The notes under the pieces were generated by a model. The model saw only the letters and a list, made by a program, of their open reading frames with translations. It did not search any database and was not told the origin of the DNA. A program made the position numbers and the translations under genes. A stretch of DNA of 55,447 nucleotides, taken from the NCBI GenBank assembly GCA_018969585.1, contig JAGWYB010000004.1, positions 1-55,447 of the forward strand, given 5' to 3'. Source of the stretch: Actinomycetales bacterium. GTDB lineage: Bacteria; Actinomycetota; Actinomycetes; Nanopelagicales; Nanopelagicaceae. Positions 1 to 55,447 of the stretch are shown in pieces (position 1 is the first letter of the stretch; each line of letters opens with the position of its first letter).

Positions 1-836
1 CCGGCTGCGTTCTCAAGTACATCTTGCGCAGCTTTACGATCAACTTCGTTAGCAAATACCGCATGAACTGCAAGTGAGTGAGTTGTAATAACCGGAACGC
101 GCACACAAGTTGCGGAGACCTTTAGATCCTTCAAACCTAAAATCTTCCGTGATTCATTACGCACCTTCAACTCTTCAGAAGAGTAGCCATCATTCTTTAG
201 CGAGCCGGCCCACGGAATTACATTCATCGCAAGTGGTGCAGGAAATGGGCCAAGATCGCTGATTGCGCTTCGAACATCGCCAGCTTTATCGCCGAGACCT
301 TTTCCAGATACTTGATCTATTTGTGAACGCAGGGTATCGATTCCAGATTGTCCGGCGCCGGATGCGGCTTGATAAGAAGCGACTACCAATTCTTTCAATT
401 CATATTTTTTATGTAGCGCGCCCATGGCAACAATCATCGAGAGCGTTGTGCAATTTGGATTTGAGATGATTCCTTTAGGGCGACGTTTGACTTCTTCTGG
501 GTTAACTTCGGGAACAACTAGTGGAACTTCTGGGTCCATTCGAAACGCACCGGAATTATCGACACAGATTGCGCCGCGTGATGCCGCAATCGGAGCCCAC
601 TCTGCGGAAACTTCATCTGGAACATCAAACATTGCAACATCAATGCCATCAAAAGCCTCTGGTGAGAGCGCAACAACAGTTAACTCTTCGCCGCGACATT
701 TCAATTTCTTTCCCGCACTTCTTGCCGATGCAATAAGACGGATTTCGCCCCAAACATCAGGACGAGTTGATAAGAGATCAAGCATCACGGTGCCAACTGC
801 GCCGGTAGCGCCAACGACTGCTAAAGATGGTTTCAT
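1..836 (-). CDS. asd: Aspartate-semialdehyde dehydrogenase, 3' part missing
   Basis: Makes aspartate semialdehyde from aspartyl phosphate with NADPH, the second step towards lysine, methionine and threonine. The visible 278 codons begin [15 protein letters not shown], a Rossmann GxxGxxG motif, and contain SNPNCTT with the catalytic cysteine near residue 129. The C-terminal end lies beyond the window edge. The ATG overlaps the lysC stop (ATGA), so the two genes are translationally coupled in the usual actinobacterial lysC-asd order. The family assignment is firm. Confidence 0.95.
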
Positions 837-1354
837 CGACCGGTACCGCCATAAACCACAGCTTCAACTTGGTCTGCATCTAATTCAAATGCGGAATGTG
901 CTGCTTTTACTGCGCGCTCTAAATCTGCTTGGCGACAGACGATTGAGATGCGAATTTCAGAGGTTGAGATCATCTCGATATTTACGCCAGCATCAGCCAT
1001 TGCTGCAAAAAATGTTGCAGTAACTCCAGGGTGGGAGCGCATTCCAGCGCCAATTAATGAGAGTTTGCCGATTTGATCATCGTATTGAATCGATTGGAAA
1101 CCAATCTCGCCTTGTAATTTCTGGACGATTCCAGTGGCTTTAGATCCTTCGGTGCGCGGTAGGGTAAAAGAAATATCGGTAAGTCCAGTCGCGGCAGCTG
1201 ACACATTCTGGACGATCATGTCGATGTTGATATCGGCATCCGCAATTGATTGGAAGATACGAGCAGCGACGCCGGATCGATCAGGTACTCCGACAATAGT
1301 CACCTTCGCTTCACTTTTATCGTGTGCGATACCCGAGATGATTGCTTGCTCCAT
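833..1354 (-). CDS. lysC: Aspartate kinase beta subunit (internal in-frame start)
   Basis: Inside lysC, codon 251 is an ATG preceded on the minus strand by AAGGAGGAAAT (1355-1365), one of the best Shine-Dalgarno sequences in the window. The product would be 173 residues comprising only the two ACT regulatory domains. In Corynebacterium glutamicum and Bacillus subtilis an aspartokinase beta subunit is made from exactly such an internal start and assembles as alpha2beta2. The sequence shows the site; that it is used here is inferred from those relatives. Confidence 0.75.
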
Positions 1355-2104
1355 ATTTCCTCCTTCAGGCTGGTCGGCGACCACCCAAGTTCCTTCGAGA
1401 TTTGAAAATGATGATCGGACATGAATCGGTAAATTAAATCGACGTGCATATTCCACACAGCGAAGATGTAGAACTTTTGCGCCAGATGCTGCGAGCTCAA
1501 GCATCTCTTCATAAGTTACGCTCTTTAATTTGCGCGCAGTCGGAACGATTCTTGGGTCGGCGCTAAATACGCCGTCGACATCGGTATAAATTTCACAGAC
1601 ATCTGCTTCTAACGCAGCAGCAAGTGCAACTGCAGTTGTATCGGAACCGCCACGACCCAGAGTTGTTACATCTTTAGTATCTTGCGAGATTCCTTGAAAG
1701 CCAGCAACAATTGCGATTGCATCTTGATTCAAAGCCTCTTGAATTCGACCTGGGGAGACATCGATGATTCGGGCTCTGCCATGCTTGCTATCGGTAATAA
1801 CGCCAGCCTGCGAACCAGTAAATGAGAGCGCTTCAAACCCGAGATTCTTAATTGCCATCGCAAGTAGCGCCATCGAGATTCGCTCACCGGCAGTTAAAAG
1901 CATGTCGAGTTCGCGCCCAGCAGGAAGTGGGGTGATCTGATTAGCAAGATCGATCAGTTCATCGGTGGTATCGCCCATTGCAGATACGACTACAACGACT
2001 GAGTGGCCGGCCTTCTTAGTGGCAACGATCCGGCTGGCGACGCGCTTCATCGCCTCGGCATCGGCTACCGAGGAGCCGCCGTATTTCTGGACGATAAGAC
2101 CCAT
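833..2104 (-). CDS. lysC: Aspartate kinase (alpha subunit)
   Basis: Phosphorylates aspartate, the entry step of the aspartate family of amino acids. The 423 residues start with the kinase motif KYGGSS (7-12). [12 protein letters not shown] (about 147-158) and the ADP-binding [12 protein letters not shown] follow, then two C-terminal ACT domains (about 265-420) that in this family bind the feedback amino acids. An internal start with a strong ribosome site lies at codon 251 and probably yields a separate beta subunit. No Shine-Dalgarno is obvious before the ATG; CACCAT at 2111-2116 is a weak -10 candidate for a leaderless start. The stop overlaps the asd start. Confidence 0.97.
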
Positions 2105-2148
2105 GGCGAAATGGTGGCAGGTAAACCCGCTAATTGGCGAATTATCTC

Positions 2149-2179
2149 AAATAATAAGACGGTTATCGTCTCACTATTT
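2149..2179 (-). terminator. Hairpin after the amidase gene
   Basis: Between the amidase stop and lysC lies an interrupted inverted repeat: AAATA/TATTT outer arms and a perfect AGACG/CGTCT inner stem around a five-base loop. On the minus strand the 3' arm is T-rich (TTATTATTTG). It fits a factor-independent terminator for the permease-amidase operon, separating it from lysC. The symmetry could also let it work the other way. Confidence 0.5.
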
Positions 2180-2183
2180 GATA

Positions 2184-3194
2184 TTACTTCCCTTTTCGAT
2201 ACTCCGCAGCGATTGCAGATAGCTTGCCGTGGGTTCCGCCCATAACCTCTTTTGTGGGCAGGTATTTCTTATCCACCATCGAGACGAAGGTGTAATTCGG
2301 ATCAACCACATTTCCTACTGGAGCCCGGCCCGCCTGGCTAACTAGTTGTAGCGCATCCAAGATGTCGAGTTTGGAATCTGCCGCTACCCAATTAATGAGA
2401 TCGTGTTGGCTAATTCGATAAGCATCTTCAAGTGGTTTTGTCGATCCCGTACTCATAATAGAAAGATCATTTTCAATTCTTGGCCAAGGTGTAAATATTC
2501 CCTTAATTAAATCAATAACAATCACGGTGTTCATCGCAGCTTCAACTGCCGTTCCAATCACTTCACCTTCACCTTGGCGACAATGTCCGTCACCAATCGC
2601 AAGTAAGCCACCCTCTTGATTAACTCCAAAATAAACAGTTGCACCTTTTCGAATCTCAGGAGTATCCATATTGCCCCCATGAGCATCAGGTGTAATAGTC
2701 GCGCGAGCTTCAAAGCCACCTGGTGCAACACCTACTGTGCCATGCATTGGATCTAATGGCATCGACACCGAGTATCCGCTCTTCGTTGCATGGTATGTAA
2801 CTGTGCGCGCTTTTTTATCTACGTCATATCGCCAAACTCGTTCTTCTAATGGATCATGAAGCATCGCTGTTGTGTGCGTTGTCGTTAGCGCACCAAAATG
2901 TGGGAAAGTGCTTGATACTGCCCAATCGCGAGCTGGTTCAATTTCGATAAAGTGAACTGCAAGCGTATCTCCCGGCATTGCACCTTCAACATAGATAGGT
3001 CCCGTAACGGGATTAAGAAATGGAAAAACACATACTTGAGAAGGAAGTGTTTCTGGGCCAGTCACGGCGCCACCAAAACAATCTTCGGTGTACATCTCAA
3101 CAACAGTTCCAGGTTTGACTCTTAACACCGGCTCGCTCTTGCCAAAGAAGAACGAATAATCTTTAGATTGGAGCGAGACGATGTTAAGTGTCAT
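2184..3194 (-). CDS. Acetamidase/formamidase family amidohydrolase
   Basis: An FmdA/AmdA-family protein of 336 residues, expected to hydrolyse a short amide such as formamide or acetamide to ammonia and the acid; the true substrate is unknown. The family pattern is visible in the acidic stretch TEDCFGG, in the conserved GDTLAVHF segment and in [12 protein letters not shown] chose the ATG at 3194 because AGAGAGG lies just upstream; an in-frame start 48 bases earlier would overlap the permease gene and lacks such a site. It follows the permease by 10 bases in one operon, suggesting uptake of an amide or amine and release of its nitrogen. Confidence 0.85.
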
Positions 3195-3204
3195 TTTTAC
3201 CTCT

Positions 3205-4587
3205 CTAGATCCCGGATAATTTTGGCTTTCGACCCGTCGCATAAGCGAGAATCAAGAGCGCCAACCCTACTGCGGCCCAGATCAAACCGACGGTCTGAGC
3301 TGCCACATTAGCTTTGTAAACCACATATCCAAGAAGTGCAATTCCAAGAAGTGGAACCAAAAGATGGCGGAAGTTATCACTCGATTTATTTCTAATCTTG
3401 AAGTGAATAATCACCGATAAGTGCAAGACGATAAATGCTGTCAGAGCACCAAAATTGACCAAGGTAGATACCAAGGTCAGTCCGAAGTCTTCGCGCTGAG
3501 TTACGAAATAGAGGCCTAAAAAGAGGCCGATCGAACCAGTTACGAAGGTTGCATTTACTGGGGTTGCTGACTTCGGACTTACCTTTGAAAGGAACTTCGG
3601 CAATTGCTTATCGCGTGACATTGCGTAAAGCAGACGTGCGGTCGCTGCTTGAGCAACAAGTGCGTTAGCAAAGCCCCAGGCTATCGCTGTTGCAAGAGCC
3701 GTTAATTTATTTAAGAAAGCTCCGCCAGCAACTTCTGCTGCTTGATAGAACGCAGTTCCAGATGGATCGCCTTCGGCTAATAACGTTTGACCATTTGGTA
3801 CCAACATCGCTGCAATCCAAGTCTGAACAATAAAGAGTGCACCCGCTAGGAATAATGCGTTTCGCATAGCACGACCCAATTGTTGTGCGCCTTCTTTATT
3901 TTCTTCCGCGAGCATAGCGATTCCATCGAAGCCTAAGAAAGATAAGACTGCGATTGAAACTGCACCGAGGACTAGATTTAACGAGAAGGTATCGGCGTTA
4001 TAGAAAGCATCAAAAGAAAAGCCATTTCCTTTTCCTTGTGCGACTGCAACTATTCCGATAACAACAAAGATTGCAAGCACGATCAATTCTCCGATAAGGA
4101 AGTAACGATTCACTTTTGCGGTGAGTTCAATTCCTTTTAGATTAATGAAAGTATTTGCAATTAAGAAAATAATCAACCAACCCCAAACTGGGATTGATGC
4201 GACTATCGAATTCATCGCGATTGCAGCCACGATGTAGAGAAGTGTTGGCACTAATACATAGTCGAGCAGAATTACCCAGCCAGCTAAGAAGCCAAAACCT
4301 GGGTTAATACCGCGTCCTGCATATGAATAGACCGATCCGGCAATTGGAAATGATCTTGACATTGCTGCATAACTTGAAGCCGTAAGCAACATGCCGACCA
4401 TACCTATTACATAAGCAAGCGCAACCATTCCGCCTGAGGCGTTATAAACGCTTCCGAAAATTCCGAATGGCGCAATTGGCACCATAAAAATCAAGCCGTA
4501 GGTCAGCAGATCTCGGAATGTTAGAGACCTATGCAGCTCTTGCTTATATCCGTATTTCTCAATGCTTTCTCCAGCAGACTGAGACAT
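3205..4587 (-). CDS. APC-superfamily amino acid/amine permease
   Basis: A 460-residue membrane protein with about 12 hydrophobic segments and the APC N-terminal pattern (FRDLLTYGLIFMVPIAPFGIFG, then SYAAMSRSFPIAGSVYSYAGRGINPGFGFLAGW). It should import an amino acid or amine by proton or sodium symport across the cytoplasmic membrane. A good ribosome site (AGGAGG) precedes the ATG. It heads a two-gene unit with the amidase downstream, so the substrate may be an amide or amine whose nitrogen is then released. Specificity cannot be read from the sequence; PuuP-like polyamine or amino-acid transport is possible. Confidence 0.85.
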   Translation of the reverse strand: MSQSAGESIEKYGYKQELHRSLTFRDLLTYGLIFMVPIAPFGIFGSVYNASGGMVALAYVIGMVGMLLTASSYAAMSRSFPIAGSVYSYAGRGINPGFGFLAGWVILLDYVLVPTLLYIVAAIAMNSIVASIPVWGWLIIFLIANTFINLKGIELTAKVNRYFLIGELIVLAIFVVIGIVAVAQGKGNGFSFDAFYNADTFSLNLVLGAVSIAVLSFLGFDGIAMLAEENKEGAQQLGRAMRNALFLAGALFIVQTWIAAMLVPNGQTLLAEGDPSGTAFYQAAEVAGGAFLNKLTALATAIAWGFANALVAQAATARLLYAMSRDKQLPKFLSKVSPKSATPVNATFVTGSIGLFLGLYFVTQREDFGLTLVSTLVNFGALTAFIVLHLSVIIHFKIRNKSSDNFRHLLVPLLGIALLGYVVYKANVAAQTVGLIWAAVGLALLILAYATGRKPKLSGI

Positions 4588-4645
4588 ATTCCTCCTAATG
4601 CCAGGAGTTTCCTAGCAATTAGAAAAAATGGTAAGGGATTACTTG

Positions 4646-5245
4646 TCAGTCACCTAGTAAGCGGCGACCTTCAAATGCCCGTCCCAGCGTAACTTCGTCG
4701 GCATATTCCAAATCGCCACCAACGGGTAGTCCGCTAGCAAGGCGCGTTATCTTGACATTTAATGGTTTTAGTAACCGCGAAAGATACGTTGCAGTTGCTT
4801 CACCTTCTAGATTTGGATCAGTTGCAATAATAACTTCGGAAATTTCAGTATTTGAAAGTCTTGTGAGTAATTCTTTAATTCTCAAATTATCTGGACCGAT
4901 GCCATCAATCGGACTTATTGCACCGCCCAGGACGTGGTACTTACCTTTAAATTCTCGAGTTCTTTCAATTGCTACTACATCTTTGCTCTCTTCGACTACA
5001 CATATTGTTGAATTATCACGTCGCGGATCGCGGCAGATCTTGCACTCTTCTTCTTCCGCGACATTAAAACATTGGCTACAGAATCTAACTTTCTCTTTTA
5101 CAAGTCGTAATACCTCAACCAGATGATTTATATCGACTCGCTCTGATTGGACAATATGAAAAGCAATACGTTGTGCGCTCTTTGGTCCGATTCCTGGCAA
5201 CTTACCAAGCTCATCGATTAGATCTTGGATGATTCCTTCGTACAT
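4646..5245 (-). CDS. recR: Recombination mediator protein RecR
   Basis: RecR acts with RecO and RecF to load RecA onto single-stranded gaps. The 199 residues are the normal family length, with a helix-hairpin-helix ([18 protein letters not shown], 13-30), a four-cysteine zinc site (C56, C59, C68, C71), a Toprim domain (about 80-170) and the C-terminal [18 protein letters not shown] segment. The ATG overlaps the last base of the dnaX stop (TAATG), so translation is coupled. dnaX-recR is a widely conserved pair. Confidence 0.97.
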
Positions 5246-6921
5246 TACTTATCGCTCTCTGCAATGACTTGGGCACCAAGTTCTTTCATAATTAATTCAG
5301 TCCCCTTTAATTGATTTGGGTCACTTAGATCTTCATCTACCTGTTTCGTCATATTCGCGGCGGAATATGGATCAACCGATGGATCGACGATTACCTCTAT
5401 TTTGCGGCGAACCCCAGTAACTTCAACAAATGCATCCGAGAGAATCGGTTCGCTCTCAGAGCGGATAAATGAATCTCTCGCACCTGCGTTAATTATTCCG
5501 ATAGTTATCGCCTTCTCATCTATCGAGAGAATTTGGGCGCTCGCTGAGAGAAGTGACCAGGTCAGCCTTCTTCGCTTTTTCACGTTTTCAATAACATCGG
5601 GCCACATTCTGCGAAGCGCGGTCACATCAAGATTCCCTGAAGGAGCAACTGGTTTAGCTTCTTCTTTCTTTGCTGTAACTGGTTTAGTTTCGGGTTTAGA
5701 TGCCGCTTTGCTCTCAACCTTTACTTCTTTTCGCTCTATCTTTTGGGCCGGTATTGGCTCCATCCCGGCTTGGCGCTCAAGTCTTTCAATTCTCGAGAGG
5801 ATGCCTTGATCACTTCCGTCATTTCCGGCAATAACAATTCGGCTAGCAATTAACTCAAGAATTAAACGAGGAGCGGTGGCGCCACGCATCTGATTTAAAC
5901 CTTCGGCAACAATCGAGGCTGCGCGGCTTAGATTTCCGCCGCCGATACGCGCGGCTTGTGAGCGCATCCGCTCTAGCTGGTCATCCGGATAATTACGGAG
6001 AATCGTTTTTAGACCTTCCTCCACCACATCAGCAACGACTAAGTCACGTAATCGCTCCAATAAATCTTGGGCGAATCGACGTGGATCGTGTCCCGATTCA
6101 ATCAAACGATCTATTGATTGGAATACAGCTCCTAAATCGCGAGCAGCAAGACCATCGATAGTTTCATCAAGTAGCGCGCCATCGGTAAAGCCAAGAAGTT
6201 GAACCGCAATATCGTAAGTAACACCAGATTCACCAGCTCCGGCAAGTAGTTGGCCTAAAACCGAGAGCGCATCACGAACAGAACCGCCAGATGCTCTAAC
6301 AACTAACGAAAGCACGCCCTTTTCGACTTTGACTTTCTCTTGGTCGCAAACTTTCTGGAGATGTTCTTGCAGAGTCCCAGGTGGAACTAATCGGAATGGA
6401 TAGTGGTGGGTTCTAGAGCGAATTGTTGCGATTAATTTATCGGGTTCGGTTGTGGCGAATATAAATAGAACATGAGGTGGTGGCTCTTCTACTACTTTTA
6501 ATAAAGCATTTGCAGCGCCGGGCCCAAGTTGGTGGGCCTCATCAATAATATAAATTTTGTAGCGAGAGCTAACTGGAGCAAAAAAAGCTTTATCTCTTAA
6601 ATCACGAGCATCATCAACTAAACCGTGAGTCGCAGCATCTAACTCAATAACATCAATTGAACCGGGGCCATTTGCAACTAGATCTTTACAAGATTGGCAA
6701 GTGCCACAAGGTGTTGGCGTTGGACCTTTTTCGCAATTTAGCGAGCGCGCCATAATTCGCGCGCTAGAAGTTTTTCCGCAACCGCGTGGACCAGAGAATA
6801 AATATGCATGATGAATTCGGCCGGACTCCAATGCATTTGAAAGTGGTGTAGTGATATGTTCTTGGCCAATTACATCGCCGAAGATTGATGGTCGATACTT
6901 GCGATATAACGCCAGTGACAT
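5245..6921 (-). CDS. dnaX: DNA polymerase III subunit gamma/tau
   Basis: Clamp-loader ATPase. The 558-residue product starts [11 protein letters not shown], has Walker A GPRGCGKT (44-51), a zinc-binding set C63, C72, C75, C78, and DEAH Walker B (IIDEAHQLG). A Lys/Glu/Pro-rich linker (about 375-430) and a C-terminal tau-like domain follow. I start at ATG 6921 because AGAGAGG sits just upstream; a GTG two codons earlier is also possible. The ribosome site lies only a few bases after the SRP RNA 3' end. The protein has tau length. I see no convincing frameshift site for a gamma form. Confidence 0.96.
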
Positions 6922-6940
6922 AACCACCTCTCTTACTTAA

Positions 6941-7031
6941 GGATCCCCCGCACACCCATTAGAGCGGGCCTACCCTTGCTGCCTTCCAGCCCTGGGGGAG
7001 TTCGGCACGTTAATGCCGCACGGAGGATCTG
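6941..7031 (-). ncRNA. ffs: Signal recognition particle RNA (small bacterial type)
   Basis: On the minus strand this stretch contains the SRP domain IV signature GGAAGGCAGCAAGGGTAGG (6969-6987), the Ffh-binding loop. The ends pair with each other: GATCCTCCG (7021-7029) against CGGGGGATC (6942-6950), closing a rod-shaped RNA of about 90 bases without an Alu domain. The exact ends are estimated from pairing. It lies directly upstream of dnaX, as in many actinobacteria. No terminator space exists between it and the dnaX ribosome site. Confidence 0.93.
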
Positions 7032-7079
7032 CGGTGAATCATAGTTAGGAGCACCGATACCCTTCTCTCCTGCTTTACT

Positions 7080-7164
7080 GGAGGATTCGCATAGCGGCCG
7101 AGTGCGCACGCTTGGAAAGCGTGTATAGGGAAACCTATCGAGGGTTCAAATCCCTCATCCTCCG
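7080..7164 (+). tRNA. tRNA-Ser (anticodon GGA)
   Basis: An 85-base class II tRNA. The acceptor arm GGAGGAT pairs with ATCCTCC, the anticodon stem is CACGC/GCGTG with loop TTGGAAA (anticodon GGA at 7114-7116), a long variable arm follows, and the T arm is GAGGG-TTCAAAT-CCCTC. Discriminator base G, as usual for serine; no CCA is encoded. It reads UCC and UCU codons. It lies divergent from the SRP RNA with about 50 bases between them. Confidence 0.97.
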
Positions 7165-7235
7165 CTGATCAGATTTTTACCTGGAACCACGCCTTTTCGA
7201 AGTCAATCTTTTGGTCCGGACATCCTCCGCCAAAC

Positions 7236-8660
7236 TTAAATCTCCACCCCAATGTATTTGGTCTGAAGGAATTCGTGGATTCCATCGAAGCCGCCTTCAC
7301 GTCCAAGCCCGCTCTGCTTATTTCCACCAAATGGCGCAGCTGGATCTGAGATAACTCCGCGATTTATCGCGACCATTCCGGAATCAATCGCTTCAGATAC
7401 GCGGATCGCTCGACCTAATTCACCGGAGTAGACATAGCTGATCAATCCAAAATCACTGTCGTTGGCAAGCTTGATTGCTTCTTCATCGGAATCGAAAGTT
7501 ACGATCGGCGCGACTGGTCCAAAGACTTCATGCTTCAAGATCTCATTATCTTTCGCAACCGAAAGCACAGTTGGTGGATAGAAAGCGCCCGGACCTTCAG
7601 GTAGAACGCCACCAGTTTCGACCTTCGCGCCACCTTTAACGGATGCTGAAACTAAATCTGCAATTTTGTCGCGCTCTTTTTTGGAGACGCTAGCGCCAAG
7701 TTGGGCGCCTGGCTCGCGTCCTGGGGCCATGCGAAGTTCTGACATTGCTTTGGCGAATTTAGTTGTGAATTCTGATGCGATTTTTTTAGCAACGTAGATT
7801 CGATTAGCGGCGGTGCACGCGGCTCCGCCATTTCGCATCTTTGCGATCATCAAACCTTTAACTGCTTCATCAACATTTGCATCATCTAGAACTACGAACG
7901 GAGCATTTCCACCAAGTTCCATTGAACATCGAATTACTCGATCCGAGGCTTCCTTGAGAAGTACGCGGCCAACTTCTGTAGACCCAGTGAAAGAAAGATT
8001 CATTACCCGAGGATCGTGAAGCATTCGACTTACCATCGGTCCTGCGGGAGTTGGCATAACAACATTTACTACGCCTTTCGGTAGTCCTGCTCTCTCCAGA
8101 ATTTCGACGATTGCTAACGCTGTTAGTGGAGTTTCAATGGCAGGTTTCAAAATTACGGTGCAACCCGCGCCAATTGCTGGTCCGATTTTTCGAGTAGCCA
8201 TACCGGCAGGAAAATTCCATGGTGTAATTAGTAATGAAACACCAATTGGTTGATGGGTAACGACAATTCTCTTATCGCCACTAGGTGATTTTCTGAAATC
8301 TCCTTGGACCCGGACGATCTCTTCAGAGAACCAGCGGAAGAACTCGGCGGCGTAGAGAATTTCGCCTTTGGCATCAGAAAGTACTTTTCCATTTTCCCGC
8401 GAAACAATTTCAGCCAAAGAATCAGCTTCGGCGATCATGATCTCAAATGCTTTGCGGAGTATTTCGGCGCGGAATCTTGGCGCAGTCTTTGCCCACTCTG
8501 GGAATGCGCGATATGCCGCATCAACCGCGGCATCACATTCTTTTTCGGTTGCTACTTGAATTTCAGCAATAACGCTGTCATCACTTGGATCACGTACGGG
8601 GACAGTCTTGGAACCTTTAACCCACTTACCATCTATATAAAGATCAGTTTTGAGCGCCAC
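7236..8660 (-). CDS. Succinate-semialdehyde-type NAD(P)+ aldehyde dehydrogenase
   Basis: A 474-residue ALDH-superfamily enzyme, closest in pattern to GabD: TPWNFPAGMATRKIGPAIGAG for cofactor binding, general-base Glu in SMELGGNAPF and catalytic Cys in GAACTAANRIY. It would oxidise succinate semialdehyde to succinate, or a related aldehyde. The start is GTG, with no Shine-Dalgarno but a TATGCT box exactly six bases upstream, so it is probably leaderless. No GABA aminotransferase or transporter is adjacent, so the physiological aldehyde is uncertain. Confidence 0.88.
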   Translation of the reverse strand: MALKTDLYIDGKWVKGSKTVPVRDPSDDSVIAEIQVATEKECDAAVDAAYRAFPEWAKTAPRFRAEILRKAFEIMIAEADSLAEIVSRENGKVLSDAKGEILYAAEFFRWFSEEIVRVQGDFRKSPSGDKRIVVTHQPIGVSLLITPWNFPAGMATRKIGPAIGAGCTVILKPAIETPLTALAIVEILERAGLPKGVVNVVMPTPAGPMVSRMLHDPRVMNLSFTGSTEVGRVLLKEASDRVIRCSMELGGNAPFVVLDDANVDEAVKGLMIAKMRNGGAACTAANRIYVAKKIASEFTTKFAKAMSELRMAPGREPGAQLGASVSKKERDKIADLVSASVKGGAKVETGGVLPEGPGAFYPPTVLSVAKDNEILKHEVFGPVAPIVTFDSDEEAIKLANDSDFGLISYVYSGELGRAIRVSEAIDSGMVAINRGVISDPAAPFGGNKQSGLGREGGFDGIHEFLQTKYIGVEI

Positions 8661-8666
8661 ACGGAG

Positions 8667-8672
8667 AGCATA
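8667..8672 (-). promoter_or_regulatory. -10 box for a leaderless start
   Basis: TATGCT on the minus strand, six bases before the GTG of the aldehyde dehydrogenase gene. The geometry (TANNNT, six bases, start codon) recurs at seven other genes here and implies that transcription starts at the start codon. Confidence 0.6.
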
Positions 8673-8696
8673 CGCGCCAAATAAAGAGGCGTAGAA

Positions 8697-11042
8697 TTGG
8701 CTACTACCGTGGCTAAATCGTGGACCGATGATGCGCCCTCACCAAAGGCGCTCACTGAACATACCCATCTACCCGATCCGCTGACTTACCGAATTAAAAA
8801 GTTCTTTCTCGGAGCGCCATTAAATAGACATTCCTTAGGCCACCAGAGATTAAAGAAGCGTTACGCATTAGGAATTCTCTCCTCGGATCCAATTTCATCT
8901 TCAGCTTATGGAACTGAACAGATTTTAGTTGGATTGATTCCCGCTTTTGGCCTTGCCGCATTTGCGCTACTTATGCCGATGACGGCGGTTGTTTTAACAG
9001 TTTTGGTGATTATCACGCTCTCCTATCGAAATGTAATTTCGACATATGTTCACTTTGGTGGCGCCTATATTGTTGCGAGGGAAAATTTTGGGACTGTAAC
9101 CGCACAAATAGCTGCAGTTGCTCTGATTATTGATTACATCGTTACGCTGGCAATTCAATCAGCCGCAGGTGTGGCCGCGATTATTTCGGCATTTCCAGAA
9201 CTTGCTCCGTACAAGATGTTGATGGCGATCACCATTATTGTGGTATTAACTTTTGGAAATCTTCGTGGCGTAAAAGAAGCTGGAAAAGTTTTTGCACTCC
9301 CAACCTATTTATTCGTTGTATCTATGTTTACAGTTTTTGGAATCGGTATCTACCGCGATATGACTGGAACCCTTCCGGTGCTCGACACGAACGTACCTGG
9401 AACACTTCCGCTTGGCGAGGAACAAGGACTTCTCACCGCAGCCGCAATATTTATTCTTTTGCGCGCTTTTGCTAACGGCGGCTCTTCACTTACCGGACTT
9501 GAGGCGATTTCAGATGGCGTCGGTCTATTTGAAAAACCTGAGTATAGGAATGCCCGTCGCACCTTGGTAATAATGGCTTCAATACTTGGAACTCTCGTCC
9601 TTGGTATTTCATATTTTGCACACAAGATTTACGCAATGCCCTATGAAGATGAATCGCCAACCGTTATCTCGCAGGTTGCTCAAACCATTCTTGGTGATAG
9701 CGTAATTGGAAATATCTTCTTTATATTCGTACAGGCTGCGACGATGTTAATTCTCTTTGCTGGAGCAAATACAACCTTTAGCGCATTCCCAATTGTTGTT
9801 AATTACGCGGCTATGGATGGGTATTTACCTAGATGGTTGACTAAACGTGGCCATAAATTGAATTTTTCAAATGGCATCTTCGTTCTTTCAGGAAGTGCGC
9901 TGACGCTCCTCTTTATTACCGGCGCTTCGGTAAGTTTCTTGGTTGCTTTCTATGCCCTTGGAGTTTTCACTGCTTTCACAATCTCGGGGCTGGGAATGGC
10001 TAAGAAAAATATTGTTGGTAAAGAGGAACATTGGAAGGTTAAGTTTGCAATCAATGGTCTTGCCGGAGTTGTCTCTCTTACCGTTGTAATTATATTTGCA
10101 ATTGTGAAATTCACCGAAGGCGCTTGGGTAATCGTTGTTGTCGGACCGATTCTTGTTGCCTCATTCTTACGCTTACATCGCCGTTATGAAGCGGAAGCTC
10201 AAGCTCTTCAGATTAAGAAGAGCCAAGAGCGCGCCACCACGATCTCCCGCCACGATGTAACAGTTCTCGTAGACCAGGTTGACCTCGCCACCATCGGCGC
10301 AGTCCGTTACGCACGAAGTTTGAATCCAAGAAATCTTCATGCCGTTCATTTTGTTTTAGATGATCGAAAAGCCGAACAGATTCAAAAAGCTTGGATGAGT
10401 AATCATGCAGTAGATGATGTGCCCATAGAATTTATTGATTGCCCAGATCGCAGACTTCCCAATGCCGCAGTTGATTACTCGTTACGTATTACCGAACAGG
10501 CCGATGTTGAATTAACACTGCTTCTTCCAAGACGTGCGTATCGTGGTTTTGTGGGCCGGTTATTGCACGACCAGACCGCAGAAGAAATCGCTCGTCCGAT
10601 CTCGCAACTACCTAGAGTCGTAGCGACCATCGTGCCATTTGATATTGATCGTTTAATTTCAGGGGAAGTAACTCCACCAACTAAAAGCGAACCTGAAGTG
10701 AAAAAACCAAGTGAACCAATTCGAGCAAAGAGTGAGTGGCGCACAACAGGTGAAAAAGTGAGCCACTATCAAGAGAAGATGATGCCGATCGGAAACATTC
10801 AATGGCGCCAGCGCGCTCATGTCGTCGGAAAAGTAACTGCGATACGTCCTGCTTCGATGAACTCGGCGCCTACTTTAGAAATTGAAATTTGGGATGAATC
10901 AGGCGGCGTCACTCTGCAATTCTTAGGTCGACGCGAAATCGCCGGTTTAGAAGTTGGAACTACTTTGGTAGCTGAAGGAATGGTCGGCGAACAAAATGGT
11001 GCGCTAACTATCCTCAATCCTTCATACGAAATTCAAGTTTAA
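8697..11042 (+). CDS. APC-family permease fused to a cytosolic domain and a C-terminal OB-fold
   Basis: A 781-residue protein. After about 50 cytosolic residues comes an APC-type permease (SSDPISSSAYGTEQILVG and about 12 hydrophobic segments to about residue 490). A soluble alpha/beta region follows (about 515-640; DVTVLVDQVDLATIGAVRYARSL), resembling the tail of potassium/amino-acid permeases. A charged linker leads to an OB-fold of about 80 residues (about 700-781; AHVVGKVTAIRP to LEVGTTLVAEGMVG). In other actinobacteria, as far as I recall, a permease and an OB-fold protein are separate neighbouring genes near trk genes. The start is TTG preceded by AGAGG. Substrate unknown. Confidence 0.85.
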   Translation: MATTVAKSWTDDAPSPKALTEHTHLPDPLTYRIKKFFLGAPLNRHSLGHQRLKKRYALGILSSDPISSSAYGTEQILVGLIPAFGLAAFALLMPMTAVVLTVLVIITLSYRNVISTYVHFGGAYIVARENFGTVTAQIAAVALIIDYIVTLAIQSAAGVAAIISAFPELAPYKMLMAITIIVVLTFGNLRGVKEAGKVFALPTYLFVVSMFTVFGIGIYRDMTGTLPVLDTNVPGTLPLGEEQGLLTAAAIFILLRAFANGGSSLTGLEAISDGVGLFEKPEYRNARRTLVIMASILGTLVLGISYFAHKIYAMPYEDESPTVISQVAQTILGDSVIGNIFFIFVQAATMLILFAGANTTFSAFPIVVNYAAMDGYLPRWLTKRGHKLNFSNGIFVLSGSALTLLFITGASVSFLVAFYALGVFTAFTISGLGMAKKNIVGKEEHWKVKFAINGLAGVVSLTVVIIFAIVKFTEGAWVIVVVGPILVASFLRLHRRYEAEAQALQIKKSQERATTISRHDVTVLVDQVDLATIGAVRYARSLNPRNLHAVHFVLDDRKAEQIQKAWMSNHAVDDVPIEFIDCPDRRLPNAAVDYSLRITEQADVELTLLLPRRAYRGFVGRLLHDQTAEEIARPISQLPRVVATIVPFDIDRLISGEVTPPTKSEPEVKKPSEPIRAKSEWRTTGEKVSHYQEKMMPIGNIQWRQRAHVVGKVTAIRPASMNSAPTLEIEIWDESGGVTLQFLGRREIAGLEVGTTLVAEGMVGEQNGALTILNPSYEIQV

Positions 11043-11054
11043 TTTTTATTTCCA

Positions 11055-11768
11055 ATGCAGCGGTTAGTAGTTATTCCTACCTATAACGAGGTAGGTGGTA
11101 TAGAAATACTCTTAACGGAAATTCTTAAAACTATTAAGAACTTAGATATATTGGTCGTTGATGGCGGCTCTAACGATGGCACTTCTCAAGCAGTCGCTCA
11201 AATTGTAAATCTTGAACCCAGAGTTAATCTTATTTCTGAAGGTGCTAAGCGCGGCTTAGGTAAGGCATATCTCGCTGGCTTTGCATGGGGTTTAGAGCGC
11301 GGTTACGAAAAAATTATTGAGATGGATGCCGATCTTTCCCATCGCGTATTAGATCTTTCTAGTCTACTTGAAGCTAAAGCTGATTTGGTCATCGGAAGTC
11401 GATGGATTGTTGGCGGTGGTATTGAAAACTGGTCTAAATCCCGAGAATTACTCTCAAGAATCGCTAACAAATATGTTCAATTCATGCTTAAGCTAGATGT
11501 TTCTGATGCAACCAGCGGTTTTCGCGAATATCGCGCTGATCTATTACGCAAAATTGATCTCAAAAGAATCAAGAGCGAGGGATATACCTTCCAGATTGAA
11601 ATGGTGAGAGCTGCACGCAAAGTTGGCGCAGAGATTGTTGAAGTTCCAATAATTTTTCGCGAACGCGAATTTGGCAAGAGCAAGATTTCGCGCGGAATTA
11701 TCTTTGAGGCGCTCTTGCGAGTTAGTTATTGGGGATTGAAAAGAATTGGCGGTGGCGGTGGGATTTGA
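11055..11768 (+). CDS. Polyprenol-phosphate mannosyltransferase (GT2)
   Basis: A 237-residue family 2 glycosyltransferase of the dolichol/polyprenol-phosphate mannose synthase type. It should transfer mannose from GDP-mannose to polyprenyl phosphate at the membrane, giving the donor for cell-envelope mannosylation. Visible motifs are VVIPTYNEVGGIE, VVDGGSNDGTSQ, the metal-binding EMDADLSH, GSRWIVGGGIENW and TSGFREYR. It lacks the C-terminal membrane domain, like the catalytic module of actinobacterial Ppm1. No clear ribosome site is seen. The last six codons (GGGGGI and stop) are read from the antisense of tRNA-Ser(CGA). Confidence 0.9.
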   Translation: MQRLVVIPTYNEVGGIEILLTEILKTIKNLDILVVDGGSNDGTSQAVAQIVNLEPRVNLISEGAKRGLGKAYLAGFAWGLERGYEKIIEMDADLSHRVLDLSSLLEAKADLVIGSRWIVGGGIENWSKSRELLSRIANKYVQFMLKLDVSDATSGFREYRADLLRKIDLKRIKSEGYTFQIEMVRAARKVGAEIVEVPIIFREREFGKSKISRGIIFEALLRVSYWGLKRIGGGGGI

Positions 11769-11836
11769 ACCCACGGTTGAGTTTCCCCAACACGCGCTTT
11801 CGAGGCGCGCTCCTTAGGCCGCTCGGACACGCCACC
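11750..11836 (-). tRNA. tRNA-Ser (anticodon CGA)
   Basis: On the minus strand a class II tRNA begins GGTGGCGTGTCCGAGCGG. Its anticodon stem is GCGCG/CGCGC-like with loop CTCGAAA (anticodon CGA), a long variable arm follows, and the T arm is GTGGG-TTCAAAT-CCCAC; the acceptor closes with CGCCACC. The discriminator is G. It reads UCG codons. Its 3' 19 bases overlap, in antisense, the end of the mannosyltransferase gene. tadA follows nearby, downstream of unrelated sequence on the same strand. Confidence 0.96.
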
Positions 11837-11844
11837 GTGGGCGA

Positions 11845-12306
11845 CTATACGCGAGGGCGTTGCGCCGAAAAGAATTCAGTTAAAAGAGCGGAGCATTCAT
11901 CCTTCAAAACATCTGTAATTACTTCAACTTTATGAAGTGCTCTCGGATCGCGCAATAAGTCACAGGTCGACCCAGCTGCGCCAGCTTTTGTATCCCAAGC
12001 TCCAAAAACAACTCGCGGAATTCGCGACTGCATAATCGCGCCAGCGCACATCGCGCATGGTTCAAGAGTTACAACCAACGTGCATTCATCTAAGCGCCAA
12101 GTTCCTAGCGAACGAGCCGCCGATCGGATGACCACTATCTCGGCGTGACCAACTGGATCTCGAAGTAGTTCGCGTTGGTTAACACCAAGCGCCATTATTT
12201 CGCCAGATTTATTTAGCATCACCGCGCCGACGGGTACGTCTCCGCTTGCAGTCGCGCCAAATTTTGCGCGCTCCAGCGCAGCGCGCATTGCGCTTTCGTA
12301 ATTCAT
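11845..12306 (-). CDS. tadA: tRNA adenosine(34) deaminase
   Basis: Converts adenosine 34 of tRNA-Arg(ACG) to inosine. The 153 residues hold the cytidine-deaminase zinc motif HAE (54-56) with the proton-shuttle Glu, and PCAMC (83-87). Length and flanks (GDVPVGAVM, MQSRIPRVVFGA) fit TadA. Its ATG follows immediately after the stop of the upstream partner gene, so the pair is one operon. The gene ends nine bases from the 5' end of tRNA-Ser(CGA). Confidence 0.95.
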   Translation of the reverse strand: MNYESAMRAALERAKFGATASGDVPVGAVMLNKSGEIMALGVNQRELLRDPVGHAEIVVIRSAARSLGTWRLDECTLVVTLEPCAMCAGAIMQSRIPRVVFGAWDTKAGAAGSTCDLLRDPRALHKVEVITDVLKDECSALLTEFFSAQRPRV

Positions 12307-12780
12307 TTATAAGTTCTCGACAATCTCCAAGAATTTATCGCCGAAGCCAATCTGGCGGGCGATTGATTCTAACTGTTCGTCCGGATATTTCTCGCTATCA
12401 TCACAGATCATCTGAAGATCCATGGCATCTAAACCTAAATCGCTAAGTAAATTTAAGTCCCCGGCTGGTTCATCAGCATCATCCTCTTCAGGTGAATCGA
12501 TATCTAATAATTCCAAAACTTCAGCAGCGATTTCATATTCAAGTGCAGCTAACGCATCGCTCATCATCATCTTCATATCTTCACCAACTTGTCGAATAAC
12601 AATAAAGAATGAGTCATCAATAGCTAACATCGCGATTGCGCCACCATCAACTTGTTGCACGCGTAGTGCATCAAGTGCAATTCCAATATCTTGAGCTGCA
12701 TCATCTGGTAATCGAGATGCGTTCCAACTTCCATCTTCTCTCCAGGCTAAGAGCGCAAATTCAAGGGTTTCGTTTGCCAT
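12307..12780 (-). CDS. tRNA adenosine deaminase-associated protein
   Basis: A 157-residue acidic protein of the actinobacterial family that almost always precedes tadA. It starts MANETLEFALLAWREDGSW and has an Asp/Glu-rich run (SPEEDDADEP, about 105-114) before the C-terminal helices. Its biochemical role is not known to me; the name reflects gene neighbourhood. GGGAGG lies before the ATG. It is divergent from upp with 72 bases between the starts. Confidence 0.85.
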   Translation of the reverse strand: MANETLEFALLAWREDGSWNASRLPDDAAQDIGIALDALRVQQVDGGAIAMLAIDDSFFIVIRQVGEDMKMMMSDALAALEYEIAAEVLELLDIDSPEEDDADEPAGDLNLLSDLGLDAMDLQMICDDSEKYPDEQLESIARQIGFGDKFLEIVENL

Positions 12781-12840
12781 CTCACACCTCCCGCGCAGAA
12801 GAAATGAAGCACCTCATAGTTCCACCGTTATGCAAGGTAG

Positions 12841-12846
12841 TAAAGT
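12841..12846 (+). promoter_or_regulatory. -10 box for leaderless upp
   Basis: TAAAGT ends exactly six bases before the upp ATG, and no Shine-Dalgarno is visible, so the transcript probably begins at the start codon. Confidence 0.6.
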
Positions 12847-12852
12847 GCCTCT

Positions 12853-13491
12853 ATGAAAGTGCTGGTAGCCGATCATCCGCTAATCACGCACAAACTCACC
12901 GTATTACGGGATAAAGAGACCAACTCTCAAGTCTTCCGCCATCTAGTTGAAGAGCTAGTCACGCTGCTTGCCTATGAAGCAACGCGGGAGGTAAAGATTC
13001 ATCCGGTCGAAATTGTTACTCCGGTAGCGCCGATGAAAGGCGCAATGCTAGATACGCCAAGACCAGTCGTTGTCCCAATTCTTCGCGCTGGCCTCGGAAT
13101 GCTCGAAGGAATGATGCGCGTGCTACCAAGTGCTGATGTGGGATTTCTTGGAATGGTAAGAGATGAAAAAACTTTGCAAGCCTCAACTTATGCCAATCGT
13201 TTGCCTGAAGATTTAAGTGGGCGCCAGTGCTACATACTCGATCCAATGCTCGCTACTGGTGGAACTTTGGTTGCGGCATTTAATTATCTAATTGAGCGCG
13301 GGGCGAAAGATATAACTGCAATCTGTCTGTTAGCAGCACCTGAAGGAGTAAAGACAGTCGAGCGCGCTTTTGAAAAATCATCTTTCCCAATAACAATTGT
13401 GACCGGCGCTCTCGACCAGAAACTAAATGAACATGGATATATCGTCCCGGGACTCGGCGATGCTGGAGATCGACTTTACGGAGTCGTCTAA
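12853..13491 (+). CDS. upp: Uracil phosphoribosyltransferase
   Basis: Salvages uracil to UMP with PRPP. The 212 residues are the normal length, with the PRPP loop [13 protein letters not shown] (about 129-141) and the uracil-binding C-terminal segment ([15 protein letters not shown]). Promoter geometry indicates a leaderless mRNA. The stop overlaps the first base of the malic enzyme ATG (TAATG), so expression of the two is coupled, although the functions are unrelated. Confidence 0.97.
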
Positions 13492-14867
13492 TGGCTAGCA
13501 CTTCTCCGGGCTACGGAATCACAATCCGCGTTGAGGGAAAACCTGAATTCCAACCCGTCGCTGAGATCACCACAATAATTACTCGCGAAGGCGCAATGAT
13601 TACCGCACTAGACGTTGCTGATTCGCAACTCGACAATGTTGTAATTGATGTAACTTGCGATGCGATAGATCAAGAACACGCAGACAAGATAACTGCGGCG
13701 CTTTCGGCGTCGCCTATTCTAAAAGTACGAAAAGTTTCTGATCGAACCTTTTTGTTACATCTCGGCGGTAAATTGGAAGTGCAATCTAAAGTTCCATTAA
13801 AGACGCGCGATGATCTCTCGCGCGCATACACACCTGGTGTAGCACGTATCTGCCAAGCAATTGCTAAAGATCCAAGCGATGCCAGACGGTTAACGATTAA
13901 ACGAAATACCGTGGCCGTTGTAACTGATGGCTCAGCTGTCCTTGGCCTAGGAAATCTGGGACCAGAAGCTGCACTTCCAGTTATGGAAGGAAAGGCTGCG
14001 CTCTTTAAAAGATTCGCCGATGTTGACGCTTGGCCCGTCTGTTTAGATACCCAAGATGTAGATGAAATTGTTCGCACCGTCCAATTAATTGCTCCCGTTT
14101 ATGGCGGAATTAACTTGGAAGATATCTCAGCGCCACGCTGCTTCGAGGTTGAAGCGCGCTTAAGAAAACTCCTTGATATTCCGGTGTTTCATGATGACCA
14201 ACATGGCACAGCCGTTGTTGTCCTAGCGGCGCTACGAAATGCCTTGAAATTAGTTAAAAAGAATATGAAAGATTGCACAATCATTATTAATGGCGCTGGC
14301 GCAGCCGGTACTGCAATCGCTCGCCTCTTAGTACTTGCCGGAGCGAAAGAGATCATTGGATTTGATAGTCGCGGAGTTATTAATAATAAACGTCCTGCGG
14401 ACAATGAGATGCGCAAATGGTTTATCGAGACTTGCAATAAGAAGCAATTTGATGGTTCGTTATCTGAAGCGATGAAAGGCGCCGATGTTTTCATCGGTGT
14501 CAGCGCTCCGAATGTTCTCACCGAAGCTGACGTCGCTTCCATGGCTAAGAGATCTATTGTTTTTGCGCTAGCAAATCCTGATCCCGAAATTGATCCAGTC
14601 CTGGCTAGAAAACATGCCGCTGTCGTTGCGACCGGAAGGAGTGATCAACCAAATCAGATTAATAATGTGCTTGCATTCCCCGGAATATTCCGCGGATTAC
14701 TAGATGCTGGAGCTAAAAAGATTACTGATGAACTTCTTGTCGCGTGCGCTGAAGCTATCGCCGGTTGTGTTAGCGATGCCCAATTGAATGCATCTTTTAT
14801 CGTGCCGAGCGTCTTCGACCAGAACGTGGTGAAAGCAGTCGCTGCGGCGGTCAAGGAACGTTCTTGA
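13491..14867 (+). CDS. NAD(P)-dependent malic enzyme with N-terminal ACT domain
   Basis: Decarboxylates malate to pyruvate. Of the 458 residues, about 1-85 form an ACT-like regulatory domain (GITIRVEGKPEFQPVAEITTII), unlike the minimal bacterial malic enzyme. The catalytic part shows YTPGVARICQAI, the divalent-metal segment FHDDQHGTAVVVLAAL, the Rossmann motif INGAGAAGTAIARLL and FALANPDPEI. The ACT domain predicts allosteric control by a small metabolite, not identified. The stop overlaps the downstream DedA start. Confidence 0.94.
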   Translation: MASTSPGYGITIRVEGKPEFQPVAEITTIITREGAMITALDVADSQLDNVVIDVTCDAIDQEHADKITAALSASPILKVRKVSDRTFLLHLGGKLEVQSKVPLKTRDDLSRAYTPGVARICQAIAKDPSDARRLTIKRNTVAVVTDGSAVLGLGNLGPEAALPVMEGKAALFKRFADVDAWPVCLDTQDVDEIVRTVQLIAPVYGGINLEDISAPRCFEVEARLRKLLDIPVFHDDQHGTAVVVLAALRNALKLVKKNMKDCTIIINGAGAAGTAIARLLVLAGAKEIIGFDSRGVINNKRPADNEMRKWFIETCNKKQFDGSLSEAMKGADVFIGVSAPNVLTEADVASMAKRSIVFALANPDPEIDPVLARKHAAVVATGRSDQPNQINNVLAFPGIFRGLLDAGAKKITDELLVACAEAIAGCVSDAQLNASFIVPSVFDQNVVKAVAAAVKERS

Positions 14868-15469
14868 GTATCGCAGACTGGATTGAACAGTATTTAAGCG
14901 CTTCCGGCCCGTTCCTGATCTATCTAGCGATGGGGCTAATAATCTTAATCGAAACCGGAATTCTCATTGCCTTCTTTATACCAGGTGATTCAATTCTCTT
15001 TGGAGCTGGTTTAATTGCTGGAACTCGCGATGATGTAAATATTTTATTTTTAATATTTGTTATTTTCTTAGGCGCATTTATTGGTGATCAGTTTGGTTAT
15101 GTTTTAGGTCGTAAATATGGGCGCTCCTACTTGGAGCGAAGAGATACGCCGCGAATTCGAAAGATGGTGGCGCGCGCCGAAGGTTTCTATGAGAAATATG
15201 GTTGGAGCGCCGTCATTTTGGCGCGGTTTTATCCATGGATTCGTACCTTTATGCCACCAATTGCGGGTATCGCCAAGATGAATTACTACAAATTCCTCGC
15301 TGCAAATGCTCTAGGTGCGCTTATCTGGGGCGTTGGCATAACACTTCTTGGTTTCTATGCGGCATCAATTCCGGCGCTCAAGGGTTCGGCACGTGCCATC
15401 GCTGTTTTCTTTGTGATACTCACAATTCTCTTAACGATTAGAAACTATATTCGTGCTCGCCGTGATTGA
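14864..15469 (+). CDS. DedA-family membrane protein
   Basis: A 201-residue membrane protein of the DedA/VTT family, several members of which flip undecaprenyl phosphate or other lipids. It shows the family signatures GDQFGYVLGRKYGR and ARFYPWIRTFMPPIAGIAKM and about five hydrophobic segments. The TTG start is embedded in the malic enzyme stop (TTGA). Its last 25 bases overlap convergently with the DMT transporter. Substrate not determinable. Confidence 0.88.
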   Translation: MSIADWIEQYLSASGPFLIYLAMGLIILIETGILIAFFIPGDSILFGAGLIAGTRDDVNILFLIFVIFLGAFIGDQFGYVLGRKYGRSYLERRDTPRIRKMVARAEGFYEKYGWSAVILARFYPWIRTFMPPIAGIAKMNYYKFLAANALGALIWGVGITLLGFYAASIPALKGSARAIAVFFVILTILLTIRNYIRARRD

Positions 15470-16398
15470 TTAGCGCCACCAATAATTACGCCGAGATAGG
15501 TCATAAAGATTCCAGTAATTAAGTAGCCGCTCACCGTTATTCCCTCACTCGGTGCATATAAATCAAGAATCAACGAACCAAATAGTTGACCACCTACGCT
15601 AATTAGGGTGAAAGTTAAAACTCCGAGATGCTGCACGATTAGCGAAGTGAATGCAATATAGATAACTCCAATTATGCCTCCGGTATAGATCCACCATGGT
15701 CCAGAAGGCAGAGGTTGCAATTCAATTCGACCTAAGAAAACTAAGAATGCTACAAATAGCGCGAGGAATGAAGTTCCAGTTATGAAATTCAAAAGTGATG
15801 TTGCAAAGCTCTCACCAGAAAACTCATTTATCTGGCCATTTAACGCGCGTTGTACACCTACAAAAGCGCCAGCAAGAACTGCAAATACAACGGCTAAATG
15901 TGCGAAATCGATTCCGGCCAATTTATCCCAGACTGAAACCAAGACCGCCAATATGGTTACGAGCGCGGCGCTAACTCTGCGTACTGAGATTGATTTTGGA
16001 CCGCCACCGGTCAATCCGATTCGATCAACAATTAGCGAAGTGGCTGTCTGACCAGCAATAGATGCGACGGAGTAAAGCGCGACTCCTATTAATGGGACGA
16101 TGCTGGTTTGTAGAGCAACGAAACATCCCCCAAGCGCGCCAGCAAAGAGGCGCCACCGCGGAATCTCTCTGCGATTTACGGCGCCACGAAGTTGGCGAAG
16201 TCCATTTTTTACTTTTTTATTTAGCGAAGCATAAATAGCGATAAAGAAAAGTCCGGATGAAAAAGAAATTAATGCCGCTTGTGGCGCATTATCGAGTCGA
16301 AGTGAAAGTTCGCCATTGGCACGAGCCTGCAGAGCAATCATCACTCCTGAAATTGCAGCGAGTGCGTCGAGGCGATATTTACTTTGCCAGCTTCTCAC
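15445..16398 (-). CDS. DMT-superfamily transporter (duplicated YdcZ/DUF606-like)
   Basis: A 317-residue protein with about ten hydrophobic segments built from two related halves. The first begins LDALAAISGVMIALQARANGELS and the second near FVGVQRALNGQINEFSG, each with the short N/G-rich motif of DUF606 proteins. Single-repeat forms normally pair as two subunits; here both are one chain. Cargo unknown. Its start overlaps the end of the ABC-F gene by 20 bases, so they are co-transcribed. Confidence 0.82.
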   Translation of the reverse strand: MRSWQSKYRLDALAAISGVMIALQARANGELSLRLDNAPQAALISFSSGLFFIAIYASLNKKVKNGLRQLRGAVNRREIPRWRLFAGALGGCFVALQTSIVPLIGVALYSVASIAGQTATSLIVDRIGLTGGGPKSISVRRVSAALVTILAVLVSVWDKLAGIDFAHLAVVFAVLAGAFVGVQRALNGQINEFSGESFATSLLNFITGTSFLALFVAFLVFLGRIELQPLPSGPWWIYTGGIIGVIYIAFTSLIVQHLGVLTFTLISVGGQLFGSLILDLYAPSEGITVSGYLITGIFMTYLGVIIGGANQSRRARI

Positions 16399-18139
16399 TT
16401 AGCTCCAACCACTCATTCTCAAGCGCACGCCTGCGCGATGTTACCTCTTCTAATTGCGATGCGACTTCTAAGAGACGCTGATGATCATAAGCGGCGCTCT
16501 TTTCCTCTTCCTTCAAATTCGCCTCTTCCTCCGTCACTTTAACTATTTGCCGTTCAAGTTTTGCTAACTCCTTCTTCATCAATCTCTCTTCAGCAGCGCT
16601 AGAAATCTCTTTTAAGATCGTCTGGGAAAAACTAATTCGCATCGTTTCACGTTTCTCAAGATATTGATCGATACCGCGAGGAAGGTCTCTTAACTCTTCA
16701 TCTCCCAGCAAGCCATAAAACCGGTCGCAGGTTCGTTCGAGGAAATATCTATCGTGTGAAATCACAATTAACACACCAGCAAAAGAATCTAGTAGATCCT
16801 CAAGAGCAGCGAGCGTTTCTACATCTAAATCATTGGTTGGCTCGTCCAACAAAAGAACATTTGGACTGGCCATTAGAAGACGAGTTAATTGGAGTCGTCT
16901 CTTCTCTCCACCGGAGAGATCTCGAATCATTCGTTGCTGACCACCAAAATCAAATCCCAAACGCTCGCAAAGTTGAGAAGCACTTAACTCTCGTCCGCCA
17001 CCTAATTCGACTTGTAGTGCGATTCGCTCAACTGCCTGTAAAACTCGCCAATTTGGATCCAATTCTTCGAGATGCTGTGAAAGAAAGGCGCGCTTTACGG
17101 TAATACCAACTTGCATCTTCCCTGAACTAAATCGATATTCGCCAGCAAGGGCGCGCATTAAAGTTGTTTTACCTGAACCATTAAATCCAATGATTGCTAT
17201 CCGGTCACCCGGAGCGATATTCCAATCAAGAGAATCAATTAGACAGTTCTCACCGATAGCAAGTCTGGCTTTATGAATTTCAATTACTTTGCTTCCTAAT
17301 CTATTACTCGCGAAATTGAGCAGCTCTGCTTGATTTCGCGGCTCTGGTTCCGCTGAAATTAATTGATTTGCTGCATCAACTCGGAATTTTGGTTTAGTAG
17401 TTCGCGCTGGAGCACCTCTCCTTAGCCAGGCTAATTCTTTGCGGATTAAATTATTACGACGAGAATCTTCGGCTGCTTGTTGTCGAGCTCGCTCCGCTTT
17501 TGAAAGTACGTATGCCGAGTACCCACCTTCGTATTGAAGTACCTCCCCGGATACAACTTCCCAAATTTGATCGACAATCTCATCTAAGAACCAACGATCA
17601 TGGGTGACCACAATTACTGATAAGTCGCGGCGTTTGCGTAGATGACTTGCTAACCAAGCAACACCCTCAATATCGAGGTGGTTGGTTGGTTCATCAAGCA
17701 GGATTAGATCAAGCGGATCAATAAGTAACTTTGCTAAGCCGACTCTACGTTTCTCGCCTCCGGAGAGTGAGTAATATGAGCGATCTAGAATTTCACTAGA
17801 GAATCCTCCAAAGAGTCCGCTAAAGATTTCGCGAATACCTGCATCGCTAGCCCATTCATGAGTCTTCTTACTTCCAACAACATACTCTCTAACTAATCCC
17901 GAAAATGAAGTATCTACTTGATGGAGTATTCCAAGCCTTGCCCAATTAGCGCGAGTGATTCGACCTTCATCCGGTTCATCAATTCCAGCTAATAATTTCA
18001 GGAGCGTTGATTTACCACCGCCGTTTCTTCCGACGATACCAATCCGCTCACCTTCCGAAATTCCGAGTGAGACTTGGTCGAGGAGCGCAGCATCAAATGA
18101 TTTTGATACTTTTTCGATGCTAATTAGGTTACGCGCCAC
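16379..18139 (-). CDS. ABC-F family ATPase (Uup-like)
   Basis: A 586-residue cytosolic protein with two ATPase domains. They have Walker A GRNGGGKST and GFNGSGKTT, signature LSGGEKRR in both, and Walker B LLDEPTNHLD and LLDEPTNDLD. There are no membrane segments. The charged C-terminal coiled coil (about 510-586) is typical of the Uup subgroup. ABC-F proteins act on ribosomes; Uup is linked to ribosome and genome maintenance, and drug-resistance types look similar, so the precise role is open. The GTG start has TAGCCT six bases upstream, hence probably leaderless. Confidence 0.9.
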   Translation of the reverse strand: MARNLISIEKVSKSFDAALLDQVSLGISEGERIGIVGRNGGGKSTLLKLLAGIDEPDEGRITRANWARLGILHQVDTSFSGLVREYVVGSKKTHEWASDAGIREIFSGLFGGFSSEILDRSYYSLSGGEKRRVGLAKLLIDPLDLILLDEPTNHLDIEGVAWLASHLRKRRDLSVIVVTHDRWFLDEIVDQIWEVVSGEVLQYEGGYSAYVLSKAERARQQAAEDSRRNNLIRKELAWLRRGAPARTTKPKFRVDAANQLISAEPEPRNQAELLNFASNRLGSKVIEIHKARLAIGENCLIDSLDWNIAPGDRIAIIGFNGSGKTTLMRALAGEYRFSSGKMQVGITVKRAFLSQHLEELDPNWRVLQAVERIALQVELGGGRELSASQLCERLGFDFGGQQRMIRDLSGGEKRRLQLTRLLMASPNVLLLDEPTNDLDVETLAALEDLLDSFAGVLIVISHDRYFLERTCDRFYGLLGDEELRDLPRGIDQYLEKRETMRISFSQTILKEISSAAEERLMKKELAKLERQIVKVTEEEANLKEEEKSAAYDHQRLLEVASQLEEVTSRRRALENEWLELSEKLAK

Positions 18140-18145
18140 CGGATA

Positions 18146-18151
18146 AGGCTA
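18146..18151 (-). promoter_or_regulatory. -10 box for the leaderless ABC-F gene
   Basis: TAGCCT on the minus strand, six bases before the GTG start of the ABC-F gene, matching the pattern of the other leaderless genes in this window. Confidence 0.55.
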
Positions 18152-18199
18152 ATCTCTTGCCATCAATACTTCGTTAGCGTGGGGTTACTACTTAAAAAA

Positions 18200-18667
18200 C
18201 TAATCCGCTAATTTATTCAGTGGATCTCCTGATACGCGAAAGACAGTCCATTCAGACATCGGAACCGCTCCGATAGAGTGATAGAACTCGATTGCAGGTG
18301 AATTCCAGTCCAATACCCACCATTGAAATCTTCCGTAACCGCGTTCTCTGCAGATACGCGCAAGATGCTGCAATAAGGCTTTGCCATATCCAAGGCCGCG
18401 AAATTCCGGCTTGATATAAAGATCTTCCAAGTAAATTCCATGACGGCCTTGCCATGTTGAGTAATTAAGAAACCAGATTGCCATCCCAACAACATTTCCT
18501 TCGACTTCAACTAAATCGCAGAAAACTTTTGGATCTTCGGCAAAGAGAGTGGCTTCAATATTTTTTGTCGTAGCGACGACTTCATTTGGAGCCTTTTCAT
18601 ATTCAGCTAATTCTTTGATGAGTTGCAGAATAACTGCGGCATCTTCTTTTACAGCTGGCCGAATCAA
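18200..18667 (-). CDS. GNAT N-acetyltransferase, SSAT/thialysine-acetyltransferase-like
   Basis: A 155-residue acetyl-CoA-dependent acetyltransferase. The CoA-binding loop is RGLGYGKALL, preceded by YLEDLYIKPEF and followed by FQWWVLDWNSPAIEFYHSIGA, a pattern shared with spermidine/spermine and thialysine acetyltransferases. The substrate is probably an amine, unproven. The TTG start overlaps the SDR stop (TTGA), so both form one unit. Confidence 0.85.
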   Translation of the reverse strand: MIRPAVKEDAAVILQLIKELAEYEKAPNEVVATTKNIEATLFAEDPKVFCDLVEVEGNVVGMAIWFLNYSTWQGRHGIYLEDLYIKPEFRGLGYGKALLQHLARICRERGYGRFQWWVLDWNSPAIEFYHSIGAVPMSEWTVFRVSGDPLNKLAD

Positions 18668-19398
18668 CTTCGCTCCTCTGCAATTGAATTTCCACCATCT
18701 ACAACTAAAGCTTGACCAGTTAGATAACCAGCGCTCTCAGAAGCAAGATATCTAACTAAACCAGCAATCTCATAAGGAGTGCCGCTTCGTCCAAGTGGAG
18801 TACGTGCGCCTTGAGATTGTTCATGTTGGCTCTGGGTATCAGTCGCTATCCATCCCGGTAAAACCACATTACAAGTTATCCCAAATTTCGCTTCATCCAA
18901 TGCGATCGATCTCGTCAACCCAACTAGCGCTGCTTTTGCCGCGGCATAAACTGGTTGTTCGCGCATTGCCATCAAACCACCGGTAACACTTCCAATAAAA
19001 ATAACTCTTCCAGCTTTTGATCTCCGGATTTTTGGAAGCGCAGCTTTAGTCAGATTAAATGCAGTATCTAAATTTCGCTGGATACCGCGTTGCCAAGCTT
19101 CGTCGGAAACTGTCGTGAGATCTGTGGCCTCATCTTTTCCTAGCGGCGATTTAACACTCGTCATACCGGCGTTATTTACTAATACATCTAGATCACCTAT
19201 TACATCAATTATCGACTGACATTGTTCTGGTTTAGTTAAGTCAGCAATAAGTCCAGTTGCCCCCAACTCGCTGGCTCTTGCATGGATTCGATCTGTGGTC
19301 GAAGTTATAAAGACGTTAGCCCCGCCTTGGATAAATGATTTTGCGATTGCAAAACCGATACCGCCCGGTGCTCCGGCGCCGCTTACTAGAACGCGCAT
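18664..19398 (-). CDS. Short-chain dehydrogenase/reductase
   Basis: A 244-residue classical SDR with the cofactor motif GAGAPGGIGFAIA near the N-terminus, NNAG at the end of the Rossmann core, catalytic Ser in IGSVTG, YxxxK as YAAAK, and a C-terminal GYLTGQALVVDGG. It resembles FabG-like 3-oxoacyl reductases, but that resemblance is common to many sugar and alcohol dehydrogenases. The ATG has TAGAGT six bases upstream, so it is probably leaderless. It is divergent from the GH1 gene with 54 bases between them. Confidence 0.88.
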   Translation of the reverse strand: MRVLVSGAGAPGGIGFAIAKSFIQGGANVFITSTTDRIHARASELGATGLIADLTKPEQCQSIIDVIGDLDVLVNNAGMTSVKSPLGKDEATDLTTVSDEAWQRGIQRNLDTAFNLTKAALPKIRRSKAGRVIFIGSVTGGLMAMREQPVYAAAKAALVGLTRSIALDEAKFGITCNVVLPGWIATDTQSQHEQSQGARTPLGRSGTPYEIAGLVRYLASESAGYLTGQALVVDGGNSIAEERS

Positions 19399-19404
19399 GT
19401 ATCA

Positions 19405-19410
19405 ACTCTA
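19405..19410 (-). promoter_or_regulatory. -10 box for the leaderless SDR gene
   Basis: TAGAGT on the minus strand, six bases before the SDR ATG at 19398; no ribosome site is visible. Confidence 0.55.
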
Positions 19411-19452
19411 ATAGGGGCGCATTACACTCGCCATAGTCGAAAGTGAGGATGC

Positions 19453-20751
19453 ATGTTTACCTGGGGCGTTGCTACATCTGCCTATCAAATTGAAGGGGCA
19501 GCATTTGAAGATGGTCGCGCTCCTTCAATTTGGGATACATTCACAAGAGTCCCTGGCGCAATAATTAATGGCGATAATGGCGATATCGCATGCGATCATT
19601 ACCATCGTTATGAAGAAGATCTAGATTTAATGAATTGGCTTGGCGTAAATGCCTACCGTTTCTCAATCTCTTGGCCACGAGTTATCCCAAACGGCGTGGG
19701 TTCGATTAATCAAAAAGGAATTGATTTTTATGATCGCTTAATTGATGGCGCGCTGGAACGAGGTATAGAACCTTGGCCAACGCTTTATCACTGGGATTTA
19801 CCGCAGGCTCTGCAAGATCGCGGTGGTTGGATGGTTCGTGAGAGCGTGGATTGGTTCGCCGAATATGCCCATGCCATGGCAGAACGATTCTCTGATCGAG
19901 TCAAAAATTGGATGACAATTAATGAACCGTTTTGTAGCGCTTGGCTGGGCCACTTATCTGGAGTAATGGCACCTGGTATCAAAAACCTTGAGAAAGCAGT
20001 TGCTGCTTCTCACCATTTACTTCTTGGTCATGGCAAAGCAATTCTTGCAATCAAGGATGTCAAAGAATCGACAAAAGTTGGAGTTGTACTTAATTTTACG
20101 CCGGCAGTACCTGCCTCTGATAGCCAAGAAGATAGGGTTGCAGCGCAACTAGCAGATGGTTTTGATAATCGTTGGTTTGCAGATCCAATCTTTAAAGCAA
20201 GCTATCCAAAAGATATTGTTGAAGCCTTTGACATAGATGTTCCAATAGTTGGCAATGATTTATCAATTATAAGTACGCCAACTGATTTTCTCGGTATGAA
20301 TTTCTACTTCCGCCAGACTGTGGCATTTGACGAGAAATCAACTCCGCTGAAATATCGCCAAGTTACGCCGAGCGCTGAACGGACCTTTATGGGCTGGGAA
20401 ATTCATGCGCCGACACTCACAGAATTACTAATGCGCTTCTCATCGGAATATCAGCCTAACGAAATTTTTATAACTGAAAATGGCTCAGCATGGGACGATC
20501 AATTGATCGATGGAAAAGTTGAAGATAAAAATCGAGTGAGTTATTTAGAACGACATCTCGAGGCGCTCTTTGTTGCAAAGGCAAAAGGGGCTCCGGTAAA
20601 TGGTTACTTTGCTTGGAGCTTGTTGGATAACTTTGAATGGGCGTATGGGTACGGAAAGAGATTTGGCTTGGTTTATGTTGATTACCCAACACAGAAACGA
20701 ATACCAAAGAGCAGCGCGCATTACTATCGCGAGCGAATCAAAGAAAATTAA
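19453..20751 (+). CDS. Glycoside hydrolase family 1 (beta-glucosidase type)
   Basis: A 432-residue cytosolic enzyme that should cleave beta-glucosides or beta-galactosides taken up as short oligosaccharides. It has the family start [15 protein letters not shown], the acid/base Glu in TINEP (about residue 158), the nucleophile Glu in ITENGSAW (about 342) and [19 protein letters not shown] near the end. No signal peptide. GAGG lies four bases before the ATG. It opens the carbohydrate island and ends in a 4-base convergent overlap with the SIS gene. Confidence 0.94.
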
Positions 20752-21776
20752 TGCGTTAAAGTGACTTTATTCAATCCTCTTGAAGAATCTGGGTTGTATC
20801 CAAGACTTAGCGCCAATTTTACGGCCAAAATCTGAATTAAAGTTGCATCAACCACGCAGTTCAAAGGCTCATCATCACTCTCACAACCGTTGATAACTGT
20901 TTCACCACTCTTTACAGCTCCGCCGCTACCTAGCCAGATAACGCTCGCTCCACGATCTCTCGTTTCAGCGGCAGCTTTCTCAAATCCGCGAATAATGCTC
21001 GCTTTTGGCGCTAGGAAAAATACCGTGCAATTCTTATCTATAGCTGCCATCGGGCCATGAATGTAATCAGCGGCGGAGAAGCCTTGTACGAATTTAAAGG
21101 AAGTTTCCTGAATTTTCAGCGCTCCTTCTCGAGCGTTTGCCAACGCAAAACCGCGCCCTACAAATACCAGATTCGAGTGCTGAGTAATTTCTTTAATCAA
21201 CGAATCTGAAATTTGATTTAGTTGAAGAATATTTGCGACTAAATCACCCGCATTAGAGAGGCTCTTCGTATTACCGCTCCAGGTTCTAACCAAAATCAGC
21301 GACGTCAATAATTGAGCGGAATAACTCTTGGTTGCTGCCAGCGCCTTCTCGGGGTTAGCTTGTAGATCAAGATGCAGATCTGCCGTCTTAGCCATTTGAG
21401 AGTTAGCATCATTGGTCATCGTGATTAAAAGCGCGCCACCATCAGACGCAGCTTTCAGATAATTCAAGAGGTCAGGAGATTGACCGCTTTGGCTGATTCC
21501 AATCACTAAAGAATTTCTGTAATTTAACTTCGCACCGTTAATAGATACCGCCGATGGCGAGGCGAGCCCTACTGGAAGACCCAACTCAGTTTCGATTAAC
21601 GTCTTTAAGAATAAACCAGCGTGTGCTGAGGTTCCACGCGCCACAATCATTACGTTGTTAATGTCGCGTCCTTTAATTAGAGCGACCGCATCGGCAAAAG
21701 CTTTTTGGTTCGAAATTATCCTCGAAAAAACCGCAGGAATTTCCGCGATTTCACTCTGAATTATCTGGCCGCTCAT
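20748..21776 (-). CDS. GlmS-like double-SIS sugar isomerase/deaminase
   Basis: A 342-residue protein matching the isomerase half of GlmS without the glutaminase domain. It has [20 protein letters not shown], the sugar-phosphate loop [25 protein letters not shown], and a C-terminal [11 protein letters not shown] like that of GlmS. Such stand-alone forms include NagB-II/GlmD deaminases, AgaS and FrlB deglycase. It probably interconverts or deaminates a (amino)sugar 6-phosphate; which one is unknown. The start overlaps the cupin stop (ATGA). It is the second gene of a minus-strand operon driven from the 22.1 kb operator region. Confidence 0.85.
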
Positions 21777-22120
21777 TTTCCCGCTCTTCCAAAGTCATCT
21801 TCAAGACGAATTATGTCGTCCTCGCCAAAATAGGTTCCGGTTTGGACTTCGATAAAGATAAGTTGTTCATTTCCGATATTTGCGATGCGATGTGCCGCGT
21901 CAATTCCAATATCAATCGAATCACCAGGTCCAATTCGCTTCACAACCCCATCAATAGTGACTTCCGCTTCCCCGCTTACGATGAACCAATGTTCGGCGCG
22001 CTTCTTATGGCGTTGATAAGAAATTCGCTTTCCCGGATGCACCCTAATCGATTTAACTTTATGGACTGCGCTCTCTTGAAGAACTACATAACTACCCCAA
22101 GGGCGAACTTCCGAATTCAT
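21773..22120 (-). CDS. Cupin, type II phosphomannose isomerase domain
   Basis: A 115-residue single cupin of the kind forming the C-terminal half of mannose-1-P guanylyltransferase/mannose-6-P isomerase. It starts RPWGSYVVLQE, then HPGKRISYQRHKKRAEHWFIVSGEAEV with the metal-binding histidines, then GDSIDIGIDAAHRIANIG. It may isomerise mannose-6-phosphate or another aldose phosphate. It leads an operon with the SIS protein; the operator at 22146-22155 lies 26 bases upstream. Confidence 0.85.
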   Translation of the reverse strand: MNSEVRPWGSYVVLQESAVHKVKSIRVHPGKRISYQRHKKRAEHWFIVSGEAEVTIDGVVKRIGPGDSIDIGIDAAHRIANIGNEQLIFIEVQTGTYFGEDDIIRLEDDFGRAGK

Positions 22121-22145
22121 ACGCTAATCCAACCATGATTTTGAT

Positions 22146-22160
22146 TGTATAGACATTTAG
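22146..22160. promoter_or_regulatory. Predicted GntR/HutC-type operator, site 1
   Basis: TGTATAGACA (22146-22155) is a palindromic-type decamer (TGT-N4-ACA) followed by TTTAG. Fourteen bases (GTATAGACATTTAG) are identical to site 2 next to the GntR gene. It lies between the divergent cupin and SDR genes, so one bound regulator could control both. Confidence 0.65.
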
Positions 22161-22167
22161 GTTGGTA

Positions 22168-22935
22168 ATGATTATCCTCGTGGAGATGTCTAAACGCGTG
22201 ATTGTTACCGGAAGCAGTGGGATTGCCGCAGCCCTTATTCGCGCCTTAGCAGATCGTGGCGATCAGGTTTTTATCTTAGGTGGCGCCGCAACCGACTCAC
22301 AGAATCTAATTGCGGAAAATTCAAATGTTCTAGGTTTTCTCGATATTGATTTACGAGATGAGGAGCAGAGCGCATCGGCATTTAAAACTGCTGGAACGCA
22401 GTTAGGAAGAGTGACTGATGTCGTCGCCATAGTCGGCGGTTCCGGCAGAAAATTCGGCGACGGAAAATTTGAAGAGATTTCACTTTCTGCTTGGAATGAG
22501 ACTCTTGCTTTAAATCTATCGACAACGTTTTTAACACTTCGCGAAGGTATAAAACTATTGAAAGAAACCGGTGGTTCTATAACCTTGACCGGTTCAGTGC
22601 TTGCGAGTTATCCAGTTAAAGAGCATTTCACAACGCATGCCTATGCCACTAGTAAAGCCGCGATTGAAGGTATGGTGACAATTGCCGCAAGTACCTATAT
22701 GGATGCGGGAATTCGAGTTAATGCTGTACGTCCCGGTTTGGTCGCAACTCCGATGGCGAAGCGAGCTGCTGAGGATCCAATAATTCAAGAGTATATAAAG
22801 AAGAAACAACCTTTTGCTGGTGGCCAATTGCCAGCAACCGATCTTGTGCCGGCTTATCTTTATCTAATCGACAACTCTGTAACTGGAGAAATCCTTACAG
22901 TGGATGGCGGTTGGAGTTCAGTTAAAGAAATCTAA
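22168..22935 (+). CDS. Short-chain dehydrogenase/reductase
   Basis: An SDR of 255 residues from this ATG, with TGSSGIAAALIRALADRG as cofactor motif, IVGGSG at the NNAG position, TGSVLAS, the active-site YATSK, and C-terminal ITGEILTVDGGW-like EILTVDGGWSS. It is likely an NAD(P)-dependent sugar or polyol dehydrogenase. The start is uncertain: ATG at 22186 sits directly after GGAG, while this one has AGGTTGG upstream. deoC follows 17 bases later and the ROK kinase after that, forming one operon under operator site 1. Confidence 0.83.
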   Translation: MIILVEMSKRVIVTGSSGIAAALIRALADRGDQVFILGGAATDSQNLIAENSNVLGFLDIDLRDEEQSASAFKTAGTQLGRVTDVVAIVGGSGRKFGDGKFEEISLSAWNETLALNLSTTFLTLREGIKLLKETGGSITLTGSVLASYPVKEHFTTHAYATSKAAIEGMVTIAASTYMDAGIRVNAVRPGLVATPMAKRAAEDPIIQEYIKKKQPFAGGQLPATDLVPAYLYLIDNSVTGEILTVDGGWSSVKEI

Positions 22936-22952
22936 CCTCGAAAGGAAATGAA

Positions 22953-23639
22953 ATGGCCCATCCAAAGTATTCAAAGAAGAAGATTGCAAAAACAATTGAT
23001 CACTCACTTCTCAAGCCAGAAATGACTCGGGATGAGGTTAGGCAAGGTTGTGAGATTGCGAAAAAATATGACGTTGCCTCGGTCTGTTGTAAACCATCAG
23101 ATGTGGCATTCTGCGCAGAAATTCTAAAAGGTACCGATGTTGAGATTGGCACAGTTGTTGGATTTCCTCATGGTTCAAGCACTACGGCCACCAAAGTTTT
23201 TGAAACTAAAGCTGCAATAGCCGATGGCGCTACCGAAATTGATATGGTGCTAAATATCGGATTATTGAAATCAGGTTTGTACGAAGAGGTTAAGTCAGAT
23301 ATCAAAGCTGTCGTAGATGCAGCCGGTGGAAAAATGGTAAAAGTGATTCTAGAAAATGCTTATCTAACCGATGACGAAAAGGTCACTGCCTGCAAGCTCT
23401 GTGAGGCAGCCGGCGCACATTACGTGAAGACCTCTTCTGGTTATGCGCCTACTGGAGCAACTGTCGCAGACGTTAAGTTGATGCGCGCCTCAGTCTCGCC
23501 TAAAGTGAAGGTCAAGAGCGCAGGTGGCGTGCGAACGTTAGATGCGTTAATTGAAATGTTGGATGCTGGCATTGAGCGAAGTGGTGCGACAACCACCAGC
23601 ACAATGCTTGATGAATACACCCAAAGGTTTGGTGACTGA
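22953..23639 (+). CDS. deoC: Deoxyribose-phosphate aldolase family protein
   Basis: A 228-residue class I aldolase of the DeoC family. It has catalytic lysines in YVKTSSGYAPTGAT (Schiff base) and VKSAGGVRT, and Asp in EIDMVLNIG. Canonical DeoC splits 2-deoxyribose-5-phosphate into acetaldehyde and glyceraldehyde-3-phosphate. No nucleoside phosphorylase or phosphopentomutase is nearby; instead SDR, ROK kinase and isomerases surround it, so it may cleave another sugar phosphate in this pathway. AAAGGA precedes the ATG. Confidence 0.88.
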   Translation: MAHPKYSKKKIAKTIDHSLLKPEMTRDEVRQGCEIAKKYDVASVCCKPSDVAFCAEILKGTDVEIGTVVGFPHGSSTTATKVFETKAAIADGATEIDMVLNIGLLKSGLYEEVKSDIKAVVDAAGGKMVKVILENAYLTDDEKVTACKLCEAAGAHYVKTSSGYAPTGATVADVKLMRASVSPKVKVKSAGGVRTLDALIEMLDAGIERSGATTTSTMLDEYTQRFGD

Positions 23640-24566
23640 TTGAAAAGATTTCTTGGCGTCGATCTTGGCGGCACCAATATCAAGTATGCCGTTATTGAAA
23701 TTGATGGCACAAGCATAAAGGAAGTTGTAAAAGACCAGATATCTACTGAGGCCAAGAATGGCCCCGATCATGTGACCGATCGAATCGCAACTTTGATAAA
23801 GAAAATTGATGGCGAAATGCCAATTGTTGGTGTTGCCGTCGCCGTCCCCGGAATCTTCAATCACGACACCGGCGAGATTCTGCTTTTCCCAAATCTTCCG
23901 GGCGCTTGGGAGAACTATCCATTTACGAAAAAACTAAGAGAAGCTACTAGAAAATCGATAGCGCTGATAAATGATGCAAGAGCATTCTGTCTCGCTGAAT
24001 CAACTCTCGGTGCCGGTCGAGGCCATCGTTATGTCGCTTGTATCGTTATGGGAACTGGAGTAGGTGGCGGTTTAGTAATCGACGGCAAAGTCCATGAAGG
24101 CGCAACCCGGGGCGCTGGCGAAATCGCTCATCAAGTTGTGGCGCCAGATGGTCCGGTATGTGGTTGTGGTACTCGTGGATGCGTAGAGGCGTTAACTTCT
24201 TCGGCGGCAATTTCTGAAATGGCAGGAACCAATACTCCTGAAGAGGCATACGAGCGAGCGAAGGCTGGCGATGAAAACGCTATTGCTGCTTTCCGTAGCG
24301 CTGGAAAATGGTTAGGTATCGCGCTTGCAAATGTAAATGCAGTTTTTTCACCCGAAATATTTATTGTTGGCGGCGGCGTTGCGCAAGCCGGTGATTTGGT
24401 TCTCGATTTCATTCGAGCAGAGTTGCATGAAAGAAATCATCTCTGGCCAAATTCAGCCTTTAAAGTTGTTCCTGCTCAACTTAGTTTCTTTGCCGGCGCA
24501 ACTGGCGCTGCGCTAAAGGCAGCCGCTGCAGCAGGCACACAGTTAAGTTTCACATCAATCACATAG
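23640..24566 (+). CDS. ROK-family sugar kinase
   Basis: A 308-residue kinase starting FLGVDLGGTNIKYAV (ATP site). The ROK zinc/active-site motif is GAGEIAHQVVAPDGP followed by CGCGTRGCVE; catalytic Asp in LINDARAFCL. Members phosphorylate glucose, allose, fructose, ManNAc or similar; the substrate cannot be fixed here. The TTG start directly follows the deoC stop. Its last 91 bases overlap the 3' end of the convergent GntR gene. Confidence 0.87.
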   Translation: MKRFLGVDLGGTNIKYAVIEIDGTSIKEVVKDQISTEAKNGPDHVTDRIATLIKKIDGEMPIVGVAVAVPGIFNHDTGEILLFPNLPGAWENYPFTKKLREATRKSIALINDARAFCLAESTLGAGRGHRYVACIVMGTGVGGGLVIDGKVHEGATRGAGEIAHQVVAPDGPVCGCGTRGCVEALTSSAAISEMAGTNTPEEAYERAKAGDENAIAAFRSAGKWLGIALANVNAVFSPEIFIVGGGVAQAGDLVLDFIRAELHERNHLWPNSAFKVVPAQLSFFAGATGAALKAAAAAGTQLSFTSIT

Positions 24567-25240
24567 CGATTTGAAGCATAAGCTGTCTCGGTAAATTCAA
24601 TTATCTGACCCCGGGCATCAGAAATTACTCGAGTTTCAACAAGTAGCGGCGTTCCCAGCGGAATATCAAGCAATTTAGCTTCGCTGCGATCAGCAACTCG
24701 TGCCTGGAGCCAACAATTTGCGGTCGAAGGGCCATAACCAATTTCCCGTAATTTTTCATGAAGTGATCCCGTAGTTAAATCTGCTGTAAGAACTGCTTTG
24801 CACTCTGGAATTAGCGCAACGCGCTCAATGCTAAGAGGTATGTCATCTGCAAGACGCAGCCGCTTGATTACAACTACCTTTACTTTTCCAGTAAGCCCCA
24901 AAGCTTCGCGATCACGAGCTCCCGCAATCTCAATTCCTTTCGAGAGAATCTCCGAGGAAGGGCTCAAACCACGTCGCCGCATATCTTCGGTAAAGGAAAA
25001 CAAAACCCCTTCACTGCGGTGAAGCGGTTTACTTGCGATAAAAGTTCCGGCGCCTCGTCTTCGATCAACCAACCCTTCGCGCAGTAGATTCATCATCGCT
25101 TGGCGCGCAGTCATTCGGCTAACTTTGAAGCGGGCCGCAACCTCAACTTCCGATGGAATCAACTCTCCCGGCTCGCCCTTTGCTACCAAGGTGCGGAGCC
25201 AGCCCTCAATTTCGAGGTATCTGGGACCTTGATTTCTCAT
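24476..25240 (-). CDS. GntR-family regulator, HutC subfamily (UTRA domain)
   Basis: A 254-residue repressor/activator. An N-terminal winged helix (about 10-75; IPSEVEVAARFKVSRMTARQAMMNLLREGLVDRRRGAGTFIA) precedes a UTRA effector domain (about 90-235), which in this family binds sugar phosphates or small acids. I start at ATG 25240; an in-frame extension of 29 codons would run over the operator and into the divergent gene. The operator TGT-N4-ACA type fits HutC-family sites. Its 3' end overlaps the ROK gene by 91 bases. Confidence 0.9.
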   Translation of the reverse strand: MRNQGPRYLEIEGWLRTLVAKGEPGELIPSEVEVAARFKVSRMTARQAMMNLLREGLVDRRRGAGTFIASKPLHRSEGVLFSFTEDMRRRGLSPSSEILSKGIEIAGARDREALGLTGKVKVVVIKRLRLADDIPLSIERVALIPECKAVLTADLTTGSLHEKLREIGYGPSTANCWLQARVADRSEAKLLDIPLGTPLLVETRVISDARGQIIEFTETAYASNRYVIDVKLNCVPAAAAAFSAAPVAPAKKLS

Positions 25241-25266
25241 CGCTTCGCGACTACCTTCCCTCAAGT

Positions 25267-25281
25267 CGTATAGACATTTAG
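25267..25281. promoter_or_regulatory. Predicted GntR/HutC-type operator, site 2
   Basis: CGTATAGACATTTAG lies between the divergent GntR and SIS genes, 26 bases upstream of each start. It shares 14 of 15 bases with site 1 and 13 of the 15 bases GTATAGACATTTAGC with site 3. Position next to the regulator suggests autoregulation. Confidence 0.65.
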
Positions 25282-25302
25282 CTGTCACTTCTAGGGGGAA
25301 AC

Positions 25303-26103
25303 ATGTCGGCTGCTGGTTCATCACCATTAGCAGGGCGATGGACCGCGGCCGCTCATGGTCTTCTAGAACGGCTTATGACTGAGCAAGGTAATGCCATCTC
25401 CCAGGCTGCGCAATGGTGTTTTGAAAGTATTTCTAACGATGGTGTTGTGCATCTATTTGGTTCTGGCCATTCTCGAATTCCAATTGAAGAGATGTTCCCG
25501 CGATATGGATCCTTCCCGGGTTTCAATCCAATTGGCGAGCTATCAATGACTTTCCATACCCAGATTGTCGGAGCCAACGGGCAGCGCCAGGCGATGTTCA
25601 TTGAACGCGTTGAGGGATTAGCTGACCAGATTCTCGATAACTGGATATTTAAATCCCAAGACCTACTTTTTGTCTTTAGCGTTAATGGTAAGTCGGCTGT
25701 TCCGCTAGAGATGGCGCGCGGCGCTAGAAAAGCTGGAATTAAAACAATTGCAATAACTTCAGTTACTCAAAACAAAGATGGTAAACCAACCCACTCAAGT
25801 GGCACTACCTTGATTGATCACGCTGATTTAGTAATCGACTTATGTACGCCCATTGGAGATGCGCTAATTGATATTCCTGGACTTGAGACTCGAGTAGGTC
25901 CGGGATCCAGTGTTACCGCAATCGCTATAGTCAATGAAATTAAAGTCCAGACTGCAGATCTCTTGGTGCGCAGCGGATATTTACCGCCAGTTCTCACCAG
26001 CTCCTCGGTCGTGGGAAGCGAGAAGAGCAAGGCGCTCTTCGACTCGGCCTATGCCGAGCATGCCCGGCGCATTTCATCTCGAATGAGAGGCGCGGGGGGA
26101 TAA
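25303..26103 (+). CDS. SIS-domain phosphosugar-binding protein (UPF0309-like)
   Basis: A 266-residue protein with one SIS domain: VHLFGSGHSRIPIEEMFPRYG, VFSVNGKSAVPLEMARGARKAGIKTIAITSV, and GDALIDIPGLETRVGPGSSVT. It matches the UPF0309 group, related to N-acetylmuramate-6-P etherase and to GmhA. It may isomerise or hydrolyse a sugar phosphate. A strong AGGGGG site precedes the ATG. It sits downstream of operator site 2 and directly upstream of the ABC transporter, with the hairpin-rich region between them. Confidence 0.82.
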   Translation: MSAAGSSPLAGRWTAAAHGLLERLMTEQGNAISQAAQWCFESISNDGVVHLFGSGHSRIPIEEMFPRYGSFPGFNPIGELSMTFHTQIVGANGQRQAMFIERVEGLADQILDNWIFKSQDLLFVFSVNGKSAVPLEMARGARKAGIKTIAITSVTQNKDGKPTHSSGTTLIDHADLVIDLCTPIGDALIDIPGLETRVGPGSSVTAIAIVNEIKVQTADLLVRSGYLPPVLTSSSVVGSEKSKALFDSAYAEHARRISSRMRGAGG

Positions 26104-26109
26104 CGGAAA

Positions 26110-26211
26110 ATTTATCCGCCAGCCCTTCCCAGCGAGGGGCGCCCGGTGGGTAAATAGGGACCTTGGTTGGCTCGAGCCGGCCGGGACTCTATGAGTTACA
26201 ACTAGTACTAG
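26110..26211 (+). ncRNA. Candidate structured RNA leader of the sugar transporter
   Basis: Between the SIS gene and the binding-protein gene I can draw consecutive hairpins. The first has an outer stem of 11 pairs (26110-26120 with 26145-26155) with an inner stem GCCCTT/AGGGGC (26122-26127 with 26135-26140). The second has ten pairs (26162-26171 with 26176-26185) closing on TCGA. The third is ACTC-TAT-GAGT (26186-26196). The palindrome CTAGTACTAG (26202-26211) abuts the ribosome site GGAAGGG. Several G-U pairs favour folding as RNA. Whether it is a leader, riboswitch or terminator is open; no U-run follows. Confidence 0.45.
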
Positions 26212-26224
26212 GAAGGGAAAGAGA

Positions 26225-27295
26225 ATGAAATCAAGAAAGTCGATGAAGCCGCTTTTTGCAGCGGCAACATCAGTCGCACTTGTTCTTGGAATGTCTCTAA
26301 CTGCCGCACCAGCTAACGCTAATAACTATGTAATTGGCGTAAGCAATGGTTGGGCAGGAAATTCATGGCGCGAGACAATGGTTTGCGCAATTAAGGCAGA
26401 AGCTACTCTCTCCAAGAAAGTATCAAAGGTCCTTGTATCGTCACGTAATACTGATGCTGCAGGCCAATCTGCTGACGTTCGCGCATTTATCAGCCAGAAA
26501 GTAAATGCAATTATCATTAACCCAGGTGATAAGGATGCAATTAACCCAGCACTTGGCGAAGCTATTAAAGCTGGCATCAAAGTCATCGCAGTTGATGGAC
26601 CGGTAAGCGCTCCTGGCGCATATATCGTTTCCAACGACCAGAAGAAGTACGGCGCAGCAGGTGCTGAAGCTCTTGCAAAGGCCATGAACTACAAGGGCAA
26701 TGTTCTTTACATGCGCGGTATTTCCGGTCACCCAGCTGACACTCTCCGTGACGAAGGCTTCAAGTCGGTCATGGCGAAGTACAAGAACATGAAGGTGACT
26801 AAAGAAGTATTCACCAACTGGGATTGGGCAAAGGGTGGCGAGCTTGCAAAGCAGCTACTTAAGCCAGGTAAGTTCCAAGGAGTTTGGACTTCCGGTATCG
26901 ACTATCCAGTAGTCGAAGCTATGAAGACAAACCTACGTGGCAAGTACATCCCACTAGTTGGTGCTGATAACAACGAGTTCCTCCGCCAGACCAAGGAATT
27001 GGCAAGCAAGGGCTTCGTTGGAATCGTCGTATCTAACCCAGCCGTTATCGGTGGCGCCGGACTTAAGGTCGCTCTCGATGTTCTTGATGGTAAGACCGTT
27101 GCAAGCGAGTCACTATTGACTCCAACTGCTTGGACTTACAAGGCAAACAAGAAGGAGATTGATTCTTCTTACTTCGTTGGCCAAGAGGCGACATTCTCAA
27201 GCGCCGTCAAGATCCCTGGCTACACAACCTTCAGCCCAGCACAGCTGTTCCGCTGCAAGGCACCACAAGACTCCGATGACGGAGCTCGTGCATAG
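26225..27295 (+). CDS. Sugar ABC transporter substrate-binding protein (CUT2 type)
   Basis: A 356-residue periplasmic-binding-protein (type 1, Peripla_BP_4-like) sugar receptor. The signal peptide is basic MKSRKSMK, then a hydrophobic core ending TAAPANA (residues 26-32). Mature binding-fold motifs are GVSNGWAGNSWRETM, NPGDKDAINPAL and VDGPVSAPGAYIVSND. No lipobox cysteine is present, unusual for a Gram-positive receptor. Codon choice (AAG, TAC, AAC, CTT rich) differs from neighbours and suggests high expression. First gene of the transporter operon. Ligand unknown. Confidence 0.92.
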   Translation: MKSRKSMKPLFAAATSVALVLGMSLTAAPANANNYVIGVSNGWAGNSWRETMVCAIKAEATLSKKVSKVLVSSRNTDAAGQSADVRAFISQKVNAIIINPGDKDAINPALGEAIKAGIKVIAVDGPVSAPGAYIVSNDQKKYGAAGAEALAKAMNYKGNVLYMRGISGHPADTLRDEGFKSVMAKYKNMKVTKEVFTNWDWAKGGELAKQLLKPGKFQGVWTSGIDYPVVEAMKTNLRGKYIPLVGADNNEFLRQTKELASKGFVGIVVSNPAVIGGAGLKVALDVLDGKTVASESLLTPTAWTYKANKKEIDSSYFVGQEATFSSAVKIPGYTTFSPAQLFRCKAPQDSDDGARA

Positions 27296-27319
27296 TTAGA
27301 ACGCGATAAGCGTTTACCG

Positions 27320-27347
27320 AACCTCAGAGCCGAAAGGCTCTGAGGTT
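27320..27347 (+). terminator. Intercistronic hairpin after the binding-protein gene
   Basis: A perfect 12-base-pair stem (AACCTCAGAGCC with GGCTCTGAGGTT) capped by a GAAA tetraloop, 24 bases after the binding-protein stop and 27 before the ATPase start. No T-run follows, so partial termination or 3' mRNA protection is likelier than full termination. Confidence 0.65.
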
Positions 27348-27374
27348 CTCACTTGAAAAACGTGAAGGGAAGCG

Positions 27375-28826
27375 ATGGGAAATCTTCTTGAGATCCGCGC
27401 AGTAGCAAAGAACTACGGCCCAGTTGTGGCCCTTCGAAACGCTAATTTCACCGTCGCACCAGGCGAGATACACGCGTTAATGGGAGCAAATGGCGCAGGC
27501 AAGTCAACTCTCGTAAAAATACTTACAGGTGTAATCAGTGGCGATGCCGGTACCATCAAATTAAATGGCGAAGAAATACATTTCACTTCTCCCGATAATG
27601 CTCGTAAAAATGGCGTCGCTCCGGTTTTTCAAGACCCAGCGTTAATTCCTGATCTCTCACTTCGTCGTAATCTTCGGCTAACCAATACCAATATCGCTAA
27701 ATTTGAAGAGAAAATTGCCTATCTTGGGCTAAAAATTAATCTTGAAGAACAAGTTTCTCGAATTGAATTACCAATTTTAAGAATGATTGATTTAGCGCGG
27801 GCGCTCGCCCATGATCCAAAACTATTAATTCTTGATGAAATCACCGCAGCCTTGCCAGCAAATCTTGCCGAAGTTGTAATTAGAGTTATGAATGAAGAGA
27901 AAGCTCGGGGAAATTCAGTTGTCTTTATCTCCCACCGCTTATCTGAGATAGGTGAAATTTGTGACCGCGTTACCGTGTTACGGGATGGAATCGACGTCGA
28001 TTCTTTCAATACTTCGGAGGGCGATGAGGATCGAATTGTTTCGGCAATGCTTGGCAGCAAGATTACAAGTGCTGAATCGAAAAATCGAAGCGCATCAATA
28101 AGTAAAGAACCATTACTCACGGTTCGAGGAATTAAAGATGGAGATAAATTAGTAAATATTGATTTTGAGATTTATCCCGGAGAAATCCTGGGCATAGTCG
28201 CACTTGAAGGACAGGGCCAGGATTCGCTCTTCGATATTCTCGCAGGCGAAGTGAGCGCAAAAGCCGGTGAGATCCACTTCAGCAATAAAAAAGTTGATTT
28301 TTCTCATCCCGCCGACGCGATCAAGTTAGGGATTAGCTATGTACCTGGTGATCGAAAAACTGCGCTACTTCCGCAGCGATCTATTCGGGAAAATCTTGCT
28401 CTCACCAAGTTCCGCAAACTTCGAAGTTGGAATTGGATAAACCAAAAAAATGAAGATTCTTTAGTCGATAAGGCAGTTTCGAATCTCGAGATTGATACTC
28501 GTGCTAGCTCTCAAGTAAAGCAACTAAGTGGTGGTAATCAGCAGAAAGTGACAATTGGTCGCTGGATCACAACTGGCTTTGACCTACTGCTCTGTTTTGA
28601 CCCGACTCGGGGTATTGATGTTGGAACCAAGAATCAAATCTATAAATTGCTATCAGGGCTCTCAGCTGAAGGTAAATCAGTCCTTTTATTCACGAGTGAA
28701 CTCCGTGAAGTCCAACTCGTATGCGACCGAGCGATTGTTCTTTATAACGGAAAAGTTCAAGGTGTTTTCGATGCCGCAAAAGCTGATGAAGAGTTACTCC
28801 TTAATGCAGCTTACGGGAGAAACTAA
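27375..28826 (+). CDS. Sugar ABC transporter ATP-binding protein (tandem domains)
   Basis: A 483-residue CUT2-type ATPase (RbsA/XylG-like) with two nucleotide-binding domains. Domain 1 has an intact Walker A (GANGAGKST) and Walker B (LLILDEITAAL) but a degenerate signature (LPILRMID). Domain 2 has a good signature (LSGGNQQ) but no Walker A lysine (ALEGQGQDS) and an altered Walker B (CFDPTRG). Only one of the two composite ATP sites can be active, a more extreme form of the asymmetry known in this family. GAAGGGAAG precedes the ATG. Confidence 0.93.
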   Translation: MGNLLEIRAVAKNYGPVVALRNANFTVAPGEIHALMGANGAGKSTLVKILTGVISGDAGTIKLNGEEIHFTSPDNARKNGVAPVFQDPALIPDLSLRRNLRLTNTNIAKFEEKIAYLGLKINLEEQVSRIELPILRMIDLARALAHDPKLLILDEITAALPANLAEVVIRVMNEEKARGNSVVFISHRLSEIGEICDRVTVLRDGIDVDSFNTSEGDEDRIVSAMLGSKITSAESKNRSASISKEPLLTVRGIKDGDKLVNIDFEIYPGEILGIVALEGQGQDSLFDILAGEVSAKAGEIHFSNKKVDFSHPADAIKLGISYVPGDRKTALLPQRSIRENLALTKFRKLRSWNWINQKNEDSLVDKAVSNLEIDTRASSQVKQLSGGNQQKVTIGRWITTGFDLLLCFDPTRGIDVGTKNQIYKLLSGLSAEGKSVLLFTSELREVQLVCDRAIVLYNGKVQGVFDAAKADEELLLNAAYGRN

Positions 28827-28828
28827 TT

Positions 28829-29779
28829 ATGAAACTTTCGCTTCGAGAGCAATACTGGAATCTTTCCATTCTTGGTTTAGTAATTATTTTAACCGTCTGG
28901 CGCAGCAACCAACTTCCAGTGTTCGGCTCATACGAAATCAAGACCATCATTCTTGGAATTATTCCAATCGCATTGTTAGCTATGGGCCAGTCTCTGATAA
29001 TTATTGGCGGTGGCATAAACCTTGCCATTGGCGCGGAAGCTATTCTTATCAATTGCATCACTGCTAAATACAGCGAGGGCAGTGACTTCGCAACATCGCT
29101 ACGCTGGGCGTTACTAGGAATCGTAATTTCAGTTATTGTCGGCGCGGTAACTGGATGGATAATTTCTAAATCTGGAATCGCAGATATCGTTGTAACTTTA
29201 GCAACTAGTTTCGTCTTGATTGGATTCGCCCTCTTTATTCAACCCGGGCCTGGTGGTGGTGTGAATCTAGATTTTGCTAAATATTTCATTGGTGGTGAAG
29301 ATTCCTATCTCGCACCTTTATTTGTTCTATTCTTACCAATACTTTTAATCTGGCTACCACTTCAAAAATCTCGCCTCGGTATCTCTTTCTACGCGATCGG
29401 ATCAAGTAAAGATGCAGCGTTTTTATCTGGTGTAAATGTGGCTCGCACGAGAGTTTCGCTCTATGCAGTGGGTGGTTTATTCGCAGGCCTTTGTGGCGTT
29501 TCGCTGACAGCAATTACTCAAGCCGCTAGTCCATTCGCGGTAATCAGCAATACTGCAACGTTGAACTCTGTTGCAGCTGCCGTGCTGGGTGGCGTTGCTC
29601 TAGCCGGTGGTGTGGGCGGTTTATTTGGCCCAGCCCTGGCATCGCTTGTTCTCTATTACATCCCGACCATCATGCTCGGTTACGGAATTGATCCGGCTTA
29701 TAGCCAGATCATCCAAGGCGCGCTAACTATCTTGGTCGTCTTAGTTGGCGGGTTACTAAGAGCAAGGGGTAAGCGATGA
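28829..29779 (+). CDS. Sugar ABC transporter permease 1
   Basis: A 316-residue CUT2 permease (BPD_transp_2) with about eight to ten hydrophobic segments, including ALLAMGQSLIIIGGGINLAIGA and the coupling segment FYAIGSSKDAAFLSGVNVARTRVSLYAVGG. Its start lies two bases after the ATPase stop, and its end overlaps the second permease (ATGA). The two permeases should form a heterodimeric channel. Confidence 0.93.
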   Translation: MKLSLREQYWNLSILGLVIILTVWRSNQLPVFGSYEIKTIILGIIPIALLAMGQSLIIIGGGINLAIGAEAILINCITAKYSEGSDFATSLRWALLGIVISVIVGAVTGWIISKSGIADIVVTLATSFVLIGFALFIQPGPGGGVNLDFAKYFIGGEDSYLAPLFVLFLPILLIWLPLQKSRLGISFYAIGSSKDAAFLSGVNVARTRVSLYAVGGLFAGLCGVSLTAITQAASPFAVISNTATLNSVAAAVLGGVALAGGVGGLFGPALASLVLYYIPTIMLGYGIDPAYSQIIQGALTILVVLVGGLLRARGKR

Positions 29780-30711
29780 AACTCAAAATCAATAGATCAA
29801 TGATCGCACTCTGGATAATTCTTGCGCTGACTTTTCTTGTAACTGGTCTCGTTGATTCTTATTTCTTCTCAATTCCATCTATCGGTATCACTCTGCAACT
29901 CGCGGCACCATTGGGATTACTTGCTGCTGGTCAAACAATCGTGATGCTCACTGGCGGTATCGATCTTTCCTTGGCCATGATTGCTACCGGCGCTGCTTAT
30001 ATTGTTAGCGTTAAATCTGAATCTGGACTATTAATCTCGTTGGCATACGCCCTGATCTTCTGTGTAGTGGTCGGAGCAGTGAACGGAATTGCGGTAGGAG
30101 TCTTTGGAGTTAATCCTCTAATTATGACTCTGAGTATGAGCGCGATTTTGATTGGTGTATTTACAGTAGGCGTCTCAACCTTCCTCCGCGGCAGCTCACG
30201 TATGCCAGATCTTCTTATTACCGCAAGCTCGGGATTAATTCTTGATCCAATTACTTGGCCGCTCATCATTTGGATAATCGTTGGTGGATTTGTTCACTTC
30301 TCCTTAACGCGAACTGGTTTCGGTCGAGTTATTTATGCAATTGGCGATAACGCTAAAGCAGCGCGCCTTGCTGGTGTGAAAGTTTGGCAGGTTCAGATTG
30401 CAGTATATGTATCTTGCGCAATTCTTGGTGGTATGGCTGGAATTATGTTGGGTGGCCAATCTGGTGCAGTTGCCATCAGCTTAGCTAACTCTTATTTACT
30501 ACCCTCAGTTGCGGCCGTAGTTATCGGTGGAACATCAATTATGGGCGGAATGGGCAGTTATTCTGGAAGTGTGATGGGGGCTTTGATTCTCTCCGTACTT
30601 TCATATCTCTTAGCAACTCTGAATTCATCAGAGGCCTTCAAACAATTAGTTTATGGAGGTATTGTCCTAGCCCTGGCTTGGGTTTACTCTTCAATCTCAG
30701 AGAGAAAGTAA
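29776..30711 (+). CDS. Sugar ABC transporter permease 2
   Basis: A 311-residue CUT2 permease: GLLAAGQTIVMLTGGIDLSLAMIATGA near the N-terminus and VIYAIGDNAKAARLAGVKVWQVQIAVY in the ATPase-contact region, then VAAVVIGGTSIMGGMGSYSGSVMGA. Its pairing with permease 1 and the tandem ATPase makes a complete importer. A Gfo/Idh dehydrogenase follows four bases later, linking uptake to oxidation. Confidence 0.93.
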   Translation: MKLKINRSMIALWIILALTFLVTGLVDSYFFSIPSIGITLQLAAPLGLLAAGQTIVMLTGGIDLSLAMIATGAAYIVSVKSESGLLISLAYALIFCVVVGAVNGIAVGVFGVNPLIMTLSMSAILIGVFTVGVSTFLRGSSRMPDLLITASSGLILDPITWPLIIWIIVGGFVHFSLTRTGFGRVIYAIGDNAKAARLAGVKVWQVQIAVYVSCAILGGMAGIMLGGQSGAVAISLANSYLLPSVAAVVIGGTSIMGGMGSYSGSVMGALILSVLSYLLATLNSSEAFKQLVYGGIVLALAWVYSSISERK

Positions 30712-30715
30712 TCTG

Positions 30716-31846
30716 ATGAGCACCGCAGCAGTTATCGGAACTGGATTTATCGGTACCGTTCATATTGAAGCAATTAGAAGAATGGGTGTTCCGGTAAAAG
30801 GTGCGCTCGCCGGAAGCGCTGAAAGCACGAAATCTGCCTCGGATCGCTTAAATCTAGCCCATAGCTATAAAGATGTATCTGAGATCGCAAGCGATAAAGA
30901 TGTAAATATCGTGCATGTAACGAGCCCAAACGCGCTTCACTTTGAACAGGTAACGACGTTATTAAATGGTGGAAAGCATGTTATCTGTGAAAAACCACTT
31001 GCGCTCACCGCTAAAGAGGGCGAAGAATTACTTCGCCTTGCTGAATCAAAAGGTTTAGTGCACGCCCTTTGTTTTAATACTCGTTTCTATCCGATGGTTC
31101 ACGAAGCAAAGAGCCTTGTGAAGGCAGGGAAAATCGGCGCTCCAACTTATGTTAAGGGCTCGTATCACCAAGATTGGCTACTTCAAGCAACGGATTGGAA
31201 TTGGCGGTTAGAGGGTGAGAAGGCCGGTGATTTGCGCGCGATAGCCGATATCGGTTCTCATTTAATTGACCAAATCTCTTTTGTGACTGGACTTGAAGTT
31301 GAATCTGTACTCGCCGATTTACACACAATAGTAAAGGAGCGACAGAAGCCAACCGGACCGGTCCAAACTTTTACCGTAGATAAAACTTCAAAGCGGGAAA
31401 CTGTGAAGATGAGTTCAGATGATGCCGCCGGCGTACTTATTAGGTATAAGAATGGTGCGCGCGGAACCGTCTCAATTTCACAAGTAAGTGCTGGTCGAAA
31501 AAATAATCTTTCTTGGGAAATATCCGGAACCGAATCGGCAATTGCTTATGACTCCGTAGAGCCAGAAAAATTATGGATTGGCCACCGAGGAATTCCCAAT
31601 GAAATTTCGTTGAAAGATCCCACGACTATTTCAAGCGATGCGGCGCGTAACGCTTTTTATCCGGGCGGACATATTGAGGGGTTTGGCGAGACTTTTCGAG
31701 CGCTCTTTGAGCGAGTTTATGGCGATATCGAAAGCACAAATCGCAAAGTTGATTATCCGAATTTCCGCGATGGAGTTACCAGCCTTCGCGTAACAGATGC
31801 AATCGCAAAGAGTTCGAAGACCCAGAGCTGGGTTAAGTTAGATTAG
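30716..31846 (+). CDS. Gfo/Idh/MocA-family oxidoreductase
   Basis: A 376-residue NAD(P)-dependent sugar or cyclitol dehydrogenase. The Rossmann motif is GTGFIGTVH, the family motif EKPLAL (with catalytic Lys) is near residue 95, and DIGSHLIDQ carries the catalytic Asp/His pair. It lies in the transporter operon between permease 2 and the sugar isomerase/epimerase, so it probably acts on the imported sugar. Substrate and regiochemistry unknown. Confidence 0.88.
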   Translation: MSTAAVIGTGFIGTVHIEAIRRMGVPVKGALAGSAESTKSASDRLNLAHSYKDVSEIASDKDVNIVHVTSPNALHFEQVTTLLNGGKHVICEKPLALTAKEGEELLRLAESKGLVHALCFNTRFYPMVHEAKSLVKAGKIGAPTYVKGSYHQDWLLQATDWNWRLEGEKAGDLRAIADIGSHLIDQISFVTGLEVESVLADLHTIVKERQKPTGPVQTFTVDKTSKRETVKMSSDDAAGVLIRYKNGARGTVSISQVSAGRKNNLSWEISGTESAIAYDSVEPEKLWIGHRGIPNEISLKDPTTISSDAARNAFYPGGHIEGFGETFRALFERVYGDIESTNRKVDYPNFRDGVTSLRVTDAIAKSSKTQSWVKLD

Positions 31847-31861
31847 AAAAGGAGAAATAAC

Positions 31862-32788
31862 ATGAAGCTAGGACTACTAACCGCACCACTTCCCAGCGTT
31901 CCGCTCCTCGAGATTGCTGACTGGGCGAGCGCGCAAGGATTCGAAATGCTCGAAGTCTGTTGTTGGCCGAAGAGCGCTGGTGCAAATCGACGTTATGCGG
32001 GCATTACCCATATCGAAGTAGAAGATATCTCCCAAGGTAAATGCGACGAGATTGTTGGAGAACTGAAAAAACGCAAGATAACTATGTCAGCCCTTGGTTA
32101 TTATCCAAATAACCTCCATCCAGATCCCGCACACCGCAAAGAAGTTAATGATCACACCAAAAAGGTGATCCGCGCTGCCGGAATGATGGGTATTCCGGTT
32201 GTTAGTACCTTTATTGGAGCTGATGCCAATAAGACTCAAGAAGACAATTGGGAAGAAGCTAAAAAAGTTTGGAAAGATATTGTTAAGTACGCCGAAGATA
32301 ATAATGTAAAGATTGCTATTGAGAATTGTCCGATGATTTTCAGCAAAGACGAATGGCCCGGTGGGCACAACCTTGCGTTTTCGCCGAAGATTTGGCGCGA
32401 AATGTTTGATTTCTTCGGTCCAACTGTGGGATTAAATTTAGATCCATCACACTTAATTTGGCAGATGATTGATGTGGATAGAGTAATTCGTGAATTTGGA
32501 TCGCGGGTGTATCACACCCACGTTAAAGATATGGAGATAGATCGCGAAGGTCTCTACAACAACGGCGTTATGACCAAAGGAATCGGTTGGCAACGCCCAA
32601 GACTTCCAGGTTATGGAGAAGTTAATTGGGCGCGCTTCGTCTCCGGGTTATCCCAAGTTGGATATGACTACGTGCTCTGTATAGAGCATGAAGATCGTCG
32701 CTTCGAAGGAACCGATGATCTAGTCAAGCAAGGCTTCTTGATTGCACGCAATCAAATATCCGCGCTACTTCCAATGACGATTCGTTAA
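31862..32788 (+). CDS. Sugar phosphate isomerase/epimerase (AP endonuclease 2 fold)
   Basis: A 308-residue TIM-barrel protein of the xylose-isomerase-like superfamily. Candidate metal ligands are the Glu in IAIENCP, Asp/His in NLDPSHLIW, His in [10 protein letters not shown] and Glu in CIEHEDRRF. Similar proteins act as keto-sugar isomerases, epimerases or IolE-like dehydratases. A strong AAAGGAG site precedes the ATG. Last gene of the transporter operon; the end overlaps by four bases with the convergent second Gfo/Idh gene. Confidence 0.86.
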
Positions 32789-33990
32789 GCGTTTACGGTC
32801 GCAACAATGCGATCAGTAAACTCTTGAGTATTTGGATCTTTGAGAATTAACTTAACGCGACCATCAGGCAGAGTCTCTTGTTTGATGATGGTCTTACCCT
32901 CAAAGGTTTGAGGCTTCGAGGAGATTCGTGGCGTTGATCCGCCGCGCCAATCTAGATCGACTTTTGCCCAACCATTGCTCTCTGCTGATTTATAGCAAGC
33001 ATCCATGATGGCGTTAACAACATATCCATCGTAGAAAGTCTCCATAGGTTGAGTTCCGGCTTCCATTGAGTGGAACATGTCAGAGAACATATCTACATAA
33101 CCCAACTCAGCGACTTCATCGCCTACCGGGAAGAGCCAGCCAGTTGAGGCTTCAGCTTTCTCTGCGACATAAGAGTTTCCTTCGGCTGCCGTAAACATTT
33201 CAAAACCGGTACGGAGGAAGTGGTTCATCCAGATAGTTCCATGTGTTCCGGCAACTTCATCGCGAAGGTCCATACCACCGCGGAATGTCCATGAAACTTC
33301 AAATTGTCCAATAGCGCCGGACTCAAATTTAATGAGCGCGATTGCGTTATCTTCCGCGTTGATTGGGTGAACTAAGGTATCTCGCCAACAGAGGACTTCT
33401 ACTGGACGATTATTTTTACCAACGAAGTTTCGGATAATTTCAATGCAATGGCAACCTAAGTCGATTATGCAACCACCGCCTGCCTGTTTATCATCCCAGA
33501 ACCAAGCGCTATGTGGCCCAGGATGCGTTTCTCTTGAGCGGACCCAGAGAACATCACCGACTGCGCCAGCCTTTACCGATTTAACCGCCTTCAAAGTCTT
33601 TGGTGTGTAGCAGAGATCTTCTAAGTAGCCAGCGAATACTCCAGCCTTTTCAACTACATCAAGAATTCTTTTCGCTTCAGCGCCATTGCGCGCGAGTGGT
33701 TTGGTACAGAGTATCGCTTTACCAGATTTAGCCGCGAGAGTTATAGCTTCTTCGTGCATATGGTTTGGGAGCGCAACTACGACAACTGAGACATCTGGAT
33801 GATTAATCGCATCTTCAATGCTGGTGGTGTAATTAGGAATATTCCATCGCTTTGAGAATGCCTCACCACGCTCTTTACTTCGCGAATAAACAATCGCGAC
33901 CGAGTCTCGATTTCGTTGTCCATGAAGAGTCATTGTGTAGAAATCACCAATTAACCCTGTGCCCAACATCGCAATTTTCTGCGCCTTCAT
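32785..33990 (-). CDS. Gfo/Idh/MocA-family oxidoreductase
   Basis: A 401-residue dehydrogenase: [13 protein letters not shown] cofactor loop, [15 protein letters not shown] at the EKP position (Glu replaced by Thr) and [13 protein letters not shown] with the catalytic Asp/His. The start at 33990 follows GGGAGAG; an upstream in-frame ATG would extend it by nine residues towards the operator. It is divergent from the FAD oxidoreductase, with operator site 3 between. Probably acts on a glycoside or sugar intermediate of the island. Confidence 0.86.
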
Positions 33991-34019
33991 ATCTCTCCCA
34001 TCCTCAATGGTTTCCAATT

Positions 34020-34034
34020 AGTCTATACATTTAG
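34020..34034. promoter_or_regulatory. Predicted GntR/HutC-type operator, site 3
   Basis: AGTCTATACATTTAG lies between the divergent Gfo/Idh and FAD oxidoreductase genes. Against site 2 it differs only at two mirror-image positions of the palindrome (A to C, G to T), exactly what a dimeric DNA-binding protein tolerates, and keeps the ACATTTAGC flank. Confidence 0.6.
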
Positions 34035-34073
34035 CGCACTGATGAATAGACTCCATTTTTGAATCGGAGGGCC

Positions 34074-35384
34074 ATGACAAAAGAGTTATCTGAATACGAG
34101 GTCGTCGTAGTCGGGGCCGGTTCGGCCGGTGCAACCGCGGCGTTAGCTGCATCCCAGAGTGGGGCGCGGACCTTGCTGATCGATCGCCTGCCATTTGCTG
34201 GAGGCACGAGCACTGGCGTTCTCGACACTTTCTATGGTTTCTATACCCCCGGTGAAGTTGCCAAAAAAGTCGTTGGTGGAATTCCAGATCAAGTTGTAAC
34301 AGAGTTGAAGAAGTTGGGCCCGGTTGTTGAGCGTCCTAATACTTATGGCGCAGGAACCGGAGTTACCTACAACCCAGAACATTTAAAGGTGGCGTGGGAA
34401 CGGTTGTTGCGGAAAAGCAACTGTGACCTATTACTTCACTCGCTCGTTCATGATGCAAAAACTAAAGATGGTCGAATTACCGAAATAACTCTGGCGAATC
34501 GCGCTGGCGTTTATCGAGTGAAGGCCCAGGTGTTTATTGATTGTTCGGGAGATGCGGATCTGACTCATCTCGCTGGATTCTCATATGAACGCGCTGGAGA
34601 TATCTCAGCTGCCCAGACACTTACAACCACATTTCGGATGGTCAATGTTGATATGAAAGAACGTAAAACCATCAATAAAGATCAACTACACGAACTTATG
34701 CAGCAAGCAAGCAAAGATGGTTTTGATCTGCCGCGCCGCGAAGGATCAGATCACATAACAACCGTTCCAAATACAACCGCAACGGTAATGACAAGATTAG
34801 ATTCAATCCGTAACAATCCCGATGGTTTTGAATCAGTTGTAGAAGATCCATTCTTTCTAACTGAATCAGAGATGAAAGGCCGCGAACAAGCTTTGGAATA
34901 TGCTCGATTCTTGAAGGAGCGAGTCCCTGGGTATAAAGATGCAGAAATCTATGGCTTATCAACATTCCTTGGCATTCGAGAGACGCGGCGAGTTTATGGA
35001 GATTATCGAGTCACTCGCGAAGATGTTTTAACAGCTCGCCAATTTGACGATCAGATTGGACTTTGTGGTGCACCAATTGAAGATCATCACAGTGGAGATG
35101 GCACGCAATGGCGCTATCTTCCCGAGGGCAGCGCAGTCGGTATTCCATTATCAGCGTTACGAATAAAGGGTTCTGAAAATACTCTGGTGGCCGGCCGCTG
35201 TTTTTCAGCTAGCCACGATGCGCACGCAAGTATCCGATCAATGGCGCAATGTATGGCAATGGGTGCGGCTGCCGGAGTTACCGCTGCTTTGGCTACAAAA
35301 GCAAAGAAAACTATCCGTGAAATAGAGGTATCTGAGGTGCAAACAAAACTGCGCGAAGGTGGCGCGATTCTCTCGCTCCAATGA
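34074..35384 (+). CDS. FAD-dependent oxidoreductase (FAD_oxidored family)
   Basis: A 436-residue flavoprotein with the dinucleotide motif VVGAGSAGATAALAASQSGA and ID at the end of beta-2, a GG-rich segment (LPFAGGTSTGVLDTFYGFYTPGE), IDCSGDADLTHLAG, and ARCF-like VAGRCFSASHDAHASIRSMAQCMAMGAAAG at the C-terminus. The family occurs in carbohydrate clusters with poorly known substrates. I use ATG 34074, preceded by GGAGGG. The stop overlaps the start of the next gene (ATGA). Confidence 0.86.
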   Translation: MTKELSEYEVVVVGAGSAGATAALAASQSGARTLLIDRLPFAGGTSTGVLDTFYGFYTPGEVAKKVVGGIPDQVVTELKKLGPVVERPNTYGAGTGVTYNPEHLKVAWERLLRKSNCDLLLHSLVHDAKTKDGRITEITLANRAGVYRVKAQVFIDCSGDADLTHLAGFSYERAGDISAAQTLTTTFRMVNVDMKERKTINKDQLHELMQQASKDGFDLPRREGSDHITTVPNTTATVMTRLDSIRNNPDGFESVVEDPFFLTESEMKGREQALEYARFLKERVPGYKDAEIYGLSTFLGIRETRRVYGDYRVTREDVLTARQFDDQIGLCGAPIEDHHSGDGTQWRYLPEGSAVGIPLSALRIKGSENTLVAGRCFSASHDAHASIRSMAQCMAMGAAAGVTAALATKAKKTIREIEVSEVQTKLREGGAILSLQ

Positions 35385-36280
35385 TTCGAACCGTTCTTGG
35401 CGATATTCAACCTAGTGAGGTGACCGGCGCTTATCTGCATGAGCATTTAATTATCGATTCACCGATAGTTCGTGAAGAAATGCCACATATATTCCTCGAT
35501 GATGTTACTTCTGCTATTGCTGAAGTAAAAGATTGTGCCGCGCACTCCATCAATCTCTTGGTGGACTGTATGCCGGGTGAGTCGGGGCGCAATCTAGAAA
35601 AATTACGTGCCATCTCAAATGGATCAAAAGTTCATATAGTTTCAGCAACTGGAATGCATAATCCGAAATATTACGAGAAATCAAGTAGATATTTAAACGC
35701 TGACCGTGAAAGCTTAAAAGATATTTTTATTGAAGAGTTAAATTCTGGTTGTGGCATAATAAAAATTCACTCATTAAGTGAAGAGTTATCTCCTCACGAA
35801 CGTGAACTCTTTGCTGCAGCAGTATTTGTGCAAAAAACTACTGGCGCCCCAATCCTCACGCACTGCGAAGATGGCAAGGGTGCAATTGCTCAGATAACTG
35901 AATTAAATAATTTAGGTGCTAATTTAAGCCGTACTGTTCTTTCGCATACCGATAAGCAGATAAGTTTTGATTATCATCGTGAAATTCTCGCAAGTGGAAT
36001 TAATGTTGAGTATGACCAATCGTTAAGGCAGAGTGATTCAGAGACTAAGCCTTCTTTAGATCTCACAATTGCGATGTGTGATGAGGGTTATTCAAACCAG
36101 ATAATGCTCGGAACTGACGGAGCGCGTAGATCACTTTGGCGCTCCCTCGGTGGCTCGCCCGGCTTGGCTTGGTTAGCTTCCGGTTGGCGTAATTTGCTGG
36201 CAGCCGAACTATCTGAAACTGTTTTGATTCAACTCTTCCGAGATAACCCCCGCAGATTCTTGGCGTGGAATAACAGTTGA
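35381..36280 (+). CDS. Phosphotriesterase-family metal-dependent hydrolase
   Basis: A 299-residue amidohydrolase-superfamily TIM barrel. Metal ligands visible are the HxH in YLHEHLII, the bridging Lys in GIIKIHS, His in ILTHCEDG and VLSHTDK, and Asp in LGTDGARR. Bacterial relatives in sugar clusters are lactonases or phospho-lactone hydrolases; true phosphotriesterases are rare. With dehydrogenases nearby, hydrolysis of a sugar lactone is the most natural guess, not shown. Second gene of the operon with the FAD enzyme. Confidence 0.83.
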   Translation: MIRTVLGDIQPSEVTGAYLHEHLIIDSPIVREEMPHIFLDDVTSAIAEVKDCAAHSINLLVDCMPGESGRNLEKLRAISNGSKVHIVSATGMHNPKYYEKSSRYLNADRESLKDIFIEELNSGCGIIKIHSLSEELSPHERELFAAAVFVQKTTGAPILTHCEDGKGAIAQITELNNLGANLSRTVLSHTDKQISFDYHREILASGINVEYDQSLRQSDSETKPSLDLTIAMCDEGYSNQIMLGTDGARRSLWRSLGGSPGLAWLASGWRNLLAAELSETVLIQLFRDNPRRFLAWNNS

Positions 36281-36290
36281 AAATAGAGAA

Positions 36291-36296
36291 TAGGCT
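36291..36296 (+). promoter_or_regulatory. -10 box for leaderless xylA
   Basis: TAGGCT, six bases before the xylA ATG. xylA may therefore have its own promoter in addition to read-through from the FAD oxidoreductase operon. Confidence 0.55.
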
Positions 36297-36302
36297 CTAC
36301 CT

Positions 36303-37451
36303 ATGAGAAACCCGACCCCTGCAGATAAATTCACATTCGGACTTTGGACCGTTGGTTGGCAAGCCCGTGATCCATTTGGCGATGCCACGCGGCCGGCGCT
36401 AGACCCAGTTAGAACCGTCAGCGAACTCGCAGACCGCGGTGCGTATGGCGTTACTTTTCATGATGATGACTTGATTCCGTTTGGTTCAAGCGTTAGCGAG
36501 CGGGCTGCGCATATCGATCGATTTAAAAAAGTGCTTGCCACAACTGGAATGAAAGTTCCTATGGCAACCACAAATCTCTTTAGCCATCCGGTTTTCAAAG
36601 ACGGTGCTTTTACCTCAAATAATCGAGATATCCGCCGTTATGCCATCCGTAAAGTGATGACCAATATTGAACTTGCCGTAGAACTTGGCGCAAAAACTTA
36701 CGTCTGTTGGGGCGGCCGTGAAGGCGCTGAGACTGATATCGGTAAAGATCCGGTTGTTGCACTAGAACGTATGCGCGAAGCTTTCAATATTCTCTCGCAA
36801 TTTGTACTTGATAAAGGTTATGACATTAGATTTGCATTAGAACCTAAACCCAATGAGCCGCGCGGCGATATCTTCTTGCCAACTATTGGCCATGCTCTTG
36901 CCTTTATTTCATCGCTAGACCATCCTGAATTGGTCGGGCTAAATCCAGAAGTCGGTCATGAACAGATGGCTGGCCTTAACTTTGTCCACGGAATCGGACA
37001 AGCGTTATTCCATAAGAAACTTTTCCATATTGATTTAAATGGTCAGCACGGCCCGAAATATGACCAAGATCTGGTATTTGGTCACGGCGATCTAAAATCA
37101 GCATTCTTTTTAGTTGATCTCTTAGATCGATATAAGTACGACGGACCGAAACATTTCGATTACAAACCGCTACGAACTGAGAGCGATGAAGGGGTCTGGG
37201 CATCAGCTTCCGCAAATATGCGCACCTACATACTCCTACAAGAGCGAGCACGCGCGTTTCGAGAAGATCCACGTACAAAAGCAGCGCTCGCCAAGTCTGG
37301 TGTGGATGAGCTGCTCCAACCAACTGCATCTTCTAGCGAGAGTTGGCGCGAGATTGCTAATGAAAACTTCGATGTTGAAGCCGCTGGAAAACGCGGTTAT
37401 CACTATGAAGAGCTCGATCAACTCGCGCTGGAATATTTAATCGGCGCCTAA
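36303..37451 (+). CDS. xylA: Xylose isomerase
   Basis: Interconverts D-xylose and D-xylulose. The 382 residues are of the short, actinobacterial (class I) type: [11 protein letters not shown] with catalytic His/Asp, [31 protein letters not shown], the metal-site [24 protein letters not shown] and [16 protein letters not shown]. It may also isomerise glucose. The stop overlaps the xylB ATG by one base. The site here, rather than beside a dedicated xylose transporter, suggests the adjacent ABC importer or an intracellular glycosidase supplies the xylose. Confidence 0.97.
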
Positions 37452-38821
37452 TGTCGAAGGTGGTTGGCGTCGATTCTTCGACGCAATCGGTCAAAGTAGT
37501 TGTAAGAGATTTAGGTAGCGGCGCTCTGATTGAGAGCGCATCGCGGCCACATCCCGATGGAACCGAGGTTTCACCAGAATCATGGTGGCAAGCACTTAGC
37601 GAGGCGCTTGCACAATTGAAATCTCCGTTCGATGCGATAGCGATAGCCGGTCAACAACATGGAATGGTTGCGCTGGATCAAACTAGCTCTGTAATTCGTG
37701 ATGCACTTCTTTGGAACGATACGCGCTCCGATAAATCTGCTGAGGAGCTAAATCGCGAAATCCCAGATATCCATCACCAGACTGGTTCAAAGTTAGTCGC
37801 ATCATTCACCGTCGCAAAAGTTCGTTGGCTGGCCGATAACGAGGTAGCAAATGCACAGAAGGTTGCAGCCATTGCGCTACCGCATGATTGGTTATCTTGG
37901 AAATTGATGGGCAGCGAAAATATCGAAGATTTATTTACCGACCGTAGCGATGCTTCGGGAACTGGTTACTTTGATAGTAAAGCAAATAGATATCTCCGAG
38001 ATATCTTTCAGACCGCAATCCGAAGCGATCAAGAAGTATTCCTACCAAAGATAATTGCACCTGATGCTTTTGGCGGAAAGACCGCTAACGGAATCCCGAT
38101 TGCTGCTGGAGCTGGCGATAATGCCGGAGCTGCTCTAGGGCTAGGTGCAGAAGTTGGCGATTTAATAATCTCGCTTGGAACAAGTGGTACGGCATTCGCT
38201 GTTTCTAATTCATCCACTCATGATGAATCCGGAGAAGTCGCTGGATTTGCTGATGCCACGGGTAATTTTTTACCGCTGGCATGCACGTTGAATGCCGCAA
38301 AAGTTTTCTCGAGAATAGCTGATTCACTGGGTGTAACTTTCGAAAAGTTCTCTGAATTGGCGCTTAGCGCGCCGAGTGGCGCTAATGGGCTGCGTCTATT
38401 GCCCCATTTTGATGGCGAGCGGACTCCGAACCGACCTAACGCGCGCGGAACTTTCCTCGGTATAACTCACTCGAATTTCACCCCAGAAAATATTGCGCGC
38501 GCTGCAATTGAGGGTGTAATCGGTGGAATGGTTTTTGCTGCCAGCGCGCTACAGCGTCAGGGTTTTAAGGCAAGCCGAGTCACTCTTATTGGCGGCGCTG
38601 CCCGCAACCCAGCAGTCCAAGAAGTTGCTGCCGAGATGTTTGGAACCAAAATCCAACTGCCACCGATTGGTGAATATGTCGCCGATGGTGCCGCACGTCA
38701 AGCTGCTTGGGCTTTAACGGGTAAATTGCCAGATTGGCAGTTGGGTGAGATAAAAACGATTGAACCGAAGCGAACTTCGAGCGTTGCAAAAGATTATTTA
38801 GAGTTAATCTCGCAAATCTAA
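37451..38821 (+). CDS. xylB: Xylulokinase
   Basis: Phosphorylates D-xylulose to xylulose-5-phosphate for the pentose phosphate pathway. A 456-residue FGGY kinase: VGVDSSTQSVKVVV at the N-terminus, AIAGQQHGMVALD (the xylulokinase-type substrate loop), LLWNDTRSD, ISLGTSGTAFAVS and LIGGAARNPAVQEVAAEMFG in the ATP-binding half. Last gene of the FAD-PTE-xylA-xylB series; its stop overlaps by four bases with the convergent SIMPL gene. Confidence 0.95.
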   Translation: MSKVVGVDSSTQSVKVVVRDLGSGALIESASRPHPDGTEVSPESWWQALSEALAQLKSPFDAIAIAGQQHGMVALDQTSSVIRDALLWNDTRSDKSAEELNREIPDIHHQTGSKLVASFTVAKVRWLADNEVANAQKVAAIALPHDWLSWKLMGSENIEDLFTDRSDASGTGYFDSKANRYLRDIFQTAIRSDQEVFLPKIIAPDAFGGKTANGIPIAAGAGDNAGAALGLGAEVGDLIISLGTSGTAFAVSNSSTHDESGEVAGFADATGNFLPLACTLNAAKVFSRIADSLGVTFEKFSELALSAPSGANGLRLLPHFDGERTPNRPNARGTFLGITHSNFTPENIARAAIEGVIGGMVFAASALQRQGFKASRVTLIGGAARNPAVQEVAAEMFGTKIQLPPIGEYVADGAARQAAWALTGKLPDWQLGEIKTIEPKRTSSVAKDYLELISQI

Positions 38822-39510
38822 CTTAGCGCCCAGCGAACATTTACCGTAACGGTGACTTCCGTTTCGCCAAGATCAATCTGAGTGGCATCACTTGCGGCCT
38901 TTTCAACGCCAATCATCGGAAAGTTATAAGTCGGAGCCGTAACTTCATTTAGAAATATGACTCGTCCCAATCTCTGTCCAAGGGCGTTGGCATAGGAAGT
39001 AGCGCGAGCTTTAGCATCTGCAACTGCAGCTTTTCGTGCCGCCGCGGATGCAGCTGAGCCTTTGGAAAGAAAAGGAACTACGCCTGTTATCTGAAGTGGA
39101 TCGCCGCCTGCATCAACTACAGCATCGATTATTTCCCCGGCTCTAGCAGCTTTTCGAATAACGATTGTAAAAGACTGAGTTGCACGATAACCAATTAACT
39201 CTTGACCTTTATCTTGGCTGTAGTTGTACTCTGGATAGACGGTAAGAGATGAGCTTTTGATGTCCTTGTTCCCAATCTCATTTACTTTGAGCGCCTCGCG
39301 AATTGCGTTAGAAGATTTATTTGCATTTGCCAAAGCAGTTTTGTTTGTGGCAGCCAATGTTGAAACAGATGCTAGAAAACGAACCGCATCCGGAGCGACC
39401 GTCGCACTTCCGGTTCCAGTCACTGTTATATGCCTGGTATTTGCCGAAGCTGAGGGGGCAAGTGATAAAGCAGCAATTACGGCTAGAAGAAATACCAAGG
39501 CTCTTTTCAT
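38818..39510 (-). CDS. Exported SIMPL-domain (DUF541) protein
   Basis: A 230-residue protein with a signal peptide (MKRALVFLLAVIAALSLAPSASA, cleavage after about residue 23) and a SIMPL domain. Family features are VTGTGSATVAPDAVRFLASVST, the YNYSQDKGQELIGYRATQSFTI strand pair and an Ala-rich helix of alternating KA repeats (about 150-175). Relatives (BP26, YggE) form rings outside the membrane and are linked to stress; function here unknown. AGGTAGG precedes the ATG. Confidence 0.9.
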   Translation of the reverse strand: MKRALVFLLAVIAALSLAPSASANTRHITVTGTGSATVAPDAVRFLASVSTLAATNKTALANANKSSNAIREALKVNEIGNKDIKSSSLTVYPEYNYSQDKGQELIGYRATQSFTIVIRKAARAGEIIDAVVDAGGDPLQITGVVPFLSKGSAASAAARKAAVADAKARATSYANALGQRLGRVIFLNEVTAPTYNFPMIGVEKAASDATQIDLGETEVTVTVNVRWALS

Positions 39511-39555
39511 AGCGACAACCTACCTTGAACTTCCTGGATATTCTCTGAGCGCAAC

Positions 39556-40506
39556 CTAGGCACTTGCTCTGGAAATTCGATCTCGAATAGCTGCTGCTAA
39601 TCCGTCACCTTGAGGAGTCACCGCAACAATTGTTGATAATCCTTTTGTATCGCCTTCACGGAGCGCGCTGTAAAGAAATCTTGCGTATTCCGTAACAGTT
39701 TTTGGTTCGGCCAATCTAATTACACCCTCCGGTGTAGGAATTTCAGCTAACGCAATTAGTCCTTCACCTGGTTTGGCATCTCGATCTACAACCACCTTAG
39801 CTTTCGGCGAATAGTGACGTGTAAGAGATCCCGATACTCGAATCTCATTTAAATCATTATCAAGATCTATCCGAGAAACCTCACGGATCATGGCCTCTGT
39901 TACCGCGCCCAATCGCAAAATGCGAGGTAGCGCTCTACTGCAATCAATAATCGTTGATTCCACTCCGATTTCACTATCGCCACCATCAATAATCAAATCT
40001 TCCTCACTCAAGAATTCTCCAAGTTCAAGGGCTACATCATTTGCGGAAGTTGGAGAGATGGAACCAAATCGATTAGCACTTGGCGCAGCCACACCATGTC
40101 CGCCCTTCTTTATGAAACTTGAAATTAGGTTGAGCGCTACCGTATTCGATGGAATCCGTAGCCCCACAAACTCTTGGCCGCCAGTTAGAAAATCTTTAGC
40201 TTTCTCGCTTCTAGGTAATATCAAAGTCATCGCTCCGGGCCAGAATTTCCGCATTAACTCAATCGCATACTGCGGGACTTCCTTTGCCCAATATTCAACG
40301 TCATTGATATTTGAAATATGGACAATAACTGGATGATCTGAGGGTCTTCCTTTTATGGAATACATCCGGGCAACCGCATCTTTATTCTCAGCATCTACTC
40401 CAAGTCCATAAACTGTTTCGGTCGGGAACGCCACAATTGCGCCACTTAATAGAGATGATGCCGCTTTATCGATCAATTCAAGTGAGCACTTTGATACGGG
40501 ATACAT
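39556..40506 (-). CDS. Threonylcarbamoyl-AMP synthase (Sua5 type)
   Basis: Makes threonylcarbamoyl-AMP for t6A37 in tRNAs reading ANN codons. Residues 1-200 form the YrdC domain (AIVAFPTETVYGLGVDA, YSIKGRPSDHPVIVHI, GVAAPSANRFGSISPT) and the remainder a Sua5 C-terminal domain joined by a linker (RHYSPKAKVVV). The 316-residue length is Sua5 rather than short TsaC. GGAAGGAAAT lies before the ATG. Cytosolic, essential in most bacteria. Confidence 0.94.
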   Translation of the reverse strand: MYPVSKCSLELIDKAASSLLSGAIVAFPTETVYGLGVDAENKDAVARMYSIKGRPSDHPVIVHISNINDVEYWAKEVPQYAIELMRKFWPGAMTLILPRSEKAKDFLTGGQEFVGLRIPSNTVALNLISSFIKKGGHGVAAPSANRFGSISPTSANDVALELGEFLSEEDLIIDGGDSEIGVESTIIDCSRALPRILRLGAVTEAMIREVSRIDLDNDLNEIRVSGSLTRHYSPKAKVVVDRDAKPGEGLIALAEIPTPEGVIRLAEPKTVTEYARFLYSALREGDTKGLSTIVAVTPQGDGLAAAIRDRISRASA

Positions 40507-40555
40507 ATTAATATTTCCTTCCCCGAATAAATATGAGGTCGTGAAAACTCAACTC

Positions 40556-40645
40556 TTATAAGTCTCTATTTTTTCTTCTATCCCACCACAAACCAAGGAT
40601 CGCAATTACAATTCCAACAATTACCCACAAGAATTCCCTACTCAT
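40556..40645 (-). CDS. Small single-span membrane protein (29 aa), predicted
   Basis: A 29-codon ORF: short polar N-terminus (MSREF), one hydrophobic span (LWVIVGIVIAILGLWW) and a positive tail (DRRKNRDL), so topology is N-out/C-in. It lies downstream of the PsiE-like gene on the same strand. TATGGT ends exactly six bases before the ATG, the leaderless pattern seen at seven other starts here. No homologue is known to me. Confidence 0.5.
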   Translation of the reverse strand: MSREFLWVIVGIVIAILGLWWDRRKNRDL

Positions 40646-40651
40646 ATAAAC

Positions 40652-40657
40652 ACCATA
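40652..40657 (-). promoter_or_regulatory. -10 box before the 29-codon ORF
   Basis: TATGGT on the minus strand, six bases ahead of the ATG of the 29-codon ORF; supports it being an independently transcribed leaderless gene. Confidence 0.45.
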
Positions 40658-40673
40658 AGACTGGCAGACATAC

Positions 40674-41156
40674 TCACTTTTTGTTTTTGCGGGCAGACCG
40701 CGATAGAAATAAAGCGAAAACAAGTGCCAGAACTATCCCAGTATTAACTCCCATTTCATATAACGATCGATTGAAGGATTCTCCTAGCTTGTCTTTCTCC
40801 ATGGTTAGTGCGGCGCCAACAGTCAAAATATGTCGGACGGCAGCAATAACTCCAATAATAAGGAAACTATCGAGTTGGAATATGCCATCAGTAAAACGGA
40901 CGACAACAGTTCGCATGATTTCAAGAATGATGACCACCAGTAAGATGTCGTTAACGCCTTGGATCATTCCAGTTGGGAAAAAAGGTTCCGTCTCAATTAG
41001 TCGCTTCAACGAAAAAAATGCCGCAAGAGACGCAATTACGAATAGCAGAATTCCCAAAAAGCCGTGAACGATATCTTCTAGTTTGTCGATGAAATTTGTT
41101 GGGATAAGAGAATCATTCCCTCTCAGCGCCGCTTTAGCCTTCTTATACAAATTCAT
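40674..41156 (-). CDS. PsiE-like integral membrane protein
   Basis: A 160-residue protein with four hydrophobic segments (FLGILLFVIASLAAFFSL, DILLVVIILEIMRTVV, FLIIGVIAAVRHILTVGA, GVNTGIVLALVFALFL) and the RTVVVRF/AVRHIL spacing of the phosphate-starvation-inducible PsiE family (function unresolved). I start at ATG 41156 (MNLYKKAKAALRG), one base after the stop of the 25-codon ORF upstream; a longer frame exists but would read through that small gene. Both flanks carry tiny membrane ORFs. Confidence 0.75.
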   Translation of the reverse strand: MNLYKKAKAALRGNDSLIPTNFIDKLEDIVHGFLGILLFVIASLAAFFSLKRLIETEPFFPTGMIQGVNDILLVVIILEIMRTVVVRFTDGIFQLDSFLIIGVIAAVRHILTVGAALTMEKDKLGESFNRSLYEMGVNTGIVLALVFALFLSRSARKNKK

Positions 41157-41157
41157 A

Positions 41158-41235
41158 TTATTTCTCGTTACGGAAAATAAACCAGTACCACGCAAATAGC
41201 ACTAGGGGAATGAGGAGCATCAGGGCAATTTCCAC
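41158..41235 (-). CDS. Small single-span membrane protein (25 aa), predicted
   Basis: A 25-codon ORF starting GTG: MEIALMLLIPLVLFAWYWF then IFRNEK, a single hydrophobic span with a charged tail. TATTCT lies exactly six bases upstream of the GTG, fitting a leaderless start. Its TAA is one base before the ATG of the PsiE-like gene, so the latter is probably translated by coupling. Not recognised as a known family. Confidence 0.55.
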   Translation of the reverse strand: MEIALMLLIPLVLFAWYWFIFRNEK

Positions 41236-41241
41236 AAGAGA

Positions 41242-41247
41242 AGAATA
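41242..41247 (-). promoter_or_regulatory. -10 box for the leaderless 25-codon ORF and PsiE-like gene
   Basis: TATTCT on the minus strand, six bases before the GTG at 41235. It would drive the 25-codon ORF and the PsiE-like gene as one transcript. Confidence 0.5.
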
Positions 41248-41371
41248 TTATCTAATTTGCCGCTTGGGAATGGGGCTGACTGTAGATGATTTTTATTGTG
41301 AATTTCCAGATCAACGTCATCGTTGGAATTGTAGATTTCGACTACTTTCACTTTTTCTGATTAACCGACAG

Positions 41372-41389
41372 AGTGGCGAGGGCGCCACT
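41372..41389. terminator. Isolated perfect hairpin
   Basis: AGTGGCG-AGGG-CGCCACT, a perfect seven-pair stem with a four-base loop in the gap between tRNA-Tyr and the PsiE-like operon. On the minus strand it lies about 80 bases downstream of the tRNA. No T-run follows on either side, so a role as tRNA terminator is only a guess. Confidence 0.35.
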
Positions 41390-41466
41390 ACCTCATGATT
41401 AAGGCAAATATTTACGCCCAAATATGGAAATACCAAAAGAGCGGATCGGTGCAGTTTTAAGCCTTG

Positions 41467-41549
41467 TGGTAGATAGTGGATTTGAACCACTGAAGGCGTA
41501 AGCCGGCGGATTTACAGTCCGCTCCCATTGGCCGCTCGGGCAATCTACC
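41467..41549 (-). tRNA. tRNA-Tyr (anticodon GTA)
   Basis: Minus-strand class II tRNA of 83 bases. The acceptor GGTAGAT pairs with ATCTACC, the anticodon stem is GCGGA/TCCGC with loop CTGTAAA (anticodon GTA), a long variable arm follows, and the T arm is AGTGG-TTCAAAT-CCACT with discriminator A. The long variable arm is normal for bacterial tRNA-Tyr. It lies 51 bases after the aldolase stop on the same strand. Confidence 0.97.
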
Positions 41550-41600
41550 AATTGTGCAGTGCAAGGGTAACAAGTTCGCCCTTACGCTCACAAATCTATA

Positions 41601-42488
41601 TCACTTGATTGAGGCGTCGTAGATGCTCTGGATTGATGCATCTAAGGCTTTATCGAAATCAGTTTCACTTAATTGAGCGGTAAGCCCCTCAACTAGTGCG
41701 CGCGAGAAGCTTGCGATTATTCCGGTGTTCTGTGCCAACATTTTATTGGCATCGTCTCGCGAATAACCTCCTGAGAGCGCAACCACTCGTACAACTCTTG
41801 GATGTGAAACTAGATCCTGGTAAAGATTGGTCTTTGTTGGAATCGAAAGTTTCAACATAATATTCTGATCGCCGGAAAGATTATTTGCATGTTCAATCAA
41901 AGATTTCTTCAATAATTCTTCAGCCTCTGCTTTTTCTGGACTCTTGATATTTACTTCTGGCTCAATAATTGGGACCAGTCCGCCAGCGATAATCTCGCGA
42001 CCAATTTCAAATTGTTGTTTGACTATTGCTTCAACACCTTTTGGATTGGCAAGGTTAATTACCGAACGCATCTTGGTGCCGAAAACGCCATGCTTATTTG
42101 CAGCCGCGATACGTGAGCCAAGCTCAGGGATTGGCTTCATCAGCTGCACACCATCAGATTCAGCGGCTAATCCGTTATCGACCTTGAGGAAAGGCACTAC
42201 GCGCTTCTTGCTCCAAAGGTATTCAGCCGTTCCGATGCCATCAATTGTTCGCTCCATCGTCATTTCAAAGAGAATCGCGCCAATTACGCGGTTGCCGTTA
42301 AACGCTGGTGACTTAATAAGACGAGATCGCATTTCATGAATGCGGTCGAACATTTCGGACTCATTTGAGTAAGAACTCTCATCGAGTCCATACTGCAAAA
42401 GCGCCTTTGGCGTACTACCACCGCTCTGATCTAGAGCAGCGATAAATCCTTTTCCGGTTCGCATCTGTTGCAGCATCTCGTTATTCAT
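41601..42488 (-). CDS. Fructose-bisphosphate aldolase, class I
   Basis: Splits fructose-1,6-bisphosphate into dihydroxyacetone phosphate and glyceraldehyde-3-phosphate through a Schiff base. The 295 residues carry FIAALDQSGGSTPKAL, the Lys in VVPFLKVDNG, the EPEV segment and the Schiff-base Lys in NIMLKLSIP, then ALSGGYSRDDAN. This is the short bacterial class I type (as in Staphylococcus), needing no metal. AAGGAGATTT precedes the ATG. Confidence 0.95.
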   Translation of the reverse strand: MNNEMLQQMRTGKGFIAALDQSGGSTPKALLQYGLDESSYSNESEMFDRIHEMRSRLIKSPAFNGNRVIGAILFEMTMERTIDGIGTAEYLWSKKRVVPFLKVDNGLAAESDGVQLMKPIPELGSRIAAANKHGVFGTKMRSVINLANPKGVEAIVKQQFEIGREIIAGGLVPIIEPEVNIKSPEKAEAEELLKKSLIEHANNLSGDQNIMLKLSIPTKTNLYQDLVSHPRVVRVVALSGGYSRDDANKMLAQNTGIIASFSRALVEGLTAQLSETDFDKALDASIQSIYDASIK

Positions 42489-42557
42489 AAATCTCCTTGA
42501 ATTGATTGTCAGGTTGAGATTCTAGTCGGCGATTTTCCAGAGAGAAAATCCACGCGG

Positions 42558-42563
42558 TACGGT
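42558..42563 (+). promoter_or_regulatory. -10 box for the leaderless YajQ gene
   Basis: TACGGT, six bases before the ATG at 42570; no Shine-Dalgarno is present between them. Confidence 0.55.
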
Positions 42564-42569
42564 AGCCCC

Positions 42570-43058
42570 ATGGCAGATAGCAGTTTCGATATCGTCTCAA
42601 AAATTGATCGGATGGAGCTCGATAACGCCCTCAATCAGGCCTCTCGTGAGGTTTCAACAAGATTCGACTTTAAAGATACCGGTGTCAAAATTGAGTTATC
42701 TGGTGAAAAAATTCTTGTCGAAGCTGAAACGGAAGAGCGAGCAAAGGCTGCCTTAGAGGTTTTAAAAGAGAAAATGGTGAAACGAAATGTTTCGCTAAAG
42801 CATCTTGAGATCAAAGATCCAGAACAGAGTGGAAAAGTTTTTAAGATATTTGCTCCAATAAAAGAAGGTATCTCAACTGAAAATGCCAAGAAGATCACGA
42901 AATTACTTAAAGATGACGGTCCAAAATCGGTAAAAGCTACGATTCAAGGAGATGCTGTTAGAGTCGCTAGTAAGAGTAAAGATGATCTACAAGCTGCTAT
43001 CACTTTAGTTAAAGGGGCAAAGTTGGATTTCGCAGTCCAATTCACAAATTATCGATGA
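42570..43058 (+). CDS. YajQ-family nucleotide-binding protein
   Basis: A 162-residue protein of the YajQ family: SFDIVSKIDRMELDNALNQA at the N-terminus, REVSTRFDFKDT, KHLEIKDPEQ and a C-terminal DDLQAAITLVKGAKLDFAVQFTNYR. Some homologues bind cyclic di-GMP; others may bind nucleic acids. Probably leaderless. Its stop overlaps the RarD-like start (ATGA), so expression of the two is coupled. Confidence 0.93.
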   Translation: MADSSFDIVSKIDRMELDNALNQASREVSTRFDFKDTGVKIELSGEKILVEAETEERAKAALEVLKEKMVKRNVSLKHLEIKDPEQSGKVFKIFAPIKEGISTENAKKITKLLKDDGPKSVKATIQGDAVRVASKSKDDLQAAITLVKGAKLDFAVQFTNYR

Positions 43059-43954
43059 GCCGCTATACCACTGGTTTGGTTTACGGACTAAGCGCCTACG
43101 TTCTTTGGGGGCTACTTCCACTTTACTGGAAACTTGTTGAAGCAGCCGGTCCTTTTGAAATTCTTGCTCATCGCGGAATTTGGTCGCTACTTCTCTGCGT
43201 TTTCTTACTTGCTGCGCGTAAACAACTCAAAAGTGCGTATCAAATGGTTAAAGCGCGAAGAACGCTCTCGATTCTCCTTCTCTCTTCTGGCATGTTGATG
43301 CTTAACTGGAGCGTATTTATCTGGGCGGTAACTGAGGACCGAGTGGTCGAATCCGCGCTTGGTTATTACATAACGCCATTAATAAATGTCATGGTTGGTA
43401 TTTTCTTATTACGTGAGCAACTTAAAATTCCTCAGAAAATTGCCGTAGCGCTAGCTTCAATCGGGGTAATAGTTTTGACAATCGGTTATGGCTCGCTCCC
43501 ATGGGTTGCACTCGTGTTATCGACATCATGGGCCTGTTACAGCCTAATCAAGAAGAAATTAAATCTCGGAGCGCTCGAAACTCTATCTGTCGAAGCGTTA
43601 TTCGCATTTCTCCCGAATCTTATTTACTTGATTTCTATCGAAAGATCTGGCGATGCAGTATTCGGTAAAGATATCTGGTTAACAATTCTTCTTTTCGGAG
43701 CTGGCGCTGCCACCGTAACACCGCTACTCCTTTTCAATGGCGCTGCGACGAGATTGCCCCTTAGCACCGTGGGCTTACTTCAATACCTAACTCCTACTAT
43801 GATGTTTTTAATTGGTGTATTTATCAATAACGAGGATATGGCACCCACCAAGCTAATAGGCTTTGTATTTATCTGGTTAGCGTTAATTATCCTAAGTAGA
43901 GATTTAATTAAATCAAGTCGTTCTATCGACGATAGCATCACAAAGACGCTCTAA
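43055..43954 (+). CDS. rarD: EamA-family transporter, RarD type
   Basis: A 299-residue protein with about ten membrane segments and the RarD N-terminal pattern GLSAYVLWGLLPLYWKLVEAAGPFEILAHRGIWSLL, then GYYITPLINVMVGIFLLREQL. RarD proteins were named from chloramphenicol sensitivity; physiological cargo is unknown. Its last 42 bases overlap the 3' end of the convergent polyprenyl synthase gene. Confidence 0.9.
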   Translation: MSRYTTGLVYGLSAYVLWGLLPLYWKLVEAAGPFEILAHRGIWSLLLCVFLLAARKQLKSAYQMVKARRTLSILLLSSGMLMLNWSVFIWAVTEDRVVESALGYYITPLINVMVGIFLLREQLKIPQKIAVALASIGVIVLTIGYGSLPWVALVLSTSWACYSLIKKKLNLGALETLSVEALFAFLPNLIYLISIERSGDAVFGKDIWLTILLFGAGAATVTPLLLFNGAATRLPLSTVGLLQYLTPTMMFLIGVFINNEDMAPTKLIGFVFIWLALIILSRDLIKSSRSIDDSITKTL

Positions 43955-44890
43955 AGTCTCGCGCGCAACTCCCCCAGGTAGATTTGAAAGAAGTTCTTTA
44001 CAGTCACCAGCAAGACCATGAAGGTATTGTTTTGCCTCAACTAGAGCGCGATGTTCCCTTAACTCATTGATCAGGCCAGGTATTTCGTTATCGGGTACTG
44101 GGCTAGAGAGAATCATTTTTAATCGCGCATCTTCTGGTTTATTTGAGCGAAGAATTTGTAGAGTCACAAGAGTTGCGACACCTTCTTTCAAATCAGTACC
44201 AGGAGTCTTGCCAGATTGATTTGAGTCGCTTGCAATATCGATAACATCATCTGCTAACTGGAATGCAATCCCGATCTTCTCGCCAAAATTAGTCAATGTT
44301 TCGACAATTTCCGGAGTAGCGCCGCCGAAGAGCGCGCCAAAGCGGGCGCTGGTTGCGATTAGTGATGCAGTCTTTTCTTGAACTACCCGAAGATAATGCT
44401 CTAACGGATCAGACTTTGCGCCTTGAGTCTCTTCGATTTGTCCTATGACTAATCGCTCAAAAGTTTTAGCTTGGAGACGAACTGCTTCCGGTCCTAAATC
44501 AGCCAGCAAATCTGAAGCCTTAGAGAAAAGATAATCTCCCGTCAGAATTGCAACGGTATTGCCCCATTTTGAATTAGCGCTTATTACGCCACGGCGAAGT
44601 GGAGCTTCATCCATGACATCGTCGTGATAAAGCGTCGCTACATGGGTGAGCTCACAGACAACTGCTGCCTCGATAACTTTTTGATTTGGACCGCTCCCAA
44701 AATGCGAGGCGATTAACGCCAACATGGGGCGAAACCGTTTGCCGCCTGCTTCAACCAGGTGACGAGAGGTCTCGACGACTAATGGGTATTCGCCTTTAAT
44801 CTGTTGTGAAAGTAACTTCTCAACCGCTTCTAAATTGCGCTCTATCTCACCGGCGAAATGAGAATCAACGCCTGGAATCCCGAGGCTCAT
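43913..44890 (-). CDS. Long-chain polyprenyl diphosphate synthase
   Basis: A 325-residue trans-prenyltransferase that adds isopentenyl units to an allylic diphosphate. It has the first Asp-rich motif DDVMD (within LYHDDVMDEAPLRRG), the second DDVID, and GGKRFRPML at the IPP site. The fifth residue before the first motif is Ala, small, which in this family allows long products (heptaprenyl or longer). It is the last gene of the complex I operon, its ATG overlapping the nuoN stop (TGATG), so it probably makes the menaquinone side chain for the quinone that complex I reduces. Confidence 0.92.
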   Translation of the reverse strand: MSLGIPGVDSHFAGEIERNLEAVEKLLSQQIKGEYPLVVETSRHLVEAGGKRFRPMLALIASHFGSGPNQKVIEAAVVCELTHVATLYHDDVMDEAPLRRGVISANSKWGNTVAILTGDYLFSKASDLLADLGPEAVRLQAKTFERLVIGQIEETQGAKSDPLEHYLRVVQEKTASLIATSARFGALFGGATPEIVETLTNFGEKIGIAFQLADDVIDIASDSNQSGKTPGTDLKEGVATLVTLQILRSNKPEDARLKMILSSPVPDNEIPGLINELREHRALVEAKQYLHGLAGDCKELLSNLPGGVARETLERLCDAIVDRTT

Positions 44891-46407
44891 CAGCGCACTA
44901 GCGTAGAAAGAGAGCCGATTAGATCAAGTAGTGGGCCAGGGAAAACTCCCATAAGTAAAGTCACGATGGCAGCCACCCAGATAACACTCATCGTGTATCT
45001 CGATGGGATTATTACCGAAACGCTATCGCTACCTGGTTCAGCAAAGAACATCATAACTATTACGCGGATATAGAAGAAGGCTGCGATTGCGCTGGCTAAA
45101 ACACCAACAACGACAACTGAGATTGCGCCGTTTTCATATGCAGCGCTGAAAATAGAGAACTTTCCAATAAATCCTGCGGTTAATGGAATACCAGCGAATG
45201 AAAGAAGGAATAGCGAGAAAATTAGCGCGAGCTGTGGCGAGCGGCGCGCCAGACCAACCCAGCGATTTAAATCGGTAACTTCACCAGAAGCATCCCGCAC
45301 CAAACTAACTAATGCAAAAGCGCCCATCGTGGTTAGCCCGTAAGTTGCGAGATAAAAGAGGGTTGCTGTGATTCCACTCTGATTTAGGGCGAGAATTCCA
45401 GTAATAAGAAAGCCGGTATGAGCGATAGATGAATAAGCAAGCATTCTCTTTACATCTCGTTGTGAAATAGCTATGAGCGAACCAACAATCATTGTAATAA
45501 TTGCAATCACAATCAGTAGTGGTCGCCAACTCCAAACCGCTCCGCTAACTGCTGTGTAATAGATGCGAAGTGCTGCACCAAATGCAGCAACTTTCGTTGC
45601 TGCTGCCATAAATGCAGTCACTGCGGTAGGAGCGCCCTGGTAGACATCAGGAGTCCAAGCATGGAAAGGAACCGCGCCAACTTTAAATAGAAGTCCTACG
45701 CTGATTGCTGCTAAACCAATTAAAAGGAAGACATCATTGCCCGGCCCAGAGGTAATTACATTATGGATACCTTGGAAGGAAACTTTTCCAGCAAAGCCAT
45801 AGAGAAAGGCCGAGCCGAATAGGAAGAAGGCAGATGAATATGCGCCCAATAAGAAGTATTTAAGGGCCGCTTCCTGCGAGAGAAGTCGACGCCTGCGAGA
45901 TAACCCAGCCATTAAGTAGAGCGGAAGCGAAAGAACTTCGAGAGCAACAAATAAAGTAATGAGATCACTCGCAGCTGGAAAGAGCATCATGCCGCCTACT
46001 GCGAAGAGAGTTAGCGGATAAATTTCAGTCTGAACTTTTCCGGTCTTAGTTGCCACTTCTTCTTCTGGAGAGCCCGGAATAGCCGAGGCTTGTGCTGCAA
46101 ATTGTTCAAAGTCAGCAATTAGTAATAATCCAAGGAATGCGAGAACCAAGATTGTTCCTTGAAGAAAGAGTACAGGCCCGTCAACCACAACCGATTCCAT
46201 TGCTACCGTTGTTGTCGTAGTTCCGCGCAGTGTTATTACCTGGGTAAAGGAGAGAATCACCGCTCCAAGAGCGATCGCTAGTTGAAGAGATGGACGTAAT
46301 TTTGCTGAGGTGAAAGCTTCGACAATAACGCCAATTACTGCAGCGGCAAAAATTACGAGCATCGGAGCGAGCGCGCTGTATTCAAGAACTGGTGCAGTAA
46401 ATCCCAT
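44890..46407 (-). CDS. nuoN: NADH-quinone oxidoreductase subunit N
   Basis: A proton-pumping antiporter-like membrane subunit of respiratory complex I, 505 residues with about 14 membrane segments. It shows ALKYFLLGAYSSAFFLFGSAFLYG, GAVPFHAWTPDVYQGAPTAVTAFMA (with the conserved Pro-rich channel helix) and AYSSIAHTGFLITG. The start overlaps nuoM by one base and the stop overlaps the polyprenyl synthase gene. Confidence 0.97.
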   Translation of the reverse strand: MGFTAPVLEYSALAPMLVIFAAAVIGVIVEAFTSAKLRPSLQLAIALGAVILSFTQVITLRGTTTTTVAMESVVVDGPVLFLQGTILVLAFLGLLLIADFEQFAAQASAIPGSPEEEVATKTGKVQTEIYPLTLFAVGGMMLFPAASDLITLFVALEVLSLPLYLMAGLSRRRRLLSQEAALKYFLLGAYSSAFFLFGSAFLYGFAGKVSFQGIHNVITSGPGNDVFLLIGLAAISVGLLFKVGAVPFHAWTPDVYQGAPTAVTAFMAAATKVAAFGAALRIYYTAVSGAVWSWRPLLIVIAIITMIVGSLIAISQRDVKRMLAYSSIAHTGFLITGILALNQSGITATLFYLATYGLTTMGAFALVSLVRDASGEVTDLNRWVGLARRSPQLALIFSLFLLSFAGIPLTAGFIGKFSIFSAAYENGAISVVVVGVLASAIAAFFYIRVIVMMFFAEPGSDSVSVIIPSRYTMSVIWVAAIVTLLMGVFPGPLLDLIGSLSTLVR

Positions 46408-47915
46408 TACTTCTCACCTCCGACAGTCGGTAATGGATCTGCCATTCCCGCCTTTGTAATTGTCGCCTTCGCGGCTGGATTTATCACATCTAACGCTGGC
46501 TTTGGATAGAAACCCAGTCCAATTATCAAAGCGATAATTGGTGCAATCGCAATAAGCTCGCGGCGATTTAGATCAGGAAGTCCATCGTTACCTTCCGTAA
46601 CAGGCCCATGTAGCGCGCGTTGTACCGGAATAAGTATGTATAGCGCCGCAAGAATAATTCCGATAGTTCCGATAATCGCCGCAATTGGATAACGCGTATA
46701 AGTTCCGACTAAAACAAGAAATTCACTTACGAAACTGGAGAGTCCGGGAAGCGCAAGCGAAGACATGCCAGCGATAAAGAAGGACCAGGCGAGCAATGGC
46801 GTAACGCGTTGTAGTCCACCGAAATCTGCGATGGTTGATGAGCGGCGACGAGAGATCATCCAACCGGCTGTCATAAATAGCGCTGCAGTCGAAAAGCCGT
46901 GGTTCAACATATAAAGCGATGCTCCAGAATTTCCTTGGGTTGTCATCGCGAAGATGCCCATGGTGATAAATCCGAAGTGTGAAATCGAGGTAAAGGCGAT
47001 AAGTCCTTTGATGTCGCGTTGGCCGATAGCAAGAATGGCACCGTAAATTATGCTGATTACTGAGAGCGTGATGATTAATGGAGTAAAAGTCTTTGCGGCA
47101 TCAGGAAAAAGTTCTACGCAATAACGGATCATTCCAAAAGTTCCGACTTTATCTAGTACGCCTAAGAGAAGTATCGAAGTCCCCGGAGTTGCCGACTTTG
47201 CGGCATCCGGCAACCAAGTATGCAGCGGCCAGAGCGGTGCTTTAATTGCAAAGGCGATAAAGAATCCGAGGAATAAGAAGTTCTCAGTTAAATTATCAAT
47301 CTGCAGAGTACCCAGGGCTGAGATATCAAAGGTCCGCCCAATTTGATTACTTGAAATTACATATAGACCAATTATTGAAGCCAACATCAATAGCCCGCCA
47401 AAAAGGCTATAGAGAAGGAATTTCACCGCCGCTGCTTGTCGCGCTCCCGTACCAAAGCCACCAATTAAGAAATAGACCGGAACCAACATCGCCTCGAAGA
47501 GAATATAGAAGAGGAAGAGATCTGTTGCGGCAAAGACTCCGATCATCATCGTTTCTAAAACGAGAACTAATACGTAGAAAGTTTTTACGCTAAAGCGTCC
47601 GCCCTCAGATTCATACCAACCAGATACAAGAACTACCGGCACCAAAATCGTTGAAAGCAGGATAAGAATTAGAGAGATGCCATCAATTCCAAGTTGGAAA
47701 TTGATTCCAAGTGCTGGAATCCACGAGTAACTCTCGACAAATTGAAATCCTGGACGATCTATTTCAAAGTTAGACGCTAATAAAACGGTCGCAGCTAAAG
47801 TGGCCAGAGAAGAGCCGAGGGCAATTCTCTTGATTGATTCGACTTGACCCTGTTTCAAAGTGGTAAGAAGTAAGGCGCCCAATAATGGAAGCGCCGCGAT
47901 GATAGAAAGTGTCAT
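46407..47915 (-). CDS. nuoM: NADH-quinone oxidoreductase subunit M
   Basis: Proton-channel subunit, 502 residues. It has the core [20 protein letters not shown] (key Glu), [39 protein letters not shown] and [16 protein letters not shown]. Start overlaps the nuoL stop (ATGA) and the stop overlaps the nuoN start, so the three antiporter-like subunits are translated in sequence. Confidence 0.97.
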
Positions 47916-49801
47916 ATCGTTACCACCCAGATTGCGGCGAGAATTAACGCTGCACCGATAAGAATCAGTAGCGCATAGTTCCTTACATATCCAGTTTGTA
48001 GCTTGCGAAGTCCACGTGCGCTTCCAACCGCGGAGGCGGCAACGCCCCGGACCGCTCCATCAATAACTCTTTCATCTGTAACGACGAGAGCTTTGGTAAC
48101 TTCTTGACCAGGACGCATAAACAAAAATTCATTTGCATCATCTTGGAGCAAATCCCGCCGCGCAAATCGAGTCCAGATGCTTACATCGGAAGGAGCGCTA
48201 TCGGATTGTTCTCCCCGGTACTTAAGTAGCGCAATTGATACTCCGATTAAAACGGCGACGATTGCTAAGGTCGTAACAACTATTGGCGGCAGAAACTCCA
48301 CATGTTCGTGATGATCCTTATCCACGACTGGCGCTAACCACTTAACGATTGCTTTGCCACTATATAGAAGATAACCCGAAGCAACCGAACCGATTGCAAG
48401 AACTGCCATCGGCGCCCACATTAGGAATGGAGATTCGTGGGGATGAGCATCGCTGGCCCATCGCTTATTTCCAGCAAAGGTAAGGAGCATTACTCGAGTC
48501 ATATAGAAAGCAGTAATGACAGCTCCAAGAAGAGCAGCGCCGCCAAAGATCACTCCTTGGACGCCGCCAGCATTAAAGGCAGTCTCAATAATTTTGTCTT
48601 TCGAATAGAAGCCAGCGAAAGGTGGAACGCCGATAATTGCTAGATAACCTAGACCGAATGTAATCGAAGTTATCGGCATAAATTTTGCGAGTCCGCCATA
48701 CTTTCGCATATTCACTTCATCATTCATGCCATGCATCACCGAACCAGCGCCCAAGAACATTCCGGCTTTAAAGAATCCGTGAGTTAAAAGATGCATAATT
48801 GCAAAGGCATATCCGGCTGGGCCGAAGCCAGTAGCAAGAATCATGTAACCGATTTGAGACATCGTTGATGCGGCGAGCGCTTTCTTGATGTCATCTTTTG
48901 CGGTACCGATTACTGCACCGAATAACAGAGTAATAATTCCAATCATCACAACTGCAAGTTGCGCGGTAGGAGCGTTATCAAAGATGAAATTAGATCTAGT
49001 AATTAAATAGACACCAGCGGTAACCATCGTTGCGGCGTGGATTAACGCTGAAACTGGAGTTGGGCCAGCCATTGCATCTCCCAACCAAGCTTGAAGTGGG
49101 AATTGTGCTGATTTTCCGGCTGCAGCGAGTAAGAGCATCAAGCCCATGGCAGTCAATGCAGTCTCGCCGGCGCCGCCAACTTTCTCTTCAATACCGCTAA
49201 ATGAAACGCTGCCGAAAGTGGCGAAGCCAATCATTATTGCAATCGACAATCCAAAGTCGCCTACGCGATTCATCACAAAGGCTTTCTTGGCAGCCGTTGC
49301 GTACTCGGGCTTCTGATTCCAGAATCCAATCAAAAGATAAGAGGCAAGACCTACGCCTTCCCAGCCAACATAAAGATTGAGATAAGAGTCTCCGAGTACA
49401 AGAAGTAACATCGCCGCGATGAAAAAATTCAAATAAGCGAAGAATCTTCTCCGGTCTCGGTCATGCGACATATATGCAATTGAATAGATATGAATCAGAG
49501 TTCCCACGCCAGTAATAAGTAACACGAAAGCAATTGATAATTGATCGAGTAGCAGCGAAGCATCGACCTGGAAATCACCTACCGAGATCCAGGTAAAGAG
49601 TTTCTGAGTGACTGCGCGCGCCTCCTCTGGGCGGCTGCGCATAGCAAAGAACTCAGTAACACCGACAAAAAACGCGCTCGCAGAAATCAAAGTTGCAAAA
49701 ATGTGTCCCCATTTATCGGCTTTTCGACCAAGAAGCATTAAAAGCGCAGAGCTAAATAGCGGCAGCGCAATCAAATAGACAATGTTTGTCGATGTATTCA
49801 C
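47912..49801 (-). CDS. nuoL: NADH-quinone oxidoreductase subunit L
   Basis: The distal proton-channel subunit, 629 residues with about 16 membrane segments. It includes [58 protein letters not shown] and a C-terminal amphipathic/anchor region ([16 protein letters not shown]) corresponding to the long lateral helix. Start overlaps the nuoK stop. Confidence 0.97.
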
Positions 49802-50100
49802 TAGCGGCTCAACAAACTTGCATCATCGACTGATGCGGATCGGCGAGAGCGATAAATGGTCACAATAATTGCGAGGCCAACTACAACTTCACAAGCGGCA
49901 ACAACCATCGTGAAAAATGCCATGACTTGGCCTTGTAGATTTCCGGTCATATTTGCAAAAGTCACGAAAGCAAGATTGGCGGCATTAAGCATCAACTCGA
50001 TACACATAAAGACAACGATTGCATTTCTTCGGACAACGACGCCGACTGCTCCGATAGAAAATAGGATCGCAGATAAATATAGATAATTTGTGGGGTTCAC
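49801..50100 (-). CDS. nuoK: NADH-quinone oxidoreductase subunit K
   Basis: A 99-residue, three-span membrane subunit. [19 protein letters not shown] carries the conserved Glu of the proton path, followed by [22 protein letters not shown] with the second Glu. One-base overlap with nuoL; start overlaps the nuoJ stop (ATGA). Confidence 0.97.
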
Positions 50101-50858
50101 TTATCTTCCTCATCTAATTTCGGCAATCCATCAAGGGCATATCGCTTGGTTTCTTGCACATCACCTCGTTCGGCAAGAACGCTGGAAATTGAAAGATCGG
50201 ATGGTTTGCCATCTGGAAGCAGAGCTGGGACATCTACCGCGTTATGGCGTGCAAATACACCAGAGCCTGGCAAACCTGCGGCCGTTCCAATTGAGGCGCC
50301 GCGGAAACGTGCAACGGAACGCGCACGTTGTGAGAGTCGAGCCTCCGAACTTTTCGGTGAATGTGCCAGCACCATCGCACCGAGCGCTGCTGTAATTAGA
50401 AGTGCAGATATGACTTCAAAGGCCCAGACATATTGTCGGAAGATTAAGTTTGCGATGCCTTCGACGTTGCCGTTGGCGTTTGCCGAGACTAGTCCGAGTG
50501 GTTCTTGGCCAAATTCAGCTCGCGCAATCAGAGAAGTAAGAGCCGCAGCAAATGCAAGTGATGTTGTTATCGCAACACCGCGAAGTCCCTTAATCGTTTC
50601 AACTAATGAATCCGAAGAGTCAACGCCAACTAACATCAAAATAAATAAGAAGAGCATCATTACCGCGCCGGTATAAACGACAATTTGAACGATGCCTAGG
50701 AATGGCGCATCTTGAGCGATATAGAAAATTGCCAGTGCAATCATCACGAAGGCGAGCAAAATTGCGGAGTGAACTGCTTTCTTTACGAGCAACATCCCAA
50801 CTGCAGCAAAAACTGTGAGTGGAGCTAACACCCAAAACATTACTGTCTCACCGGTCAC
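50097..50858 (-). CDS. nuoJ: NADH-quinone oxidoreductase subunit J
   Basis: A 253-residue membrane subunit with five spans; [28 protein letters not shown] is the conserved third helix with the pi-bulge seen in complex I. A soluble tail of about 75 residues follows the last span, rich in Ser and Ala, not needed in shorter homologues. Overlaps neighbours by ATGA on both sides. Confidence 0.96.
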
Positions 50859-51466
50859 TTAGACACCTCTTGCGATGGATGTGATTCGGTAACTTCGCCT
50901 CGGTAATAGGAGTGATGATCAGTTCCTGGGTACATAGGATGTGGCGGCATCAACATGCCTTGGCGAAGTGGCGCCAAAAGATCTTCCTTCTCCCAAATTA
51001 ATTTCTCTCGCTTGTCATCAGCAATCTCATATTCATTTGTCATGGTTAGCGCTCGAGTGGGGCAAGCCTCAATACATAAACCGCAGAAAATACAACGAAG
51101 ATAATTAATCTGGTAAACCTTGGCATGGCGTTCACCTGGTGAAACTTGATTTTCTTCTGTGTTGTTCTCGCCTTCAACATAAATCGCATCTGCTGGACAA
51201 GCCCACGCGCACAATTCACAGCCAATGCACTTTTCTAAACCATCGGCATATCTATTTAACTGATGGCGGCCGTGGAATCTTGGTTGAGTTTCTGGTTTAA
51301 CTTCTGGGTATTCAATAGTTAGCGGCTTCTTAAACATCGTGGCAAAGGTGACCCAGAAACCTTTTAATTGTTTGAGGAACGGGGCGCTTTCTTGGCCACT
51401 TGCTGGAACGCTCTCTGCGTTAGCGCGCTCAATAGCATCAGAGCCCTTAGGTTCTAGTTCGCTCAT
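50855..51466 (-). CDS. nuoI: NADH-quinone oxidoreductase subunit I
   Basis: The 8Fe ferredoxin-like subunit passing electrons to the quinone site: [12 protein letters not shown] and [12 protein letters not shown] bind two 4Fe-4S clusters (N6a, N6b). 203 residues, with a longer N-terminal extension ([24 protein letters not shown]) than the minimal form. Overlaps nuoH and nuoJ by four bases. Confidence 0.97.
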
Positions 51467-52686
51467 AACTCAACTCTCTTCTGTTTTGGAAGTTCAGGAA
51501 CTGGGAAAGATGGTTCGGGCATCTCCGGCACAAATCGCGCTGCCGCTTCAGCTTTTGCCTTACTTGATTCATAAATAGTGGTTGCTAACATCACGAGAAC
51601 GACAACTGTGATGATGAATCCAGCGAGCATAAATTGTGATGCGCCTTCCTGTGTCATTAAACGCAAGGTGGCGACAATCAGAATCCACGCAATATTTACT
51701 GGGATAAGAACTTTCCAACCGAACTTCATAAATTGGTCGTAGCGAAGTCTTGGTAACGTGCCGCGCAACCATACAAAGAGGAAGAAGAAGAGCGCTACCT
51801 TCAAGATAAACCAGATAAAGGTGAACCAACCGCCTAACCAACTCTCAGTAAAGCTAAGACCTGGAGGCGCAGCTGGACCGCCGAGGAAGAGAGTCGTTGC
51901 GAGCGCTGAGACCGCCATAATGTTCACGTATTCAGCTAAGAAGAAGAGCGCAAATTTCAGCGATGAATATTCGGTGTGGAAACCGCCAACTAATTCACCT
52001 TCTGCTTCAGCTAAATCAAATGGCGCACGATTAGTTTCACCAATCATAGAAATCACGTAAATCACAAAAGATGGGAAGAGAACAACGACATTCCACCACT
52101 GTGCTTGAGAATCTACGATCTCACTCGTTGACATCGATCCGGCATACATAAAGACCGCAACAAAAGAGAGACCCATTGCAATTTCATATGAAATAACTTG
52201 AGCGCTGGAACGGAGTCCGCCCAGTAATGGATATGTCGAACCAGATGACCAACCTGCAAGAACGATTCCATAAACTCCAACAGAAGCTGCTGCCAATATA
52301 TAGAGGACTCCGACAGAAAGATCCGTTAATTGGAATACCGTTTCTTCGCCAAAGAAGAGAACTTTTCCAGTCATTGGAATTACCGCAAACGCCAAAAAGC
52401 AGGTAGAGGCGCTAATGATTGGCGCAATAATAAATATAACTTTATCTGCCGCTTTTGGAATCAAATCCTCTTTAAGTGCCAGCTTCACACCATCTGCTAA
52501 ACCTTGCACCAAACCAAAAGGACCCACGCGATTTGGGCCAACGCGAAGTTGCATTCGAGCGACGATGCGACGTTCTCCCCAAATAGCGAGCAGAGTAAGT
52601 AGAACGCATAAAACGAAGATGAGTAGGGCTTTTACCGCTACCAACCAGATTGGGTCATCAAGTAAGAGACTGGCGTATTCGGTCAT
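51463..52686 (-). CDS. nuoH: NADH-quinone oxidoreductase subunit H
   Basis: The membrane heel subunit that forms much of the quinone pocket, 407 residues with about eight spans. It shows [61 protein letters not shown] and [19 protein letters not shown]. The C-terminal charged tail after the last helix is typical of actinobacterial forms. Overlaps nuoG by four bases. Confidence 0.97.
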
Positions 52687-55031
52687 GCCTTCACCACCAT
52701 TACCGGGCCATGAGCGATTCCTAGAGTTGCGATAGTGCGACTCTGTTCAGAATTGCGCGGAATCCAAATTGAAGAATCTTCAATATCGCTAATTTCGCAA
52801 GGCAATGTAATTGCACCTTGTTTTGTTGATACTCGAACGAGATCGCCAGCGACTACTCCTAATTTCTTGGCGCGTGATTCCGAAATCACGGCAACTGATG
52901 GATGGGCTGTGCCTGCGAGATTATTCTCGCCGTCTTGTAGCGAGCCAGCATCAAGCAAGAGTCGCCAAGAGGAGAGAAGGGCTTCATCAACACTTACTGA
53001 AACGTTACCGACAGGCATCGGTTGGAATTCGCTGCGCTTTTCCCAACTTCCAAGTGAAGCAAATTCTTTAGCTGCAGCAGCAACCGTCGGAAGTTTTATT
53101 GGAGTTCCCATTTCATCAGCTAGCATCGAAAGTATTCGCAAATCGCTGCGAGTAAGCGAATCAGCAATTGCGGTATCGAAGTATCTCGCTCGGCCCTCCC
53201 AATTAACAAAGGAACCGCTCTTTTCAACAACGGCAGCAACTGGAAGTACGACGTTAGCTAATTCAGTTAGGGCGCTCTTTCGAATCTCAAGTGAGACAAC
53301 AAAGGCTTTGGCTAAACCATCATGGAGATGTGCTGAGATATCGAGCGGATCAACTCCACCAACTAGTAGCGCTTCAATCTCACCACTATGTAACGCATCA
53401 AGAATTTCTGTTGTGTCGCGTCCAACGTTAGACGGTATTGAGTCGACGCCCCACGCTGTTTGAATATCAACTCGAGCGCTCGCATCAGTAACTGGTCTGC
53501 CACCAGGAAGAAGATTTCCAATTGCGCCAGCTTCAATCGCGCCACGTTCACCAGCGCGACGTGGAATCCAAGCAAGTTTTGCACCACTTGATTTTGCGAG
53601 AGCGGCGGCAGCGGATAAGCCACCCATCGCCTCGCAGAGACGCTCGCCAACAAGTATCACAGAGCGATCAGTTAAGCCGGCGACCTGCGAAATAGCCCCG
53701 GCTTCATTACCAGCAGCGCTTTTAATTAATCTAGCACCCAATTTTTCACTTCCGCGCGATTTAAATGGTGCAATAGTCGTAATTGGAAGAGCGCGTTTTC
53801 TTACCTGTTTGAAGAGGCGTAAGAAGACGATTGGTGATTCTTCTTCTGGCTCAAAACCAACTAGCAGAACTTGATCTGCGCGATCAATATCTCGGTAATT
53901 AACTTGGTTACCAACAACAAAGCTTGCGAGAAATTCTCGCTCTTCTTTACTAGATATTCTCGAACGAAAATCAATGTCGTTGGTCTTTAGCGCAACTCGA
54001 GCAAATTTCGCATAACCATATGCATCTTCCAAAGTTGCTCTTCCACCAACAAGGACTGCGCTTCGATTTGCTTCAAGACCAGCGGCTGCAATTTGAAGCG
54101 CTTCTGGCCAAGATGCCTCACGTAGTTCGCCATTCTTATCGCGAACTAATGGTGTAGTAATTCGATCCTTCTGTGTTACATATTTAAAAGACCAGCGACC
54201 TTTATCGCAATTCCACTCTTCATTTACTTGTGGGTCGTCTCCAGCAAGTCGGCGGAGCGTTTTACCCCGGCGAACATCGGTTCGCATATCGCATCCGGAA
54301 GCGCAATGCTCACATGCCGATGGGGTTGAAACTAAATCAAAGGGGCGAGCACGGAAACGATATGAAGCTCCCGTCAACGCACCAACCGGACAGATTTGTA
54401 CGGTATTTCCCGAGAAATAAGATTCAAATGGATCTTTCTCATAAATTCCAACTTGTTGTAGTGCGCCACGTTCATTCAATGTAATAAACGGATCTCCAGC
54501 AATCTGTTCAGAGAAGCGCGTACATCTCGCACAGAGAATGCAGCGCTCACGATCCAGAAGTACTTGGGAAGAAATATTGATTGGTTTCTCAAAGGTTCGT
54601 TTGTAGCCTTCATAGCGAGATTCGCCACGACCGTTGCTCATCGCTTGATTCTGTAACGGGCACTCGCCACCTTTATCGCAGACTGGACAATCAAGTGGGT
54701 GATTAATTAGTAATAACTCCATAACTCCTTGCTGCGCTTTATCTGCAACTGGCGAAGTTAATTGGGTATTTACCACCATTCCGGGTTCAACTGGGATTGT
54801 GCAAGAGGCTTGTGGTTTAGGAAACTTTCTTCCATTTATTTCTATCTCAACTAGACATTGGCGACAAGCGCCTACTGGATCTAGAAGAGGGTGGTCACAG
54901 AATCTTGGAATTTGAATTCCAAGTCGCTCTGCGGCGCGAATTACTAGAGTGCCTTTAGGAACTGTAACTTCGAATCCATCGATAGTTAATGTGATCATCT
55001 CAGTCTGAGTAGATAGCTCTTGAGTACTCAT
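52683..55031 (-). CDS. nuoG: NADH-quinone oxidoreductase subunit G
   Basis: A 782-residue iron-sulphur subunit. N-terminal 2Fe-2S ferredoxin domain ([19 protein letters not shown]), the His-Cys3 cluster site [31 protein letters not shown], and the domain start [10 protein letters not shown] large molybdopterin-oxidoreductase-like region follows (residues about 240-780) without a cofactor, and its C-terminal beta-barrel starts near [13 protein letters not shown]. Starts within the nuoF stop (ATGA). Confidence 0.97.
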
Positions 55032-55447
55032 CGAGTTTTCGCCAGATCAAAGAGAGTCGATTTCGCTGGATCAAATGGACAGCCACCTTGCTTCAAATGC
55101 TCAAGATATTCATCGCGGAAATATTTAATTGAAGAGATGATTGGACTTGCGGCTCCATCAGCTAACGCACAGAATGAACGACCAGCGATGTTGTCACAGA
55201 GATCTAATAACTTATCAAGATCCTTAGCTTCGCCTTTTCCACTTTCCAGGTCTTGCAGAATCTGAACTAACCACCAAGTTCCTTCGCGGCACGGAGTGCA
55301 CTTTCCACATGATTCATGTTTGTAAAATTCTGTCCATCGCAATACTGCTCGAACAATGCACACTGTTTCATCGAATATCTGGAGCGCTTTAGTTCCAAGC
55401 ATGGATCCGGCTGCCGCTACGCCTTCATAATCAAGCGGTGTATCTAG
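55028..55447 (-). CDS. nuoF: NADH-quinone oxidoreductase subunit F, C-terminal part
   Basis: The NADH-binding, FMN subunit, cut by the window edge; only about 139 C-terminal codons are present (from [19 protein letters not shown]). [15 protein letters not shown] binds the 4Fe-4S cluster N3, and [20 protein letters not shown] is the usual end. The ATG at 55402 is internal, not the start. nuoE to nuoA presumably lie upstream, outside the window. Confidence 0.96.

Follow-up and report, generated by a model that had tools for sequence, protein, structure and literature searches.

In the ABC transporter operons of Escherichia coli, the differentially stabilised gene is invariably that of the substrate-binding protein (SBP), and the protective hairpins are devoid of U-tracts; papA is protected by a hairpin at its 5′ side (PMC5927463). 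In the cip-cel operon of Clostridium cellulolyticum, intergenic stem-loops set the stoichiometry of the gene products through selective RNA processing and stabilization (PMC4423207). The sugar transporter locus analysed here resembles malEFG among the E. coli ABC operons (PMC5927463) in that a stable, U-tract-free hairpin adjoins the substrate-binding gene; unlike malEFG, where the hairpin lies 3′ of the SBP gene, hairpins known here from sequence alone were found both 5′ and 3′ of it. With the 5′ protective stem-loop of papBA (PMC5927463) it shares an intercistronic hairpin just 5′ of the gene whose product is required in greater quantity, whereas the RNase E-type cleavage 5′ of the hairpin belongs to papBA and the hairpins of our locus were read from the DNA. 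As in cip-cel (PMC4423207), orthologous intergenic stem-loops occupy the same operon place in related species; in contrast to our locus, processing sites were mapped in cip-cel, and its stem-loops are mainly located at the 3′ ends of abundant transcripts. By analogy, the hairpin pair described below would fit an already known kind of element, the intercistronic protective hairpin.

The window, i.e., the whole stretch of 55,447 nucleotides analysed, derives from an actinobacterium of the family Nanopelagicaceae. It contains the following features of interest.

25264 to 25280, plus strand: ATTGGTATAGACATTT-like element in the intergenic region of GntR-UTRA and SIS; all family orthologues examined have it
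25303 to 26103, plus strand: upstream gene, SIS-domain sugar isomerase-like protein (Pfam SIS_2; NCBIfam PRK02947)
26110 to 26155, plus strand: hairpin 1, 11-bp outer stem ATTTATCCGCC/GGTGGGTAAAT around a 7-bp stem GCCCTTC/GAGGGGC
26154 to 26192, plus strand: hairpin 2, ATAGGG.CCT.GGTTGGC-TCGA-GCCGGCC.GGG.CTCTAT
26186 to 26196, plus strand: small hairpin with the sequence ACTC-TAT-GAGT
26202 to 26211, plus strand: palindrome CTAGTACTAG, just 5′ of the SBP ribosome site GGAAGGG
26225 to 27295, plus strand: downstream gene, sugar-binding protein (SBP; Peripla_BP_4)
27319 to 27348, plus strand: perfect 13-bp hairpin with a GAAA loop in the SBP/ABC-ATPase gap (gap z −7.8)

The SBP gene is followed by genes for an ABC ATPase, a BPD_transp_2 permease, a second permease, a Gfo/Idh/MocA oxidoreductase, and a xylose-isomerase-like protein, and a gene for a GntR-UTRA regulator is divergent from SIS. 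The gaps flanking the SBP gene measure 121 and 79 nt and all remaining operon gaps ≤15 nt; gene order and gap sizes suggest an operon. The ATTGGTATAGACATTT-like element, found at the same place in loci L002–L007 and L029–L032, resembles a GntR-type operator and is likely the operator/promoter of the operon. Since the control site thus most likely lies 5′ of SIS, the hairpin chain sits inside the operon, between two co-directional genes. Elsewhere in the window, a bacterial small SRP RNA (6936–7032, minus strand) and two tRNA genes (7080–7164, plus strand; 11750–11836, minus strand) were located.

The stems of which the earlier note had spoken were all found. Six nucleotides lie between the SIS stop codon and hairpin 1, whose outer stem pairs 26110–26120 with 26145–26155, including two G-U pairs, and encloses the inner 7-bp stem (26122–26128 with 26134–26140). 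In hairpin 2, the TCGA loop is carried by 7 bp, with a bulge, a mismatch, and further helices of 3 and 6 bp beneath. The two hairpins abut in an 84-nt core (26110–26193), with A26154 and T26155 common to hairpin 2 and the extended stem of hairpin 1. The core had a folding energy of −43.5 kcal/mol with a z of −3.16, and as good a value was reached in 4 of 500 dinucleotide shuffles. Hairpin 2 alone gave z −3.3 (1/500 shuffles as good) and hairpin 1 alone (26112–26153) z −2.4 (9/500); pair probabilities within the hairpins were mostly 0.8–1.0. The fold of the full 121-nt SIS-SBP gap was not significant versus shuffles (z −1.0 to −1.2). The ACTC/GAGT hairpin, presented earlier as a further member of the chain, does exist, but its pairing and that of the base of hairpin 2 are mutually exclusive. 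The palindrome indeed touches the ribosome site and is kept in the sole congener.

The window's own leader sequence is narrowly distributed. An SBP orthologue was identified in 11 of 296 family genomes, including two from the window's genus, and only these two share the leader (94% identity). A covariance model built from both sequences retrieved no third member from the 296 family genomes, a DNA search within the genus gave a single real relative, none was found among the viral contigs searched, and a class-wide SBP search added one further, distant genome. Rfam returned nothing relevant at gathering or permissive thresholds, the only match being a chance one to an lncRNA (E 0.48). Three stem changes distinguish window and congener, all in hairpin 2 and all pair-preserving exchanges of G-C or C-G with G-U or U-G; two-sided changes were absent from this comparison of two sequences, which are too few for a covariation test. 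For the proposal that the G-U pairs reflect selection at the RNA level, G-U pairs alone are a weak argument. The congener's ensemble is split, with hairpin 1 at about 0.68 and the base of hairpin 2 at about 0.3–0.5.

At least two hairpins were present in 11 of 11 orthologous SIS-SBP gaps, with sequences that vary by genus. Although the proteins of the orthologous operons are approximately 65–70% identical, the gaps have no primary-sequence core in common, and those of the nine other family orthologues are unrelated in sequence to the window's. The first hairpin is mostly located ≤ ~15 nt from the SIS stop, and z was negative for all orthologous gaps, reaching −3.4 to −5.4 in one group. In group A (four sequences, L024–L027), 97% of the cells pair and seven pairs show two-sided changes; in group B (five sequences) the corresponding values are 91% and eight pairs, the structures of both groups being derived from the same alignments as used for these counts. 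The compensatory changes in the two groups exceed those in shuffled and slid controls. The covariation thus comes from sister groups whose gap sequences are unrelated to the window's.

Several individual elements were observed in these gaps. Hairpin 1 of group A is followed by TTTT and is terminator-like. The same gaps contain a AATTCTTGCT-N7-AGTRAGAATT dyad, the innermost pair of which covaries while a G-U pair is invariant in 4/4 sequences. Exact matches to the AATTCTTGCT dyad occur once per genome in the four genomes, at this locus only, and its candidacy as a regulon element was rejected on this ground. In L028–L032, a conserved TATCAATTTGGTATCAA direct-repeat element overlaps the first hairpin on its 3′ side; its likeness to the upstream operator makes it a candidate second site for a regulator. 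Group B has a GGTACCAGTT-type site near the ATTGGTATAGACATTT-like element. Outside the family, a 9-bp hairpin lies shortly 5′ of a similar SBP gene in Planotetraspora.

Hairpins also adjoin SBP genes elsewhere. A strong hairpin occupies the SBP/ABC-ATPase gap in 10 of 10 orthologues examined, a count that leaves out L055, which was read on the wrong strand. Four further ABC operons in the window's genome have hairpins of 12–18 bp directly 3′ of the SBP gene.

L077, 3215 to 3354: strong hairpin after the SBP gene
L080, 4303 to 4384: strong hairpin after the SBP gene
L081, 3642 to 3725: strong hairpin after the SBP gene
L082, 3181 to 3260: strong hairpin after the SBP gene

Some of these are followed by short U runs. 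A fifth SBP gene of this genome, situated inside an operon, has tandem hairpins 5′ of the gene; the upstream side of the SBP gene in L078 is free of hairpins. The best hairpins of the five SBP-adjacent gaps had z values of −3.3 to −9.0. Of eight other co-directional gaps, six gave −0.7 to +1.4 and two about −4; the sets are small and were chosen after the hairpin survey, with controls from individual stretches of the genome. Because two co-directional gaps without an SBP gene hold hairpins too, the association is a trend.

From these data, the paired intercistronic mRNA hairpins of this GntR-controlled sugar ABC operon probably protect or uncouple the SBP mRNA segment; we favour this function because of the pattern of position and pairing and the close published precedent. 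If SIS and SBP are co-transcribed, transcription through the gap would place the hairpins as a barrier near the start of the SBP segment, which would be bracketed by them and the post-SBP hairpins. Cleavage and exonuclease decay would leave a stabler SBP mRNA, and SBP would be made in excess over its neighbours. Position and pairing are kept in the orthologues while the sequence was turned over between genera, which points to a generic hairpin function rather than a ligand-binding core; the location of the conserved regulator-linked site 5′ of SIS and the greater width of the two SBP gaps compared with the rest of the operon also count in favour. Against protection count the restriction of the window lineage to two sequences, the whole-gap z of only −1.0, and the short U run in group A.

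That U run belongs to the main rival explanation, which we regard as possible though clearly less probable: hairpin 1, alone or together with hairpin 2, would terminate or attenuate the SIS transcript, and SBP would be transcribed from a separate promoter within the gap, where dyads such as CTAGTACTAG or, in group A, AATTCTTGCT would serve as operators. The earlier suggestion that the first part of the chain ends the SIS transcript or acts like an attenuator is hence retained as an alternative, given the short distance, usually ~15 nt or less, between SIS stop and first hairpin; the conserved dyads and the TATCAATTTGGTATCAA element within the gaps of sister groups agree with an internal promoter. 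However, neither window hairpin has a U-tract on its 3′ side, so that the GC-rich hairpin and U run of an intrinsic terminator, a definition covering the U-tract type only, are not combined here, and terminator prediction listed no plus-strand terminator in the window's SIS-SBP gap. No promoter-like match above shuffles was obtained in any gap, by a scan that equally misses the presumed promoter 5′ of SIS, and the G-U pair invariant in group A makes its dyad more RNA-like than a DNA symmetry.

The novel sugar-sensing RNA proposed in the earlier note was not supported, since a shared core is missing, the model matches two genomes, and SBP-flanking hairpins are general in the genome. In a wider form, a lineage-specific riboswitch or protein-responsive attenuator would use alternative pairing, e.g., ACTC/GAGT versus the base of hairpin 2, to make SBP expression depend on a sugar or protein. 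The stable multi-hairpin fold, the mutually exclusive pairings, and the split congener ensemble are in line with such a leader, which we nevertheless consider improbable: Rfam gave no match, the covariance model is confined to two genomes, the location is within the operon and not that of a 5′ leader, and homologous gaps are unrelated between genera where riboswitch leaders conserve a sequence core. Conserved hairpins without conserved sequence count against a ligand-binding aptamer. Folding of a GC-rich spacer by chance is disfavoured and appears very unlikely; the low whole-gap z would allow it, but the core z of −3.2 argues for a real RNA structure, as do recurrence and covariation in two sister groups.

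The finding suggests that streamlined small-genome actinobacteria use intercistronic hairpins to adjust how much binding protein is made relative to the transporter. Hairpins kept by position and pairing, and not by sequence, would extend a known principle to a modest degree, and a striking hairpin chain 5′ of a transporter is not necessarily a riboswitch.
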